DNA of 64,000 nucleotides from Rippkaea orientalis PCC 8801 (GTDB lineage Bacteria > Cyanobacteriota > Cyanobacteriia > Cyanobacteriales > Microcystaceae). A model generated the notes under the pieces. That model was not told the DNA's origin, did no database searches, and saw only the letters and a list, made by a program, of their open reading frames with translations. Position 1 is the first letter of the stretch. Every line of letters starts with the position of its first letter. Both the position numbers and the translations under genes were made by a program. The stretch spans positions 992,001-1,056,000 of the forward strand of contig NC_011726.1 in the NCBI RefSeq assembly GCF_000021805.1. Direction: 5' to 3'. Below, piece by piece: positions 1 through 64,000 of this stretch.

Positions 1-666
1 GCCAGAATAATTGTTTTTTTGCTCTCCAATTTTTTTGACTAAATAATCATTCTTTAAATCTTCTAATTGTTCATTACTAACAATATCTTTGAATTTATTT
101 TGCCGTTTTATATAGTTTTCTATTTCTTCATTTAAAGAAGCTATTTGATAATTTTGAGAAATAAGAAGTTTGATTAAATATTGATTTTCTAAGGCTTTAT
201 CACTGAGGAAAATTTTAACTTTTCGTAAAAGATTAATTGCTTGATCGTTGGCTTGTTGCTGATTTTTAATAGTCTTTTGATGTAGTTTAATCGCTTCTGC
301 TAATTGATAACCAATCGTATAAACCGGATTAAAAGAACTCATGGGTTCTTGGAAAATCATAGCAATTTTTGCACCGCGATACTCTTGCCATTCTTTCGCA
401 TCTCCTTTAAGTTTTCTCAGGTTTTCTGGAGTTTCAGACGCATAAAAATTAATCTCTCCTTCACTAATTTTGCCAGGGGTAGGAATTAATCCCATAATGG
501 CTAGAGAAGTCACAGATTTTCCTGAACCCGATTCTCCGACAATGCCTAAAATTTCTCCTTTTTGCAGTTGAAAACTAATGTTATTCACTGCAATAGCAGG
601 TTCAGGTTTTCCTTCTTGGGGAAACTCAACACTCAGGTTGCGAACATCGAGAACAGTATTACTCAT
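1..666 (-). CDS. Peptide/nickel-type ABC transporter ATP-binding protein (partial, C-terminus off window)
   Basis: The reverse strand is open from an ATG at 666 to the window edge, giving the first 222 residues. It has a Walker A motif GESGSGKS (residues 44-51) and the Q-loop FQEPMSSFNPV (from 105), which is the signature style of the DppD/OppD subfamily that energises oligopeptide import. The final residues YSG are probably the beginning of the ABC signature. In usual family members the signature follows the Q-loop by about 55 residues; here more than 110 residues intervene, rich in Lys, Asn and Glu, so the helical subdomain seems to carry an insertion of about 55-60 residues. The family assignment is secure; the substrate is not known. 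Confidence 0.85.
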   Translation of the reverse strand, partial: MSNTVLDVRNLSVEFPQEGKPEPAIAVNNISFQLQKGEILGIVGESGSGKSVTSLAIMGLIPTPGKISEGEINFYASETPENLRKLKGDAKEWQEYRGAKIAMIFQEPMSSFNPVYTIGYQLAEAIKLHQKTIKNQQQANDQAINLLRKVKIFLSDKALENQYLIKLLISQNYQIASLNEEIENYIKRQNKFKDIVSNEQLEDLKNDYLVKKIGEQKNNYSG

Positions 667-765
667 TATTCTAAGCTATATCAGTTTAAAGGTTATTGTA
701 ACCGATCTTTAATTAACTCTCCAACAATGGGAATACTATTAAGGTAGGTCATTGTAGTAGCCATT

Positions 766-1881
766 ATGAAAGTTAAGCTAATCGCTTGGAGTATCGGGAT
801 CACTAGCTTGATGGTTAGTGGTTTAGCGGGATTAGTGTATGTCGTTAACTTACCCTATCCTATGATACGCCGTCCTGTGGCTCGGATCGCCCCTATATTA
901 TTATTACCGAGTTATATGGAAATGGATCGTAATTATCGAGAAGCGATCGCTCATGTAGAACAAGCTGATCAATTAATTAACTCTCCTTCGAGTTTTGCGG
1001 ACATTACCCTAGGAGAAACAAAAGTCCAAGCAGCGCAAACTAACCTTGATGCTTTACCGGTTTGGTTTTTAGGCTATGAACCCAAATTTTACTGTAGTTT
1101 GTTTGGTTGTAGTTGGCAATTTACCTTTGATGAATTTCAAGCAGCAAGGATGAAAATTGGGCGCATGGATGCTATTGTCTTTCAACAAAAAAATGCTAAA
1201 GAACAATATGAAAAAGCCGATAAATTGTTACAAACCGCTAAACAAGATTATCAAAAAGCAGCTAATTTGCAACAGCAACAAGCCGTTTTAATAGCTTGGC
1301 AAAATGCCTTAGATGAGATTGAACAACTACCCCCGTCTACTTTTGCAGCTACTTTAGCTAAGGCTAAATTAGACGCTTATCAACGAGATTTTCAACAGGT
1401 TTCTGGTAATATTGGAGGAATCGTACAAACTAATACGATGATTCAAGCGGCGCAACAATTTAGTTTAGCAGCAGCTACCACTTGTCAAAATCCGCCTCAT
1501 CCTGTCGAAAAATGGCAGCAATGTGCTAAGTTATGGCAAGAAGCGATTGAGCGTCTAGAAAAGGTTCAATCTGATGAACCTGGCTATGTAGAAGCACAAG
1601 CGTTATTGGCACAATATCAAACGAATTTAGGAACAGTTGAAGTGCGTTTAGCCACAGAAGCAGAATCGTTAAACGCTTTTGAAAAAGCGCAAGCAAATAT
1701 TCAACAATTGCAGTCTATCTTTGCAAAAGGAATTAACCCAGATCAACGCAATTATTTTATTAGTGAATTACAAGGAACCATTGATCAACTTCAAAAAGTT
1801 CAACCCCAGACAACAGCTTATTCTCAAGCACAGGAGTTACTGAAATTTGCCGATGCTAAATTAAAAGAAGTTTCTTCTTAA
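766..1881 (+). CDS. Membrane-anchored coiled-coil protein of unknown function
   Basis: A 371-residue protein with one hydrophobic segment near the N-terminus (about residues 7-29), probably a signal anchor, followed by a long, Gln/Ala/Lys-rich, mostly helical region with repeated QA and EKA patterns, suggesting coiled coils or TPR-like helices outside the membrane. A Cys-rich patch (CSLFGCSW, around residue 112) stands out. I recognise no enzyme motif. It is divergent from the ABC ATPase gene upstream, with about 100 bp between the two starts, so the two may share a regulatory region but not an operon. ATG start accepted as the first in frame. Confidence 0.7.
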   Translation: MKVKLIAWSIGITSLMVSGLAGLVYVVNLPYPMIRRPVARIAPILLLPSYMEMDRNYREAIAHVEQADQLINSPSSFADITLGETKVQAAQTNLDALPVWFLGYEPKFYCSLFGCSWQFTFDEFQAARMKIGRMDAIVFQQKNAKEQYEKADKLLQTAKQDYQKAANLQQQQAVLIAWQNALDEIEQLPPSTFAATLAKAKLDAYQRDFQQVSGNIGGIVQTNTMIQAAQQFSLAAATTCQNPPHPVEKWQQCAKLWQEAIERLEKVQSDEPGYVEAQALLAQYQTNLGTVEVRLATEAESLNAFEKAQANIQQLQSIFAKGINPDQRNYFISELQGTIDQLQKVQPQTTAYSQAQELLKFADAKLKEVSS

Positions 1882-1977
1882 AATACCAAATTACCTTAGT
1901 TAAAGCCTTAGTTTGTGTCAAATAATACGGCTTTTGTCATGGTATAATATAAGTGTCAACGGCTAGAGATTAATACG

Positions 1978-2217
1978 ATGACAGAACAAGAACAATTAGC
2001 CGAAATTAAGGCTTTAATTCAATCCTCGATTGATCAAACTAACGAACGGATTGATCACCTAGCTAAAGAGTTAGAAGGCTTAAAACAAGAAACTCTCCGG
2101 ACTAATGATCGTGTAGAAACTTATCAAAAAGCCTCACAGCAAGTTGTTAATTTAGCCTTTAGTTTAATCATTGCAGCAACAGCAGCGATTATTATTCCTG
2201 CTATCTTTGGCAAATAA
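1978..2217 (+). CDS. Small tail-anchored coiled-coil protein
   Basis: A 79-residue protein. Residues 1-50 are charged and form heptad-like helices (ERIDHLAKELEGLKQE), and residues 56-76 are a single hydrophobic segment rich in Ala and Ile ending in IFGK, so it looks like a C-terminally anchored membrane protein with a cytoplasmic coiled coil. It follows the preceding gene on the same strand by about 96 bp and could be cotranscribed. No function can be assigned; small proteins with this layout are frequent in cyanobacteria. Confidence 0.6.
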   Translation: MTEQEQLAEIKALIQSSIDQTNERIDHLAKELEGLKQETLRTNDRVETYQKASQQVVNLAFSLIIAATAAIIIPAIFGK

Positions 2218-2340
2218 CTCATATATTTTCTAGAAATAAGTGGATTAGGAGACGGATAAAAACCGAGGAATTTTTATTAAAAATTAAATTCGCACCTAAC
2301 CCACGATACTACCTAATCTATAGTGAAAAATTAATTGAGT

Positions 2341-2853
2341 CTAGCTAGTCTTTCTCCAAATACTGGAATAAGCATAGCAAGCTTCTACTTTTCTTTCATT
2401 AGCATCTACGCCACTACTTTTGCCACTGGTATTGCATTTAACCTCTGTTTCAATTTTATAAGGTTGTCCGCCAAAGGCATCTTCTTTAAGAACAATATAA
2501 GCAGATTGTGTGCCTTTAGCTGATGCTAATTCTTTGCCAGAGGAATCAGTCACCTTGATTTTAACATTGCTACACTCTTCATCACAGCCAATAAACACAG
2601 CATATTGTCCAGGGGAGACAAAATCCTTCATTTTTGCTGAGGTAACTTGTCTTCTCGGTGTGATTCTGACGGGTTTATAGGTTTCATGGCTAAACTCTTT
2701 AGCCTTAGCTAAGGCTTCTCCATCAGTCAGTTGTGTTAATGCCTCTTCATCATAATCATTATACAAATTGATAGACTGAACTTCAGTTGAGGCAACCAGT
2801 ACAGTCCCTAGCACTAGGCTAGTTCCTAAAAATATTCGAGCTAGATAATTCAT
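2341..2853 (-). CDS. Secreted protein of unknown function
   Basis: A 170-residue protein with a clear signal peptide (hydrophobic core LGTSLVLGTVLVAST, cleavage probably near residue 25). The mature part has four Cys residues (a CDEEC pair plus two others), compatible with disulfides in the periplasm. I do not recognise the family. It is convergent with the small anchored protein to its left and divergent from clpR across a long AT-rich intergenic region. Confidence 0.6.
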   Translation of the reverse strand: MNYLARIFLGTSLVLGTVLVASTEVQSINLYNDYDEEALTQLTDGEALAKAKEFSHETYKPVRITPRRQVTSAKMKDFVSPGQYAVFIGCDEECSNVKIKVTDSSGKELASAKGTQSAYIVLKEDAFGGQPYKIETEVKCNTSGKSSGVDANERKVEACYAYSSIWRKTS

Positions 2854-3345
2854 ATTAGGATTCTCTCACGACAATGAGGACTTAACCTTCCTATCTATCA
2901 GCATAAACGAGGCTTTTCTTTTTTCTAAATGTTCTTAAGATTAGCTTCCAATTTTCCGAGAATTATTGTTATAAATGTTATATTTTTGAATAAAAAATTA
3001 ATATTTATTCTTGATTGATAATATTAAGAAATACTACTTAACATAAAATCTCAATACTATTAAATAATTTCTTGATATTTTTCTGTAAAATCAATTACAT
3101 TGCGTTTTCAGTCAGATTATTAGAGTAACCTATAATTGTTCCTATTTTACGAAAGTAATAGACTTCTTAATACAAGTCAGACAAGAGTCAATCGGCCACT
3201 TACTAGACTTCTCCCTTAAGTCAACTCAGATAACCTACCTCGTTAAGTAAGTTACAATCGAAGACACAGCCATCATTGATAGGGCTACAACCCATCTAGA
3301 TGAAAAAATGGCATAATTAACACACAAAACCAACCAACAACCCAA
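2854..3345. other. AT-rich intergenic region between divergent genes
   Basis: A stretch of 492 bases with no convincing open reading frame on either strand. It is very AT-rich in the middle (about 2940-3110) and must hold the promoters of the secreted protein (minus) and of clpR-clpP (plus). I see no hairpin with a U tract and no tRNA-like fold. It is long enough to hide a small RNA, but nothing in the sequence shows one. Confidence 0.5.
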
Positions 3346-4026
3346 ATGGAGATTAAAGCCGTTCAATCTGCTTACTACGGAGATACTAGCTTCCGAACTC
3401 CCCCCCCAGATCTAGAGTCCTTAATGCTCAAAGAACGCATTATTTATCTGGGAATGCCCCTATTTTCTTCCGATGACGTGAAACAGCAAGTGGGAATCGA
3501 TGTCACCCAATTGATTATCGCCCAACTTCTGTATTTACAATTCGATGATCCCGACAAACCCATTTACTTCTACATCAACTCCACGGGAACCTCTTGGTAT
3601 ACTGGAGATGCCATCGGCTTTGAAACCGAAGCCTTTGCCATCTGCGATACCATGAATTATGTCAAGCCACCCATCCACACCATTTGTATTGGACAAGCGA
3701 TGGGAACTGCAGCCATGATTCTTTCAGCCGGAACCAAAGGCTGTCGCGCCAGTTTACCCCATGCTACCATTGTTCTCAATCAAAACCGATCAGGAGCTAG
3801 AGGTCAAGCCACAGATATTCAAATTCGGGCTAAAGAAGTGCTTTCTAATAAGCAAACGATGCTAGAAATTTTTTCAAAAAATACTGGACAGCCTGTTGAG
3901 AAAATTGCCAAAGATACCGATCGCACCTTCTATTTGACCCCCCAACAAGCCAAAGAATACGGCTTAATTGATCGTGTGTTAGAAAGTACCAAAGAACTGC
4001 CTAAACCCTTAACAGCAGTTAGTTAA
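3346..4026 (+). CDS. clpR: ClpR, catalytically inactive ClpP-like subunit
   Basis: A 226-residue ClpP-family protein. Aligned to the next gene, the catalytic Ser is replaced by Gly (Gly120 in GQAMGTAAM) and the catalytic His by Asn (Asn145 in IVLNQN), the hallmark of ClpR. There is also an insertion of about nine residues after YINSTGTS relative to ClpP. ClpR subunits assemble with ClpP into the mixed Clp protease core of cyanobacteria and chloroplasts, which works with a Clp ATPase in the cytosol. It lies 44 bp upstream of clpP on the same strand, the tandem arrangement known from other cyanobacteria, so the two are very likely one operon. Confidence 0.95.
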   Translation: MEIKAVQSAYYGDTSFRTPPPDLESLMLKERIIYLGMPLFSSDDVKQQVGIDVTQLIIAQLLYLQFDDPDKPIYFYINSTGTSWYTGDAIGFETEAFAICDTMNYVKPPIHTICIGQAMGTAAMILSAGTKGCRASLPHATIVLNQNRSGARGQATDIQIRAKEVLSNKQTMLEIFSKNTGQPVEKIAKDTDRTFYLTPQQAKEYGLIDRVLESTKELPKPLTAVS

Positions 4027-4070
4027 TTTGCTTCAATTTTGTTGACCTTTATCCTTGGGATTAATCGCTT

Positions 4071-4670
4071 ATGCCTCTTGGTGTTCCTAGTGTTCCTTAT
4101 CGTCTTCCTGGTAGTCAATACGAACGATGGATTGATATTTATACCCGTCTGAGTCAGGAGAGAATTATTTTTCTCGGTCAAGAAGTGACCGATGGTTTAG
4201 CCAATCGCATCGTGGCCTTTTTGTTATACCTTGATTCCGAAGATCCTGGCAAACCCATTTACTTGTATATCAACTCTCCAGGGGGATCAGTGACTGCGGG
4301 GATGGCTATCTACGATACCATGCAGTACATTAAGTCGGATGTTATTACCATTTGTGTCGGTTTAGCCGCTTCGATGGGGGCATTTTTGTTGGCTTCAGGA
4401 ACCCCTGGAAAACGCTTAGCCCTTCCCCATGCGCGAATTATGATTCACCAACCGATGGGGGGAACAGGACGTAGACAAGCGACGGATATTCAAATTGAAG
4501 CCAATGAAATCCTTAGAATTCGTCAGCAATTAAACGAAATTTTGGCGCATAAAACAGGACAAACCATCGAGAAAATCCAAAAAGATACGGATCGGGATTA
4601 TTATATGTCTGCTGAAGAAGCCCAAGCCTACGGTTTAATTGATAAAGTGATTGAAGATCGCACAATTTAA
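4071..4670 (+). CDS. clpP: ATP-dependent Clp protease proteolytic subunit ClpP
   Basis: A 199-residue serine protease subunit of normal length. The nucleophile Ser101 sits in GLAASMGA, the catalytic His126 in MIHQPMGG, and the acidic residue lies in the KDTDRDYYM segment. As partner of the adjacent ClpR it forms the mixed heteromeric core of the cyanobacterial Clp protease (the ClpP3/R type by gene order). A hairpin with a T run follows the stop codon, so clpR-clpP probably ends here. Confidence 0.95.
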
Positions 4671-4701
4671 TTTAGGTTAATTGCTACCTATTTTTATCCT
4701 G

Positions 4702-4735
4702 TCCCCCTTGGTATTTTCCATCTTGGGGGATTTTT
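4702..4735 (+). terminator. Putative intrinsic terminator of clpR-clpP
   Basis: The arms TCCCCC and GGGGGA are complementary over six G:C-rich pairs around a loop of about 17 bases and are followed by TTTTT. It lies about 30 bp after the clpP stop codon. Confidence 0.6.
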
Positions 4736-4794
4736 CACAAGTTAGAAAAGCGATTATAATGAACTAAGCAAAGCTTATTAATATTACCACAATT

Positions 4795-5244
4795 ATGTCA
4801 GTTATTACGGATTTAAAAACGCTTTATACAGTTGATGATGTTCAATGGCTAGAGGAAATGATTCAATTACTTAAAAATCATCAATTTGAGGCATTAGATT
4901 TAGAGAATTTGATCGAGGAATTAGAAGACTTGGGAAGCGAAAAAAGAAATGCAGTTGTTAGTTTATTAGAACAGGTCATGAGACATCTATTATTACTGGA
5001 ATATTGGACAACAGAGCAAGAAAACAATTCTCATCATTGGCAAGGTGAAATTTATACCTTTAGAGTTCAATTGAAACGACGATTAACGACTAATCTTAGG
5101 AATTATTTAGCGTCAGAATTAGAGTCTATCTATCAAGACGCATTAGGTTATGTCAAGATTAAAACTCAGCATAAGATCACTTTTCCCCAAACTTGTCCCT
5201 ATAGTTTAATCCAACTCTTAGATATTGATTGGCTACCTCAATAA
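4795..5244 (+). CDS. DUF29 family protein
   Basis: A 149-residue protein matching the DUF29 family, which is greatly expanded in cyanobacteria: N-terminal YTVDDVQWLEEMIQLL, then LENLIEELEDLGSEKR, followed by a helical region with HLLLLEYW. The biochemical function of this family is unknown. It stands alone between clpP and the convergent recA gene, with a hairpin between it and recA. Confidence 0.85.
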   Translation: MSVITDLKTLYTVDDVQWLEEMIQLLKNHQFEALDLENLIEELEDLGSEKRNAVVSLLEQVMRHLLLLEYWTTEQENNSHHWQGEIYTFRVQLKRRLTTNLRNYLASELESIYQDALGYVKIKTQHKITFPQTCPYSLIQLLDIDWLPQ

Positions 5245-5259
5245 TAGATTGAATAGTAG

Positions 5260-5279
5260 GATGCGTTAGGGAACGCATC
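5260..5279. terminator. Hairpin between convergent DUF29 and recA genes
   Basis: A perfect 8-bp stem, GATGCGTT-AGGG-AACGCATC, with a 4-base loop. It lacks a long T run but is placed between two convergent genes and may end transcription from both sides or be a dispersed palindrome; GATGCGTT/AACGCATC palindromes are common in cyanobacterial intergenic DNA. Confidence 0.5.
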
Positions 5280-5299
5280 TTACTTGTTGTTAAGAGAAG

Positions 5300-6349
5300 T
5301 TATTCCTCTTCGTTATCGTCGGTTTGAGAAATGGCAAAATTCAAAGAACCTAACTCTAATTTTTCCCGAACTTGTCTCTCGATTGTGTCAGCAACTTCTG
5401 GGTTATCTTCGAGGTATTTAACCGCATTATCTCGCCCTTGGGAAATATTTTCTCCGTTGTAACTATACCAAGCCCCTTTGCGATTGACCACATCGGTTTG
5501 TTCGGCTAAATCTAACATACAACCCATCCGAGAAATGCCTTTGCCAAAAATAATATCAAACTCCGCAATGCGAAACGGAGGGGCTACTTTATTCTTAGCG
5601 ACTTTGACTTTAGCGCGAATACCATACTCTCCCTCACTGCCTTTTTTAAGGGTTTGAATACGGCGAATATCTAAGCGAACGGAAGCATAAAATTTCAGGG
5701 CATTTCCCCCCGTTGTCACTTCAGGACTACCATAGGTTACGCCGATTTTTTGTCGCAATTGGTTGAGAAAAATAACCACACAGCCCGATTTTCCGATATT
5801 TCCTGCGATTTTCCGCAGGGCTTTACTCATCAAACGCGCTTGTAACCCAACTTGAGTATCCCCCATTTCCCCTTCAATTTCCGCGCGAGGGACTAAGGCA
5901 GCTACAGAGTCGATGACGACGATATCAACGGCGGCCGATCGCACCAACTGATCGACGATTTCTAGGGCAGATTCTCCCGTATCGGGTTGAGCAACCAATA
6001 AATTGTCAATATCGACTCCTAACGCATTAGAATAGTTAGGATCGAGGGCGTGCTCTGCATCGACAAACGCCGCCACACCCCCGGCTTTTTGCACTTCTGC
6101 GATCGCATGAAGGGCGAGGGTGGTTTTACCGGAACTTTCTGGCCCGTAAATCTCGATAATACGTCCTTGGGGGAGTCCTCCTCCCAAGGCTAAATCTAGG
6201 GTTAAGGAACCACTAGAAATGGTTTCTACCCGCATCCGCGCCGCGTCCCCCAGGCGCATAATTGAGCCTTTTCCGAAATTTCGCTCAATTTGATTAAGAA
6301 CTAAGCCTAATGCCTTTTCTTTGTCAGGATTGTTCGTAATAGCAGCCAT
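5300..6349 (-). CDS. recA: Recombinase A
   Basis: A 349-residue RecA with the Walker A motif GPESSGKT, the Walker B region [17 protein letters not shown], the loop with [10 protein letters not shown] and an acidic C-terminal tail (DDNEEE). RecA polymerises on single-stranded DNA for homologous recombination and, in many bacteria, triggers LexA cleavage. It is transcribed alone, converging on the DUF29 gene. The ATG at 6349 gives the canonical N-terminus. Confidence 0.98.
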
Positions 6350-6387
6350 TAACGCCTCAAGATGTCTTTAAAGAATGGTTTATTTAT

Positions 6388-6401
6388 AGTACAAGAGTTT
6401 T
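6388..6401. promoter_or_regulatory. Weak candidate LexA-like box upstream of recA
   Basis: AGTACAAGAGTTTT, about 40 bp upstream of the recA start, matches the proposed cyanobacterial LexA consensus RGTACNNNDGTWCB except at one position (T in place of the last conserved C). This is only a pattern match; LexA in some unicellular cyanobacteria does not control recA. Confidence 0.25.
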
Positions 6402-6473
6402 AACTATTGTAGCGGGTTTTGAGGGCAACTGGCACAAGTATGACAACTTTGTTATATTGTGCCTCATTGGTAG

Positions 6474-6490
6474 GGTGGGTATTGCCCACC
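6474..6490. repeat. Dispersed GGTGGGCATTGCCCACC palindrome, copy 1
   Basis: GGTGGGTATTGCCCACC, a 17-base near-perfect palindrome six bases beyond the stop codon of the aminopeptidase gene. Six further copies occur in this window, at 16283, 30304, 42480, 42528, 53970 and 59706, all outside genes. Confidence 0.8.
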
Positions 6491-6496
6491 TTAAGC

Positions 6497-9070
6497 CTAA
6501 TTTTTTGCTTCTAATTTCGCTAAACGACTCTTGAGATCTTGGTTTTCCTGTTGCAGTTTTTCCACTTCCTCCCGTAAAGCTTTTATTCCCTGATCAGAAC
6601 CCAATTTTTTCTGGACTTTTTTAATGGCTTCTTCAGCCGATCTTCTCACTCTTCCATCGGGAGTTCTTTCGGCTAAACTTTGTAAAATACTAATGGCTTT
6701 TGGCGTTTCCATTTGTCCTAATGCACCCGTTATTGCTACTTGGGTTAAGAAGAAATCTTCTAAGGAAATTCCCTCTAATTGTTCGAGAATTTCGGTTAAT
6801 TTATCGGGAGTTTGTCCCGTGGAAACTGTCCCTAGTGCACGAATAGCGGCTAAGCGTAAAGGTTGAGGAGTTCCTAACTTAGTATATTGGGAAATAATCT
6901 CCGCAGCAGTAGCAGAGGTTTTGAGTTGACTTAACCCTCCAATTGCGCCCGATCGCACCACTTCATTCCATCCAGATCGCGTGTCTAAAACTTGTTTTAG
7001 GAGTTCAATGACTTCTCCTTCTTTCTGTTTTAAATTACCAGATAAAATGGCTCCTAAACTTCTAGCAGTTGCCGCTTCTACATAATAACTTACATCACCT
7101 TTCTCTAAACAGGATTTTAGGGTTTCATAGCAAGAGAGGGTTTTAATTTCACTTAAACTTTCTACCACTGATCGCCTGACTTTTGCATTGTCATCAGCTA
7201 ACCCTTTAATTAACGCTTCTCCTGCTTGATCAAGTTTGACTTTTCCTAACTGTTTGGCTGCTTCAACACGGACTCCCCAGAAGGGATCTTGGGTTAAACT
7301 TTCCCCTAACGCTTCAACTGCTTCTAGTCCTCCTTTTTTAGCAATAGCAATGGCAGCATAAATCCGAGAAATGGGATCAGGATCATGTTTAAGTTGGGCT
7401 TTTAATTCTGGAATGGGATACTCTAATTCAACGGTTTTTAGGAACGTATTGCTCACATCAAAACTAATAAAATCAGGTTTTTTCTCCAAAGGAAAGTAAA
7501 AACTTTGTTGTTTCTCATGAATGCGAAGAGTAAAAGGTTTAGATGAATTAGCCTGATTGATATAGCCAAAAGCAACCGGAATTTTGAGATCAAATAAATC
7601 TGCTTGATCACCATTTTTCTTATCTTTAACTTGTTTTTGGGTAACAGTTAATTTAGCTAAATTACTGTCCCCATCCCAACTGTAGTTTACTTGATAATCA
7701 GGATGTCCTCCCCGAAAAACGTATTGATCAAAAAGAGATAATAAGTTGTACCCTGTGGCTTTTTCAATTGCCCTTAATAAGTCGATGGTTTCGACGGTTT
7801 TATGAGCATTATCTTTGACAAAGGTATGGATAGCTTGATCAAATAATTCATCACCTAAAAGACTGCGAATCATCTGATAAACACAAGCCCCTTTTTCATA
7901 CAAATGGCGATCATATAATTCAATGGCTTCTCGATAAATATGGGTGACAATCGGACGACGATAACGGGAAGAATCTTCTTCTAAATAATTCCTCGCTTCC
8001 CCTAATAAATAGTAAGCTGCATCGTCTTTTCCTTCTTCCTGTTCTACCCATAAAACTTCAGCGTAGGAAGCCATTCCTTCTTTGATCCACGCATGAGACC
8101 AATGCTTAATAACGACTAAATCTCCGAACCATTGATGGGCTAATTCATGAGCAACTAAACTCTCGGTTCTTTGGTTATCAATAGCTGCCCTTTCATCTAA
8201 TAAACAACGGTCGGTTAATAGAGTTGTTGAAGTATTTTCCATTCCCCCAAAAATGAAGTCATCAACACACACTTGATCGTATTGGGGATAGGGATAGGGA
8301 TAGCCAAATTTTGAGGCAAAAAATTCAATCATGCGAGGGGTTTTACCCATGCTTAATTTAGCTTGCTCTTCCCGTCCTTTTTCAACATAATAGTTAACAG
8401 GAATCCCTTGACAAGTATCACTAATTTTGCTAAATTCTCCGACCGCTAAAGTCATTAAATAGGTGGGATGAATTTGTTGTTGCGACCAGTGATAAATTTT
8501 GGTTTCTCCTACCGTCTGAGTATCGATTAATTCGCCATTGGAAATAACGGTATATTGCTGAGGCACTTTAACACGAATTTCTGAGGTTGCTAGTTGTCCA
8601 GGATAGTCAAAACAAGGAAACCAAAAACGCGAGTCTTCGTCTTCTCCTTGCGTCCAAACTTGAGTCGGTTTATCAGGGTAATGTTGATTAGGACTAACAA
8701 AATATAATCCCCGTTTGGGTTGATTCACTTGATAAGCGATCGCAATATTAATGGGTTCTGTTTTCGTGGATTTTAAAAGATGAACCATTAATTTTTGTCG
8801 ATCATAATCAAAGGGTTGACTGATATTATCAATTAATACTGAGTGAATGTCTAAATTGACAGCATCTAGGGTTAATTGAGTGATTCCAGAACGAACGGGA
8901 GTTAAAGTAATCGTACAAGTTCCGCTAAAGCATTGGTTCGGGATATCAATCACTAAATCGAGAAAAATATGATTAACTTGTCCAGGGCGATCGGGGTTAT
9001 AATTAGGTTTAGCCCCAGGTAACTCAAATTTACGGTTATTGTCTTCAGTATCAAACTTTTGACTACTCAT
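6497..9070 (-). CDS. M1 family metallopeptidase with C-terminal HEAT-like repeats
   Basis: An 857-residue zinc aminopeptidase of the gluzincin M1 family. It has the exopeptidase motif FGGMENTS, the zinc site HELAHQWFGD and the third ligand Glu in WIKEGMASYAE. After about residue 530 the protein turns into HEAT/PBS-lyase-like helical repeats (DPISRIYAAIAIAKK, NAKVRRSVVESL, DGRVRRSAEEAI), ending in a coiled coil (EEVEKLQQENQDLKSRL). The family removes N-terminal residues from peptides, probably in the cytosol since no signal peptide is seen. ATG at 9070 is preferred over the TTG just before it because AAGGAAG lies at a good ribosome-binding distance. Confidence 0.93.
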   Translation of the reverse strand: MSSQKFDTEDNNRKFELPGAKPNYNPDRPGQVNHIFLDLVIDIPNQCFSGTCTITLTPVRSGITQLTLDAVNLDIHSVLIDNISQPFDYDRQKLMVHLLKSTKTEPINIAIAYQVNQPKRGLYFVSPNQHYPDKPTQVWTQGEDEDSRFWFPCFDYPGQLATSEIRVKVPQQYTVISNGELIDTQTVGETKIYHWSQQQIHPTYLMTLAVGEFSKISDTCQGIPVNYYVEKGREEQAKLSMGKTPRMIEFFASKFGYPYPYPQYDQVCVDDFIFGGMENTSTTLLTDRCLLDERAAIDNQRTESLVAHELAHQWFGDLVVIKHWSHAWIKEGMASYAEVLWVEQEEGKDDAAYYLLGEARNYLEEDSSRYRRPIVTHIYREAIELYDRHLYEKGACVYQMIRSLLGDELFDQAIHTFVKDNAHKTVETIDLLRAIEKATGYNLLSLFDQYVFRGGHPDYQVNYSWDGDSNLAKLTVTQKQVKDKKNGDQADLFDLKIPVAFGYINQANSSKPFTLRIHEKQQSFYFPLEKKPDFISFDVSNTFLKTVELEYPIPELKAQLKHDPDPISRIYAAIAIAKKGGLEAVEALGESLTQDPFWGVRVEAAKQLGKVKLDQAGEALIKGLADDNAKVRRSVVESLSEIKTLSCYETLKSCLEKGDVSYYVEAATARSLGAILSGNLKQKEGEVIELLKQVLDTRSGWNEVVRSGAIGGLSQLKTSATAAEIISQYTKLGTPQPLRLAAIRALGTVSTGQTPDKLTEILEQLEGISLEDFFLTQVAITGALGQMETPKAISILQSLAERTPDGRVRRSAEEAIKKVQKKLGSDQGIKALREEVEKLQQENQDLKSRLAKLEAKN

Positions 9071-9277
9071 CAATCAACTTCCTTTTACTAAAAGCTTCAC
9101 TCATTTGACTATGGTCTACTTATTTGGCTATTATACCTCAATTGACTCAAGCTTAACTATTTTGTTAATGTCTCACACGCTAGATTGTTACATCTAAATT
9201 TGTCTTAAGGCACTGACCAAAAATTACTGAGACTGCTATAATTGTACTAAAGTTATTTGACAATAAAATGATTAATT

Positions 9278-9955
9278 ATGAATGAAGAACACCGAAAAAA
9301 CTTAATGCAAAACGTTAAAAAATTAGCTTCTGAAGCACAGGAGGATGGCGATCCTACGGCGTGGTTTGAAAAATTATATCTAGATGCAAATGGGGATATT
9401 TCCAAAATTCCTTGGGCAAAAATGACTCCTCATCCTGCGTTAGAAGATTGGTTAATCCAAACTAATTTTACTTATAAAAACGCTTTAGTTATTGGTTGTG
9501 GACTGGGTGATGATGCTGAAAAATTAGCTAGTATTGGGGCAAGTGTGACTGCTTTTGATATTTCCCCTAGGGCTATTTCTTGGTGTAATACGAGGTTTTC
9601 TCACTCATCCGTTAATTATGTAGTAGCTGACTTATTAACTTTAGAGTCCAGGTGGAAACAGTCTTTTGATTTCGTGTTTGAATCACGAACTATTCAAGCA
9701 TTACCAATTGATATTAGAAATAAAGTAATAAACGCAGTTGCTAATTTAGTTTCTCCTGGGGGAACTTTACTGATTGTCACTCGTTTAAGGGACACAGAAG
9801 ATATTCCAGAAGGACCTCCTTGGGCTGTTTCTGAGTTAGAATTATCCCAATTTCATCAACTAGGATTTCAAGAAGTTTCTCGGACTCCCTATATTGATGC
9901 TAATCAACCAACGATTAAACAAGCAAGCATTGAATATCAAAGTGTAGTGTTGTAG
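9278..9955 (+). CDS. Class I SAM-dependent methyltransferase
   Basis: A 225-residue protein with SAM-binding motif I VIGCGLGDDAE (about residues 71-81) and the acidic motif II residue in VTAFDISPRAI. The overall pattern, with a Trp-containing N-terminus followed by the Rossmann fold and FDFVFESRTIQALP, resembles thiopurine/thiol methyltransferase-like small-molecule enzymes. The substrate cannot be told from sequence. A TATAAT box lies about 36 bp upstream of the ATG. It stands alone, divergent from the aminopeptidase gene. Confidence 0.85.
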   Translation: MNEEHRKNLMQNVKKLASEAQEDGDPTAWFEKLYLDANGDISKIPWAKMTPHPALEDWLIQTNFTYKNALVIGCGLGDDAEKLASIGASVTAFDISPRAISWCNTRFSHSSVNYVVADLLTLESRWKQSFDFVFESRTIQALPIDIRNKVINAVANLVSPGGTLLIVTRLRDTEDIPEGPPWAVSELELSQFHQLGFQEVSRTPYIDANQPTIKQASIEYQSVVL

Positions 9956-10051
9956 AGTGGGCAAAGTTTTCTATTTTACGGGTAGTCCAGATCAATCTCT
10001 GATTTTGCCACCCTACCGTCTTAAGATTGCGTTCTCTAAAGCATCAGTAAT

Positions 10052-10810
10052 CTAGATCAAATGACGATAATAATTAACCGGTAATCCTGTGCGATGTTGG
10101 ATATCTATCACTGATTTATAAACCCCATTTTTATCTCTTTCTTGTACAATTTTTTGAGCAACTTTTGCATCAAGTCCATCTCGCATTAATTGATCAATCG
10201 AATAAACATTTAACCGTTGCCAAGAAACATCAATTTCTTTATTAATGTCATAGCTAAATGTCACCAAAGGAGCTAACTTTTTAATATAATTTTCTGGTAA
10301 ACCCGCAATCTCATGTAATTCCTCAACGTGAGTAAACAGATAACCTGAACGACGGACAGCATCAATATCATTAGCATAAAAAATAGGAAGATTAAGCTGA
10401 TAAACTAATTCATCTTTAGAACAAGTATTAATATCAATTTTCGTTTGTTTCTTAGTTGATAAGTTTCGTATAGGTTCTAAAATCTTTCTACGATTTTCCT
10501 CAAATTCTTCAGCCGTAATAACCCCTTGATCATATAATTTTTTAAGATCGATTAAAGCTGTTGTTTTATCTTTAGAAGATTCAGATTGAGTAAGATTTAG
10601 ATAACGATAATTGTATTTTTCATCGAATGCCCTATTTTCCATAAAAAGTAACCCTAAAAAATCAAAAAAAGCCAAAATACTAGGAATAAAAGCCCAAGAA
10701 AAAATCAGATATAGGATTCCCATAAAATTTTCACCCAAATAAAACTTATGAAGACCAAAACCTCCTCCAAAAAACGTAATTATTACAGCAATTAATCGAT
10801 TTTTCTTCAT
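10052..10810 (-). CDS. TM2-SHOCT-helix-hairpin-helix membrane protein
   Basis: A 252-residue protein with three recognisable parts. Residues 1-57 are a TM2 domain (two membrane helices; GGGFGLHKFYLG and a C-terminal FLGLLFM). Residues 98-125 read like a SHOCT motif (LIDLKKLYDQGVITAEEFEENRRKIL pattern, LYDQGVITAEEFE being diagnostic). Residues 135-250 contain two helix-hairpin-helix units of the ComEA/T2SK type (INTCSKDELVYQL, IAGLPENYIKKL, RTGLPVNYYRHLI). HhH units usually bind DNA or pack as protein scaffolds. TM2-SHOCT pairs are common; the HhH tail suggests a membrane-tethered nucleic-acid or scaffold role. Function unknown. Confidence 0.8.
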   Translation of the reverse strand: MKKNRLIAVIITFFGGGFGLHKFYLGENFMGILYLIFSWAFIPSILAFFDFLGLLFMENRAFDEKYNYRYLNLTQSESSKDKTTALIDLKKLYDQGVITAEEFEENRRKILEPIRNLSTKKQTKIDINTCSKDELVYQLNLPIFYANDIDAVRRSGYLFTHVEELHEIAGLPENYIKKLAPLVTFSYDINKEIDVSWQRLNVYSIDQLMRDGLDAKVAQKIVQERDKNGVYKSVIDIQHRTGLPVNYYRHLI

Positions 10811-10872
10811 AGTTGACCTCTAAAAATTTTTAATTTACTTGAGAATTGCTAGATTTATTAAAATGATTTCCG

Positions 10873-11079
10873 TCAATTTTTAGACTTAAAGTAGCGAATT
10901 AAAAAATAGATAATAACAACTGCTGCTTGACATTCTAGTAAAACAGAATAACCTCTAAGAAAATAATTGAAAGATCCCATCGAATTAATTGAAAAAATCA
11001 AAAAACCAAAAACAAGATAGGGTAGAATACGCAAGCGATGAGAGGCTTTTCTCAGTTGTTGATCAGTGATATTACTCAT
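10873..11079 (-). CDS. Small two-helix membrane protein
   Basis: A 68-residue protein with two hydrophobic segments (LPYLVFGFLIFSI and LLECQAAVVIIYFLI) and charged ends (ATG at 11079, C-terminal RYFKSKN). It precedes the TM2 protein on the same strand by about 60 bp, so they may be cotranscribed. I do not recognise a family. Confidence 0.55.
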   Translation of the reverse strand: MSNITDQQLRKASHRLRILPYLVFGFLIFSINSMGSFNYFLRGYSVLLECQAAVVIIYFLIRYFKSKN

Positions 11080-11443
11080 AAAACATTTCCTTGTTGATTC
11101 TGTTTATATTTTAGCTTCCATCCATCTTAAAGGCTCATTTCTCGTTTAGTACTTAATTACGCTATGGATAACAAGAAAACTCGCCGTATCTTCAGAAATG
11201 TTAAAAACTGTGGTAGGATATCCAATGTAAGAATTATTTTCGTTAGCTATTTTGTTAATTTTCATTGACAAAAATCTTGCCGAATCTAAATCTCTAAAAA
11301 CGTTCGTTTTGGAGCTTATTCTTATATATCAAGGAAAATAAAGCTGAATTTCACCTTAATAGGCAAGATTTCTTTTTTGTCGCTTTATTGAGTGTTGCAA
11401 AGCACTGATATTAGGATTTATACACCTTCAATGAGGATATAAT
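11080..11443. other. Intergenic region with a long-range inverted repeat
   Basis: There is no gene in this stretch. AAATCTTGCC (about 11271) is the exact reverse complement of GGCAAGATTT (about 11363), and the second arm is followed by CTTTTTTG, so a terminator-like or regulatory leader structure is possible. The region is the leader of the pentapeptide-rpsU unit. A purine-rich TGAGGA near 11432 can serve as ribosome-binding site for the gene at 11444. Confidence 0.4.
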
Positions 11444-11770
11444 ATGAATATTCCCGAAATTTTGAGCCGATACGCAGCAGGACAGCGAGATTTTAGAAAT
11501 ATTAATCTAATTGCTGCTAATCTCAGAAGCGTCAACCTCAGTGGTGCTGACTTAAGTGGTGCTGATCTCAGAGGAGCCAATCTCACCAAAGCGAACTTTA
11601 GTCATGTTAACCTAAGTAAAGCAGTCTTAACAGGAGCTAATTTAACAGAAACGAATCTCACTTCAGCCAACCTGAGTGACATTGATCTCAATAATGTTAA
11701 TCTTAACTTAGCTCGTTTAAATGGGACAATTATGCCCAACGGAATAAGCTCTAGCTTAATCTCTAAATAA
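11444..11770 (+). CDS. Pentapeptide repeat protein
   Basis: A 108-residue protein made of about 14 consecutive pentapeptide repeats of the A(D/N)LXX type ([20 protein letters not shown]), which fold into a right-handed quadrilateral beta helix. No membrane segment or enzymatic domain is attached. Such short proteins are abundant in cyanobacteria and mostly of unknown function. It lies 52 bp upstream of rpsU on the same strand and may be cotranscribed with it. Confidence 0.85.
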
Positions 11771-11822
11771 AGATTTGCCATCTAAACTCGATTATTCTAT
11801 CACGTTAACTCAGGAGATACCA

Positions 11823-12008
11823 ATGACCCAAGTAATTTTGGGAGAAAACGAAGGAATTGAATCCGCTTTACGTCGGTTTAAAAGACAAGTCAGTAAAGCT
11901 GGTATTTTTAATGATATGAAAAAACATCGTCACTTTGAAACCCCAATTGAAAAACGCAAGCGAAAAGCACTTGCGAAACATAAACAACGTCGGAGTAATT
12001 ACCGCTAA
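11823..12008 (+). CDS. rpsU: 30S ribosomal protein S21
   Basis: A 61-residue basic protein with the S21 pattern [16 protein letters not shown] and a Lys/Arg-rich C-terminus. The reading frame is open further upstream, but the family N-terminus ([10 protein letters not shown]) begins at the ATG at 11823, which has AGGAG about 6-10 bases before it. S21 binds the small subunit and helps mRNA pairing at initiation; in cyanobacteria rpsU is often cold-responsive. Confidence 0.95.
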
Positions 12009-12046
12009 TCGTTTCAAGCGAAGTCTATCTTAAAAAAGTTAGAAGT

Positions 12047-12093
12047 AGGTTTTTGTAATGGGGATGAAATCAAACCAATGCAAAAACCTTTTC
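12047..12093 (+). terminator. Putative terminator after rpsU
   Basis: AGGTTTTTG and CAAAAACCT form a 9-bp perfect stem around a 25-base loop, followed by TTTT. It lies about 40 bp after the rpsU stop codon. Confidence 0.5.
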
Positions 12094-12193
12094 CTTGCAT
12101 AGGCAAAGTTCTAGGAAAAATTTTTTTATTAAATTGATTAGGGATTTTTTTGACAATAAACTCAAAATACACACAACTCTATCTTACCCTATA

Positions 12194-12757
12194 ATGAAAA
12201 CACAAAAATTACTTCAAGGAATTAATATTTATCTTATTGGTATGATGGGAAGCGGAAAAAGTACCATTGGAAAAATCCTAGCACAACGACTAGACTATCG
12301 TTTTTTTGACACAGATATTTTAATTGAACGGGTGACACAACAAAGTATTAATGATATTTTTGTTACCCAAGGAGAAACCGTATTCAGAGATATAGAAACT
12401 CAAGTACTTTCAGAAGTAGCAGCTTGTACACGAAGTGTGATTGCTACGGGCGGAGGAATTGTGTTAAACTCTCAAAATTGGAGCTATCTTCATCATGGTT
12501 TGATCATTTGGTTAGATGTTTCTATCAAATTATTAAAAACCCGTTTAATCAATGATACTACCCGTCCTCTTCTCAAAGAAAGTGATCTAACCTTAAAGCT
12601 AAAAACCTTAGATGAACAACGGCGTAATCTTTACAATAAAGCCGATTTAACCATAGTTATTAATCAAAATAGAACCCCTGAAAGCATTGTTTCTGAGATA
12701 CTAGAAGCGATTCCTACTGTTATTAAACCTAAAGTAGAAGCTAATCAATTTAATTAA
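12194..12757 (+). CDS. aroK: Shikimate kinase
   Basis: A 187-residue P-loop kinase: Walker A GMMGSGKST, the DTD motif (RFFDTDILIE), and GGG in ATGGGIVL, all canonical for AroK, which phosphorylates shikimate in the chorismate pathway leading to aromatic amino acids and quinones. The frame is open for another 33 codons upstream, but the family start aligns to the ATG at 12194. It stands alone between rpsU and a secreted protein. Confidence 0.95.
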   Translation: MKTQKLLQGINIYLIGMMGSGKSTIGKILAQRLDYRFFDTDILIERVTQQSINDIFVTQGETVFRDIETQVLSEVAACTRSVIATGGGIVLNSQNWSYLHHGLIIWLDVSIKLLKTRLINDTTRPLLKESDLTLKLKTLDEQRRNLYNKADLTIVINQNRTPESIVSEILEAIPTVIKPKVEANQFN

Positions 12758-12916
12758 CCCACAATCATTTTGTTTGTTTTAGATCCGTATAATTATCTAG
12801 AACACTTTCTTAATAATCAATATATTTTCAGTAAATTTAGCGATGTTTTTAGAAATATGTATTATTATAATTATATTAGCAATAAGTATATCTAAATTAG
12901 TAGTAAAATAAAATTC

Positions 12917-13300
12917 ATGAAAAGTATTATTATAACTGGAACTTTAGTAATTTCCTCAGCGATCGCCTCCCTAATCTTAGCACCAATTGGGGAAGCATCA
13001 CCACAATGCTATGGCATTGATCAATCAGGAGCAACCATTGACTTTTCATCGCTTTGTAATCCTTCCCAGCCTCCTCAAATCCCCTCTAATAACGTCCCTA
13101 GAACAACTCAACAAACCGATCAAAAACCATCATCTCCAGAAACAAATAAAGCAGAAAAAGATTTAAAAGACTGTCTAAAAAGTCCTCAATGTAGTCGTGT
13201 TTTAGGAGGAAATCCTGAGACAAATAATAATCAAATTACTCCCCACCAAGGACGGATGGATAGAGTCAGAAATGGAGGCGCAATCAACACTAATCAGTAA
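12917..13300 (+). CDS. Secreted Pro/Asn/Gln-rich protein of unknown function
   Basis: A 127-residue protein with an N-terminal signal peptide (hydrophobic IIITGTLVISSAIASLIL, cleavage probably near residue 27). The mature part is low-complexity (Pro, Gln, Asn, Ser) and has four Cys residues in two pairs about 85 residues in (DCLKSPQC). No family recognised. A strong intrinsic terminator follows. Confidence 0.6.
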   Translation: MKSIIITGTLVISSAIASLILAPIGEASPQCYGIDQSGATIDFSSLCNPSQPPQIPSNNVPRTTQQTDQKPSSPETNKAEKDLKDCLKSPQCSRVLGGNPETNNNQITPHQGRMDRVRNGGAINTNQ

Positions 13301-13333
13301 TTCAAGGCAACAGGGATAGACAAAAGCGAACAG

Positions 13334-13363
13334 GAGAAATACTAATAGTATTTCTCTTTTTTT
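13334..13363 (+). terminator. Strong intrinsic terminator
   Basis: A perfect 10-bp stem, GAGAAATACT and AGTATTTCTC, with a 3-base loop followed directly by seven T residues. It terminates the secreted-protein gene. Confidence 0.85.
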
Positions 13364-13656
13364 GCAATCAAATTTACTAGAAAATTCTCAAGGTAGGATA
13401 ATACTAAATCCAGTTTAATTAGAACAATATCCGTAGAGTTAATTCATGAATAGACCCCACTTTTGCTATTCTTGATCATCGCCTATCATAACCAGATTTG
13501 GTATAAGCTGTTTTACTTCTAAACTGGGGAGACTCAAACCAATAGTTTCTTTATTTTCAGGAAAACCAACCCTAAATAGTAGGGTTAACCGTCTCAACAG
13601 TTGAATTAACTCAAATTACAATATTATTATGTTAACCTCTATACATAATTTTAGCG

Positions 13657-16275
13657 ATGCAACCCACGAATCCTAACCAATTTACAGAAAAAGCTTGGGA
13701 AGCCATTGTGCGAACTCCCGATATTGCTAAACAACATAGTCATCAACAAATCGAAACAGAACATCTGATGAATTCCCTTTTGCAACAAGAGGGACTAGCT
13801 ACTAGCGTCTTTAATAAAGCAGATATTAGTGTTCAAAGATTACGCGATAAAACCGAAGAATTTATCCGTCGTCAACCCAAAGTTTCTAACCCTGGAGAGT
13901 CTGTTTATTTAGGAAGAAGTTTAGATCAATTATTAGATCGCGCTGAACAATTTCGTCAAGAATTTGGGGATGATTACATCTCCATTGAACATTTATTGTT
14001 AGCCTACACTAAAGATGATCGCTTTGGCCAAGGCTTATTCAAAGAATTTAGCCTCAACGAAACCAAACTTAAAGAGATTATTAAACAAGTACGAGGAACG
14101 CAAAAAGTGACCGACCAAAACCCAGAAGGAAAATATGAATCTTTAGAAAAATATGGTCGAGATCTAACCCAATTAGCGCGAGAAGGTAAACTTGATCCCG
14201 TGATTGGAAGAGACGATGAAATTCGCCGTACTATTCAAATTCTCTCCCGTCGAACCAAAAATAATCCCGTTTTAATTGGAGAACCCGGAGTCGGTAAAAC
14301 CGCCATTGTAGAAGGGTTAGCACAACGAATTATTAACCGTGATGTGCCTGAATCTTTACGCGATCGCAAGTTAATTGCCTTGGATATGGGAGCATTAATT
14401 GCCGGGGCAAAATATCGCGGAGAATTTGAAGAACGCCTCAAAGCCGTACTCAAAGAAGTGACCGATTCCCAAGGCAATATTATCATGTTTATTGATGAAA
14501 TTCATACCGTGGTGGGGGCAGGAGCAACCCAAGGCGCGATGGATGCAGGGAACCTCTTAAAACCCATGTTAGCCCGGGGAGAATTGCGCTGTATTGGGGC
14601 AACAACCCTCGATGAATACCGTAAGTATATCGAAAAAGATGCAGCCCTAGAACGGCGTTTTCAAGAGGTTCTAGTGGATGAACCCAATGTGGTTGATACC
14701 ATCTCTATTTTACGGGGACTCAAAGAACGGTATGAACTGCATCACGGGGTAAAAATTGCTGATACTGCGTTGGTTGCTGCGGCGATGTTGTCTAACCGTT
14801 ATATTAGCGATCGCTTTTTACCGGATAAAGCCATTGATTTAGTCGATGAAGCTGCTGCTAAATTAAAGATGGAAATCACCTCCAAACCGGAAGAATTAGA
14901 TGAAGTTGATCGCAAGATTCTTCAATTAGAAATGGAACGGTTATCCTTACAAAAAGAAGAAGATAAAGCCTCCCGTGAACGGTTAGAAAAACTCGAAAAA
15001 GAACTCGCCGATCTCAAGGAACAGCAATCCCAATTAAACGCCCAATGGCAAGCCGAAAAAGGGGTCATTGATGAAATCCGTCAAGTCAAAGGAGCCATCG
15101 ATCAGATTAACTTAGAAATTCAACAAGCTGAACGGGATTACGACCTTAATAAAGCTGCTGAATTACGCTATGGTAAATTAACGGATTTACAGCGAAAAAT
15201 AAAAGAACTGGAAACTAAAATTGAAGAACGACAAATTATGGGTAAAACCTTGCTGCGCGAAGAAGTTTTAGAGTCAGATATTGCAGAAATTATCTCTAAA
15301 TGGACAGGGATTCCCCTTAGTAAATTAGTCGAATCTGAGAAAGAAAAACTACTACAGTTAGAAGACGAACTCCATGAACGAGTTATTGGTCAAGAAGAGG
15401 CTGTAACGGCTGTATCAGAAGCTATCCAGCGTTCCCGTGCAGGACTTTCTGATCCCAATCGTCCAACCGCTAGTTTTATTTTCTTGGGTCCAACTGGAGT
15501 CGGTAAAACTGAATTAGCTAAGGCATTAGCGAAGAATCTTTTTGATACCGAAGAAGCCTTAGTTCGGATTGATATGTCTGAGTATATGGAGAAACACGCG
15601 GTATCTCGTTTATTGGGGGCTCCTCCAGGGTATGTGGGCTATGATGAAGGGGGACAATTAACCGAAGCAATTCGCCGCCGTCCCTATTCGGTTATCCTCT
15701 TTGATGAGATTGAAAAAGCCCATAATGATGTCTTTAATGTCATGCTACAAATTCTCGATGATGGGCGTTTAACCGATGCTCAAGGTCATGTAGTAGACTT
15801 CAAGAATACTATCATTATTATGACCAGTAATATCGGGTCACAATACATTTTAGATGTCGCTGGAGATGACTCTCGTTATGAAGAAATGCGCTCCCGTGTG
15901 ATGGAAGCCATGACTAATAGTTTCCGTCCCGAATTTCTTAACCGTATCGATGAAATCATTATTTTCCACGGGTTACAAAAATCTCAATTACGCGAGATTA
16001 TTAAACTCCAAGTTGCTTTGTTAGAAACGCGGTTATCTGAACAAAAAATCTATCTGAAACTGTCAGAAGAAGCTCTAGATTTTGTGGCAGAAATTGGTTA
16101 TGATCCCGTGTATGGTGCAAGACCCTTAAAACGGGCTATCCAGAAATATTTAGAAACTGCGATCGCAAAGTCAATTCTACGGGGTGAATTTAAGGCAGGA
16201 GACACCATCTTTGTAGACGTAGAAGCCGAAAGATTAACCTTTAAACGGCTACCCTCTGAAATGTTAACCATCTAA
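13657..16275 (+). CDS. clpB: ATP-dependent chaperone ClpB (ClpB1 type)
   Basis: An 872-residue Hsp100 disaggregase of full length. It has an N-terminal Clp repeat domain (residues 1-145), a first AAA+ module with GEPGVGKT, a long coiled-coil middle domain (about 410-530), and a second AAA+ module with GPTGVGKT and the arginine-finger region NRIDEIIIF. With DnaK it resolubilises aggregates after heat stress. The length and middle domain fit the heat-inducible ClpB1 of cyanobacteria rather than ClpB2. A 7-bp stem-loop (AACCCTA/TAGGGTT, 13568-13586) lies in the leader. I found no CIRCE element upstream. Confidence 0.96.
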
Positions 16276-16282
16276 CTCTTGG

Positions 16283-16299
16283 GGTGGGCAATACCCACC
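16283..16299. repeat. Dispersed GGTGGGCATTGCCCACC palindrome, copy 2
   Basis: GGTGGGCAATACCCACC begins eight bases after the clpB stop codon. Confidence 0.75.
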
Positions 16300-16302
16300 T
16301 TG

Positions 16303-16336
16303 TTAACGAAGTCAGTAGTCAGTAGGGGCTTAATAA
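16303..16336. repeat. Dispersed AGTCAGTAGGGGCTTA element, copy 1
   Basis: TTAACGAAGTCAG followed by AGTCAGTAGGGGCTTAATAA. The same two blocks occur, inverted and in permuted order, at 26646-26676. Confidence 0.55.
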
Positions 16337-16356
16337 TATTAAGTCCGCAAAGTCTC

Positions 16357-16584
16357 TCACTCTAAATTCTTGAGTGGTTCTTGAAGTAAAGTTTGCAGTA
16401 AATTGTCTAATTGTTCTTCAGAACAGTATTCAATTAAAGCATAAAAAACCTCTAGTAATTTAGCGGCACTTTCTCCGTGTAGAGCACTTAGTCCCCAAAC
16501 ATCTTGTACCCAGTCTTGAGGATCAGTTTCTTCAAAAATAATTCTCTCTAACAGTTGTTTAGCCTCGATTTTGGAAATTTTCAT
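16357..16584 (-). CDS. Small hypothetical protein
   Basis: A 75-residue acidic, probably all-helical protein (KISKIEAKQLLERIIFEE then EEQLDNLLQTLLQEPL), with no membrane segment or known motif. The frame is open to a GTG 25 codons further upstream, but the ATG at 16584 gives a compact soluble domain and is preferred; neither start has a clear Shine-Dalgarno. It lies between clpB (convergent) and HU (divergent). Confidence 0.5.
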   Translation of the reverse strand: MKISKIEAKQLLERIIFEETDPQDWVQDVWGLSALHGESAAKLLEVFYALIEYCSEEQLDNLLQTLLQEPLKNLE

Positions 16585-16825
16585 AGGATTAGTTAATAGA
16601 ATCAATGAGAATACAGCCTCGATCTTAGTTCTTAATAATCTCAGTTTGACTGCCTTCACCTAAAAACACTAGGTAAAAATCCTTAAGGAACAAAAAGCTG
16701 GCCAGTCAACCAACCCACGGAAAACTAACTTAATGAAGAAAGCCAAATTTTTCCCTTTATATTGTGATCCCACTGCTAATATTCAGCTATAATCAGCCTC
16801 AGTCAGAATTGTCAAAAAAGAAACG

Positions 16826-17122
16826 ATGAACAAAGAAGATCTCGTCAACATGATTGCCGCTAAGACTCGTATTACCAAAAAAGATACGAGTCAAATTCTC
16901 GATGCTCTCACAGAAACCATTATGGAGACTGTCGCTTCAGGGGAAAAAGTTGTCTTAGTTGGTTTCGGAACTTTTGAACCGAGAGACCGCAAAGAACGCA
17001 AAGGAATGAACCCCCAGACAGGACAACCCATTACTATCCCTGCGACAACTGTCCCTGCTTTCTCTGCGGGGAAAGTCTTCAAAGAACAGGTAGTCAACAA
17101 AGGGAAAGAAGACGCTTCTTAG
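16826..17122 (+). CDS. hup: DNA-binding protein HU
   Basis: A 98-residue member of the HU/IHF family: N-terminal MNKEDLVNMIAAKTRI, the GFGTFEPRDRKERKG arm base and the PATTVPAFSAGK segment that precedes the last helix. HU bends and compacts DNA and forms the main nucleoid protein. A TATAAT hexamer lies at 16788-16793, about 33 bp before the ATG. The C-terminal residues after FKEQV are slightly longer than in E. coli HU. Confidence 0.96.
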   Translation: MNKEDLVNMIAAKTRITKKDTSQILDALTETIMETVASGEKVVLVGFGTFEPRDRKERKGMNPQTGQPITIPATTVPAFSAGKVFKEQVVNKGKEDAS

Positions 17123-17144
17123 AACACAATGGCAATGGCCATAG

Positions 17145-17180
17145 ACCCAATGAGATGACCTTGGGTATTGCTCATTGGGT
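17145..17180 (+). terminator. Hairpin downstream of hup
   Basis: ACCCAATGAG and CTCATTGGGT form a perfect 10-bp stem with a 16-base loop, followed only by TTTG. It is well placed to end hup transcription, though the T run is short. Confidence 0.55.
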
Positions 17181-17360
17181 TTGACTGCGTCCGATACGGA
17201 TACCGCGATCGCGGTGTCGGAACATTTTTTGAAGACCAGAAGAGGGTTTAAGAAAGTTTTTATTAAGTCGTTTAGACTCTGCAATTGATTGGCTTTTCAT
17301 AACTGCCCTCCTCACTATCAAGAGGCTACACTTTAATTGTATCGCAAATAACTGTTGCCT

Positions 17361-17381
17361 GTTCCCCGTTCCCCGTTCCCT
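17361..17381. repeat. Short tandem heptamer repeat GTTCCCC x3
   Basis: GTTCCCC GTTCCCC GTTCCCT. The same heptamer family (as GGGAACR) occurs at 43489 and 49266, a typical cyanobacterial STRR sequence. Confidence 0.8.
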
Positions 17382-17383
17382 AA

Positions 17384-18097
17384 TTATCGAGATTCTAGCC
17401 ACTTTTGCCACAAATCCGGGCGGCGTTGTTGAGTTCTCTCCAATTGCTGCTGATAACGCCACTGTTCAATCGCCTGATGATTGCCCGATCGCAGTACTTC
17501 AGGAACTTCCCACTCTCGAAAAATAGGTGGCCGAGTATATTGGGGATAATCCAACAATCCCACCTCAAAACTCTCATATTTCAAAGAATCTGCTTTACCT
17601 ACCGTTCCTGGCAACAGACGCACCACCCCATTAATCAACGCTAACGCCGGAATTTCACCACAAGTTAAGACAAAATCCCCTAAAGACACCTCTCGATCAG
17701 CCAAATAGCGAATACGCTCATCAACCCCTTCATAATGCCCACAAATTAACACCAACTGCTCATAATTCCCTGATAACTCTTGCAAAAGAGCTTGATTGAG
17801 GGGTTGTCCTTGGGGTGTTAAAAGAATGATTTGCCGCTTGGGAAGCACTGTCAACGATTCTACCGCCGCAAAAATCGGTTCCGGTTTAAGTACCATTCCC
17901 ACCCCACCCCCGTAGGGTTCATCATCCACCCGATGGTGCTTATCTAGGGTAAACTGACGGGGATTAATCAAATTAACCTGAGCGATGCCTTTAGTTAAAG
18001 CCCTTCCTAAAAGACTACACTGTAACGGCGAGGTAAAAAAATCAGGAAACAGGGTAATAACATCAATTTGCACAGCAATACTCGAAGGAATTGTCAA
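17384..18097 (-). CDS. trmD: tRNA (guanine-N1)-methyltransferase
   Basis: TrmD methylates G37 of tRNAs reading CNN codons, preventing frameshifts. The protein has the expected DVITLFPDFF start, VDDEPYGGGVGMVLKPEP, and the SAM-binding trefoil knot ICGHYEGVDERI followed by SLGDFVLTCGEIPAL. The usual LTGGE is LTCGE here, because a TGT codon replaces the first Gly. The frame begins at a TTG (18097, 237 residues); the GTG at 18073 gives MQIDVITLFP, which fits the family N-terminus better and may be the real start. It is convergent with hup. Confidence 0.93.
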   Translation of the reverse strand: MTIPSSIAVQIDVITLFPDFFTSPLQCSLLGRALTKGIAQVNLINPRQFTLDKHHRVDDEPYGGGVGMVLKPEPIFAAVESLTVLPKRQIILLTPQGQPLNQALLQELSGNYEQLVLICGHYEGVDERIRYLADREVSLGDFVLTCGEIPALALINGVVRLLPGTVGKADSLKYESFEVGLLDYPQYTRPPIFREWEVPEVLRSGNHQAIEQWRYQQQLERTQQRRPDLWQKWLESR

Positions 18098-18348
18098 AAA
18101 ATTATGTGATTGCAGCTTACCCGTTGCGAGTCTGCTTTAAAATAGATCACGAATCGGGTAAAGCTTTGATTAATCGCTACTGAACCCTTATTATGTCATA
18201 ATTATGGGGACTTGATGGCTGACTACTTTTTCATATCGGAAATCAGCCAAAATCAAGGGAGAGAAAATCAGTATATTTGAACTTAATCAAAAAGATTACT
18301 AAATTGATCCCATGATGAAAAATTATTATTGTTCTTAAAGGCGATATC

Positions 18349-19212
18349 ATGTTGCATCTAGAGACTCAATCCCCAGAAAGCCCCATGTTTCAATCGACAA
18401 CCATGGCCGTTTTAGTGATTGGCGGCGCAGAAGATAAAGTGCACGGACGAGAAATCCTACAAACCTTTTGGTTTCGCTCAGGAGGAGCCAACGCTACCAT
18501 TGCCATTATCCCCTCAGCTTCAAGGGAACCCGCCTTGCTAGGGGAAAGGTATCAACAAATTTTTGAAGAAATGGGAGCTAAATACGTCAAAGTCTTAGAC
18601 ATCCGCGATCGCGCCCAAGGAGAAGACCCCTACTTTCAACAATACATTGAAGAATGTAGCGGAGTCTTCCTGACAGGAGGCGATCAACTCAGACTCTGTG
18701 GATTATTAGCCGATACCCCTTTAATGGAACGCATTCGCCAACGGGTTCAGTTAGGAGAAATTAGCCTCGCTGGAACCAGTGCCGGAGCCGCCGTCATGGG
18801 ACATCACATGATCGCCGGTGGTAGTAGCGGAGAGTCCCCCAACCGAGCCCTAGTGGATATGGCCATGGGATTAGGCATCATTCCCGAAATGATCGTAGAC
18901 CAACATTTCCATAACCGTAACCGCATGGCTCGGTTGCTAAGTGCGCTATCTAACCATCCTGAACGCTTAGGCATCGGCATCGATGAAGATACCTGTGCCC
19001 TGTTTGAACGAGATGGATTAATTCGAGTCGTCGGGCAAGGAACCGTGACGATTGTTGATGGACGAGAAATGAGCTATACTAACCAAAAGGAAGTAGGACC
19101 CTCTGATCCCCTCAGTTTACACAATTTAAGGCTTCATATCCTCTCCCACGGCGACTGCTATCACTTACATCAAAATCAACCCATTGCTAAGGTTAGTGGT
19201 TCTTTGCCATAG
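18349..19212 (+). CDS. cphB: Cyanophycinase
   Basis: A 287-residue S51-family serine exopeptidase that cleaves cyanophycin to beta-Asp-Arg dipeptides. The nucleophile Ser144 sits in the elbow AGTSAGAAVM, with LTGGDQ upstream and VDQHFHNRNRMARL downstream, all diagnostic of CphB. It lies 119 bp upstream of cphA on the same strand with a perfect hairpin between them, so degradation and synthesis of the storage polymer are encoded side by side. Confidence 0.97.
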   Translation: MLHLETQSPESPMFQSTTMAVLVIGGAEDKVHGREILQTFWFRSGGANATIAIIPSASREPALLGERYQQIFEEMGAKYVKVLDIRDRAQGEDPYFQQYIEECSGVFLTGGDQLRLCGLLADTPLMERIRQRVQLGEISLAGTSAGAAVMGHHMIAGGSSGESPNRALVDMAMGLGIIPEMIVDQHFHNRNRMARLLSALSNHPERLGIGIDEDTCALFERDGLIRVVGQGTVTIVDGREMSYTNQKEVGPSDPLSLHNLRLHILSHGDCYHLHQNQPIAKVSGSLP

Positions 19213-19230
19213 GCATTAATCAGTCTAAAA

Positions 19231-19251
19231 AACTGTTCACCATGAACAGTT
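19231..19251. promoter_or_regulatory. Perfect hairpin between cphB and cphA
   Basis: AACTGTTCA-CCA-TGAACAGTT, a 9-bp perfect inverted repeat with a 3-base loop about 80 bp before cphA. It is followed by TATTTA rather than a T run, so it could be an operator, an mRNA processing or stability element, or a weak terminator. Confidence 0.45.
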
Positions 19252-19331
19252 ATTTAGGGACAAGAAACGACACAATCATTAAGTAAGGCTTCTTTGTGCT
19301 TCCGATTGCGGATCTTCGAGAAACGGCAAAT

Positions 19332-21965
19332 ATGAAAATTATACAAACCCTCACCCTACGCGGACCCAATTATTGGAGTATTCGGCGCAACAAACTCATT
19401 GTGATGCGCCTCGATTTAGAAGATTTAGCCGAGAAGCCCTCGAACGAGATTCCAGGCTTTTATGAGGGCTTGGTAGAAGTCATGCCCAGTTTGATTGAGC
19501 ATTTCTGTGCCCCCGGCCATCGGGGCGGATTTCTCAAACGAGTCAAAGAAGGCACTTATATGGGGCACATTATCGAACACATAGCCCTAGAACTACAAGA
19601 ATTAACGGGAATGCCCGTAGGATTTGGGCGAACACGGGAAACCAGTACCCCTGGCGTTTATAACGTCGTTTACGAATACGTTGACGAACAGGCAGGCCGC
19701 TACGCCGGACGAGCCGCCGTCCGACTGTGTCAATCCATTGTTGATCGCGGAACCTATGCCCAAGAAGACTTAGCACAAGATCTGACGGATTTACGGGATC
19801 TTAAAGCCAATTCAGCCCTAGGACCGAGTACCGAAACCATCGTCACCGAAGCCGAAGCGCGGAAGATTCCCTGGATGACCCTCAGTGCGCGTGCCATGGT
19901 ACAACTAGGTTATGGGGTTCACCAAAAGCGCATTCAGGCTACTTTAAGCAATTTATCAGGGATTCTAGGGGTAGAACTAGCCTGTGATAAGGAAGGCACT
20001 AAGACGATGCTCCAAGATTCGGGAATACCCGTTCCCAAAGGAACAACCATCCAATTCTTTGAAGACTTAGAAAACGCCATTGAAGATGTCGGAGGCTTCC
20101 CCATCGTCATTAAGCCCCTCGATGGCAACCACGGACGGGGCATTACCATCGACATCAACAGTTGGGATCACGCCGAAGAAGCCTACGATTTTGCCAGCAA
20201 AGAATCCAAAACCCGCAGTGTCATCATAGAACGCTACTATAAAGGCAGTGACCATCGTTTATTAGTCGTTAATGGCAAATTAGTCGCAGTTTCCCAACGG
20301 ATTCCTGCCCATGTCATCGGTGACAATAAACACACCATCGAAGAATTGATAGAGATTACCAATCAAGACCCCAACCGAGGAGAAGGTCACGACAACGTTT
20401 TGACCAAAATTACCGTTGATAAAACCTCCTTATCGGTACTCGAACGCCAAGGTTATAGCTTGAATAGCATCTTAGCCAAAGGGGAAATTGCTTACCTACG
20501 AGCCACCGCAAACCTGAGTACCGGAGGTATTGCCATTGATCGCACCGACGACATTCACCCCGAAAACGTCTGGATCGCTGAACGGGTCGCTAAGGTCATT
20601 GGCTTAGATATCGCCGGAATTGACGTAGTTACCCCCGATATCACCCGACCGCTACGGGAAATGGATGGAGTGATTGTAGAAGTGAATGCCGCCCCAGGAT
20701 TTCGGATGCACGTCGCTCCTAGCCAGGGTCTCTCTCGCAATGTGGCCGCCCCCGTTTTGGATATGTTGTTTCCCCCAGGAACCCCAAGTCGGATTCCTAT
20801 TTTAGCGGTTACGGGAACCAACGGAAAAACCACCACAACCCGCTTAACTGCTCATATTTACCGTCAAACCGGCAAAGTCGTCGGCTATACCACCACTGAT
20901 GGTATTTATCTGGGTGAGTATTTAGTGGAAAAAGGCGATAACACCGGTCCGTTTAGTGCCAATGTCATCCTCAAAGACCCCACCGTAGAAGTGGCCGTCT
21001 TAGAAACCGCCAGAGGAGGGATACTGCGCTCAGGACTAGCCTTTGATACCTGTGATGTGGGCATCGTCTTGAATGTGGCGGCTGACCATTTGGGGTTAGG
21101 AGATATTAACACCATTGAACAGATGGCTAAGGTAAAAAGCGTCATCGCTGAAGTGGTTCATCCCGATGGCTACGCGATTTTGAACGCCGATGATCCCTTA
21201 GTGAGTGCCATGGCCGAACGAGTGAAGGCAAAAGTCGCCTATTTCTCCATGAGTCCCGATAATCCTATTATCGAAAACCATCTGCGTCGGGGAGGGTTAG
21301 CGGCGGTCTATGAGAATGGCTATTTGTCTATTTTAGAAGGACACCAGACGCTACGGATTGAAGAGGCTGCTAATATTCCGATGACTATGGGGGGAATGGC
21401 ACCCTTTATGATTGCCAATGCCTTAGCCGCTTGTTTAGCGACCTTTGCCCAAGGGGTAGATATTGAAATGATTCGCCAAGGGGTGAGAACCTTTAAGGCA
21501 TCGGTGAATCAGACCCCTGGACGGATGAACTTGTTTAATTTGGGCGATTATCACGCATTGGTAGACTATGCTCACAACCCGGCTGGATACGAAGCCGTTG
21601 GCGGGTTTGTTCGTAACTGGAAAGGGGAACGGTTAGGGGTTGTGGGAGGTCCAGGCGATCGCCGGGATGAAGATTTGATCCTGTTGGGGAAAATTGCCGC
21701 CCAGGTGTTTAACCGCATTATTGTTAAAGAGGATGATGATCGACGAGGACGCGATCGCGGAGAAGTCGCGGACTTAATCATTAAGGGAATTGTCCAAGAA
21801 AATTCTCAGATTGAGTATGAAGCCATTTTAGACGAGACAGAAGCCATTGAAGTCGGGTTAAATCGGGTCAATCGCGGCGGATTAGTGGTGATTTTCCCTG
21901 AAAGCGTCACTCGTGCCATTTCTTTGATTCAAAAACGCAATCCGATTTCTGACGACAATTTGTAA
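19332..21965 (+). CDS. cphA: Cyanophycin synthetase
   Basis: An 877-residue enzyme that builds multi-L-arginyl-poly-L-aspartate from Asp and Arg with ATP. The N-terminal domain begins MKIIQTLTLRGPNYWS. A central ATP-grasp domain (about 215-480) holds KPLDGNHGRGI and VEVNAAPGFRMH. The C-terminal Mur-ligase-like domain has the P-loop VTGTNGKTTTTR, and HNPAGYEAV and GPGDRRDEDL. The ATG at 19332 is preferred over an in-frame GTG 12 codons earlier because it matches the family start. Length is normal. Confidence 0.97.
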   Translation: MKIIQTLTLRGPNYWSIRRNKLIVMRLDLEDLAEKPSNEIPGFYEGLVEVMPSLIEHFCAPGHRGGFLKRVKEGTYMGHIIEHIALELQELTGMPVGFGRTRETSTPGVYNVVYEYVDEQAGRYAGRAAVRLCQSIVDRGTYAQEDLAQDLTDLRDLKANSALGPSTETIVTEAEARKIPWMTLSARAMVQLGYGVHQKRIQATLSNLSGILGVELACDKEGTKTMLQDSGIPVPKGTTIQFFEDLENAIEDVGGFPIVIKPLDGNHGRGITIDINSWDHAEEAYDFASKESKTRSVIIERYYKGSDHRLLVVNGKLVAVSQRIPAHVIGDNKHTIEELIEITNQDPNRGEGHDNVLTKITVDKTSLSVLERQGYSLNSILAKGEIAYLRATANLSTGGIAIDRTDDIHPENVWIAERVAKVIGLDIAGIDVVTPDITRPLREMDGVIVEVNAAPGFRMHVAPSQGLSRNVAAPVLDMLFPPGTPSRIPILAVTGTNGKTTTTRLTAHIYRQTGKVVGYTTTDGIYLGEYLVEKGDNTGPFSANVILKDPTVEVAVLETARGGILRSGLAFDTCDVGIVLNVAADHLGLGDINTIEQMAKVKSVIAEVVHPDGYAILNADDPLVSAMAERVKAKVAYFSMSPDNPIIENHLRRGGLAAVYENGYLSILEGHQTLRIEEAANIPMTMGGMAPFMIANALAACLATFAQGVDIEMIRQGVRTFKASVNQTPGRMNLFNLGDYHALVDYAHNPAGYEAVGGFVRNWKGERLGVVGGPGDRRDEDLILLGKIAAQVFNRIIVKEDDDRRGRDRGEVADLIIKGIVQENSQIEYEAILDETEAIEVGLNRVNRGGLVVIFPESVTRAISLIQKRNPISDDNL

Positions 21966-22006
21966 GATAGATAGGATGAGATCTTAATTGACTTCCCAAT
22001 TTTATT

Positions 22007-22579
22007 ATGGTTGCTGCCCCTCAATCTTGTTATCTTACCCCCGATCAATACCTCAAATTTGAAGAAAATAGTCCCATCAAACACGAATACATTGATGGGG
22101 AAGTGTATGCCATGGCTGGTGCGTCTGATGCTCATGTTACTATTGCTTTGAACTTAGCCGCTATCTTGCGTAATCATGTACGCGGATCGGGGTGTCGGGT
22201 GTATATTACTGATATGAAAGCCCGACTAGAAAGCCTCAATCGTTTCTATTATCCTGATTTGATGGTAACTTGTGATGAAAGAGATCAAGATACCCCTAAT
22301 TTTAAACGCTTTCCTAAGTTAATTATTGAGGTATTATCTGAGTCTACAGAAGCATTTGATCGCGGGGATAAATTCGCTGATTATCGAACCCTAGACAGCT
22401 TAAAAGAATATGTCCTAATTAGTACAAGATATCAACGGGTTGAATGTTTTCGACGCAATGAACAGGGGTTATGGGTTTTACAATCTTATACTCCAGAGCA
22501 ACAAGTCTTTGCCTTAAACAGTATTACTTTTGAGTCTCGTTTAGATCTTTTGTATGAAGACGTTACACTAAGTACCTAA
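22007..22579 (+). CDS. Uma2 family endonuclease-like protein
   Basis: A 190-residue DUF820/Uma2 protein with the PD-(D/E)XK nuclease fold: YIDGEVYAMAGAS near the N-terminus, then YYPDLMVTCD and PKLIIEVLSEST, containing the catalytic Asp and the ExL-type element, then DYRTLDSLKEYVLI. These genes occur in dozens of copies in cyanobacteria and their role is unproven. It starts 41 bp after cphA on the same strand and may be cotranscribed by readthrough. Confidence 0.9.
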   Translation: MVAAPQSCYLTPDQYLKFEENSPIKHEYIDGEVYAMAGASDAHVTIALNLAAILRNHVRGSGCRVYITDMKARLESLNRFYYPDLMVTCDERDQDTPNFKRFPKLIIEVLSESTEAFDRGDKFADYRTLDSLKEYVLISTRYQRVECFRRNEQGLWVLQSYTPEQQVFALNSITFESRLDLLYEDVTLST

Positions 22580-22641
22580 ACAAAATTAATTGCACACTTT
22601 AAGTTGTTTCCAATCTTATAATCATAATCTTCCTCTCCTAA

Positions 22642-22662
22642 CTCCTGACTTCTGACTCCTGA
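22642..22662. repeat. Short tandem heptamer repeat CTCCTGA/CTTCTGA x3
   Basis: CTCCTGA CTTCTGA CTCCTGA, an STRR-type tract downstream of the Uma2 gene. The same heptamer family appears at 26632. Confidence 0.75.
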
Positions 22663-22720
22663 TCCCCTAGTTAGGGTTGTCTCATTCTTACTTGAATTAA
22701 TTATAACTATTTCACTTTGG

Positions 22721-23371
22721 TTAAGTATTCTGTTTTTTTCGTAGTCTTTGTTGAACAATTCCCGTTATTATCGCTAACACAAACACTCCTATTAAAGCAA
22801 ATCCTAGTAACTTTTTCCCACCTTCTAAAATGCCAGCTCCCAAAGCAACAATCGGAGGATTAGAAACCGCAAGTCTCATCAATAATGCTGGCAAAAAAAC
22901 CATCCAAGAAGTCTTAGTTAAGCCGACCCCATAAGAAACAAAATCAAAAAAACCTGTCATCAGAAAGGCACTCATCAGGAAAAAATTACTTTCTAAATGC
23001 TGTTTGCTGAGATGATCAACTTGGCTCATAAAACGATGTCCAACAAGTCTTTCAATGAAGTCTCTGCCATATTGTCGAGACAGATAAAAACTCAAAGTAC
23101 ACGAAGCAAAATCTGCCAAACAAATCACCAATAACCCTTTGTTAAAACCAAACAATGCCCCTGCTAAGAGTGAGTAAGCAGTTCCAGGTAAAGCCGGAAT
23201 AACAACACTAAGAAACCGCAACGTAAAAAGCCCCAACGGACCCCAAATTCCTAGATAAGCTAAATTAGCCCTAAGACGTTGTATCCCAAAGTAATTAATT
23301 GACCAAATGGCTAGGATAACGAGGAAAAATATAGCAATCAATGGAAGAGTTTGACGAATTTTAGCTTTCAT
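22721..23371 (-). CDS. TVP38/TMEM64 (DedA-like) family membrane protein
   Basis: A 216-residue integral membrane protein with about five hydrophobic segments (LPLIAIFFLVILAIW at the start, FALIGVFVLAIITGIV at the end). The SNARE-associated/TVP38 core shows as PGTAYSLLAGALFGFNKGLLV and the conserved FLLMSAFLMTGFFDFVSYGVGLT region. The family is thought to act in lipid scrambling or membrane homeostasis. It is single, convergent with the Uma2 gene. Confidence 0.85.
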   Translation of the reverse strand: MKAKIRQTLPLIAIFFLVILAIWSINYFGIQRLRANLAYLGIWGPLGLFTLRFLSVVIPALPGTAYSLLAGALFGFNKGLLVICLADFASCTLSFYLSRQYGRDFIERLVGHRFMSQVDHLSKQHLESNFFLMSAFLMTGFFDFVSYGVGLTKTSWMVFLPALLMRLAVSNPPIVALGAGILEGGKKLLGFALIGVFVLAIITGIVQQRLRKKQNT

Positions 23372-23421
23372 GGACTTGATTGTTTTCGTTATAATCAGGA
23401 AAAAGGTACAAATAAAAAGCG

Positions 23422-23763
23422 ATGGTCAGTTTTCTAGAGGTTGATGAAGATTTACTGTTTCCCGATAGTGATGGTCAACCGATGGCCGATAATACAGAAC
23501 AGTATCAATGAATTGTCAAAATCAAAGAAAATTTAGAAATTATTTTTGTAGATGACCCCAATGTGTTTATTGTGCGAGATTTACTCTGGTATCCCATTAA
23601 ATCGACCTTAGTGGCTCCCGTTGCCCCCGATGTGATGGTGGCTTTTGGTCGTCCCAAAGGAAAACGAGGTTCCTATCGACAATGGAGAGCGGAGAACATT
23701 GCCCCACAGGTGGTTTTTGAGATCCTATCTCCCAATAATACTAAAGCACCCTCTTCACCGTGA
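23422..23763 (+). pseudogene. Uma2 family endonuclease, broken by a stop codon and truncated
   Basis: From the ATG at 23422 the frame encodes a typical Uma2 N-terminus (FPDSDGQPMADNTEQYQ), then an in-frame TGA at 23509-23511 where relatives have Trp (TGG to TGA), and continues in the same frame with IVKIKENLEI, LLWYPIKS, APDVMVAFGRPKGKRGS and PQVVFEILSPNNT. It then ends at 23763 in unrelated residues, missing the C-terminal third. Both a nonsense change and a C-terminal loss are therefore present. It is probably inactive; an intact Uma2 gene lies 0.8 kb upstream. Confidence 0.85.
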
Positions 23764-24020
23764 ATTTTAAGCCGTATTTACACTGAGTCGGACAGTATTA
23801 AGCAAAATTGTTAACTAAGATGTTTGTTGTTGGGAATTATGGGGAACTTTAAAAATAAGGAGTTTAGTAGCTAACCTATAGCACTCAGCGTCAAGGTTAA
23901 GACATGGGTAGCAGCAGCAACGCTTGTTGCCCTATGCTTTGCTTTTTGCCGTGTTCGTAGCGCAATAGCTATTCCCAACTCAGTCTTAATTTCTAACGTA
24001 TTCTTTAAGGCTCGACAGCA

Positions 24021-25571
24021 GTGAATCAAATGATGCAAGTCAAAGCAGTAGATTTAAGGGTTAATGGCGGTATGTCAAATCTAACTAATCGTCTTTTTTG
24101 TCGCTTAAATGGCGTAGCACCTGCCATAAGAGAGCAACAGCGAGTCACAACGTTAAAAAAGTTAGGATTATTAGAAGCCGAGACTATTCCTGTCTTTGAC
24201 GAAGCTACTCAAACGGCTGCGAGCTTTCTGGAAACGCCTATCTGTATCCTAGGACTGATGGTCCAAAATAATCTATGGCTCAAGGCTGCTGTTGGCTTAT
24301 CCCGATTAGGCTTAATGAATCAATTAGCCGCGTCTCGACGTATTCCCCGTCAAGAAGCCTTTAGTACCTATGTGGTTGACAGTGAACAACCTGTGATCAT
24401 TAACGATACCTTAGCAGAATCGCCGTTTTGCCAGAGTCTGTTAGTACAACATTATGGGATTCGGGCGTTTTTAGGCTCACCTTTGATTACGGCTGAGGGA
24501 CAATGTATTGGCTCAATTGCGGTAATGGATTTGGTTCCCCGTCAGTTTACCCCTAGAGACGTAGAATTTTTAACCCTGACAGCCCGGTGGTGTTTGGGGG
24601 AATTTGAACGGGATTATCTCCTCAAACATCCCTCCCTTCCCCCAGAGGAATCCCTCAGTTTTACAGAAAATTCTGCTAATTACAAGGGTAATTTGCCACA
24701 AAATAGCTCTGATGAGGTAATCTTAACCAAAACTATCAATAGTATTAAACTGAAGTTTCTCAGGCAATTAGTAGAAGAATTGCAAGCTCCCTTAACCTCA
24801 GTTATCGGAATGTCGAGTGTTTTGCGTTCAGAAGTCTTCGGATCGTTGAGTCCTAAACAAAAGGAATATGTAGACATTATTCACACCAGTGGACAACAAA
24901 TGAGTTCACTGGTTCACGAAAGTCTTAAGTTAGGGGTGGCTAATGATAATACACCTCAATTGGAACTGAGTCCGGTTAATATAGAACTGTTAGCTCAGCA
25001 AGTCTTTAACAGTCTCGCAGATCTGGCCAAACAAAAACGACAGACCCTGCGGTTATCAGTTGAACCAGGGGAAAGAATTTGGCTCTTAGACAAGGAAAAA
25101 GTCAGAGAATCCTTATATTATTTAGTGATTAGTCTCTTACAATCCTCTGAAGCGGGGGGAGAAATTCGTCTTCATATCTCCCGTCGGAGTCAAACCCTAA
25201 ATATCGCTTTATGGCTTGCCCATCCCTGGTTAGGGGATGGTTTACCTCAAGTCAATCTCTGTGCTTCTTCGAGTCCTAACAGCTTAGGAAATTTGCCCGA
25301 TGCTCCATCAGTATTGCCGCAAATATTGCCCTTTGAAGCCAATTTAGATGACTATGTTTTAACCGCTTCCTCTTTAGAAACGATGATTAATAGCCAAGTT
25401 AAGCTTAATATGACTCATAATCATTCACAAGATTTATTAGGATTATTGCTTGGGTGTTATCTTATTGAAAGTCAGGGAGGTCAAGTGATGGTTCAGGGAT
25501 CTTCTGATTCTGGTTATCGTTATGTTTTAATGTTGCCCAAAATTTCCGCTAAAGACAAGTCTGCCTTTTAA
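24021..25571 (+). CDS. GAF-domain protein with degenerate histidine-kinase core
   Basis: A 516-residue protein. Residues about 45-200 form a GAF domain (TAASFLETPICILGLM, FSTYVVDSEQPVIINDT, FLGSPLITAEGQCIGSIAVMD). Residues 240-300 resemble a HisKA dimerisation helix, but the H-box reads VEELQAPLTSVIGMS, with Glu where the phospho-accepting His should be. The C-terminal part (about 325-510) resembles a HATPase fold without a recognisable N-box or G1 loop. It is thus probably a pseudokinase or scaffold sensing a small ligand or tetrapyrrole. The frame begins at GTG 24021; ATGs at 24030 and 24033 are alternatives. Confidence 0.75.
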   Translation: MNQMMQVKAVDLRVNGGMSNLTNRLFCRLNGVAPAIREQQRVTTLKKLGLLEAETIPVFDEATQTAASFLETPICILGLMVQNNLWLKAAVGLSRLGLMNQLAASRRIPRQEAFSTYVVDSEQPVIINDTLAESPFCQSLLVQHYGIRAFLGSPLITAEGQCIGSIAVMDLVPRQFTPRDVEFLTLTARWCLGEFERDYLLKHPSLPPEESLSFTENSANYKGNLPQNSSDEVILTKTINSIKLKFLRQLVEELQAPLTSVIGMSSVLRSEVFGSLSPKQKEYVDIIHTSGQQMSSLVHESLKLGVANDNTPQLELSPVNIELLAQQVFNSLADLAKQKRQTLRLSVEPGERIWLLDKEKVRESLYYLVISLLQSSEAGGEIRLHISRRSQTLNIALWLAHPWLGDGLPQVNLCASSSPNSLGNLPDAPSVLPQILPFEANLDDYVLTASSLETMINSQVKLNMTHNHSQDLLGLLLGCYLIESQGGQVMVQGSSDSGYRYVLMLPKISAKDKSAF

Positions 25572-25776
25572 TACGCCGTTTTTTGCTCTTTTTGGACAGT
25601 TATCTGAGAAATACAAATTTTAAGAAAAATTTTACGAAATCTTGACAGAAGCTACTGTAGTCTGTTTAAAAGCCCTATTCTTTCTGCTTAAAGACACTTA
25701 TAAGATTGACCAATTTTAGACCCTAGGAGTCAAAATCTTAACTACAGTCAGTATAACAAACCCAAGAGAGTGAATC

Positions 25777-26475
25777 ATGAAAAGTAATGCCCTTGACTGT
25801 TGTGATTCGAGGAGTCCTGAACCTCCCTCGAAAGCAGCTACCCCTAACTGTTGGTACCAACTAACATTTGGGTTTCAAACTGGCCATGAATCTCTTTCCA
25901 CTGAACAACTACGCACTTGTATCAAGGAAAAGGCGGATCAAGCTGATTATCGCTGTGCGATCGCCCTACTCGATCAACTGATTTTGCGAGACCCCGAAAG
26001 TGCGATCGATTATAATAATCGGGGATTGATGTATTTTAAACAAGGGGACTATGATCAAGCAATCAACGATTTTGATCAAGCGATCGCCCTTAATCCTTAT
26101 TTAGATAAAGCTTATAATAATCGGGCTAACTGTCAGGCTGAGTTAGGATATTTACTCTCAGCCCTAGGAGATTATGAAACTGCCCTAGATTTAAACCCCT
26201 ATAACCAACGCGCCTGGATTAACAAGGGTATGACGTTACGCGAATTGGGAAAGTATGATCTAGCCCTAGAAACCTTTGATTTTGCCCTAATTCTTCAGAA
26301 CACCCTACAAGGCAGAATTTATGGGGAACGAGGTTATACTTATTATCTGAGGGGCGATTGGAACTGTGCGATCGCAGATTATTATCGCGCTTTGTCTGCG
26401 TTACCAGAGGGCGATCGCCATCGATATAAAATCCAAGAATGGTTATCTGATTTGCTCAATTCAACTTCAGTTTAA
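25777..26475 (+). CDS. TPR repeat protein
   Basis: A 232-residue soluble protein with about four to five tetratricopeptide repeats between residues 55 and 215 (DYNNRGLMYFKQGDYDQAI; AYNNRANCQAELGYLLSAL; AWINKGMTLRELGKYDLAL; YGERGYTYYLRGDWNCAI). The N-terminal 40 residues are Cys/Ser/Pro-rich and unstructured. TPRs form protein-binding solenoids; the partner is unknown. It follows the kinase-like gene by about 200 bp on the same strand. Four HIP1 octamers lie inside this gene alone. Confidence 0.85.
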   Translation: MKSNALDCCDSRSPEPPSKAATPNCWYQLTFGFQTGHESLSTEQLRTCIKEKADQADYRCAIALLDQLILRDPESAIDYNNRGLMYFKQGDYDQAINDFDQAIALNPYLDKAYNNRANCQAELGYLLSALGDYETALDLNPYNQRAWINKGMTLRELGKYDLALETFDFALILQNTLQGRIYGERGYTYYLRGDWNCAIADYYRALSALPEGDRHRYKIQEWLSDLLNSTSV

Positions 26476-26570
26476 GATTGTAGGGTTATTGACTCATCTT
26501 TAACCAACTAAAAATCTGAGACGTTGTTAACGTCAATTCTACGTTCAGTTTTAACTCAAACAACTTCAGT

Positions 26571-26631
26571 ACGGGCGGGTTTTTGAGAATAATTATGATA
26601 TCAACAAATATGCTAGATAAACCCGCCCCTA
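26571..26631. repeat. Solo REP-like hairpin (GGGCGGGTTT ... AAACCCGCCCCTA)
   Basis: ACGGGCGGGTTT and AAACCCGCCCCTA are inverted arms around a loop of about 36 bases. The arms match the B-type hairpins of the array around the transposase gene at 57.4 kb. Confidence 0.8.
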
Positions 26632-26676
26632 TGACTTCTGACTTCTGACTTCGTTAATAAGCCCCTACTGACTTCT
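26632..26676. repeat. TGACTTC x3 heptamers plus inverted AGTCAGTAGGGGCTTA element
   Basis: Three exact TGACTTC heptamers (26632-26652) abut the REP-like hairpin, and are followed by GTTAATAAGCCCCTACTGACTT, the inverted and permuted form of the element at 16303-16336. Confidence 0.65.
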
Positions 26677-26779
26677 AAGTTAAATTGAGTGCCAAACCCC
26701 ATCAGCAGATAGGAACAAGGAAACTAAATCTCAGGCTAAACCATCTATAGATTCAGAGCCAGCCTACATTGCTACTGTT

Positions 26780-27874
26780 ATGAGTAATCACAATTCTCCT
26801 CAGATGCCGTTTGAAAGCCTTTTTGACCCTGACTATACCCCCGACAACCATCAGGGTCAAACCGATGCTGCTAACGCTGAAATTTTCACCCCTGAACCCC
26901 CCAACGAAGTCCCAGTTACCCCCGAACCGATAGAAATCTCCGTGACTCCTGAAAATGACCCGGCCACCAGTCGGGACTGGTTTAACCTAGCGCGTAAACT
27001 CAGGGGACAAAATCGCGAACTCCTCGAAAGTATTGTACAGTTAGAACAAGCTTTAGCGGAATCTCAGCAGCAATTACAAGAGCAAGGGCGACAAGCGCGT
27101 CGAAATGACTCGATAACGACCCAGCAGTCCGCTCAACTTTCTGTACTTCAGGAACAACTCCAAGCATCTCAGGAACTTTCCCAACGACAACAGCTAGAGA
27201 TAGCCACCCTCACGGAACAGTTAAAAACAACCCAAACGCAATTAGCGCAAGTTGAACGCGAATGTACTCTGCTCAAACAACGCTGTCAAGATAAGGGCAA
27301 TCAACTGATTCTTGCTCAAAAACAGGCTGAAGAACTAGAAGCTCGACTGCAAAGACAACAAAGATATGCTTTACAGTATAAGGCAGCATTGGATGAATGT
27401 TTGAGTAATGCGGCTCGCAAAAATCAGGCTAATTCCTCTGGGACTGCTTCAGGTGAGGTTATTCCTCTTAAACCCCAGGTAACTCCGATTAAAGCTTGGT
27501 CGGAACAACCCCAGGTTAAGAATGAGCTAGGAGTATCTTCTGCAACGTCTGAGACAAAACCGACTGAATCGCCAGAAAACCCGGCTGTTTTAGATCAAAC
27601 CTTGGAAGAATTATTCTCTTTAGCCCCAGAAATACCTGAAGCGATGAGAGAAACCACTTTAAAAACCGAAGAAGCTGTTGAATCTCAATTATCTGAGACT
27701 CAGCAACCAATGGTCAATCAAACTGATAGTAATTCTTCTGGGTTGGTGGTTTCTCAACCTCAAACGTTAGCGGTGAGTAATCCAGTCCCGTTTAGTTTTG
27801 CAATTAAACGCAAGAAACCTCCTGTTAAACCAGATATTGATTTACCGTCTTTTTTGCGGAGAAGTTCACATTGA
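26780..27874 (+). CDS. Coiled-coil protein of unknown function
   Basis: A 364-residue soluble protein. Residues 1-60 are acidic and Pro-rich, residues 65-210 form a long coiled coil (RDWFNLARKLRGQNRELLE, then Gln/Leu-rich heptads), and the rest is disordered, ending in a basic stretch (FAIKRKKPPVKPDIDLPSFLRR). No catalytic motif or membrane segment. The short conserved-looking C-terminal basic/proline segment may be a docking motif. Conserved in cyanobacteria by appearance, but I cannot name it. Confidence 0.65.
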   Translation: MSNHNSPQMPFESLFDPDYTPDNHQGQTDAANAEIFTPEPPNEVPVTPEPIEISVTPENDPATSRDWFNLARKLRGQNRELLESIVQLEQALAESQQQLQEQGRQARRNDSITTQQSAQLSVLQEQLQASQELSQRQQLEIATLTEQLKTTQTQLAQVERECTLLKQRCQDKGNQLILAQKQAEELEARLQRQQRYALQYKAALDECLSNAARKNQANSSGTASGEVIPLKPQVTPIKAWSEQPQVKNELGVSSATSETKPTESPENPAVLDQTLEELFSLAPEIPEAMRETTLKTEEAVESQLSETQQPMVNQTDSNSSGLVVSQPQTLAVSNPVPFSFAIKRKKPPVKPDIDLPSFLRRSSH

Positions 27875-27908
27875 CATCCTCTCCTGTTAAATTAAATGAA
27901 TAGCGAGC

Positions 27909-27955
27909 CTGGGCGGGTTTATTTAAGATATTCAACACAAAAAACCCGTCCCTAC
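27909..27955. repeat. Solo REP-like hairpin, short form
   Basis: TGGGCGGGTTT and AAAACCCGTCCCTAC are inverted arms around a loop of about 20 bases, 35 bp after the coiled-coil gene. Same arm sequence as the 57 kb array. Confidence 0.75.
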
Positions 27956-28018
27956 TAATTTGGGCAACTAATTTTGGGTAACGACTTACCGCTTCTAAAG
28001 ACTTTAGGTCAAATAGAC

Positions 28019-28046
28019 TTGACAAATCACAAAAAATGTGTATTAT
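28019..28046 (+). promoter_or_regulatory. Sigma-70-type promoter for fba
   Basis: TTGACA (28019-28024) and TATTAT (28041-28046) are separated by 16 bases, a near-consensus housekeeping promoter. Transcription would start near 28053, giving a leader of about 115 bases before the fba start, which has AGGAGG-like GGAGGA close to it. Confidence 0.7.
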
Positions 28047-28169
28047 GACAATCTCAAAAAACGATTAGTCAAAAAGTGAAAACTATCTTAAGATTAACGA
28101 ATAAGAGAATTAATTTTCTTAAAGACTAACGAACGAAAAACATAGAGTAGAGATATTAGGAGGACATTT

Positions 28170-29249
28170 ATGGCACTCGTCCCAATGAGACTGCTTTTGG
28201 ATCACGCGGCTGAGAATGGTTACGGTATTCCGGCCTTCAACGTCAACAACCTTGAGCAAATTCTATCGATCATGAAGGCCGCCCATGAAACCGATAGCCC
28301 TGTTATCCTACAAGCGTCTCGCGGTGCTCGTCAGTACGCCGGAGAAAACTTCCTCCGTCACTTAATCCTCGCAGCAGCAGAAAGCTATCCTCATATTCCC
28401 ATTGCCATGCACCAGGATCACGGTAATAGCCCTGCTACCTGTTATAGCGCAATCCGCAATGGTTTTACCAGTGTAATGATGGATGGTTCCTTAGAAGCCG
28501 ATGCGAAAACTCCCGCCAGCTTTGAATACAACGTCGCCGTTACCGCAGAAGTCGTAAAAGTGGCTCACGCTGTCGGTGCGAGTGTGGAAGGAGAACTCGG
28601 TTGTTTAGGATCTCTTGAAACTGGAAAAGGTGATAAAGAAGATGGTCACGGGTTTGAAGGAACCTTAAGCAAAGAGCAATTATTGACTGATCCCGATGAA
28701 GCGGTAGAATTTGTTGAGCGTACCCAAGTGGATGCGTTAGCGATCGCCATTGGAACCAGCCACGGTGCCTATAAGTTTACCCGCAAACCCACGGGTGAAA
28801 TTCTGGCTATCAGTCGTATTGAAGAAATTCATAAGCGTTTACCCAACACCCACTTGGTTATGCACGGTTCTTCCTCCGTTCCCCAAGAATGGTTAGACAT
28901 CATCAACCAATACGGCGGTCAAATTCCTGAAACCTATGGGGTTCCCGTTGAAGAAATTCAAAAAGGGATCAAGAGTGGTGTTCGCAAAGTTAACATCGAC
29001 ACCGACAACCGTTTAGCGATCACGGCTGCTATTCGGGAAGCTGCGGCAAAAGATCCTGCTAACTTTGACCCCCGTCACTTCATGAAGCCTTCTATGAAGT
29101 ATATGCAGAAAGTTTGTAGCGATCGCTATCAAGAGTTCTGGACGGCTGGAAATGCCAGCAAGATCAAGCAACAAGGTCTTGATGAATACGCTGCTAAATA
29201 CGCTAAAGGTGAGTTAAGTGCTGGAACCAAGAAGGTTGTTGCTGTATAG
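28170..29249 (+). CDS. fbaA: Class II fructose-bisphosphate aldolase
   Basis: A 359-residue zinc aldolase of the Calvin-cycle (CbbA) type. Zinc ligands lie in MHQDHGNSP and MHGSSSVP, with the phosphate-binding [12 protein letters not shown] and [10 protein letters not shown] segments. It condenses dihydroxyacetone phosphate with glyceraldehyde 3-phosphate (and erythrose 4-phosphate) in carbon fixation and gluconeogenesis. A strong promoter precedes it and a strong terminator follows, so it is a single-gene unit. Codon use is more biased than in neighbours, as expected for a highly expressed gene. Confidence 0.97.
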
Positions 29250-29296
29250 AACTTAAACCACAAAAGTCCTTGACGTTTCACTGAAAATTACAAGCT

Positions 29297-29329
29297 TGGG
29301 TAACTTATGTAGAGTTACCCAGTTTTTTT
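29297..29329 (+). terminator. Intrinsic terminator of fbaA
   Basis: TGGGTAACT and AGTTACCCA form a 9-bp perfect stem with a 7-base loop followed by seven T residues. Confidence 0.9.
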
Positions 29330-29341
29330 GTTTTGATGATC

Positions 29342-30286
29342 CTACCTATCAAGTAGAGATTCTTGTGCTGTTTCTGATGCGGAGTCGGTTTGAGATAGAT
29401 AGATTCCAGACAAAACTGTGATGAATGTTAATCCTGTTAAAACATTAAATTTTTCTGCAAAAAAAGCCCAAGCTAAGAATGCTGCGATCACAGGTTCTAA
29501 AAGCATCACCAGAGAAACAAAACTCGATGAAAGATGCTTTAAGGTAAATAATAATGCCCCCAATCCAATAATAGTACAAAGCAAAGCTAAAGCAGCAATA
29601 TAGAGCCATCCATGCCAAGAAATGGGGAAAAGATGTTTTTCAAATAATAGGGTAAAGGGCAAAAGTAATATCGTGCATCCCCCACAATTCCACAGTAAAA
29701 TTGTAGTGGTACTAAACTTACCTCGAAGATGCTCAATGACTAAAAGTGTCAGGGCATAAAAAATAGCCGATAGCAGGGCAGCACTATCTCCTATCCAAGT
29801 ATCGGCTCCCAGTTGAAAATCTTGTAAACCAATGATGAGAGTTCCTGCGATCGCTAAAACCATACCCATCAAAAAGCGACGACTAACGGATTTTTTCAGA
29901 AAAAGCCATCCCGCTAAAACCGTAAAAATCGGGGTGGTATTATGGAGTAAATTAGAGTTAGCTATGGTTGTTTGTGTGAGAGACCAAGCCCAAGTCACCT
30001 GACAAGCGGTTTCTAGAATACTACCCACCATTAGATAGATGAAATCCTTGGTTGTGTAAACTTCCTCAAGCTGATTAGATCCCGAAATCATTCTCTTATC
30101 CCAAAGTCTTTTTACCCCGCTTCCTAAAGTCAACAGCAAACCCGTTATCCAAAAACGATTAAAAATGATTCCATAAGCCCCTAACTCATGTTCACTCAGA
30201 CGAATAAAAATAGGTGAAAAGGCTAAGCTAATAACAGCAACGGCTAAACAAATAAACGTCCACAGTTGAGATTTCTGGGTAATCAT
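29342..30286 (-). CDS. EamA/DMT-superfamily transporter
   Basis: A 314-residue membrane protein with ten hydrophobic segments arranged as two EamA halves (first half FSPIFIRLSEHELGAYGIIFNRFW; second half SAIFYALTLLVIEHL to LLEPVIAAFLAWAFFAEKF). The family exports or imports small metabolites; the substrate is unknown. The frame extends 11 codons upstream into a GGTGGGCATTGCCCACC palindrome (encoding MGNAH), so the ATG at 30286 is taken as the start. Confidence 0.88.
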   Translation of the reverse strand: MITQKSQLWTFICLAVAVISLAFSPIFIRLSEHELGAYGIIFNRFWITGLLLTLGSGVKRLWDKRMISGSNQLEEVYTTKDFIYLMVGSILETACQVTWAWSLTQTTIANSNLLHNTTPIFTVLAGWLFLKKSVSRRFLMGMVLAIAGTLIIGLQDFQLGADTWIGDSAALLSAIFYALTLLVIEHLRGKFSTTTILLWNCGGCTILLLPFTLLFEKHLFPISWHGWLYIAALALLCTIIGLGALLFTLKHLSSSFVSLVMLLEPVIAAFLAWAFFAEKFNVLTGLTFITVLSGIYLSQTDSASETAQESLLDR

Positions 30287-30303
30287 TATGTTGTTATCAA
30301 ATT

Positions 30304-30320
30304 GGTGGGCATTGCCCACC
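30304..30320. repeat. Dispersed GGTGGGCATTGCCCACC palindrome, copy 3
   Basis: A perfect copy, 17 bp upstream of the EamA start, in the gap between it and argJ. Confidence 0.8.
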
Positions 30321-30343
30321 CTACCTTGAGCGAGAACACTTAG

Positions 30344-31588
30344 TTAAGTGGTATATTCGGCGTTAATCTTAACGTAGTCATAGCTCAAATCACAGCCCCA
30401 AGCGATGCCATGGCCAGAACCATTGCCAACGCACAGAGAAATTAACACAGTATCTTCCTTTAAATAAGCCCCCGCCGCCGCTTGTTTAAGATAATTACTG
30501 GCAGCATCGCGATCAAAGGTTAAGGGTTGACCATTTTCCATCATCAGAAAATGCCCTAATTTAATCTGCAATTCCTCTTGATTAAAACTGACTCCTGCCC
30601 TTCCCGCAGCCGCAGCAATTCGTCCCCAATTGGGATCGCGGCCAAAAATCGCCGATTTCACCAAGGATGATCCAGCGATGGTTTTAGCAATGCGCCGTGC
30701 CCCTTCGTTATCAGAAGCCCCGGATACTTGCACTTCCACTAAACAGGTTGCCCCTTCTCCATCTCTGGCGATCGCTTTGGCTAAATACTGACACACCGCA
30801 GTTAACATAGCTTGGAGTTTTTGGCCGTCTTTGCTGGTTATTTCCGTAATGGTGGGAGTCCGAGATTGACCATTGGCCAAGGCGATCAGGGTATCATTGG
30901 TACTGGTATCCCCATCGACGGTAATCTGGTTAAAACTTTGGTTAGCAGCCTCGGTTAACATCTGTTGCCAGAGGTGAGTCGTGACTAAGCCATCACAGGT
31001 GACAAAGGCTAACATCGTCGCCATATTGGGGTGAATCATCCCTGATCCTTTTGCCATCCCGCCAATACGGACGGGTCGTCCATCAATGATTGTTTCTAGG
31101 GCGATGGATTTGGGGACTAAATCGGTGGTCATAATGGCATTAGCAGCCGAATCTCCTCCCGTTTCGGATAGATTACTGACGAGTTGGGGAATGGCTTTTT
31201 GTAGGGCTTCCATTTTAATCCGTTGACCGATCACCCCTGTGGAGGCTAAGAGAATCTCTTCATGGGAAATATTGAGGGCTTGGGCAATGGATTGGGCACT
31301 ATCGAGGGCATCTTGCCAGCCTTGTTCCCCGGTGGCTGCATTGGCTTGTCCAGCATTGCAGAGAATCGCCCGGATACTGGATTTTTGCTGGAGACGTTGA
31401 CGACAATAGTCAACACAGGCAGCCCGCACTTGGGAGGTGGTGAAAACGCCGGCCGCGATCGCATCGGTTTCGGAGACGATTAGGGCTAAATCGGGGTTTC
31501 CTGATGGTTTTAGTCCGGCCGCCATCCCGGTTGCTTTAAATCCTTTGGGTGCGGTGATTCCGCCACTGATCTCCTGCCAGTCTGTCAT
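30344..31588 (-). CDS. argJ: Bifunctional glutamate N-acetyltransferase / N-acetylglutamate synthase
   Basis: A 414-residue ArgJ. The self-cleavage site is visible in [15 protein letters not shown], between Ala190 and Thr191, which becomes the nucleophile of the beta chain. It recycles the acetyl group between N-acetylornithine and glutamate in the cyclic arginine pathway, the arginine then feeding cyanophycin. [13 protein letters not shown] and the C-terminal [15 protein letters not shown] are typical. It is transcribed with the EamA gene on the same strand, with 57 bp between them. Confidence 0.97.
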
Positions 31589-31689
31589 GCTTCATTACCT
31601 GTTATTAGCTGATTTCAAATGCTGATCATAGCAAGTGTTTTTTGCGCTATTCCGTTAAAATAAAATGGAATTTAGAATTGTTAAGTTAG

Positions 31690-32541
31690 ATGAAGCTAAA
31701 AGATAATTCTCCCGTCCGACAAGGTTGGTCTTTGGGTGATCGCAATCCTGAGTTTATCGCCTCGATGATGCCCTATTGGGAATGGTTTTATCGCTACTAT
31801 TTTCGCGTGAAAACGGATGGTTGGGAGCATATTCCGACGGAGGAACAAGTCTTGCTGGTGGGTTCCCATAATGGGGGTTTAGCCTCCCCTGATACCGCGA
31901 TGATGATGTATGATTGGTTTCGCCGTTTTGGGACAGAACGCCTGGTTTATGGCTTAATGCACCAGTCTGTCTGGACGATTAATCCTGATTTGGCGGATTT
32001 GGCGGTACAAACGGGGGCAGTGCGGGCTCATCCGAAAATGGCGATCGCAGCTTTACAAAAGGGGGCGAGTGTTCTCGTCTATCCTGGGGGAGCACAGGAT
32101 GTATTTCGTCCCTATTCAGAACGCTATAAAATTGAATTAGCAGGACGTAAGGGCTTTATTAAGTTAGCGTTACGCGAAAAGGTGACAATTATTCCGGTGA
32201 TTGCGGTGGGAGCCCATGAAACTCTAATGGTTTTGGGGGATTGTTATCAACAGGCGAAGCAATTGCATGAATGGGGGATGCTACCCTGGTTGTACAATAT
32301 CGATCCTCAAGTGTTTCCTATTTATTTAGGTTTACCTTGGGGGGTTGGTGTTGGTCCTGTGCCGAATTTTCCGCTACCCATTTCGATATATACTCGAATT
32401 TGTCCACCCATTGTTTTTGAACGTTATGGACGTAAAGCTGCTAATGATCGTGTTTATGTAGATTATTGCTATGAATTAGTACGCAGTAAAATGCAACAAG
32501 AATTAGATCAATTAGTGATGGATAGCCAACAAGATTGTTAG
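31690..32541 (+). CDS. Lysophospholipid acyltransferase family protein
   Basis: A 283-residue protein of the PlsC/diacylglycerol acyltransferase-like group. The acyltransferase H-x-D region reads GSHNGGLASPDTAMM, and the glycerol-phosphate-binding element is PGGAQDVFRPYSERY, close to that of the DGAT/MGAT-like proteins. It probably transfers an acyl chain to a glycerolipid acceptor at the membrane surface. It is divergent from argJ (100 bp). Confidence 0.85.
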   Translation: MKLKDNSPVRQGWSLGDRNPEFIASMMPYWEWFYRYYFRVKTDGWEHIPTEEQVLLVGSHNGGLASPDTAMMMYDWFRRFGTERLVYGLMHQSVWTINPDLADLAVQTGAVRAHPKMAIAALQKGASVLVYPGGAQDVFRPYSERYKIELAGRKGFIKLALREKVTIIPVIAVGAHETLMVLGDCYQQAKQLHEWGMLPWLYNIDPQVFPIYLGLPWGVGVGPVPNFPLPISIYTRICPPIVFERYGRKAANDRVYVDYCYELVRSKMQQELDQLVMDSQQDC

Positions 32542-32556
32542 TTAACTTTCTTTCGC

Positions 32557-32727
32557 TTAATTTAATCCATTCCGTTGAGAACAATTAAGCCATTTTTGTC
32601 GATTACATTGGGTTTCTTTGCAGCTAAATTCACAGATACTTAACTCAACGGGAACTTCTTGGATTAAACGAGTTTTTAGCCATTGCTGCGTTTGTTTGAG
32701 TCCATTGATTACGGTTATTTGTATCAT
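32557..32727 (-). CDS. Small Cys-rich protein of unknown function
   Basis: A 56-residue reading frame in a gap otherwise without a gene. ATG at 32727 is preceded by AAAGGA at about 7 bases, a good ribosome-binding site. The protein begins MIQITVINGLKQTQQWL and has a C-terminal cluster of four Cys spaced C-x3-C-x4-C-x7-C (first CEFSCKETQC). The spacing suggests metal binding or disulfides. Resembles small conserved cyanobacterial proteins I cannot name. It is convergent with the acyltransferase gene. Confidence 0.65.
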   Translation of the reverse strand: MIQITVINGLKQTQQWLKTRLIQEVPVELSICEFSCKETQCNRQKWLNCSQRNGLN

Positions 32728-32999
32728 TGCTGTCCTTTGATTTGAATGACTCTATTAATTAGTATAAGAAACGAATAATAGAGATATATCACCCTTCTGG
32801 GTGATTTTTTAAGGGGCATTATTAAAAACTTAAGGAAAATTTAGAAAATTTCTCTGAAATTTTTGTTAAAATTCAAGCCTATCGCTATAGTTATTGTGTT
32901 GGATTGAAATTGGGTATACTCGAGATCATTCAAGGCAACACTAAAAATATCCCCTTCCCTCCCTCAGTCTCAACTAACAATATAGATACTGAAAAGGCT

Positions 33000-33467
33000 A
33001 TGACGATACCCCCTCGTAGTAGTTGGATTCGAGCATTAACGGCTCATCCGAACACAATAGTACAAGATTTGGCTGAAAAATTAACACAAAATTGGCAACT
33101 TACCTATCAATCTTTACCCCAAACCGGGTTAAGTTTGTTACCGTTAGAAGATGGGGTTTTTCATCAGCCTTATTATCTCGGAGAAATTCCTTTAACACAG
33201 GTTTCTATTGAGCTTAAAAACGATCAAAATCAAAGCTTTGCTGGTGCATCTCAATTGATGGAAAATGACCCCGATTTTGCCTTAGCGTTAGCGGTTTGTG
33301 ATGCGATAATGGCTCATCAATTACCGGGTTCGGAAGAGGTTTTAAAATTGATTAATCAAGGATTAGAAAAAAGGGCGTTAGAAGATCAAATTAAAAGCGC
33401 GATTTTAGCCAAAACTAAAGTTAATTTTTCTCTACTTAGTCAAGAGGAAGCAGATGCTAACGATTGA
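33000..33467 (+). CDS. phnG: Phosphonate C-P lyase system protein PhnG
   Basis: A 155-residue PhnG, one of the subunits of the C-P lyase core complex that releases phosphate from alkylphosphonates. It has the family start PPRSSWIRALTAHP, the LSLLPLEDGVFHQPYYLGEIPLT core and ALAVCDAIM. The frame opens at a TTG at 32904, but the ATG at 33000 gives the usual family length. It overlaps phnH by 14 bp, so the two are translationally coupled. Confidence 0.9.
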   Translation: MTIPPRSSWIRALTAHPNTIVQDLAEKLTQNWQLTYQSLPQTGLSLLPLEDGVFHQPYYLGEIPLTQVSIELKNDQNQSFAGASQLMENDPDFALALAVCDAIMAHQLPGSEEVLKLINQGLEKRALEDQIKSAILAKTKVNFSLLSQEEADAND

Positions 33468-34011
33468 ATCTATTTGGCAAGCAAAAAGTCAACAAAAAAT
33501 TTTCATGGCTTTGTTGAATTGTATGGCATTGCCTGGAAAAATTGTTGATTTAAAAGACAATTTAGGCTCCTATTCTGCTTTGCTTGGAGTATTAGCAACA
33601 TTGCTAGATAATACGGTTACTTGGAGTGACGAAGATGAGTTAGTTAATCACCGCGATCGCACCCTTTTAGCGACTCCTTTAGTTCCCTCAAATAAAGCTC
33701 AATTTATTGTTAAAAATGCAACCATTGCTCCTAATAATCATTTTTCTCCCTATTTAGGAGAATTAACCAGTCCTGAACAGGGAGCGACTCTAATTTTACA
33801 AGGAAATCACTTAGGAAAAGGCAATCTAAAATTACAATTATCAGGACCAGGGATTGAAAATACCTTAACGATAAGCTTAGATCAATTTGACCCAGAATGG
33901 TTTAAACAACGCTATCTTTGGAATAAACACTTTCCTTTGGGTGTAGATATGATTTTAGTTGATCAAACCCAGATTCTTGCTTTACCACGCACGACTCATC
34001 TAGAATGGTGA
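33454..34011 (+). CDS. phnH: Phosphonate C-P lyase system protein PhnH
   Basis: A 185-residue PhnH: FMALLNCMALPGKIVDL near the start, LGVLATLLDNTVTW, LTSPEQGATLIL and the C-terminal PLGVDMILVD. PhnH is part of the PhnGHIJ core that couples phosphonates to ribose triphosphate. It starts inside phnG (GATGCTAACGATTGA) and ends 123 bp before phnI. Confidence 0.9.
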   Translation: MLTIESIWQAKSQQKIFMALLNCMALPGKIVDLKDNLGSYSALLGVLATLLDNTVTWSDEDELVNHRDRTLLATPLVPSNKAQFIVKNATIAPNNHFSPYLGELTSPEQGATLILQGNHLGKGNLKLQLSGPGIENTLTISLDQFDPEWFKQRYLWNKHFPLGVDMILVDQTQILALPRTTHLEW

Positions 34012-34019
34012 TAGAGCAA

Positions 34020-34096
34020 TATAGCAATTTCCATGCTCGCGAGGTACAAAGTAGGGGGGTGGTTTCGACGCTCATAAATCATTAGTGATTGCTATA
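34020..34096. repeat. Inverted-repeat element between phnH and phnI
   Basis: TATAGCAAT (34020) and ATTGCTATA (34088) are exact inverted arms 59 bases apart. TATAGCAATTTCCAT recurs with one change at 47164-47178, so this may be an eroded dispersed element. Confidence 0.4.
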
Positions 34097-34134
34097 AAAT
34101 GGTAGATTATTACATTATATGAGTTAAATTTATT

Positions 34135-35220
34135 ATGGGTTATGTTGCTATTCAAGGAGGAGAAAAAGCGATAGAAGAAGCGATTAAATTACTGGACTTC
34201 TTGCGCACAAAAGATGAAAATTTACCCCCTCTTTCTGTTGAAACGATTCAAAATCAACTGCATTTTCTCCACAGTAGGGTATTATCTGAAGGAGGAATCT
34301 ATGATCCTGAATTAGTTTCCCTTGCCATTAAACAAAGTGCCGGAGATACCCTAGAAGCAGCCTTTTATTTAAGAGCCTATTCTTCAACCCGTCCTCGTTT
34401 AGGAGAAACCCCCATTCACCGTAGTTCAAATATGCGATTAATTCGGCGTATTTCTGCTGCGTTTAAAGACATTCCTGGGGGACAGATGTTGGGTCCAAGT
34501 TCTGATTATTTACAACGGCTTTTTCGCTTTGAACTATTAGATGAATGTCCAAAAAATTTTCGAGAAATAACTAAAAATTGGCTTAAAGATCTCCCCAAAA
34601 CCAATTTACCTACCAGCTTTCCTAAAGTTTTAGATAGTTTACGAAAAGAAGGACTATTACCCCCCATTACTCAAGAAAATCAACCGCCTTTTGATATTAC
34701 CAGAGAACCCCTAATTTTTCCCGTTCCTCGTTCAGCAGCTTTAGCAAGAATGGCAAGAAGTGAAACCGGGTCAATATTAGCGATCGCCTATTCAAGTATG
34801 CGGGGTTATGGCAGTATTCACCCTACCGTTGCTGAGTTACGAGTCGGTTATTTACCCATTGAATTACCCCATCCGTTAACGGGAGAATTAACCGAAATAG
34901 GAGAAGTTTTAATGACTGAATGCGAAATTATTGCCATGTATGATGCACCCGATACAGGAGAAAAACCAACGTTTGGGTTAGGGTACGGAGCCTGTTTTGG
35001 GCATAATGAAGTTAAGGCAATTTCTATGGCAATTTTAGATCGCAACCTACAAAAAGGAGCCAAAAATGGAGCCGAGCATCCCTCAGAAGACCCTGAATTT
35101 GTGTTAATGCACATTGATGGAATTGAATCCATGGGGTTTGCTTCCCATTATAAAATGCCCCATTATGTAACCTTTCAATCGGACTTAGATCGACTTAGAA
35201 CAACACAGAAAAAACAATAG
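34135..35220 (+). CDS. phnI: Phosphonate C-P lyase system protein PhnI
   Basis: A 361-residue PhnI, the nucleosidase-type subunit that with PhnG, PhnH and PhnL attaches phosphonate to the ribose of ATP. Diagnostic segments are MGYVAIQGGEKAIEEA, RAYSSTRPRLGET, RRISAAFKDIPGGQMLGP, and YGSIHPTVAELRVG to LGYGACFGHNEVKAI. No phnJ, phnK, phnL or phnM follows; the next gene is on the opposite strand. The cluster is therefore incomplete at this site, and the radical-SAM lyase PhnJ must be elsewhere or missing. Confidence 0.93.
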   Translation: MGYVAIQGGEKAIEEAIKLLDFLRTKDENLPPLSVETIQNQLHFLHSRVLSEGGIYDPELVSLAIKQSAGDTLEAAFYLRAYSSTRPRLGETPIHRSSNMRLIRRISAAFKDIPGGQMLGPSSDYLQRLFRFELLDECPKNFREITKNWLKDLPKTNLPTSFPKVLDSLRKEGLLPPITQENQPPFDITREPLIFPVPRSAALARMARSETGSILAIAYSSMRGYGSIHPTVAELRVGYLPIELPHPLTGELTEIGEVLMTECEIIAMYDAPDTGEKPTFGLGYGACFGHNEVKAISMAILDRNLQKGAKNGAEHPSEDPEFVLMHIDGIESMGFASHYKMPHYVTFQSDLDRLRTTQKKQ

Positions 35221-35354
35221 GAATTTTTCAAGTCCCTTCACCCTACTAACTAAAAGCTAAGGTTTTATTATGTAGGAATCAACATCTGTTGACTCCTACA
35301 ATAATCTTTGTTAAGTTGGGTTTATGATAACTAAGTTTAGTTGGGGTACTTCAC

Positions 35355-36665
35355 TTAGCGTTCAACTTTCTTCTGTCTCAACCGAGAAAGTAAACCAACG
35401 CCAGACAAACCGAATAAGGCAATTACAGAAGAGGGTTCAGGAATGGTCGTGTTAGTACTACCAAAATTCAGATCGACAACATCATTTTCATTGACGGTAA
35501 CTTGATAATTAAGCTGAGCGAACCTGAAAAGACCTAAATCCAAAGCATTCCCAAAGTTAAGCTGAGAAATTGAACCTCCATTCAGAGTTTCTTGATGCGT
35601 ATGTTCATTTAACTGTCTTCCATTCAAATCTTGCAATGGTCGATTGTTGTGAGTAAAACCAATGCTGCTAAGAAAATTTTGAAAAATGTCGATTTGTGCG
35701 GTAGACAGTTGAATGGGGGTTTCAAAAACAAACCAGTTAACACCTTCGGTTGCCGGGGGTGTGGTTAAGGAGCCATTGTAGAACCAACCATCAAAATTAT
35801 TGGGGAAGATACTGGCAATATTTAAGTTTTGAGGTAAGGTGAAAGTCGATGGCAAGCTTCCATTGGCATCTAGTTGAGCGTCAATGGCATCAAAAAGCGG
35901 TTTTAATGGCAAATTTTCACTACCTTCTTCGACTAATAACCCAAGAACAGACAGTCCTCCATCCTCATGACGGTTAACGAAGTGTAACTCCATATCCGAC
36001 AGTAGTCCATCAATGGCGTGTTCACTTTCGTAGTGGAAATGGAACTGCAACAGTTCAAAAGTTTCCCCGGCTACATCGACGGTATTGAAATTACTCGGAA
36101 AGTACTCCACATCAAAGTTATAGCCGGAGTTTTTAACTTCATCTAGGTTTTGCCCAGAATAGTTAATGGTGATATATTCGCTTAAATCAATGGGAGGTGT
36201 TTCCGTGATATTGATTGGGGATTGAAAGTTGCCGTTAGCATCGGGTGCAATTAGCGGCCAATCATTGTCAGGATCATCATAGTCCCAACCTCCATTGACT
36301 TGACCCAATTGCATACTTTCAATAAAGTTTGGTAGGGTCTGTTTCCAACCAGGTTGCATGACTTCCCGCACCACATAGGGACCCGGTGCTAACCCGGTAA
36401 ACTCGTAGTTACCAAACAGGTTCGTGGTGGTGGTTGCAATGACATCACCATCAAAGTTAATTAATTGAATTTGCCATCCCGGTAAACCCAGTTCTAAGGG
36501 CTCTCTAATTCCATTTTGATTGAGATCGTTGAATTTAGTGCCCGAAATTGACCCTAATTGCGCTAAAGCCGGAGTGGCTAATCCAGCGACTAAAGAGCAG
36601 AACGTGAGAGCGGCAGCACTAACCAGCCCTAGGGGGTTATATATCCTAGATAAAGAAGTATTCAT
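35355..36665 (-). CDS. Secreted alpha-carbonic anhydrase with SdrD-like N-domain and PEP-CTERM tail
   Basis: A 436-residue exported protein of three parts. After a signal peptide (about 1-35, ending TPALA) comes an SdrD_B/Cna_B-like domain (about 37-108; GSISGTKFNDLNQNGIREP, FTGLAPGPYVVREV). Residues about 125-395 are an alpha-type carbonic anhydrase: QSPINI, zinc ligands in LLQFHFHYESEH and MELHFVNRH, and the GSLTTPPATEGVNW loop, so all three zinc His, Glu106-like and Thr199-like residues are kept. The end is a PEP-CTERM sorting signal (IPEPSSVIALFGLSGVGLL then RLRQKK). It would hydrate CO2 outside the cytoplasmic membrane, supporting carbon concentration. Confidence 0.9.
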   Translation of the reverse strand: MNTSLSRIYNPLGLVSAAALTFCSLVAGLATPALAQLGSISGTKFNDLNQNGIREPLELGLPGWQIQLINFDGDVIATTTTNLFGNYEFTGLAPGPYVVREVMQPGWKQTLPNFIESMQLGQVNGGWDYDDPDNDWPLIAPDANGNFQSPINITETPPIDLSEYITINYSGQNLDEVKNSGYNFDVEYFPSNFNTVDVAGETFELLQFHFHYESEHAIDGLLSDMELHFVNRHEDGGLSVLGLLVEEGSENLPLKPLFDAIDAQLDANGSLPSTFTLPQNLNIASIFPNNFDGWFYNGSLTTPPATEGVNWFVFETPIQLSTAQIDIFQNFLSSIGFTHNNRPLQDLNGRQLNEHTHQETLNGGSISQLNFGNALDLGLFRFAQLNYQVTVNENDVVDLNFGSTNTTIPEPSSVIALFGLSGVGLLSRLRQKKVER

Positions 36666-37019
36666 TGCGGTTTAAAGCGTTTTGTGTGCAAATCAAAATT
36701 TGTTATTAAAAATCTTAACGATCATTGTCCGGTTTTGTAAAGTTTTGTCTATATAGTTATTTTTGAGGTATAATTATAAGAAAAAGTTATATGTAAAAAG
36801 AAACATATAACCTATTATTGTAGTTTTTTAGAAGATAATGAATTTTTTAGTCAATTAATTGGTCATTGTATTGACTTTATTGTTGAAGATTGTATATTTA
36901 TACCTGAGAACCCGATGGAACGTTAAAGTTACTAAAAGTTAATGAATATGAAATTTTAATAGAAGAGGAATTAAAAGAGGTGTATGATAATGAACTTAAT
37001 AGATTATTGTTAACAGTTT
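36666..37019. other. AT-rich intergenic region with a hairpin and possible gene remnant
   Basis: There is no intact gene. GTTATATGT and ACATATAAC (36786-36811) form a 9-bp perfect stem with an 8-base loop. Beyond it, two short coding-like stretches in plus frames (FLEDNEFFSQLIGHCIDFIVEDC before a stop at about 36924; NEYEILIEEELKEVYDNEL up to 37019) look like the decayed end of a small gene, though I cannot name the family. The promoter of the next gene must lie here. Confidence 0.4.
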
Positions 37020-38690
37020 ATGCTATTGGGAAAAACAAGATTTGGACTTTGGACGGCAGTGTTCCTAACCACAACGGTTGCTATTGTTAACCTAGTCTCG
37101 GCCGTTACCCCTAGTACCTTAATAAGAGTTCGTTGGCTAGAAGAAATTTTTCCCTTTGAAATTCGGGCAACTGGACATATTTTTGCGGCTTTAAGTGGCT
37201 TTTTCTTACTTATTTTAGCTCACAATTTATTACGACGTAAACGAATTGCTTGGTTATTAACAATTTTGCTGCTAATTATCTCCATTGTCTCCCATTTGAT
37301 CAAAGGATTTGACTATGAAGAAAGCCTATTAGCAGGGGTATTGCTGATACAATTATTGTTAATGCAAGGAATATTTACTGCCCGTTCCGATCCGCCATCG
37401 ATTAAACAAGGCGTTCGCGTTTTAATCGGATCTGTTCTCTTTACTTTAGCCTACGGAACCATCGGGTTTTTTCTCCTTGATACCCATTATCATGTCAATT
37501 TCGATGTAGGGACAGCGTTGGGTCAAACCCTAGCCATGTTTTTCACGGAAGACAACGGAGGATTGCAACCTACCACCCGTTTTGGCCGTTTTTTCGCCGA
37601 TTCGATTTATGTAGTGGCATCCGTTACCCTTTTGTCTGCCTTGTGGCTGTTTCTGCAACCGATCTTACTGCGGGGCGTTCCTGCAACTAACGCTGAAAGA
37701 AAACGGGCAAAATCGATTGTTGAAGCCTACGGACGGTCTTCCCTGGCTCGTTTGACCTTATTGGAGGATAAAGCCTACTATTTCAGTCCCTCTGGACAAA
37801 GTATGATTGCCTATGTCCCCAAAGGACGGGTGGCCATGGTTCTCGGCGATCCCATTGGTCCGAGAGAAGATAGACGGGAGGTTATCGTCACCTTTGGGCA
37901 GTTTTGTGGGTTAAATGACTGGTATCCCGCTTTTTATCAAACCTTGACCGATGATTTAGCCCTGTATCACGCTTTAGGGTTTAAAAGTATCAAAATTGGT
38001 CAAGAGGCGATCGTTGACCTGAACACCTTAAGCTTGCAAGGAAAATCCGCTAAAAACTTGAGAAATATCCTAAATCGCTTGACTAAATCGGGGTATGAAG
38101 TCAAATTTTACCAACCTCCCATCACGGAGGATTTACTCGATACCCTCAAAACAATCAGCGATGAATGGTTAACAATGGTGCAGGGATCGGAAAAACGCTT
38201 TTCTTTAGGGTGGTTTGAGCCGAATTATCTGCGGGATTGTGAAATTGCCGTAGTTCAGTCTAATACAGGAAAAATAACGGCTTTTGCCAACGTTATCCCA
38301 GAATATCAACTCAACGAAATTACCATTGATTTGATGCGGCAATGTCAAGACGTGGAACAAGGGACGATGGATTTTCTGTTTATTTCACTGTTTCAACACT
38401 TTAAAGCCCAAGGCTATGATGGATTTAATCTAGGATTATCCGCCCTTTCTGGCCTAGCTGAAACCCCCGCTTCTCCCCATCTCGAAAAAGTCCTGCACTA
38501 CCTCTATGAACACTTAAACCGCTTCTATCATTTTCAAGGATTGCACGATTATAAAAATAAATTTCAACCCCGTTGGGAACCCCGCTATCTCGTCTATCCT
38601 AGGGCGATCGCCTTACCAGAGGTGGTTGTGGCCTTGATTCGGGCTGATTCAGGCGATCGCTTGCTCGATTACTTCAAACCTGGCTCTTAA
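37020..38690 (+). CDS. MprF-like aminoacyl-phosphatidylglycerol synthase domain protein (DUF2156)
   Basis: A 556-residue protein with about six N-terminal membrane helices (1-215) followed by a cytoplasmic tandem GNAT-like DUF2156/LPG-synthetase domain (about 225-545). Typical segments are YYFSPSGQSMIAYVPKGRVAM, LGDPIGPRED, KSAKNLRNILNRLTK, ISDEWL, KRFSLGWFEP, IDLMRQCQDVEQGTMDFLF, GFNLGLSALSGLA and YNKFQPRWEPRYLVYP-like HDYKNKFQPRWEPRYLVYP. In MprF this domain transfers Lys or Ala from tRNA to phosphatidylglycerol. Its stop codon overlaps the start of the next gene (TAATG). Confidence 0.85.
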   Translation: MLLGKTRFGLWTAVFLTTTVAIVNLVSAVTPSTLIRVRWLEEIFPFEIRATGHIFAALSGFFLLILAHNLLRRKRIAWLLTILLLIISIVSHLIKGFDYEESLLAGVLLIQLLLMQGIFTARSDPPSIKQGVRVLIGSVLFTLAYGTIGFFLLDTHYHVNFDVGTALGQTLAMFFTEDNGGLQPTTRFGRFFADSIYVVASVTLLSALWLFLQPILLRGVPATNAERKRAKSIVEAYGRSSLARLTLLEDKAYYFSPSGQSMIAYVPKGRVAMVLGDPIGPREDRREVIVTFGQFCGLNDWYPAFYQTLTDDLALYHALGFKSIKIGQEAIVDLNTLSLQGKSAKNLRNILNRLTKSGYEVKFYQPPITEDLLDTLKTISDEWLTMVQGSEKRFSLGWFEPNYLRDCEIAVVQSNTGKITAFANVIPEYQLNEITIDLMRQCQDVEQGTMDFLFISLFQHFKAQGYDGFNLGLSALSGLAETPASPHLEKVLHYLYEHLNRFYHFQGLHDYKNKFQPRWEPRYLVYPRAIALPEVVVALIRADSGDRLLDYFKPGS

Positions 38691-39652
38691 TGATCTTTTT
38701 GAGTGAGTGTCAAATGGTTAAACAACGTCTTACTCGTTGGTTTCCCTCAATTTTAAGCGTATTGCTCTTTGGACTGTCTGTGTGGGTGATTAACCAAGAA
38801 TTGAGCCGCTATAACCTCCGAGAAGTGGGGAAGAGTTTAGCAACCATCCCCCCATCGTCTTTACTGTGGGCGATCGCTCTAACCGCTTTGAACTATGGGG
38901 TATTAACAGGCTACGATGGTCTAGGGACAATCTATGCCCGTCACCTCCTGCCTTACCGCAAAATCGCTTTTACGGCAATTATCAGCTATGGTATCAGCAA
39001 TATTGTCGGTTTTGCCCTATTAAGTAGCAGTGCTATTCGGTATCGTTTTTATCGTACTTGGGGACTCTCAGCCTTAACCATTGCTCAACTGGTGGCCTTT
39101 TGTAACCTAACCTTTTGGTTAGGATTGTTCGCTATGGGAGGACTCATCTTTGTGCTTGAACCTCTAGCCATTCCAAGCTTACTCCATCTTCCTTTTGCCT
39201 CGGTGCGACCCTTGGGGGCAATTTTTTTGTTAGTAATGTTGCTCTATCTGGTGGCAACCGTCTTAGGAGGACAACCCTTAAGACTGGGACGGTGGATCTT
39301 ACCCCATCTCTCCGTTAAACTTGCGGTAGCTCAAATTATCGTCGCTTCTCTTGATTGGTGTCTAGCCGCCGCCGTATTTTATGTACTCATTAGTGACGTT
39401 GTTTCTCTGTCCTATCCTGCTTTTTTTGGCATTTATTTACTCGGACAAATTGCCGGAGTTGTTAGTAATATCCCTGGAGGATTAGGGGTATTTGAGACGG
39501 TCATGTTGTTGCTATTATCGCGCTTTATTGCTTCCTCAAAATTATTAGGAGCGTTGTTAATTTATCGAGGAATTTATTATTTTTTGCCTTTATTTGCTGC
39601 CCTATTGCTATTAGGTGGGTATGAGTTGCGTCAGAGATTGTCTTCTCGATAA
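38690..39652 (+). CDS. Flippase-like (UPF0104/LPG synthase TM-region) membrane protein
   Basis: A 320-residue protein with eight or so hydrophobic segments, matching the lysylphosphatidylglycerol synthase transmembrane region family: YDGLGTIYARHLLPYRKIAFTA, GFALLSSSAIRYRFYR and the signature QIAGVVSNIPGGLGVFE. In Firmicutes this is the N-terminal flippase half of MprF. Here it is a separate gene whose ATG (38690) overlaps the previous stop by one base, or starts at the ATG at 38714. The two together reconstitute MprF with the order of halves reversed. Confidence 0.88.
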   Translation: MIFLSECQMVKQRLTRWFPSILSVLLFGLSVWVINQELSRYNLREVGKSLATIPPSSLLWAIALTALNYGVLTGYDGLGTIYARHLLPYRKIAFTAIISYGISNIVGFALLSSSAIRYRFYRTWGLSALTIAQLVAFCNLTFWLGLFAMGGLIFVLEPLAIPSLLHLPFASVRPLGAIFLLVMLLYLVATVLGGQPLRLGRWILPHLSVKLAVAQIIVASLDWCLAAAVFYVLISDVVSLSYPAFFGIYLLGQIAGVVSNIPGGLGVFETVMLLLLSRFIASSKLLGALLIYRGIYYFLPLFAALLLLGGYELRQRLSSR

Positions 39653-39667
39653 TTGCCCACAGGCAAT
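39652..39667. other. Short hairpin at the end of the flippase gene
   Basis: ATTGCC-CACA-GGCAAT, a 6-bp perfect stem that begins at the last base of the stop codon. No T run follows. Confidence 0.35.
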
Positions 39668-39895
39668 CTTGCCTCTGAGTTTTGTTGATTAAAAGCATAA
39701 AGACCCTGCATTTTTTGTCTTTTTCAGAGAGTTGTTGCTCGATACATCGTCATTTATTTGACACAATAATGACATAAAATCTTGCTAAGCTTAAACTATA
39801 GCAGCTCTGCTCCTTCGTTCTTACTCCTTACCCTATAGGGAAGGGCAGTATTAATCAAAACATTGCTTTTTGGTTAACTCAAAACTACTAAATCA

Positions 39896-40831
39896 ATGGT
39901 GCTGAAACTTAAACCCATTTTGTTAATAGGCACTGTCATCTTATCTTTAATGACAGCGACTGCCTACTGGTATGTTTTTATTGCAGGTGCTCCCCAATTC
40001 GATCCCCCCGCTATTAGTGCACCCGGGTCAGATTTAACCTTTAAGATGGAAAGTTTTAAGAGTAAGGCCATGGGAACGGTTAGGCAATATGGCCTGATTT
40101 TACCTCCTGATTATGATAAACAGCCCAATCACCGCTATCCCGTTATTTTTCTGCTCCATGGTGGCCATGATGATGCCCGTGCTTGGTTCGATAAATACGG
40201 TATTGTTCCTGTTTTACATCAACTTTATCAAAGTAACAAACTGCCACCAGCTATTATTATCACTCCCGATGGCAACGACCAACGGGGGTCTAGTCCGTTA
40301 TGGGACCCTGATTATTATGACGGTCCCAATGGCAAGGTGGGAACGCTGATTGGAACAGAATTAGTACAGGTGGTTAAATCCCGTTATCGGACGTTAAATT
40401 TACCGCAATTTTGGGCGATCGGGGGACTTTCTTCGGGGGGATGGGGAGCTGTTAATATTGGTTTACATCATCTTAATAATTTTAATGTACTATTTAGTCA
40501 TAGTGGTTATTTTACTGATGATAGTGGAACCAATAATAGTCCCCAAGTGTTTATTAAGAAGATTCCAACAACACAGCTTAAGAACTTACGAATTTATTTA
40601 GATGCAGGAAAAGCTGACCCAGATTTCTTGGCTGAAAGTCAAAAGTTTCACCAAACTTTAACGCAATTAGGGGTAGAAAATGTCTTTTATGCGTTTCCAG
40701 GGGGTCATGGATTATCGGGTTCTGATTATGGCTGGAATTACTTTCATAAACACAGTATTGATTCTTTAAGTTATGTGGGACAACAGTTTAAGAAATCGGC
40801 AGAAAATCTAGATCTAAAGACTAAACTATAG
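39896..40831 (+). CDS. Esterase D/PF00756-like alpha/beta hydrolase, membrane-anchored
   Basis: A 311-residue protein with an N-terminal hydrophobic anchor (about 6-31) and an esterase-D/feruloyl-esterase-like alpha/beta hydrolase domain. It has YPVIFLLHGGHDDARAW, the nucleophile elbow GGLSSGGWGA (central Ser), an acidic residue in YLDAGKADPD and the catalytic His in PGGHGLSGSDYG. It faces the periplasm. It follows the two MprF-like genes by 240 bp. In other bacteria a hydrolase that removes amino acids from aminoacyl-PG is encoded beside mprF homologues, so this could be that partner; it could also be a general esterase. Confidence 0.8.
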   Translation: MVLKLKPILLIGTVILSLMTATAYWYVFIAGAPQFDPPAISAPGSDLTFKMESFKSKAMGTVRQYGLILPPDYDKQPNHRYPVIFLLHGGHDDARAWFDKYGIVPVLHQLYQSNKLPPAIIITPDGNDQRGSSPLWDPDYYDGPNGKVGTLIGTELVQVVKSRYRTLNLPQFWAIGGLSSGGWGAVNIGLHHLNNFNVLFSHSGYFTDDSGTNNSPQVFIKKIPTTQLKNLRIYLDAGKADPDFLAESQKFHQTLTQLGVENVFYAFPGGHGLSGSDYGWNYFHKHSIDSLSYVGQQFKKSAENLDLKTKL

Positions 40832-40904
40832 CCTTTTTTGGGTGAGCAACTGCGTCAAGAAGGATATCCGAAGTTTAAAAGGCGAGGGAGTCTCAAGAAG
40901 AGAG

Positions 40905-41642
40905 CTAATGAACAGGGTAGCTATTCCAGCGAAACTTATTAGCCCAAAGTTGAATGTCAGTATATTCCCGTAGATGCCAGCCCCTGCGACTGAAATAATC
41001 AGGTACACAGCCCATACCTAAAGGGGCAAGCCGTTTGTCGTCACACTCGACCTTATAAAAACAGGCGTAATCAGGATGGGTTTGGGCAACAGTGGCACAC
41101 CCTGCATCGGCATAGGATAGAAAAGCGGAACGCCAGACTTCTTCTTGACAGGCAACAAGATAAGCTTGTTTGACCCACGGGGCTGTATCTACGCTCAACA
41201 CTTGATTAACTGTGGTACTAACTTCAGAGGCAGGGTCAAGGGTAGCATAGGTATCAGTTCTGCTGATCGCCACTTGAGCGTAGGGACAGGTGATCGCGAC
41301 TTCCATTGATGTCAGTTCAGGAACGTCTTTACCCTGTTCGCGGATGCGGATCACTCGCGTGGTGCGGGTTTCTGTGGCGGCGAGGGATGCGGCAAAGGCA
41401 GGGGAATTGCTGTAGGGATCAGCTTGCATTTGGGCGATCTGTTCTGGGGTGTAGAGGGGAGTTAGGGTATTGGCCCGAATGTAATATACTTCCCTAGAGG
41501 GGATATTACCTTCTTCGGAGATTTTGAGCCAGAGATCGGGATTAGGATCAACTCCCAATGCTGTCACAGGGTTGGGGATAGTGATGGTCAGAAAAAGGGT
41601 GATCATCCCAGGGATCGGGAACAATGACTTGAGAGGTTGCAT
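40905..41642 (-). CDS. Secreted protein of unknown function
   Basis: A 245-residue protein with a signal peptide (PIPGMITLFLTITIPNPVTA, cleavage about residue 29). The exported part has about seven Cys residues (for example ACFYKVECDDKRLAPLGMGC), consistent with a disulfide-stabilised periplasmic protein. The family is not recognised. It is the downstream member of a pair with the DUF4189-like protein, separated by 19 bp. Confidence 0.6.
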   Translation of the reverse strand: MQPLKSLFPIPGMITLFLTITIPNPVTALGVDPNPDLWLKISEEGNIPSREVYYIRANTLTPLYTPEQIAQMQADPYSNSPAFAASLAATETRTTRVIRIREQGKDVPELTSMEVAITCPYAQVAISRTDTYATLDPASEVSTTVNQVLSVDTAPWVKQAYLVACQEEVWRSAFLSYADAGCATVAQTHPDYACFYKVECDDKRLAPLGMGCVPDYFSRRGWHLREYTDIQLWANKFRWNSYPVH

Positions 41643-41661
41643 AGGTTTATTGACTTAGGTT

Positions 41662-42201
41662 CTATTGTTTGTTCTGGATAATAGTGGCGATCGCACAGCC
41701 CTGAGTGCTGGCATTGCAACGACTGAGGGCAGCTTGGCGAACCTCGTCTTCTTTGCCCCCTTGAGCTGCATATAAACTGCCATCTTCTCCCCGTGCCACT
41801 GCAATCCAAGCAGCACTAGAGACAAAAGCAACCCGACAACTCTGTCCTCCCTTCAGAAAACAGTGATTCATCGCATCATCCATTGCTTGGAGGGGCGAAT
41901 ACCTACGAATCGCAAGGGAAAAACCCGGAATCTGTTGACTGTCATGCCACCACACGAGGGCTAAATTGATCGGATAGTTAATCAGAGGAACCCAGGGATC
42001 TTTTGGCGAAGGTGGTGGGGGTTGATATTGTTGCTGCTGCTGCCATTCCCATTCCTCCTGTTGCTGCTGCTGCCATTCGATCGCCCGTTGGATATTTTCC
42101 TCGTGCCATTGACGCTGCTGTAAACACTGGTCATCCGTGCAAGCGTGGACAAAGTCTGTAAAACCCCCAATTCCCGCCATCACGAGACTGAGGGGAAGCA
42201 T
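41662..42201 (-). CDS. Secreted DUF4189-like protein
   Basis: A 179-residue exported protein. The ATG at 42201 gives a normal signal peptide (LPLSLVMAGIGGFTDFVHA before Cys); the frame is open for 34 more codons without a better start. A Gln/Trp-rich stretch (about 35-70, EWQQQQQEEWEWQQQQQ) leads into a C-terminal domain with IRRYSPLQAMDDAMNHC, SCRVAFVSSAAWIAVARGEDGSLYA, and ALSRCNASTQGCAIATI, resembling DUF4189, a Cys-bonded periplasmic domain. Probably cotranscribed with the next gene. Confidence 0.65.
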   Translation of the reverse strand: MLPLSLVMAGIGGFTDFVHACTDDQCLQQRQWHEENIQRAIEWQQQQQEEWEWQQQQQYQPPPPSPKDPWVPLINYPINLALVWWHDSQQIPGFSLAIRRYSPLQAMDDAMNHCFLKGGQSCRVAFVSSAAWIAVARGEDGSLYAAQGGKEDEVRQAALSRCNASTQGCAIATIIQNKQ

Positions 42202-42442
42202 CACCTTTACTGGACTGTAGTTGTTTGTTGGCAAAATTTTTATACAAAGATGAAGAAACAGGAATTTACCCATACATAGTGTTTTTATTGGAAATTCGAG
42301 CATTTAAGTGATGACAAATAATTGGGTTAGATTTTAGGTTATTCTAATTTTACAAGCGGATTTGATATTAGGACGTTGTGTATCAAAAGGACAAAAAAAG
42401 GCGGTCAGCGTATAACCGAGATTATTCGCTATCTTTGATTGT

Positions 42443-42473
42443 AAGTAGGTCGGCATAATTAAACGAACAATAT
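42443..42473. repeat. Dispersed TAAGTAGGTYGGYATAA element, copy 1
   Basis: TAAGTAGGTCGGCATAATTAAACGAACAAT region, matching (with few changes) the reverse complement of 49321-49350 and the left end of the same element at 49230-49250. Confidence 0.6.
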
Positions 42474-42479
42474 CTGTAG

Positions 42480-42543
42480 GGTGGGCATTGCCCACAATAA
42501 TCTTTACATCAGCATTTGCTGCTTTTTGGTGGGCATTGCCCAC
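42480..42543. repeat. Two GGTGGGCATTGCCCAC palindromes, copies 4 and 5
   Basis: Copies at 42480-42495 and 42528-42543, 32 bases apart in the gap between dnaJ and the DUF4189-like gene. They create a spurious reading frame on the minus strand whose product repeats GNAH. Confidence 0.8.
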
Positions 42544-42586
42544 TGTACCTTTTTTAGATTGATAGAAACGCTAATGTTAAAGCATT

Positions 42587-43471
42587 TTAAAGCAAATTTT
42601 TGCGCGGATTAAAGGTTTCTTTTTCCCGAATTTTTTGATATAATTCTAACTCCTCTGGACTAATTTCTACCGGAATAGCGATAGAAATTTCCACTAATTG
42701 ATCGCCACGATTGCCATTACTATCAGGGTAACCTTTATTAGCTAACCGCAAACGTTGACCCGATCGCACTCCTTTAGGGACGGTCATTTTCACCAACCCA
42801 TCAATGGTCGGAACCTCCACAGCCTCCCCTAAAATAGCCTCAGTGGGAGTCACTGGAATACGGCAAAAAATATCCGTACCTTGCAACTCAAAAAAAGGAT
42901 GAACCGCGATAGTAATCTTCAAATAGAGATCCCCCCCATCGAGTCCCTGACCCTTGAGGCGAATTTTCTGGCCATCACTCATTGCTGGAGGCATTTCTAC
43001 CTCTAGCGATCGCCCATCTTCTAACCGAATACGTTCCCGTCCTCCGCGATAGGCCTTCTCCAGAGGTAAAGTTAATTTTGCCTCAACATCCCGTCGTCCT
43101 GCAAGGGAAGGATTGACGACTTTTGCCCGTTTACTCGTCCCTGGACTATAGTCTTTAAACCGCCAAAAATCGTAGTCTTGGGAATAATCTTTAGCCCCAT
43201 TGCCATTACGGGGAATTGTCCCGCGACCCTGACCCGGTCGGCGTTTTCCCTTACCAAATAGCCGTAAATCGTACTCAGCCCTTGTCGTTTCATCGGAGAG
43301 GGTATTATAGGCTTCATTAATATCCTTAAACTTATCTTCTGCCGTTTTGTCTCCTGGATTAACATCAGGATGGTACTGTCGCGCCAACTTCCGAAAAGAC
43401 TTTTTAATCTCCTCGTTAGTTGCCTCTCTGGAAACCCCTAAAATGGCATAGTAGTTACGGACTTGTTGCAT
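42587..43471 (-). CDS. dnaJ: DnaJ/CbpA-type co-chaperone
   Basis: A 294-residue J-domain protein: J domain at residues 1-70 with the HPDVNPGD motif, a short linker rich in Gly/Arg, and two beta-barrel substrate domains with the CTDI/II pattern (LPLEKAYRGGRERIRL, FCRIPVTPTEAILGEAVEVPT, GQRLRLANKGYP). There is no zinc-finger domain, so it is CbpA-like. It follows dnaK3 on the same strand with 80 bp between them. That order is known from cyanobacteria, where this J-protein serves DnaK3. ATG at 43471 is preferred over the earlier in-frame TTG. Confidence 0.93.
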   Translation of the reverse strand: MQQVRNYYAILGVSREATNEEIKKSFRKLARQYHPDVNPGDKTAEDKFKDINEAYNTLSDETTRAEYDLRLFGKGKRRPGQGRGTIPRNGNGAKDYSQDYDFWRFKDYSPGTSKRAKVVNPSLAGRRDVEAKLTLPLEKAYRGGRERIRLEDGRSLEVEMPPAMSDGQKIRLKGQGLDGGDLYLKITIAVHPFFELQGTDIFCRIPVTPTEAILGEAVEVPTIDGLVKMTVPKGVRSGQRLRLANKGYPDSNGNRGDQLVEISIAIPVEISPEELELYQKIREKETFNPRKNLL

Positions 43472-43488
43472 ATTTTCAGTAAACAAGA

Positions 43489-43516
43489 GGGAACAGGGAA
43501 CGGGGAACAGGGAACA
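43489..43516. repeat. Short tandem heptamer repeat GGGAACA x4
   Basis: GGGAACA GGGAACG GGGAACA GGGAACA, in the gap between dnaK3 and dnaJ, directly before the dnaJ start. On the dnaJ strand it reads as a T/C tract. Confidence 0.8.
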
Positions 43517-43551
43517 GAAAATATATCATAAATCATTCCCCATTGCTATTT

Positions 43552-45744
43552 TTAGAACCAATCATCGTCTTCTTCGTCCCAGTCATTTTCGGCCGGAATG
43601 CGACGGGACTTGTCGCGGCCATAATAGCGTTCTGAGGTAGGTGGGGGATAGTCCCGTGATTCTGGGGTTGGACGACGCGCAGGAGAACGGGAGGATTTAT
43701 TCGATCCCCAATCATCATACTCGTCGTAGTCATCATAACGAGAAGTACGGGTGTCTGGGCGATCGTCATAGCGGGGGGTATTATCGTAGCGCGGGGTACG
43801 ATAGTCCTCCTGACGATAGTCATCGCGGTAGGTGGTGGTTCGACGGGGGGTATAGGGCAGATCGTCTTCCCCATCTCCAGTAAAGGTCTTACGAATGGAC
43901 TCAAAAAAGCCCTCGTCTTCCTCTTCTTGATATTGTAGACGGACTTCTCGGTTAAGTTCGTAGAGGACATCCTCTAGGTCAGCTTGGGCGCGATCAAGAC
44001 GGCGTTCGTCGTCTTTTTCTAAACTATCGAGAATTTCGGCATTGAGGGACTCAATTTGACGGCGATAGGAACTGGTAAACTGGGTTCCAAAGTCGAGGGT
44101 GACTTCCTTGAGTCGTCGTAATGCTTGATCGGTTAAGGCTTTGGCGCGGTTGCGTTTTTCCACCCGTTCCCGTCGCTGGCGATCGCCTTCCGCAAATTGG
44201 GCAGCCTCTTGGATCATGCGGTTGACTTCGGTTTGACTGAGGGTAGAAGCCCCTTGGATGGTGATGGTTTGTTCCCGTCCTGTGGTGCGATCGCGTGCCA
44301 TCACCTGTAAGATACCATTGGCATCGATATCAAAGGCCACTTGAATTTGGGGGATACCCCTAGGGGCAGGGGGAATACCCGTTAATTTAAAGCGTCCTAG
44401 GGACTTATTATCGTTGGCCATTTCCCGTTCTCCCTGGACGACGTGAATTTCCACCAGGGTTTGATTATTTTCCCCCGTCGAGAAGATATCGGACCGTCTG
44501 ACGGGGATAGTGGTATTGCGGGGGATTAATTTTTTGGTCACACCGCCGATGGTTTCTAATCCCAAGGAGAGGGGAGTGACATCGAGGAGTAAGATATCTT
44601 TGACCTCTCCCTTCAAAATACCTGATTGAATGGCTGCCCCGACGGCGACTACTTCATCGGGGTTAACGTTTTCGTTGGGTTCTTTATCGATGAAACTCCT
44701 GACCAATGCTTTGATCATGGGCATTCGGGTAGCCCCTCCTACTAGGACGACTTCATCAATTTGAACGGGGGTTAAACGGGCATCATTGAGGGCGCGTTTG
44801 ATAGGACGACGCAGACGACTCACCAAGTCCCCACAGAGGTCTTCAAATTCAGGACGAGTCAGACGGGTTTCGATGTGTTTGGGTCCATCATCGGTGGCGG
44901 TGATGAAGGGGAGGTTGATGTCGGTGACGGTGACTCCTGAGAGTTCGATTTTTGCCTTTTCTGCGGCTTCGGTGAGGCGTTGGAGGGCTTGTCTATCTTT
45001 TCGTAGGTCTACCCCTTCCTGTTCCACAAATTTGTCGGCTAACCAGTCTACGATGCGTTTATCGAAGTCATTGCCGCCTAACTGGGTATCGCCACTGGTA
45101 GCTTTAACTTCGAGGACTCCATCGCCGACTTCTAGGACGGAGACATCAAAGGTTCCTCCTCCGAGGTCAAAAACGAGAATTTTTTGCGATCGCTGTTGAT
45201 CTAACCCGTAGGCTAAGGAGGCGGCGGTGGGTTCATTGAGGATGCGGTGGACTTCTAGTCCGGCAATGCGTCCGGCATCTTTGGTGGCTTGGCGTTGGGA
45301 GTCGTTAAAATAGGCGGGAACGGTAATGACTGCGCCTGTGACGGGTTCTCCGAGGTAGCGTTCGGCTTCTTCTGCCAATTTTCGCAGGATCATGGCCGAG
45401 ATTTCTTCGGGGGCAAATTCTTTTTTGAGGCGAGGACACTTAATCTTGATGTTATCGTTTTCGTCCCGCCGGATGGTGTAGGGAACCTGTTTTGATTCGG
45501 GTTTGAGTTCAGCATATTGGCGACCCATGAACCGTTTGACCCCATAAAAGGTATTTTGCGGGTTGAGAACGGCTTGTCGTCGCGCCATTTGTCCGACGAC
45601 CAATTCTCCATCTTTATTAAACCCGACGACGGAAGGGGTTGTCCGCATTCCTTCTGAATTGGCTATTACGACTGGCTTTCCGCCTTCCATGACGGCTACG
45701 ACGGAGTTAGTTGTCCCCAGGTCAATGCCGACTACTTTTCCCAT
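43552..45744 (-). CDS. dnaK3: Chaperone DnaK3
   Basis: A 730-residue Hsp70. The ATPase domain starts [17 protein letters not shown] and contains [15 protein letters not shown] and [10 protein letters not shown]; the substrate domain includes [17 protein letters not shown]. The C-terminus is extended and rich in Asp, Arg and Tyr (from about 620), ending [10 protein letters not shown], which is the mark of DnaK3 rather than the housekeeping DnaK2. DnaK3 has been linked to thylakoid-membrane functions in other cyanobacteria. It is the first gene of a dnaK3-dnaJ operon. Confidence 0.93.
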
Positions 45745-46119
45745 GCTTGTGTTTTTCTCCAGCTACTCCAATTATGTCTTGAGTCGTTGTTTTCGAGAGT
45801 TTACCGCGATTGCGTCTCACTGACAATATTGTATCGAATTAGGATACCGTTAGGGATTAGGGGTTGAGGGTTGGGAATAAGCTGTTCATTATTTAATTGG
45901 GTCGTTGAGACTGAGGGGGAGACGGCGAGATGGGGAGAGGGATTGGTAATTTTTACGTTCAGTCCTTGTTGCTAACCGATCAAGTCTTTCATCTGTCCAT
46001 CGTTTAACTACCATTTTACCCTTATTTTGAACAATTAACTACTTTCAATTAATTATACCAATCTAAGCCCGATTTCGTCTAAAATATAACTGTTTTTTTC
46101 ATCAAAATCAAAGCCGATT
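45745..46119. other. Intergenic region between divergent dnaK3 and aguA
   Basis: There is no gene in this 375-base stretch. A purine-rich region (45850-45950) contains G-rich imperfect heptamer-like repeats (GGGATTAGGGGTTGAGGGTTGGG, then GAGACTGAGGGGGAGACGG). The rest is AT-rich promoter DNA for both divergent units. No CIRCE element was seen. Confidence 0.5.
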
Positions 46120-47157
46120 GTGTATTTCCTTCCTGCTGAATGGTACGAACAAGATGGGGTTATGTTAACCTGGCCTCATCGCGAGACGGATATGGAACCC
46201 TTTCTTGAGCAAGTTTACCCTGTTTATCTGAACATTTGTCAAGAAATTACTAAACGTCAAAAGTTACTTTTAGTGGTTCATAATCTCTGTTTAAAATCTG
46301 AGGTAGAAAGTCTCTTATATTCTCATAATATAGATGTAAGTCAAGTAATTTTTGTGATTGCGCCGACTAATGATATTTGGGCGAGAGATCATGGACCTAT
46401 TACCCTCACCAATTCACAAGAAAAACTAAAAGTAATCGATTTTATTTTTAATGGTTGGGGCAACAAATATAAAAGCTTTTTTGATAATCAAATTAACACT
46501 CAGGTTATTACTCAAGTGGTTAATCCTGAAGTTAAAACCGAATCTATTTTATTTGTTCTTGAAGGAGGGGCAATTGAATCAGATGGAAAAGGAACATTAT
46601 TAACCACAAAAACTTGTTTACTAAATCCTAATCGGAATCCTGACTTCAATCAACAACAAATCGAAGCGTTACTTCTAGAAAAGTTAGGGATGAAAACTAT
46701 TATTTGGCTAGAAAATGGACATTTAGAAGGAGATGATACGGACAGTCATATTGATACTTTAGTTCGTTTTGCACCTAATAATACCCTAGTGTATGTTACC
46801 TGTGATGATGAAAAAGACAGTCATTATACAGAGTTTCAAAAGCTAGAAGCTGAATTAAAAAGCCTGAAAACAGAAGAAGGCAAAAATTATCATTTAATTC
46901 CGCTTCCTTGGCCGCAACCTAAGTATAATGATCAAGGCGATAGACTCCCTGCTACCTACGCCAATTATTTAATTATTAACGGTGCTGTATTGGTTCCTAC
47001 TTACCGAGATAAAGCGGATGAAATTGCCTTAAAACAAATTCAAAAAGCCTATCCTAATCATGAAATGATTGGTCTTGATTGTTTACCTTTAATTTATCAA
47101 TTTGGTTCCTTACATTGTATTAGTATGCAACTTCCAAAAGGGTTTCTTAAAGGATAA
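46120..47157 (+). CDS. aguA: Agmatine deiminase
   Basis: A 345-residue enzyme of the amidinotransferase fold, converting agmatine to N-carbamoylputrescine and ammonia. Family motifs are present in order: TNDIWARDHGPI, FVLEGGAIESDG, WLENGHLEGDDTDSHIDTLVRF and the catalytic Cys (about residue 333) in FGSLHCISMQ. The frame begins with GTG at 46120. It lies 52 bp upstream of aguB, so the two steps from agmatine to putrescine are encoded together. Agmatine comes from arginine, which cyanophycin breakdown releases. Confidence 0.94.
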   Translation: MYFLPAEWYEQDGVMLTWPHRETDMEPFLEQVYPVYLNICQEITKRQKLLLVVHNLCLKSEVESLLYSHNIDVSQVIFVIAPTNDIWARDHGPITLTNSQEKLKVIDFIFNGWGNKYKSFFDNQINTQVITQVVNPEVKTESILFVLEGGAIESDGKGTLLTTKTCLLNPNRNPDFNQQQIEALLLEKLGMKTIIWLENGHLEGDDTDSHIDTLVRFAPNNTLVYVTCDDEKDSHYTEFQKLEAELKSLKTEEGKNYHLIPLPWPQPKYNDQGDRLPATYANYLIINGAVLVPTYRDKADEIALKQIQKAYPNHEMIGLDCLPLIYQFGSLHCISMQLPKGFLKG

Positions 47158-47209
47158 ATTAATTATAGCAATTCCCATCACGACAAACCTAGTTCTACTG
47201 TAATTGATT

Positions 47210-48097
47210 ATGATTAAGTCCTTAAAAGTTGCCTTAGTTCAACATAGTAATACCAATAATTTAGATAATAACTTCAAAAAAACTATTCAAGGGATTCAAC
47301 AAGCAGCCGCCGAAAATGCCCAATTAATTGTCTTACAAGAACTCCATAGAAGCCTTTATTTTTGTCAAACGGAAGATGTTTCTTGCTTTGATTTAGCCGA
47401 AACGATTCCAGGTTCTTCGACTGAACTATTAGGACAATTGGCGCAAGAATTAGGGGTAGTTATTGTCGCGTCTTTGTTTGAAAAACGGGCAACGGGTTTA
47501 TATCACAATACCGCCGTTGTTTTGGATAAAGATGGTGAAATCGCTGGAAAATACCGTAAAATGCACATTCCTGATGATCCGGGGTTCTACGAAAAATTCT
47601 ATTTTACCCCTGGTGATTTGGGATTTGAACCGATTAATACCTCTATCGGACGATTAGGGGTCATGGTGTGTTGGGATCAATGGTTTCCTGAAGGGGCACG
47701 CTTAATGGCGATGAAAGGGGCGCAAATGCTCATCTATCCAACGGCTATTGGTTGGGACCCAAGGGATAGTCAAGACGAGAAAATCAGACAACGGGATGCT
47801 TGGATGATCGCCCAACGTGCCCATGCGGTGTCTAATGGTATCCCCGTGATCAGTTGTAACCGTGTGGGATATGAAGCTGATCCAAGCAGTCAGAGTGAAG
47901 GGATTGTTTTTTGGGGTAATTCCTTTATTACAGGTTCTCAAGGCGAAATTTTAGCCCATGCAAGTGAGAATCAAGAAGAAGTGTTAACAGGTATAGTGGA
48001 TCTCGAACGCTCCGAAAATGTACGCCGAATTTGGCCTTATTTACGCGATCGCCGTATTGATCATTATCAAGACTTGTTGAAAATTTATCGAGATTAA
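47210..48097 (+). CDS. aguB: N-carbamoylputrescine amidase
   Basis: A 295-residue nitrilase-superfamily hydrolase. The catalytic triad Glu-Lys-Cys can be seen in VLQELHRSLYFCQ, KYRKMHIPDDPGFYEKFYF and VMVCWDQWFPEGARL. It cleaves N-carbamoylputrescine to putrescine, CO2 and ammonia. The ATG at 47210 is preferred over a TTG two codons before. It pairs with aguA upstream and is convergent with proB. Confidence 0.95.
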   Translation: MIKSLKVALVQHSNTNNLDNNFKKTIQGIQQAAAENAQLIVLQELHRSLYFCQTEDVSCFDLAETIPGSSTELLGQLAQELGVVIVASLFEKRATGLYHNTAVVLDKDGEIAGKYRKMHIPDDPGFYEKFYFTPGDLGFEPINTSIGRLGVMVCWDQWFPEGARLMAMKGAQMLIYPTAIGWDPRDSQDEKIRQRDAWMIAQRAHAVSNGIPVISCNRVGYEADPSSQSEGIVFWGNSFITGSQGEILAHASENQEEVLTGIVDLERSENVRRIWPYLRDRRIDHYQDLLKIYRD

Positions 48098-48111
48098 TTG
48101 TTGCTTACTAC

Positions 48112-49221
48112 CTATCCATTAACCGATAAATTATCTCGATGGACGACGGTTTCTGCTCCTCCATAGCCTAATATTTGACTAATTTCATCAGAATGATGTC
48201 CTTTAATTTTATCAATTTCTAAGCTATTATAATTAACAATTCCCCTAGCCATTTCTTGACCTGTTTCATCACATAATTGAACCGCTTCTGATGCTTCAAA
48301 TTGTCCCTCAACTTTGATAATTCCTGCTGCTAATAGGGATTTTCCTTGGTGACAAATGGCACGAATTGCCCCAGAATCAAGATAGAGTTTTCCAGTGGGT
48401 AATAACCCGTAGGCGATCCACCGTTTGCGGGCACTATCATTACGGGTTTGGGGTTCAAATTGGGTTCCTATCGCCTCTCCTTGCAGAATTTTAAGTAAAT
48501 TACTCGGTTTTCCTCCATGGGTAATGACGGTTCTCACTCCTGCACCCGTTGCAATACGCGCAGCAGCCAATTTTGTAGCCATTCCCCCTGTTCCCCACTG
48601 AGAACCCCGATCCCCTGCTTTGACTTGTAATTGGGCAAATTCGTCACTATTGACGAGAGTAATGGGTTTAGCATCGGGAACTAACCGAGGATCGGCAGAA
48701 TAGAGGCGATCAACATCGGTTAATAAAAATAACCAGTCGGCATGAATTAAACTGGCTACCAGGGCTGATAAGGTATCATTATCGCCGAATTTTAACTCTT
48801 CAATGGCAACGGTATCATTTTCATTAACAATCGGAATTACTCCTAATTCTAGCAAGGATTCAAAGGTATTAGAGGCGTTGACATAACAACTTCTTTCGAT
48901 TAATTCCCGTCGGGTTAATAAAACTTGGGCAATGGGTTGTCCTAATGTGTTAAATAAGTCGTCATAAACCCTTATTAAGCGTCCTTGTCCTACGGCTGCG
49001 ATCGCTTGTTTCATCGCCATTTTTTTGGGACGTTCTTTCAAATTTAGACGACTACAACCGACTCCAACTGCCCCAGAAGAGACTAGAATAATTCGATGTC
49101 CCAATTGTCGTAATTGGGTTAAGGTTTCGACTAACGCAGCGATGGTAGATAGGGCTAATTTTCCGCTTTCGGGTTGGGTTAAACTTGAAGTCCCAATTTT
49201 TATAACAATGGTTTGTTTCAT
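48112..49221 (-). CDS. proB: Glutamate 5-kinase
   Basis: A 369-residue protein: amino acid kinase domain (1-255; [61 protein letters not shown]) and a C-terminal PUA domain (about 275-360). It phosphorylates glutamate in the first, proline-inhibited step of proline synthesis. proA is not adjacent. Single gene, convergent with aguB, 15 bp between the stops. Confidence 0.96.
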
Positions 49222-49356
49222 TAGTTAATAAGTAGGTCGGCAGAATTAAAGGTAAAATCGTGAAAGGCAACAGGGAACGGGGAACAGGCAAGAAATTGCA
49301 GCATTTTTAATACCTAATTGATTGTTCGTTTATTTATACCAACCTACTTAGTTAAT
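49220..49356. mobile_element. Candidate MITE-like element with inverted ends
   Basis: The left end TAAGTAGGTCGGCAGAATTAAA (49229-49250) and the right end TTTATACCAACCTACTTA (49332-49350) are imperfect inverted repeats. TTAGTTAAT occurs at both outer edges (49221-49229 and 49348-49356) and may be a 9-base target duplication overlapping the arms. The interior holds a GGGAACR heptamer tract (49266-49293). A related solo end lies at 42443-42473. There is no coding capacity. Confidence 0.5.
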
Positions 49357-49395
49357 CGTTAACATTAATAGTAAAGGCACAACGGAATTACAGTA

Positions 49396-49423
49396 ATTAT
49401 TCATTATTCATTATTCATTATTC
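49396..49423. repeat. Short tandem heptamer repeat ATTATTC x4
   Basis: Four exact ATTATTC heptamers, followed by a degenerate fifth. The tract overlaps the stop codon and last codons (MNNE) of the methyltransferase gene on the minus strand. Confidence 0.85.
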
Positions 49424-51405
49424 ATTACTAATTCATGCCCTTGCAATATAACAGAACGTTTCTCAAGACAGTTTAACCATCCTTCTAGGCGATAAATTTC
49501 TTTTAAATTATCTAATAATCCCAATTCTTGCTCCTGTTTAGTCAGTTGACTAAATTGTTCATAAAAGGGATAATTGCTAGTTACTAAGGCATCTTTTTGA
49601 TGAAGAACAGGAGGATTTTTATGGCGAGAAAAGTCTCCATATTTAACTCGTAAATCCCCTAATTGAATTTCCATAATACTATGTAAAGTTGGATGAGGAT
49701 TTTCATCAAAGTCGGGATAAAATAAATAGGAAATTTTAGGCGTTTGCCAAGAAATTTTAATAACATTGGCTTCTTCTAATCGTCCTATCGTTCGACTCGC
49801 ACAGCCTTCATATAAACGCAGTAGCGGTTCTAAACTTTCTAGGGCACTAATATGAATTGCTAAAGCACTTTTTAGCTTTTTACCTACGGGACTATTTTGA
49901 CACAAATTAGCAATTTTTTCCAAGTCTCCTACTTGACACAACATGATATCAGCAACCATACAAGCTTTTTGATAACTCCCGAATAGGGTTTTAATATCCT
50001 GCTTCACAGTATCTGATAATTCCTTAATTGAGGGGCGATCGCTAAATTGACTGAGGGCTAAATATAATAATAAATCCTGACGACGTTTTTCAGCAATATT
50101 ATCCCAGTCTTCTTGGTTAGTAACTTGTAAAACTACCTTAAATGCTTGACGAAAAGTTCTAAATTCTTGCTTCAATTCTAGCTCATTGCTTAACTCTCCT
50201 GTGACCGGAAGTCGTCCCCTTTCGGTAAAAAATTCCATCAGTGGGGTTAATAAGGGTTCGTAGTCTTCAAACCGCTTGAGTTGGGACTGAATCCTAGGGG
50301 TTGAAAAATGGGAACGAACTTGAGAAATCCGAAAGGTTTGTGCTTGGTTTTCGTCCCGAAAAACAAAATAAATTCCTAACCCGATGGGGATAGAGTCAAC
50401 CTTTAAAACTTGATCAATATAGAGTTTTAATTCTTCTTGTTCGTAATATTTTTGAAAAGTATTACGACGGGTAATAATACCATCTCCATAAGCAACAATA
50501 CCGCGATCGCGATCATCAATCAAGACTTGCGCTGCTACAATTAATACTTGAGAGGTTAATTCCCACGCATTGATTAACGCTTCTTGTCTTTCTTTTAAGT
50601 CTTCGATAACATTAATAATGTAACCTAAATTAACAATATTTGCCGATTTTTTGGGGTGATCTTGGAAGTAATAGGGGTCCCATCCTGAACTGTCATATCC
50701 TGCTTGTGCGATGCGTTTAACATCACCACCATAACCACATCCATAGTCAAAAAAAGTGGTTTCAGGGGTAAATAATCCTGCTTCTAATGCTAACCGAACA
50801 GGACGGGAAAGACTTTTGCGTTTTATTGCTGCTTTGTGACGTTCAATTTGTATCTGTAATCTCTCTGTAGAGGAGAGGGGACGCAAACACACTAACGAAT
50901 GATTTTCAAAGGTTAAATGATAGCGGTTTAACCGTTTTTCCCATTCTAAACGAGTACCAATGGAACGGGATAAATTTAATAATCCTAATGCTTCTTCTAT
51001 ATAAGTTAAGTGAGCAAATTCTTCATATTGGGGATAGTCAGGGGTCACAAAAGTTTCTTTTCGATGCAGAATAGGAGGATTATTACTATCACTATAGTCC
51101 CAATAATTGGTCTGTTTTGTTTGCAAATCTACAACAATACTTAAGGTTAACGCTGGATGGGGATCGTTGTCAAAGTCGGGATAGAAAAGATAGGAAATCT
51201 TGGGTTTTTCGGTACTGAATTTAACTAAAGTTGCCTGTTCTATTTCATCCGTCATTCGAGCTTGCTGTTCGTATTGCTGTAAAATGGGATCAAGGGCTGC
51301 GATCGCGCTACTATGAATATAGAGAGCATTGGGTAATATTTTGCCAATTTGACTGTTTTGGCAATGCTCAACAATGGTGTTAAAGGTGTCAGTGGTGAGG
51401 AACAT
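49411..51405 (-). CDS. DNA phosphorothioation-associated putative methyltransferase, with duplicated flanking modules
   Basis: A 664-residue protein. The middle (about 195-400) is a SAM-binding Rossmann domain with FFDYGCGYGGDVKRIAQAGYDSSGWDPYY, of the Dnd-related methyltransferase type. It is flanked by two copies of a 170-residue module: residues 1-175 (KISYLFYPDFDNDPHPAL, NPPILHRKETFVTPDYPQYEEF) and 493-664 (KISYLFYPDFDENPHPTL, NPPVLHQKDALVTSNYPFYEQF). No dnd/dpt genes are in the window. The substrate is unknown; a nucleic-acid or genome-defence role is inferred from family. ATG at 51405 is preferred over TTG at 51417. Confidence 0.8.
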   Translation of the reverse strand: MFLTTDTFNTIVEHCQNSQIGKILPNALYIHSSAIAALDPILQQYEQQARMTDEIEQATLVKFSTEKPKISYLFYPDFDNDPHPALTLSIVVDLQTKQTNYWDYSDSNNPPILHRKETFVTPDYPQYEEFAHLTYIEEALGLLNLSRSIGTRLEWEKRLNRYHLTFENHSLVCLRPLSSTERLQIQIERHKAAIKRKSLSRPVRLALEAGLFTPETTFFDYGCGYGGDVKRIAQAGYDSSGWDPYYFQDHPKKSANIVNLGYIINVIEDLKERQEALINAWELTSQVLIVAAQVLIDDRDRGIVAYGDGIITRRNTFQKYYEQEELKLYIDQVLKVDSIPIGLGIYFVFRDENQAQTFRISQVRSHFSTPRIQSQLKRFEDYEPLLTPLMEFFTERGRLPVTGELSNELELKQEFRTFRQAFKVVLQVTNQEDWDNIAEKRRQDLLLYLALSQFSDRPSIKELSDTVKQDIKTLFGSYQKACMVADIMLCQVGDLEKIANLCQNSPVGKKLKSALAIHISALESLEPLLRLYEGCASRTIGRLEEANVIKISWQTPKISYLFYPDFDENPHPTLHSIMEIQLGDLRVKYGDFSRHKNPPVLHQKDALVTSNYPFYEQFSQLTKQEQELGLLDNLKEIYRLEGWLNCLEKRSVILQGHELVMNNE

Positions 51406-51559
51406 GGAAATACTCAACTATCAATGATTGCCCATCCATTATTTATAACAGTTAAAGTATCAGTTAGTATAGATCCCTGTTTAAAAATTTAATTAAACAT
51501 TCCTTTTGAGTTAAAATAAATCAACTCAATAGAATTAACTTTGAAATTAGCCAATACTT

Positions 51560-52348
51560 ATGAAAGTAGCTACTTGGAATGTCAACTCAATTCGGACCAG
51601 ACAACCCCACGTTATAGACTGGTTAAAAACAAATAACATTGATGTTCTTTGCGTACAAGAAACTAAAGTTATCGATCAAGATTTTCCTAAAACTCCCTTT
51701 GAAGAATTGGGATACCATCTTTATATTTATGGACAAAAAGCCTATAACGGGGTAGCGATTTTTAGCCGTCAACCTTTAGAGGATGTTACCATGGGATTTA
51801 CTCCTATTGTCGGTGAGTCCCTAGCAGAAGATTTTGATGAGCAAAAACGGGTCATTACGGGAATTTTTCAAGGGGTTCGCATTGTTAATTTATACGTTCC
51901 TAATGGTTCAGCAGTGGGGACAGAAAAATATGACTATAAGCTACGATGGCTGAAAGTTCTGAAACAATATTTAACCCAATTTTTAGAAAAATCTAAGCAA
52001 GAATTATGTATCTGTGGAGATTTTAATATTGCCCTAGAAGACAAAGACATTTATAATAGTAAGTCTAAAGAAGATCATATTATGTCCTCACCATTAGAAC
52101 GAGAATCCTTAAAAGATATTTTAGACCTTGGATTAAAAGATGCTTTTCGTAAATTTACCTCAGAAGGAGGACAGTTTAGCTGGTGGGACTATCGTTCGGG
52201 AGGATTTCAACGCAATAGAGGATGGAGAATAGATCATCACTATTTAACCCCAAAACTCTACGAAAAAGCTATTAGTTGTACCATTGATATCGAACCTAGA
52301 AAACTGACTCAACCTAGCGATCATGCTCCCGTTATTGTAGAATTTTAG
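51560..52348 (+). CDS. xth: Exodeoxyribonuclease III
   Basis: A 262-residue endonuclease/exonuclease/phosphatase-fold enzyme: MKVATWNVNSIRTR at the N-terminus, VLCVQETKV, the GDFNIALEDKDIY motif and C-terminal GWRIDHHYLTP and SDHAPVIVEF. It is the main AP endonuclease of base excision repair and also removes 3' blocks. It stands 35 bp before the cytosine methyltransferase gene on the same strand, so they could be cotranscribed. Confidence 0.96.
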   Translation: MKVATWNVNSIRTRQPHVIDWLKTNNIDVLCVQETKVIDQDFPKTPFEELGYHLYIYGQKAYNGVAIFSRQPLEDVTMGFTPIVGESLAEDFDEQKRVITGIFQGVRIVNLYVPNGSAVGTEKYDYKLRWLKVLKQYLTQFLEKSKQELCICGDFNIALEDKDIYNSKSKEDHIMSSPLERESLKDILDLGLKDAFRKFTSEGGQFSWWDYRSGGFQRNRGWRIDHHYLTPKLYEKAISCTIDIEPRKLTQPSDHAPVIVEF

Positions 52349-52383
52349 AACATCGCCCAAAGTGTAATACTAGCTCAGAGTTA

Positions 52384-53640
52384 ATGAAAAAAGAACGACC
52401 GATTGCTGTTGACTTATTTGCCGGAGCAGGAGGAATGACATTAGGATTTGAACAAGCAGGATTTGATGTTTTAGCATCCGTGGAAATTGATCCCATTCAC
52501 TGCTTAGTTCATCACTATAATTTTCCCTTTTGGAGCATCATTTGTCGGGATATTCAAACAATAACAGGACAAGAAATTAGGCAACTATCAAAAGTTGGTA
52601 ATCATCCCATTGATGTTGTTTTTGGTGGTCCTCCCTGTCAGGGATTTTCCCTAATGGGTAAGCGTGTCCTAGAAGACGAAAGGAATGCACTTATTGCCCA
52701 TTTTATTCGCTTAGTCTTGGAATTACAACCGAAATATTTTGTCCTCGAAAATGTACCTGGAATGGCAATAGGAAGTCATCAGCAGCTATTACAAGAAATT
52801 TTTGATAAATTTAGTTACCATGGCTATGAAGTAGAAACCAACTATCAAATTCTCAACGCCGCTAATTATGGAGTTCCTCAAAATCGAGAAAGACTCTTTT
52901 TATTAGGCTGTCAAAAAGGATTAATATTACCCAATTATCCCCAAGCTATTAGTTATAATTTTACGAATAAATCAGAACCGAATAATCAATTAAATTTACC
53001 TAAATGCCCGACAGTATGGGAGGCTATTAAAGACTTACCAGAAGTTGAGAATTATCCCGAATTGGAGAAACAAGATTGGGTGATAGCTGACTACAAAAAG
53101 CCGAGTAACTATGGAAAACAATTAAGATGTTTAATGGATATAGAGGATGATTATTCCTATTCTAGACGCTATAAAAATCGACTTTTAACCTCAAGTATGA
53201 GAACAAAACATAGTGAGACTTCTAGAGAACGATTTGCTAAGACTCCCCAAGGCAAAACCGAATCTGTAAGCCGATTTTTAAAGTTACATCCCAAAGGATT
53301 ATGTAATACTTTAAGAGCCGGAACTCCTAGCAATAGAGGAGCCCATACAGCCCCCCGTCCCATCCATCCTATTACCCCTAGATGTATCACCGTAAGGGAA
53401 GCTGCTAGACTACATTCCTATCCTGATTGGTTCAGATTTCATGTTACCAAATGGCATGGATTTCGTCAGGTAGGTAATTCTGTTCCACCGTTATTAGCTA
53501 AAGCAGTCGCTAGAGAAATTATCAAAATGTTAGTAATAGAAATCACTAAACCGAGTGATCAATATCACCTTAAAAAGTCAGAATTATTGAGTTTTAAAAT
53601 GACTCAAGCAACTCAATATTGTAGAAGTCTTGAATCATAG
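52384..53640 (+). CDS. DNA (cytosine-C5-)-methyltransferase, probably the CGATCG enzyme
   Basis: A 418-residue m5C methyltransferase: SAM motif DLFAGAGGMTLGFEQAGF, catalytic PCQGFSLMG (Cys), ENVPGMAIG, the target-recognition region and C-terminal RQVGNSVPPLLAKAVA. The overall sequence, especially the start and the ELQPKYFVLENV section, is very close to the conserved cyanobacterial orphan enzyme of the M.Ssp6803I type, which modifies CGATCG, the core of the HIP1 octamer. No restriction endonuclease is adjacent, so it is an orphan. The CGATCG target is inferred from similarity. Confidence 0.9.
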   Translation: MKKERPIAVDLFAGAGGMTLGFEQAGFDVLASVEIDPIHCLVHHYNFPFWSIICRDIQTITGQEIRQLSKVGNHPIDVVFGGPPCQGFSLMGKRVLEDERNALIAHFIRLVLELQPKYFVLENVPGMAIGSHQQLLQEIFDKFSYHGYEVETNYQILNAANYGVPQNRERLFLLGCQKGLILPNYPQAISYNFTNKSEPNNQLNLPKCPTVWEAIKDLPEVENYPELEKQDWVIADYKKPSNYGKQLRCLMDIEDDYSYSRRYKNRLLTSSMRTKHSETSRERFAKTPQGKTESVSRFLKLHPKGLCNTLRAGTPSNRGAHTAPRPIHPITPRCITVREAARLHSYPDWFRFHVTKWHGFRQVGNSVPPLLAKAVAREIIKMLVIEITKPSDQYHLKKSELLSFKMTQATQYCRSLES

Positions 53641-53717
53641 ATTGCCGATTAAAAATTTCATTGTTATAATAGATATTGTTGCCTTTAATCAATGACTTTA
53701 GTTTGGAGGCGATCTTA

Positions 53718-53945
53718 ATGCGTTCCCTAAAAAGTTTGTTAACTGTTGGCTTTGTGTTTGGATTAATTTTTATTTGGATTGGGGATGTTTTTCTACCCAA
53801 ACCCTTAAGTACCATCAGTAAAAATACCCGAACGAGGATTAATCAAGTTCTCATCGGAGCAACCCCGAACCCCAAGATAAAAAACCCCAATGATGGTTTG
53901 AAAAAACAAGCGGACGAAGCTGAGCAAAAATTAGTCACTCATTAA
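53718..53945 (+). CDS. Small membrane-anchored protein of unknown function
   Basis: A 75-residue protein with one N-terminal membrane segment (LLTVGFVFGLIFIWIGDVFL) and a charged, Asn/Lys-rich C-terminal half. The ATG at 53718 has GGAGG nine bases upstream and is preferred over the open frame that begins at a TTG 14 codons earlier. No family recognised. It follows the methyltransferase by 77 bp on the same strand. Confidence 0.65.
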   Translation: MRSLKSLLTVGFVFGLIFIWIGDVFLPKPLSTISKNTRTRINQVLIGATPNPKIKNPNDGLKKQADEAEQKLVTH

Positions 53946-53969
53946 TATTATTCTCCTACTTAATTGTAG

Positions 53970-53986
53970 GGTGGGCAATGCCCACC
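53970..53986. repeat. Dispersed GGTGGGCATTGCCCACC palindrome, copy 6
   Basis: A perfect copy between the small anchored protein and the convergent ilvC gene. Confidence 0.8.
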
Positions 53987-54012
53987 AAAAGGCTAAAATT
54001 CTGCTGAAACAA

Positions 54013-55008
54013 TTATTTGTCCTTTAACCAACTAAACATCGCCCGTAAATCTTTACCCACTTCTTCAATGGGATGTTCAGCTTCCTGACGACGCATCGCC
54101 GTAAATCCCGGTTTACCCGACTGATTTTCTAACACAAATTCCCGCGCAAACTGTCCCGTTTGGATTTCTCGGAGAATTTTCTTCATCTCAGCACGGGTTT
54201 CATCGGTGACGATGCGAGGACCACGGGTTAAATCGCCATATTCAGCCGTATTGGAGATACTATCGCGCATTTTCGCCAGTCCTCCCTCAACAATCAGGTC
54301 AACAATTAGCTTGACTTCGTGGAGACATTCAAAATAGGCTAATTCTGGCTGATATCCCGCATTTACTAGGGTTTCAAACCCTCCTTTAATCAGAGCACTT
54401 AACCCACCACAAAGCACCACCTGTTCACCAAACAAGTCGGTTTCCGTCTCTTCGCGGAAGGTGGTTTCTAAAATTCCGGCACGGGTTCCCCCAATACCTT
54501 TAGCATAAGCCATGGCGCGATCGCGGGCTTGTCCTGTGGCATCTTGATAGACGGCAAATAAACAGGGAACCCCCTCTCCTTGTTCGTAGGTGCGTCGAAC
54601 TAGATGGCCTGGACCCTTGGGTGCAATCATGACGACATCGACGGTAGGAGGAGGAACCACTTGACCAAAGTGGATATTAAATCCGTGGGCAAAACACAGA
54701 ACCTTTCCTTCGCTTAAATAAGGCGCAATTTCGTGGGTATACACCGCTTTTTGGACTTCATCGGGCAAAAGAATCATAATCCAATCGGCAGCTTGGGCTG
54801 CTTCTGCGACGCTAAGCACTTTTAAGCCTGCTTCCTCGGCTTTTTTGGCAGATTTACTGCCTGGATACAGCCCCACAATTACATTTATGCCACTATCTTT
54901 GAGATTCAGGGCGTGGGCGTGACCTTGGGAGCCATAACCAATAATAGCGATGGTTTTTCCCGCCAATAGGTCAAGGTTGGCATCTGTGTCATAATACATA
55001 CGGGCCAT
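54013..55008 (-). CDS. ilvC: Ketol-acid reductoisomerase
   Basis: A 331-residue NADP-dependent enzyme of valine, leucine and isoleucine synthesis. The Rossmann motif is [18 protein letters not shown], and the catalytic C-terminal domain has GGIGGTRAG-like [23 protein letters not shown] and [15 protein letters not shown]. The ATG at 55008 ([12 protein letters not shown]) has AAGGAG upstream and matches the family; the frame extends eight codons further. Single transcription unit. Confidence 0.97.
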
Positions 55009-55171
55009 GAGGCTGTCTCCTTCGTGATGCAAGTTATCTTCTTTTCCAAACTTATTATTATACCGAAATTAGGGAGCATTTACATTATATTTTTTTTAAG
55101 TTAGTTAATGAATCCAGCACTCTGAACTGGCTGAGTCGAAAAAGAGAATTTGAATATGAGAATTTATGCTC

Positions 55172-55292
55172 AAAACCTGCCCTATCCCCACGATAACCTA
55201 GGTTAATTTTAATATTGATGTTGATGGTGAGAGGGCGGGTTTATGTTAATTGAGGATAGGAGGCATGGGTTATGGAAGAAACCCGCCCCTAC
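55172..55292. repeat. REP-like composite, right half of A hairpin plus complete B hairpin
   Basis: CAAAACCTGCCCTA, then the linker CACGATAACCTAGGTTAAT, then a complete B hairpin (GAGAGGGCGGGTTT ... AAACCCGCCCCTAC, 55229-55292). It is the same order as in the array around 57.3 kb and lies 22 bp from the antitoxin stop codon. Confidence 0.85.
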
Positions 55293-55314
55293 GCAAAAAT
55301 AAAAAACTATGAAG

Positions 55315-55539
55315 TTATTTACTATCTTGTAACTCATCCAATTTAGCTAATATTTTTAACCCTTCAGCAACATTACCTTTAGCTGCCATTGCCTTAAATC
55401 GACTCTCTGTATCAAATTCAGCTAAAGCAATTGTTGATAGTTCTTCCATTAATTTATTGATACTTATCCCTTTAGCCTGAGCTAATTGTTTTAATCTTAA
55501 ATGTTTGTCATCAGGTAAACGAATTGTTAAAGTTGCCAT
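55315..55539 (-). CDS. Ribbon-helix-helix type antitoxin
   Basis: A 74-residue protein with the ribbon-helix-helix DNA-binding pattern MATLTIRLPDDKHLRLKQLA, followed by GISINKLMEELS. The C-terminal half is charged and probably binds the toxin. It follows the PIN-domain gene by six bases, so the pair is an operon in toxin-antitoxin order, the reverse of the usual order. A complete REP-like hairpin lies directly after it. Confidence 0.8.
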   Translation of the reverse strand: MATLTIRLPDDKHLRLKQLAQAKGISINKLMEELSTIALAEFDTESRFKAMAAKGNVAEGLKILAKLDELQDSK

Positions 55540-55545
55540 TATCTA

Positions 55546-55968
55546 CTAACTCCTAATTATTTGTTCTGGTTTGAAGATGGATAAAGCAGGAAATAATAGT
55601 TCGCTATTTTGAAAATCTCTGACATTATTAGTAACAATAAATGAAGCATTTCCGGCTAAGGCTAATTCAATTAAGTGGTTATCAGCTTCATCTTGTAAAT
55701 TTGGTCGCCATAAATAGTAAATATTAATCCATTGATTGACACTTAAAAAGGCTTCAAATAATACGATAATCTCATCTTGAGTTAGAGAACATTTAGCCTG
55801 TACTTCATCCCGAAAAATGACTGATTCATACTCACAAAAAAGGGCATTCCCCATCAATGGCTGATATTCACCCTTCAAGCAAAGCCTAATCAATTCTCGA
55901 CTAGGCCCTCTTGAACCAATGAGCGCACTCACGAAAACGCTGGTATCAACAACAATTTTGGTAGCCAT
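55546..55968 (-). CDS. PIN-domain toxin of a VapC-like toxin-antitoxin system
   Basis: A 140-residue PIN-domain ribonuclease: the first catalytic Asp in KIVVDTSVFVSAL, a Glu in CEYESVI, Asp in LQDEADNHLIELAL, and Asp in VTNNVRDF, forming the usual acidic pocket. It matches the putative toxin component, PIN family rather than classical VapC. The ATG at 55968 gives the family N-terminus; the frame is open for 38 more codons. It precedes the RHH antitoxin gene by six bases. Confidence 0.85.
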   Translation of the reverse strand: MATKIVVDTSVFVSALIGSRGPSRELIRLCLKGEYQPLMGNALFCEYESVIFRDEVQAKCSLTQDEIIVLFEAFLSVNQWINIYYLWRPNLQDEADNHLIELALAGNASFIVTNNVRDFQNSELLFPALSIFKPEQIIRS

Positions 55969-56013
55969 GCTTTTATGATAGCGTATATGCTGCCAGATAT
56001 AGACATTTAAACC

Positions 56014-56038
56014 CAAAAAAATACAGGCCAATGGCCTG
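56014..56038 (-). terminator. Intrinsic terminator of the PEP-CTERM gene
   Basis: On the minus strand, CAGGCC-ATT-GGCCTG is a 6-bp G:C-rich stem followed by TATTTTTTT. It lies about 45 bp after the stop codon of the gene at 56083 and before the toxin start, separating the two units. Confidence 0.75.
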
Positions 56039-56082
56039 CAAATTACTAGAAAGCTTATTGTTGAAAAATCCACTAGACTCAA

Positions 56083-56772
56083 TTAAGCGTCTTTTTTGCC
56101 TTGTTTTTTGCTTTGAGCTAACTTACGCTTGAAGGAAGCACCAAACCCAATGGCAGCACCTGCACCGAGGATGGTGAGGGGTTCAGGAACAACTCCAGTG
56201 GGATTAGATTGGAAAGACTTATCACTATCTCGACAATTGCCATTTGGCAGGGTATCACCAGGAACACAGAGTTGTTGTGCGCGGATACCGACTGTTGCAA
56301 AATCAGCTAAAGTAGCACCATTATTAGCGATTGTGAATGAGAAGGTTTGAATGCCGTCATATCCTTGATTTCCAAGACGGAATACCCATTCCCACTCACC
56401 GTCAGGACTGGCAAGTTGATAATTTAGTCCATTCAGGTTACAACCTTGTCCGCAATTGTCACTGGCAGTATCAGTGGCAAACACTACTACTTGATTAGTA
56501 GGGGATACGTTAGATAAAGTGGTGTTTGAGATAGTTTTACCTCCGAGATCGATGAAGAGTCCCAAAGCTTCAGCATTCCAGGGATTAACTGTTAGGTTGA
56601 CATCAAAATTACTGCCATTTTCGGTTATTGTAAGGATATAATTTCCCGTGTCACCTTCGTTAGTAGTCCAGGTATCATAGGTGATTGATGCTGCATTAGC
56701 AACGCCAGGAAGAAAAGCAACACCCGTCGCTACTAAAGAAGCTCCAATTAATGTAGAAAGCGTTTTATTCAT
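56083..56772 (-). CDS. PEP-CTERM sorting domain protein
   Basis: A 229-residue exported protein with a signal peptide (STLIGASLVATGVAFLPGVANA), a beta-rich mature region of unknown function (two Cys pairs, for example NCGQGC) and the C-terminal PEP-CTERM signal: VVPEPLTILGAGAAIGFGASF then KRKLAQSKKQGKK. Such proteins are processed by an exosortase and delivered to the outer envelope or matrix. ATG at 56772 has GAGGAG five bases before it. Confidence 0.85.
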   Translation of the reverse strand: MNKTLSTLIGASLVATGVAFLPGVANAASITYDTWTTNEGDTGNYILTITENGSNFDVNLTVNPWNAEALGLFIDLGGKTISNTTLSNVSPTNQVVVFATDTASDNCGQGCNLNGLNYQLASPDGEWEWVFRLGNQGYDGIQTFSFTIANNGATLADFATVGIRAQQLCVPGDTLPNGNCRDSDKSFQSNPTGVVPEPLTILGAGAAIGFGASFKRKLAQSKKQGKKDA

Positions 56773-57036
56773 AATCTCCTCGTTTTGTGTGAATTTGCCC
56801 TTAACTGGGGGTTTAGGGGCAGTTTGTATAAAAGTAAGTTTACTGAATCTGACTTAAGTAATAGTAGAGAGATTCATTCACTAACATCCTTAATTCTACA
56901 GAGGCAATGTTAGCGATGATGTTAGTTTTGGGTATAACTTGTGTATAATTTCGCAGAAAGTGAAAAATAACATTTTTAGAAGAGAAATTTATGGCATTAT
57001 TTGGATGAGGATTTTAATTGTTATCGAGGTAGGGTT

Positions 57037-57447
57037 AGGGCGGGTTGATGTTAATTTTAGGATGGGTAGCATAGGTTATAGAAAAAACCCGCCCCTACGA
57101 TGGGACTAATGGTATAAGATTTCGTAGGGGCAGGTTTAGCGAGGATTTTGGTTATTATCGAGGAGTTATGTCCAAAACCTGCCCTACCCCCACGATAACC
57201 TCAGTTAATTTCAATATTGCCGTTGACGGTAAGAGGACGGGTTGATATTAATTGGGGAAGAATAACATTTTATTGCGTAGGGGCAGGTTTAGCGAGGATT
57301 TTAATTGTTATCGAGGAATGATGTCCAAAACCTGCCCTACCTCCACGATAACCTTGGTTAATTTGAATATTAGCATTGATGGTGAGAGGGCGGGTTTATG
57401 TTAATTTGGAATAGGTGGCATAGGTTATATAAGAAACCCGCCCCTAC
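57037..57447. repeat. REP-like array left of the RAYT gene (B1, A1, B', A2, B3)
   Basis: A chain of imperfect hairpins. A-type (GTAGGGGCAGGTTT ... AAAACCTGCCCTA) at 57123-57186 and 57276-57340, and B-type (GGGCGGGTT ... AAACCCGCCCCTAC) at 57037-57098 and 57385-57447, plus an incomplete B' at 57232. A1 and A2 start exactly 153 bp apart. A and B point towards each other, with a conserved linker CACGATAACC..GGTTAAT. The last arm ends four bases before the transposase stop codon. Before 57037 the gap to the PEP-CTERM gene shows nothing recognisable apart from a partial A loop at 57007-57030. Confidence 0.9.
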
Positions 57448-57451
57448 GAAG

Positions 57452-57943
57452 TTATTTATGATCTGGATCTTGTAACCAATTTTTCGGGTTATTAACAATA
57501 TATTCCCGAATACGGTTTAAATCCGATTCATTGCGAATAATATGTTCATAATAATTGCGTTGCCATACAGGAACATTAGGTGATTGACGTATCCGATTAA
57601 TTTGTCTCGCAGAAAAAGTTTTAAACCCGCGAATAATTTCAGGTATTCCTTTGCGTTTAATATTATATTTTTGATCAGTTAAGACCAAAATTCCATGTAA
57701 ATGATTAGGCATAATCACAAAATTATCCAGTTGTAAATAAGAATAGTAATGAGTTAACTTTTGCCAATTACATTCAACCGTATTGCCCAATAAATTTAGT
57801 TTCATTTTATCATTAATAATTTCACCAAATAGATATTCTTTTTGATAAGTACAAAGGGTAATAAAATAGGCTCCTGATTGAGAATAATCATAATTGTTTA
57901 AGCGAATAGAATGACGATGGTGAATATCTGGGTTATATTTCAT
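57452..57943 (-). CDS. REP-associated tyrosine transposase (RAYT, Y1_Tnp)
   Basis: A 163-residue HUH-superfamily protein: RHSIRLNNYDYSQSGAYFITLCTYQKE at the N-terminus is the IS200-like/RAYT pattern, and the metal-binding HUH motif lies in VIMPNHLHGIL. The catalytic Tyr is likely in REYIVNNPKNW or the YYEHIIRNESDL segment. Bacterial RAYTs recognise and cut REP hairpins with a GTAG foot. This one sits 4 bp (stop side) and 17 bp (start side) from REP-like hairpins, whose 5' foot is GTAG. It is therefore likely the enzyme that maintains these repeats. Intact, no frameshift. Confidence 0.9.
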   Translation of the reverse strand: MKYNPDIHHRHSIRLNNYDYSQSGAYFITLCTYQKEYLFGEIINDKMKLNLLGNTVECNWQKLTHYYSYLQLDNFVIMPNHLHGILVLTDQKYNIKRKGIPEIIRGFKTFSARQINRIRQSPNVPVWQRNYYEHIIRNESDLNRIREYIVNNPKNWLQDPDHK

Positions 57944-57956
57944 AGTGAAAAATGAT

Positions 57957-58236
57957 GTTTGTAGGGACAGGTTTAGCGAGGATTTTGGTTATTATCGAGG
58001 AATTATATTCAAAACCTGCCCTATCCCCAAGATAACCTGGGTTAATTCCAATATTGGCGTTGACGGTGAGAGGACGGGTTGATATTAAGTTAGGATGAAT
58101 AATATTTTATTTCGTAGGGGCAGGTTTAGCGAGGATTTTGGTTGTTATCGAGGAATTATATTCAAAACCTGCCCTATCGCTACGATAACCTAGGTTAATT
58201 TTAATATTGGCGTTGACGGTGAGAAGGCGGGTTTTA
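57957..58236. repeat. REP-like array right of the RAYT gene (A3, B', A4, B5)
   Basis: A hairpins at 57960-58024 and 58113-58176, starting exactly 153 bp apart, with an incomplete B' (from 58070) between them and the left arm of a further B (58221-58236). The order and spacing repeat those of the left array; the two arrays are near copies that flank the transposase gene. After 58236 the sequence is unique leader DNA of the sugar kinase. Confidence 0.9.
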
Positions 58237-58319
58237 TCTTAATGGCTCTTATAGACTGAGTATGATAAATTACTAACAAAAGTCCAATTTAATAAGACTC
58301 TTTTTTGATAAAATTATTG

Positions 58320-59321
58320 ATGATTAATTATCCCGAAATACTCTGTTTAGGAGAAATCCTTTTTGATTGTTTAGCCGATCAACTCGGAGAAGAAATAAGT
58401 CAAGTCACCTCATGGACTGCCTATCCTGGGGGAGCTCCCGCTAATGTTGCTTGTGGTTTAATTAAATTAGGAACCTCAGCAGCATTTATCGGCTGTGTTG
58501 GAAAGGATGAACCCGGAAATCAACTCATTGAACTATTAGAAAAAATAGGGGTCAATTTAACAGGTATCCAACGCCATTCTATCGCCCCTACCCGACAGGT
58601 TTATGTCACTCGTTCCTTAAGCGGAGAACGCCATTTTGCCGGATTTGGTAAGATTAGTACCGATCAATTCGCTGATACCCAATTAAACCCCCAAAACATC
58701 CCCGAATCTGTCTTTATTCAAGCAAAATACCTAGTCACTGGAACCCTAGGACTCGCTTACCCCCAAAGTCAACAAGCCATCTATAAAGCCCTAGAATTGG
58801 CGAAAAAGCATCAAGTTAAGATAATGGTTGATATTAACTGGCGACCTGTCTTCTGGCTCAATTTAGACCCCGCACAGAAGCTAATTGAAGCCCTATTGCA
58901 GCAAGCCGATTTTATCAAATGTTCCGACGAAGAAGCCCAATGGTTATTTAAGACAGAAAATCCCCTAGAAATCGCCCAAAAATTTCCCAAGGCTTTAGGA
59001 ATATTAGTCACCGCAGGAGAAAAAGGCTGTCAGTATTTGTTAGGTGGCAATAGCGGTCAAATAGAAGCTTTTTCAGTGAAAGTCGTCGATACTACCGGGG
59101 CAGGAGATAGCTTTGTCGCGGGATTTTTGCATCAATGCTGTTTAAAAGGCGATCGCATCCTACAAGATTCCCAAATTGCCCAAGAAGTTATCCGTTATGC
59201 CAATGCTGTCGGGGCAATAACAACCACCCAACCAGGGGCGATCGCCCCTCAACCAACTGGGGAAGAAGTGACAGCTTTTTTGAGGGAAGAGGGGAAGACG
59301 GCGAAAAATATTAACTCCTGA
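58320..59321 (+). CDS. PfkB-family carbohydrate kinase (fructokinase-like)
   Basis: A 333-residue ribokinase-fold kinase: CLGEILFDCLADQ, AYPGGAPANVACGLIKLG, MVDINWRPVFW, and the catalytic GAGDSF element in DTTGAGDSFVAGFLHQC. It resembles bacterial fructokinases that phosphorylate fructose released from sucrose. The ATG at 58320 is preferred over a TTG five codons earlier. A REP-like repeat lies about 85 bp upstream. Confidence 0.88.
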   Translation: MINYPEILCLGEILFDCLADQLGEEISQVTSWTAYPGGAPANVACGLIKLGTSAAFIGCVGKDEPGNQLIELLEKIGVNLTGIQRHSIAPTRQVYVTRSLSGERHFAGFGKISTDQFADTQLNPQNIPESVFIQAKYLVTGTLGLAYPQSQQAIYKALELAKKHQVKIMVDINWRPVFWLNLDPAQKLIEALLQQADFIKCSDEEAQWLFKTENPLEIAQKFPKALGILVTAGEKGCQYLLGGNSGQIEAFSVKVVDTTGAGDSFVAGFLHQCCLKGDRILQDSQIAQEVIRYANAVGAITTTQPGAIAPQPTGEEVTAFLREEGKTAKNINS

Positions 59322-59442
59322 CTCCAAGTAAAAGGATGGATGAGAGAACATTCCTATGCAAAAATAGAAAGGCTTACACCGAGTCCTTGAAAAAGGGTTT
59401 TTCGGCAAGTTAACTAGACTGATACCTATTGAGAGACAGAAC

Positions 59443-59676
59443 ATGAAAGTTGGCGATCGCGTCCGAGTTGTTACATCTACTGTTGTTTATCATCACCCTG
59501 AACATAAAAAAGAACCTTTCGACCTCAAAGGAATGGAAGGCGAGATCCTTGAGATTATTACCCACTGGGAAGGAAGACCCGTTAGTGCCAATTTTCCCTT
59601 ATTAGTTAAGTTTGACAAAAAATTTAGAGCCCATTTTAAAGAACATGAATTAGAAGTCATCGAACCAGCAGAATAA
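59443..59676 (+). CDS. ftrV: Ferredoxin-thioredoxin reductase, variable (alpha) chain
   Basis: A 77-residue protein with the SH3-like FTR variable-chain pattern MKVGDRVRVVTSTVVYHHP, DLKGMEGEILEI, and FKEHELEVIEP. It binds the catalytic beta subunit of FTR, which passes electrons from photosynthetic ferredoxin to thioredoxin and so links light to enzyme regulation. It is found only in oxygenic phototrophs with the plant-type enzyme. The partner subunit gene is not in this window. Confidence 0.95.
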   Translation: MKVGDRVRVVTSTVVYHHPEHKKEPFDLKGMEGEILEIITHWEGRPVSANFPLLVKFDKKFRAHFKEHELEVIEPAE

Positions 59677-59705
59677 TTAAGTTTCTAAACAAAAATAAAT
59701 TGTTA

Positions 59706-59722
59706 GGTGGGCATTGCCCACC
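59706..59722. repeat. Dispersed GGTGGGCATTGCCCACC palindrome, copy 7
   Basis: A perfect copy 30 bases after the ftrV stop codon. Confidence 0.8.
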
Positions 59723-59825
59723 ACAAAGACTCTTATGATGCAATTGTTCAAGTGATTGAAATCACAGTCAGTTTTTCAAACTTAATATAAATTATAGTGT
59801 CATTGAATATCACTTCAATAAGCTG

Positions 59826-60299
59826 ATGTGTATTGCTGGAATGTGTTGTATTGGTTTATTCCTTGTAGTAGGAACCTGGTTTAAACCGTCTTTCTTTTGG
59901 AACAGTAGTCAATGTCTAAAAGTAAGGCATCGGCTAGGCAATCGTGGTACACAAGCGTTTTACTATGGTTTAGGGGGAATTTTACTCTTTATTGTCATAG
60001 CCTATTTAACAGGCTTCAATTCTATTAAAGAACTCGTTATTTTTGCGATGATTGCTTTGATTTTTATCTACTTTTTCGCAAAAAAAAGCAATGGTTTTTC
60101 TTTTAAATCCTTGAGTTTATCGCAAGGCAAAACGGTTAAAGATAAGTGGAAATGCGCTAATTTACGCCGTGAACTCGACAGACGAGTTTCAGCTACAACA
60201 GCCGAAAGATTAGTTGAACATGAAAGATTCAAATATCCCAATAAACCTGAATCTTGGTATTTAGACAAAGTTATTTATGATCTAAAACGAGGTAGATAA
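59826..60299 (+). CDS. Membrane protein of unknown function
   Basis: A 157-residue protein with two or three hydrophobic segments (GMCCIGLFLVVGTWF at the start, YYGLGGILLFIVIAYLTGF, and ELVIFAMIALIFIYFFA), followed by a basic cytoplasmic domain of about 65 residues ending YPNKPESWYLDKVIYDLKRGR, a segment that looks conserved. I do not recognise the family. It is convergent with the Uma2 gene downstream. Confidence 0.65.
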   Translation: MCIAGMCCIGLFLVVGTWFKPSFFWNSSQCLKVRHRLGNRGTQAFYYGLGGILLFIVIAYLTGFNSIKELVIFAMIALIFIYFFAKKSNGFSFKSLSLSQGKTVKDKWKCANLRRELDRRVSATTAERLVEHERFKYPNKPESWYLDKVIYDLKRGR

Positions 60300-60322
60300 T
60301 CGCAAGTTTACCAATAATTGAT

Positions 60323-60898
60323 TTAAAAAAGGGGTAATTCTAAAATAAATCCAGGTAACACCTTTTCCCCTGATAAAGTTGTCGGTAATGAGACAATTTC
60401 TACTGATTGATTTTGACGATAAATTTCTACTTGTTGAGTTTGAGGATCGATCAACCAACCCAACCGTAAACCACTATTCAGGTATTCGTGCATTTTCTCT
60501 TGAAGTTGGTTTAAAGCGTCACTACGGGATCTCAATTCAATAACAAAATCAGGACAAATTGGTGGAAACTTTTCTTGTTCTTCTGGGGTTAAGGCTTCCC
60601 ATCGTTCGTTAGCAATCCAAGCCACATCAGGAGACCGTTTACCTCCATTAGGTAAGGAAAAAATTGTCGAAGAACTAAACACTTTTCCCCGTTTAGTTTG
60701 ACGATTCCAAATGACGACATCAGCATTAAACTCGGATTCTCGATTACCACTAATCGCACCAACAGGAGGCATAATGATTAATTCTCCTTTAGCGGTTTGT
60801 TCGAGTTTCCAATCTTCATTAACTTGGCAGAGTTGATAGAATTGCTCATCGCTTAAGCCAACATTTTTTAGACTTAAAATAACTGCATTAGAAATCAT
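60323..60898 (-). CDS. Uma2 family endonuclease-like protein
   Basis: A 191-residue DUF820/Uma2 protein of a subtype different from the one at 22 kb: DEQFYQLCQVNEDWKLEQTAKGELIIMPP, then SPDVAWIANERWEAL, CPDFVIELRSRSD and YLNSGLRLGWLIDPQTQQVEIYR, which carry the PD-(D/E)XK residues. Intact. Divergent from menD, with about 130 bp between them. Confidence 0.9.
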   Translation of the reverse strand: MISNAVILSLKNVGLSDEQFYQLCQVNEDWKLEQTAKGELIIMPPVGAISGNRESEFNADVVIWNRQTKRGKVFSSSTIFSLPNGGKRSPDVAWIANERWEALTPEEQEKFPPICPDFVIELRSRSDALNQLQEKMHEYLNSGLRLGWLIDPQTQQVEIYRQNQSVEIVSLPTTLSGEKVLPGFILELPLF

Positions 60899-61029
60899 AA
60901 TTGATTAAAATTTGCTTAAATCTTTTACGATATAGTTAAAAAGTCGGAGAAAAATTAAGAACCCTATCTTAAGTTTTGTCAATGGACTAAGAGACTTCCG
61001 ACGGCTGATCTTATCTTCTATTATTTTCA

Positions 61030-62805
61030 ATGTCCCTCGATTTTCGTAATATTAACACGCTCTGGTCATCTGTAATCGTAGAAACCCTCCATCGGTTGGG
61101 ACTGACTACGGCCATTATCTGTCCAGGTTCGCGCTCAACTCCTTTAGCGATCGCCTTTGCGGAACATCCCCACATAACCGCTATCCCTATTTTAGACGAG
61201 CGATCGGCTGCTTTTTTCGCCTTGGGGATAGCTAAACGCACCCAAACCCCTACCGCTATGGTTTGTACATCGGGAACCGCAGGAGCCAATTTTTACCCCA
61301 CCGTCATCGAAGCAAGGGAGAGTCGCGTTCCTTTATTGATTTTTACGGCCGATCGCCCTCCAGAATTACGCCATTGTCGCGCAGGACAGGCGATCGATCA
61401 AATTAAACTCTATGGCAATTATCCCAACTGGCAAACGGAATTAGCCATCCCTGCGCCAGAAATGGGGTTATTTCGCTATTTACGACAGACAATTATCCAC
61501 GGGTGGGAGCGATCGCATTTTCCCACTGCGGGAGTTGTCCATTTTAATTGTCCGTTTCGGGAACCGTTAGCACCGATTATTCAACCAGAAATTAAGGAAT
61601 TAGTCACTAATTTTGAGAATAATAGGTTTTTTGAATCCGTTAAACCCCTTCAACCCAATTTAACCGTTCCTTGTCTAAGTTTACCCCCTCAATGGTTGAC
61701 AAAAAAGCGAGGAATTATCATTGCGGGGGTAGCGCACCCTAAAGATCCCGAACTCTATTGTCAAGCGATCGCCAATTTAGCCACATTTCTGAACTATCCT
61801 GTATTAACAGAAGCTTTATCTCCTGTCAGAAATTTTGCCCATTTGAACCCCAATTTAATTACGACCTATGATTTACTATTACGCAATAAGGAATTAGCCC
61901 AAAATTTAACCCCAGATCTGGTCATTCAAATTGGAGATTTTCCCACCAGTAAAGAACTCCGAAATTGGCTAGAAACCCTTGAACCTGACCATTGGATTAT
62001 CGATCCAAGTGCAGAAAATAGTGATCCTCTCCATAACAAAACTACCTATTTACGCTTGTCTATTGAAAGTTTTAAATTAGAACAATCAAAGTGTATAGAA
62101 GAGAAAAATAACAAGTCATCTTGGTTAAAAACGTGGCAAATCATTGACCAAAAAATCCGAGAAGAAATCAATCTTACCTTAGAATCGGTTGATTTTTTAT
62201 TAGAAGGTAAAGTCTCTTGGTTATTGTCTCAAATTTTACCCCCCAAGACCCCTATTTTTATTGCCAATAGTATGTCCGTGAGAAATGCTGAATTTTTTTG
62301 GCAACCTAACAACCATCAAATTATTCCCTATTGTAATCGAGGTGCAAATGGGATTGATGGGACTTTATCAACTGCTTTAGGTATGGCTTATCAAGCTCAA
62401 AGTAGTGTTATGTTAACGGGAGATTTAGCCTTAATTCATGATACCAATGGCTTCTTAATTAACCCACACTTTCGAGGACATTTAACGATTATTTTAATCA
62501 ATAATAATGGAGGAGGGATTTTTGAAATGTTACCAATTTCTGATTTTAATCCTCTATTTGAAGCGTTTTTTGCAACTCCCCAAAATCTAGATTTTTCTCA
62601 ACTTTGTCAGACTTATAAAATTCCCTATCAAAAGATTAGGGATTGGCCTCAAATAGAAAAACTCTTAAAGCCGCTCCCTAAAGCAGGAATCCGTATTCTA
62701 GAAGTACAAACTGATCGGAAAAAAGATGCAGTTTGGTTAAAAAAGATGCTGAGTGAATTAGCTAAGCGAGTAGATTTTAGATCTGAAGAATTAAGCGAAA
62801 ATTGA
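61030..62805 (+). CDS. menD: MenD, SEPHCHC synthase
   Basis: A 591-residue ThDP-dependent enzyme, 2-succinyl-5-enolpyruvyl-6-hydroxy-3-cyclohexene-1-carboxylate synthase, committing chorismate-derived isochorismate to phylloquinone (photosystem I electron carrier). Motifs: ICPGSRSTPLAIAFAEHP, MVCTSGTAGANFYPTVIEA, TADRPPELRHCRAGQAIDQ, NRGANGIDGTLSTALGMAYQ, GDLALIHDTNGF and INNNGGGIFEMLP. Length and order are normal. Confidence 0.96.
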   Translation: MSLDFRNINTLWSSVIVETLHRLGLTTAIICPGSRSTPLAIAFAEHPHITAIPILDERSAAFFALGIAKRTQTPTAMVCTSGTAGANFYPTVIEARESRVPLLIFTADRPPELRHCRAGQAIDQIKLYGNYPNWQTELAIPAPEMGLFRYLRQTIIHGWERSHFPTAGVVHFNCPFREPLAPIIQPEIKELVTNFENNRFFESVKPLQPNLTVPCLSLPPQWLTKKRGIIIAGVAHPKDPELYCQAIANLATFLNYPVLTEALSPVRNFAHLNPNLITTYDLLLRNKELAQNLTPDLVIQIGDFPTSKELRNWLETLEPDHWIIDPSAENSDPLHNKTTYLRLSIESFKLEQSKCIEEKNNKSSWLKTWQIIDQKIREEINLTLESVDFLLEGKVSWLLSQILPPKTPIFIANSMSVRNAEFFWQPNNHQIIPYCNRGANGIDGTLSTALGMAYQAQSSVMLTGDLALIHDTNGFLINPHFRGHLTIILINNNGGGIFEMLPISDFNPLFEAFFATPQNLDFSQLCQTYKIPYQKIRDWPQIEKLLKPLPKAGIRILEVQTDRKKDAVWLKKMLSELAKRVDFRSEELSEN

Positions 62806-62840
62806 GAGCATGATTAATCTTCAAATCTAAAATTTTGGGA

Positions 62841-63239
62841 TTAAGCGAAGCTAGGATACATCGCGGCTTCTAGAGGGGGTTCATGCTCAATGAAAGTCGG
62901 AAAACCTCGTTCAAAGGATTGAACGCGGATTTTTTGAGCTTCTAAAGCCGTTTTAATGACATTAAGCGCTTCTTCGGGTTTACCTTGTCCGCAGAAAAAT
63001 AAATCCGCAGCAAAATAACCGTATTCCGGCCAAGTGTGAATGGCAATATGGGACTCAGCTAAGGTTGCAGTTGCCGTGACACCATGGGGACTAAAATGGT
63101 GAACACACAAATCAATTAACGTGGCTTCTCCGGCAGTAATTCCTTCTAGAAGGGCGTAGCGAATACGTTCTGGATCGTTGAGGAGATCTGCGGGAGCTTG
63201 CCAAGCATCTACAATCAAATGAGTTCCAAGTTTGGTCAT
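62841..63239 (-). CDS. speD: S-adenosylmethionine decarboxylase proenzyme
   Basis: A 132-residue prokaryotic class 1B AdoMetDC. The self-cleavage site is Glu62-Ser63 in ATLAESHIAIHTWPEYGYFA; Ser63 becomes the pyruvoyl cofactor. The active-site Cys is in FFCGQGKPEEAL. It makes decarboxylated SAM, the aminopropyl donor for spermidine, which needs putrescine such as the aguA-aguB pair produces. It is convergent with menD. Confidence 0.95.
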   Translation of the reverse strand: MTKLGTHLIVDAWQAPADLLNDPERIRYALLEGITAGEATLIDLCVHHFSPHGVTATATLAESHIAIHTWPEYGYFAADLFFCGQGKPEEALNVIKTALEAQKIRVQSFERGFPTFIEHEPPLEAAMYPSFA

Positions 63240-63531
63240 TCTTTCATTTATCCGTAATAGTGTACCGTTTCAAGACTATTAGGTATAACACGATTTAGAC
63301 ATTAACTCAAGTATTTCCCAGTTTTTTTTAAATGATTGGTTAATAATTCGCAATAACGTTATTAATCGACAATATAAATTACGATGGGTTCAAAGTTGGC
63401 TATTATTGTTTTTTTTGTCAATTAAATGAGCAATTTAGCCCTTTTACTCTTTGAAGGTTGTCAGTAAAATTACTTAAAATAAAAGTAAGAGTAAATACAC
63501 TCAAAGAAAAATCTGCCATGAGGGTTTTTAG

Positions 63532-63717
63532 ATGGATATTACACAAGTTAAAACCAGGATCGAACGGGCTTTAGCCGATGGTCGTTTATCTCGTCAAGAA
63601 AGCCAAGATATTAAAGCCGCAATTTTGGCTGATAAACAAGTCACGGAAGAGGAACACAAGTTATGGAGGGAACTGCAAAATCTGATTTTTACCGGTGAAG
63701 TTAAGCTTGAAGACTGA
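63532..63717 (+). CDS. Small helical protein of unknown function
   Basis: A 61-residue charged protein, probably three helices (ITQVKTRIERALADGRLS; RQESQDIKAAILADKQV; TEEEHKLWRELQNLIFTGEV). GAGGG seven bases before the ATG is a good ribosome-binding site. Such short proteins with the RLSRQE pattern recur in cyanobacteria, where the function is unknown. It has about 290 bp of AT-rich leader with no other gene. Confidence 0.7.
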   Translation: MDITQVKTRIERALADGRLSRQESQDIKAAILADKQVTEEEHKLWRELQNLIFTGEVKLED

Positions 63718-63770
63718 GGGAGTGGGGGAGTGGAGGAGTGGGGGAGGGGGAGAGTGGGGAGAGAGTGATA
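63718..63770. repeat. G-rich degenerate heptamer tract
   Basis: GGGAGTG GGGGAGTG GAGGAGTG GGGGA-type tandem units directly after the stop codon of the 61-residue protein. It is an STRR-type tract, very G-rich on the plus strand. Confidence 0.65.
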
Positions 63771-63807
63771 TTTTTACTATTGCCTAATTGCCTCTTAACT
63801 CTTAACC

Positions 63808-64000
63808 TTAAAGTACTTTAATTCCATTGCTAGATAGCTTTGTCACCCAAAATTTTAGGTCTGCATCCTCAATAGCGAGTCTTGCTTGATTTTTAATCGT
63901 TTCTGCTGCTTCTTGAGACTCACAGAGAGTAAACACGGTTGGACCTGATCCTGACATCATGGTTCCGAGTCCCCCGGCTTGTTGCATGACCTCTCTAAGA
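63808..64000 (-). CDS. ispE: 4-diphosphocytidyl-2-C-methyl-D-erythritol kinase (partial, C-terminal end)
   Basis: The minus frame from the window edge to the TAA at 63808 encodes the last 63 residues of a GHMP kinase. The GHMP motif 3 AGGLGTMMSGSGPTVFTL matches IspE, which phosphorylates an intermediate of the MEP isoprenoid pathway. The N-terminal three quarters lie beyond the window. Confidence 0.88.
   Translation of the reverse strand, partial: LREVMQQAGGLGTMMSGSGPTVFTLCESQEAAETIKNQARLAIEDADLKFWVTKLSSNGIKVL

Follow-up and report, generated by a model that had tools for sequence, protein, structure and literature searches.

Long-loop REP-like hairpins around a RAYT gene of Rippkaea orientalis PCC 8801 and their association with one clade of RAYTs

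REPs are among the commonest repeats of bacteria, and the rules by which RAYTs select and disseminate them are still being worked out. The locus described here belongs to a window of 64,000 nucleotides, i.e., the whole stretch of DNA analyzed, from the genome of Rippkaea orientalis PCC 8801 (4.79 Mb, four contigs). A RAYT gene is enclosed there by GTAG-footed hairpins with long loops (Table 1).

Table 1. Features of the RAYT locus and related hairpins; positions are those of the window.
Feature	Position	Strand	Remarks
RAYT gene	57452..57943	minus	163 aa; HUH (H81, H83), Y148, WQ motif
B1, complete long-loop hairpin	57037..57098	minus	minus-strand GTAG foot, 25 bp from A1, feet facing each other
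A1, long-loop hairpin	57124..57187	plus	feet at both ends (GTAG...CTAC)
Incomplete B, left arm only	57234..57276		closes the first 153-bp unit
A2, long-loop hairpin	57277..57340	plus	feet at both ends
B2, complete long-loop hairpin	57387..57447	minus	foot 4 bp from the RAYT stop codon
A3, long-loop hairpin	57961..58024	plus	17 bp upstream of the RAYT start codon (minus-strand gene)
Incomplete B, left arm only	58071..58113		closes the first 153-bp unit of the second array
A4, long-loop hairpin	58114..58177	plus	
First array copy (two A, linkers, B pieces)	57121..57397	plus	88% identical to the second
Second array copy	57958..58234	plus	88% identity with the first
Outlying piece: A right half, linker, complete B	55160..55293		lies between ilvC and the next gene, some 1.8 kb off the array
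Dispersed long-loop hairpin, another loop subfamily	26569..26632	plus	

Transposases of the IS200/IS605 family possess an HUH/Y1 core and recognize hairpins of single-stranded DNA; the window RAYT shares this core, with fold matches of its model. The protein matched Y1_Tnp (PF01797) with 26.9 bits (cut-off 23) and the NCBIfam RAYT model with 75.4 bits, just under the cut-off of 80. No solved structure was matched by sequence at 0.001; with the AlphaFold2 model (mean pLDDT 84.2, pTM 0.80), the best solved fold was 4er8 (E 1.8e-7, query TM 0.57), in which a RAYT is complexed with a REP hairpin. The HUH motif and the catalytic tyrosine are thus embedded in a Y1_Tnp fold, and the protein is an HUH/Y1 RAYT. 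Residues H81, H83, W127, Q128 and Y148, invariant across 14 aligned rows, are the predicted catalytic and foot-contact residues, as follows from the motifs in the excerpted text of PMC6006769. The motifs of the window protein are NHLH, WQ and YIVNNP, and relatives of its clade show NHIH or NHFH.

Along the plus strand, the elements follow one another in the order B1, A1, half B, A2, B2, gene, A3, half B, A4 and the end of a half B. The two near-copy arrays that a preliminary description had seen around the gene were recovered (88% identity between 57121-57397 and 57958-58234, along 277 nt), and so was their spacing of 4 and 17 bp from the transposase gene, the B foot ending at 57447 and the A foot starting at 57961. 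The A hairpins had been described as starting exactly 153 bp apart in both pairs; the spacing is correct, but the GTAG feet lie at 57124, 57277, 57961 and 58114, one base later than had been reported. Each A pair does contain an incomplete B, represented by its left arm only (at 57234 and 58071). In addition, two complete B hairpins (B1 and B2) run opposite to A, in agreement with the mutual inversion of A and B proposed there.

The third A copy, GTAGGGACAGG, carries one change in its arm. With up to two mismatches allowed, the arm GTAGGGGCRGGTTT occurs 10 times in the window, whereas 100 shuffled versions contained 0.61 on average and never more than 3. When folded as single-stranded DNA, the four A hairpins gave z values from -3.36 to -3.60 and the two B hairpins -2.17 and -2.75, with 0 to 4 of 200 shuffles folding as well as each of them. 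A GTAG foot 0-2 nt before the stem and a basal stem of 9-10 bp fit the canonical REP rules (stem of 7-20 nt) in the excerpts of PMC6006769; the loops, of 36-39 nt and with weak inner pairing in the folds, fall outside the canonical loop rule (2-5 nt, or else a bulge with another stem beyond it). Hence, the loop is indeed much longer than that of enterobacterial REPs, as had been claimed, and long loops are shared by all loci of the RAYT clade described below.

The comparison with known systems reveals both likenesses and differences. As in the TnpAREP/REP system of E. coli, an HUH/Y1 protein (fold match 4er8) is accompanied by repeats that have a GTAG foot immediately before a GC-rich stem, flank the gene and are dispersed; unlike the REPs of E. 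coli, which have a short loop and a bulge, the hairpins leave about 37 nt unpaired. The TnpAREP subclass 2.4, abundant in cyanobacteria and possessing "double foot" REPs (PMC6006769, in part), shares with the window the WQ and YIxNNP motifs, the flanking repeats and some double-footed elements; the HUH motif of the window protein (NHLH) departs from the NH[IFV]H given for that subclass, which the NHIH or NHFH of its clade relatives does fit. According to the same excerpts, the automatic search of that survey required a stem of 7-20 nt, with either 2-5 nt in the loop or a bulge followed by a further stem, some classes being inspected by hand; because of this loop limit, the long-loop hairpins lie outside the automatic rule. 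GTAG-15 and GTAG-16, cyanobacterial repeats (Cyanothece, Anabaena) monitored in strains 8801 and 8802 (PMC3733652, in part), have a GTAG foot as well. However, loops of 9-15 nt are reported for GTAG-15, from which the hairpins studied here differ in loop size. According to the same source, the inner region of GTAG-14 can be complementary over as many as 27 bp, and repeats with unusual loops were discarded. As in REPINs and BIMEs, the A and B hairpins are inverted and joined by short linkers; unlike them, both partners are complete hairpins in their own right, each of about 60 nt, and the dispersed copies read in the window's genome look, by eye, mostly single. A limited literature search, covering listings and text passages, found no description of a long-loop REP class, and the arm GTAGGGGCGGGTT had no match in the text of the papers searched.

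The flanks of 114 RAYT genes from the window's order (taken here as the cyanobacteria), some 700 bp to the left and to the right of each gene, were scanned for hairpins, defined as a GTAG foot directly followed by a 9-bp stem with 8 of 9 positions paired. A wider filter also admitted a GTGG foot, stems of lower GC content and the last 60 bases of the gene; it counted a double-footed hairpin once and omitted palindromes of the GCGATCGC type. The loci comprised five from the window's genome, 29 supplied by the search for relatives and 80 chosen from among the matches that it listed; the first 60 of these 80 were taken in list order (G252:C244 was skipped) and the last 20 from lower down, partly picked for repeat-rich genomes. 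The stricter first count yielded 356 feet versus 1.65 expected in dinucleotide shuffles. With the wider filter, 369 hairpins were retrieved, whose loops measured 2-5 nt (101 hairpins), 6-30 nt (11), 31-42 nt (224) or 43-76 nt (33). Since the copies in one array are not independent, the count per locus weighs more: 53 loci were long, 25 short, and 36 had none. Two assignments had to be revised in this process: L003 had passed as "long" through a GCGATCGC palindrome, a type omitted in the final filter, and L082, classed as "none" by the narrower first filter, was corrected by the wider one. The orientation of the nearest feet, facing the gene, was discarded as a finding, since a double-footed hairpin yields it by construction.

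The analysis of the phylogenetic trees revealed that the long loop goes with the window's RAYT clade. All 40 loci of this clade are long-loop and none of them has a hairpin whose loop is 5 nt or shorter, a count to be read knowing that the clade was delimited on the 113-row tree with the hairpin classes displayed, and hence was not chosen blind. The 74 loci outside the clade are long in 13 cases, short in 25 and without hairpin in 36. When the last 20 loci are left aside, the classes become 44 long, 22 short and 28 none, with 37 of 37 clade loci long. The first tree comprised 113 rows (L199 was too short); in the second one, of 106 rows, seven more were omitted (six for long branches or distance, one for shortness), and 39 of the 40 clade members stand on one side of a branch with 99/99 support. 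On this second tree, long versus short amounts to four changes. Eight of the 13 long-loop loci outside the clade have the stem GGGCGAAGC and five have other stems (GGACACGGC, GGGCATGGC and GGTGGGCAA are among the stems seen); since the stems differ, the loop size of about 37 nt recurs within the RAYT family.

A further set of 80 named RAYT loci, which shares some genes with the set of 114, included 10 that are cyanobacterial by title (five long, two short, three none) and 70 that are not (37 short, 31 none, two long). Each of the two long loci outside the cyanobacteria has a single odd stem, which may be a chance product. At eight of the 70 loci not cyanobacterial by title, the stem GGGC[AG]GGTT was found with a 3-nt loop. 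Because the non-cyanobacterial loci are mostly short and the same stem has a 3-nt loop in these eight, the long loop would seem to be an enlargement of an ordinary REP that took place in cyanobacteria.

The stem itself was analyzed on 196 distinct elements collected without requiring pairing at two stem positions. Among 29 changed left arms, 16 face the exact complement on the right and 10 are mispaired with the unchanged consensus; of 27 changed right arms, 16 are matched and eight lie opposite the consensus. In 59 non-redundant long-loop elements of the clade, a set in which arm conservation is partly imposed by selection of the elements, the loop on the foot strand contains 12% G, 37% A, 22% C and 28.5% T; its sequence is very variable, with weak base preferences. 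Sequence comparison by itself shows the foot and its stem, the size of the loop and the link of the hairpin to one clade of RAYTs.

Counted per strand, so that a double-footed hairpin counts twice, 7,360 long-loop sites were found in 110 of the 291 genomes of the order, versus 239 sites in 41 genomes (91 of them in a single genome) in which the identical stem encloses a spacer of 1-29 nt; the reversed control gave 0 in the rows of both counts. All of the 36 genomes with a clade RAYT carry sites, from 5 to 596 with a median of 57, the hairpins beside the gene being included. This link, together with the 40 long and 0 short clade loci, upholds the original proposal that the RAYT and the repeat form a cognate pair. 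The median of the 255 other genomes is 0; 74 of them have at least one site and 39 of these 20 or more, and clade RAYTs may remain among the 255, since, for example, L314 (G197) and L335 (G161) have long-loop flanks. A profile search for RAYTs covered 32 genomes, nearly all repeat-rich: in seven of them no RAYT match was found at 1e-6, and several more had distant RAYTs only. G274 has 161 sites in eight contigs and no RAYT match at 1e-6, and G111 and G190, with 46 sites each, have no RAYT match; some of the repeat-rich genomes without a match are drafts, which could miss a gene. In G075, with 167 sites, the RAYT read adjoins short-loop hairpins with another stem. The preliminary description had named abundant repeats in genomes without such a RAYT as an argument against the pairing, and this argument applies in part, given the sites in 74 of the 255 other genomes, some of which lack a cognate RAYT by the profile search. 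A strict dependence on a cognate RAYT was accordingly rejected, many-copy genomes without one having been found. Loss of the RAYT after the spread of the repeats, a case mentioned for E. coli strains in the excerpts of PMC3733652, would explain such genomes, as would the action of another enzyme. Four genomes of the window's genus (G169, G182, G221 and G246; 2.5-3.1 Mb) have no RAYT among the matches listed at 1e-20 and no long-loop site.

G141 contains 143 long-spacer and 91 short-spacer sites. At its locus L317 (about 1755-1832), hairpins of the same stem with a 3-nt loop lie between two matching halves of a RAYT gene, resembling the in-gene REP insertions of subclass 2.4 (PMC6006769, in part).

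In the window's genome, the exact arm GTAGGGGCRGGTTT occurs 17 times versus 0 for the reversed control; the window RAYT is thus flanked by GTAG-footed repeats whose arms recur elsewhere in the genome. The genome-wide search for the A unit, which had been suggested beforehand, gave a divided answer: the unit as a whole is private to the locus (four copies and a piece at 55158-55238 of the window), and it is the arm pair that is dispersed, with other loops. The idea that the array is a member of one genome-wide repeat family was abandoned, the other matches being arm-only or weak (at best 74% over 61 nt, E 0.003). The dispersed copies read look, by eye, mostly single rather than arranged in inverted pairs, such as the A and B pair present at the locus. 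The genome harbors five RAYT-like genes, and the four others adjoin, by eye, other GTAG hairpin families: GTAGGGGCGAGGTTTCCTCGCCC beside the first, a tandem array of GTAGGGGCATAAT and GTAGGGGTTTAAC types beside the second, GTAGGGTGGGCAAA with a 36-nt loop beside the third and GTAGGGTGGGCATTGCCCACC with a short loop beside the fourth (the strict hairpin filter detects the second and third of these loci and misses the first and last). The last two of these loci, L062 (RAYT4) and L063 (RAYT5), encode proteins that are sisters in the tree and have near-same stems (GGTGGGCA) with a loop of 36 nt in one case and a short loop in the other, and they represent a natural pair for a swap test.

As for movement, the suggestion that the duplicated array records an amplification or transposition event is plausible: a direct repeat of at least 50 bp from flank to flank occurs in 26 of 40 clade loci versus 23 of 74 others. 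The closest relative of the window RAYT among the matches listed belongs to G262 (77% identity). The surroundings of the two genes differ, in that, of seven window proteins compared with the 6.5 kb surrounding the G262 gene, the RAYT alone has a match there; homologous A hairpins are located on both sides of the gene in both genomes, with 24-27 of 37 loop bases matching (shuffled A3 loops gave a mean of 10 and a maximum of 21 in 2,000). G034 and G281 each possess two gene copies, 88% identical, whose colinear similarity stops inside the flanks examined. In G034, the similarity starts at AATTT-GTAG on the left in both copies and ends on the right at CTAC in one of them; this right end is not exact, because the array of the other copy goes on. 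Two copies in different flanks in each of these genomes are hinting, at the level of sequence, that gene and array may be able to move as a whole unit. Not every copy has moved, since the pairs L085/L091 and L080/L125 are syntenic beyond their arrays.

Other data concern the dispersed hairpins. Near-identical loops are found at many places in G262, and none of 30 loci read there (28 distinct elements) lies inside an open frame of at least 100 codons. The motif TAAGT..ACAAAATTAATTACAC often precedes the copies in G262 (L376-L405) and in the window's genome (L377-L399), and an inverted AATTAATTTTG was found within the next 160 nt at nine of 18 places read in the former and three of 11 in the latter. 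At 11 of 12 places found in the window's genome, the GTGGGCAATGCCCAC family (seven places) or the long-loop family (four) occupies, by eye, the same spot. Such a pattern would be expected if two REP families had inserted at sites of one kind, and an exchange of cores through recombination is another possible origin; the arrangement resembles the nesting described for GTAG-15 dimers of A. variabilis, some of which lie inside long palindromes (PMC3733652, in part). In G262, moreover, seven dispersed copies of one 27-bp GTAG arm pair have a 6-nt spacer (L368-L374), and six of the seven have a further loop-like stretch and a right arm within 60 nt.

The whole of these data would probably be best accounted for by a REPtron of a long-loop class, in which the RAYT would act in trans on single-stranded long-loop REPs, nicking and disseminating them, with arrays growing beside its gene. 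The enzyme would most likely recognize the GTAG foot in single-stranded DNA and then the 9-10 bp stem (GGGCRGGTT / AACCYGCCC), which closes a loop of constant length (about 34-40 nt). Nicking and rejoining would take place beside the foot, so that hairpins of about 62-66 nt might be copied or moved in trans to other intergenic places, while A-linker-B arrays would grow beside the gene. Binding, nicking and movement are here attributed to the long-loop RAYT by analogy with studied RAYTs, which read foot, stem and specific unpaired bases (PMC8266576, in part). Since the same stem has a 3-nt loop beside other RAYTs, including the one at L317 in G141, we infer that the loop size is read or needed by the clade RAYT. 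It might simply be inherited; against this stands the recurrence of about 37 nt with other stems in the family.

Other explanations have to be weighed against the long-loop REPtron. The long-loop hairpin might be a collapsed REPIN, i.e., two inverted REP half-sites joined after the loss of their inner halves, each end being a separate foot and the whole being mobilized as a small inverted-repeat element. Double-footed copies do exist (A1 and A2 in the window and two of the 28 distinct G262 elements), and the excerpts of PMC6006769 allow that double-foot REPs could come from the central deletion of an inverted pair. Nevertheless, 26 of the 28 distinct G262 elements have no intact second foot directly after the right stem, the arms alone form no hairpin by eye, and the same arms are ordinary 3-nt-loop REPs at the eight non-cyanobacterial loci, which makes this origin unlikely. 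It is also conceivable that the dispersed hairpins are kept as regulatory structures of RNA or DNA, such as stabilizers of 3' ends, and that the link with the RAYT is a relic. Their absence from open frames at the 30 G262 loci, the compensation in the stem, which fits RNA equally well, and the large populations persisting where no cognate RAYT was found are in line with it. We regard it as very improbable, though, given that the hairpin class is tied to the RAYT tree throughout the clade, that near-identical loops recur at many G262 places and that two REP families occupy the same spot of host sequence.

A narrower alternative concerns the arrays around the gene and not the dispersed copies: they might have arisen through slippage or unequal exchange, as plain tandem duplications to which the transposase contributed nothing. 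The head-to-tail period of 153 bp, the 88% identity of the two copies and the similar arrays at other clade loci speak for such an origin, which, however, leaves unexplained the dispersed copies, the link in 36 of 36 genomes and the gene-plus-array copies in the different flanks of G034 and G281; on balance, it seems rather doubtful. Going beyond the long-loop REPtron as set out above, these units might be live self-moving elements made of gene and array with GTAG ends, and not domesticated transposases. The dispersed hairpins would then be short, non-autonomous products of such elements, and the loop of about 37 nt would be a functional portion of the substrate, having arisen several times from a short-loop REP; this broader reading is offered tentatively, and we hold it to be rather improbable.

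A loop rule of 2-5 nt misses the long-loop class, in spite of its 7,360 sites against the 239 in which the same stem has a spacer of 1-29 nt. The occurrence of one stem in a long-loop and in a 3-nt-loop form beside different RAYTs provides a natural pair with which what the enzyme reads can be tested. That one enzyme clade is accompanied by a loop of a second, fixed size suggests a little-noticed second format for a common bacterial repeat.
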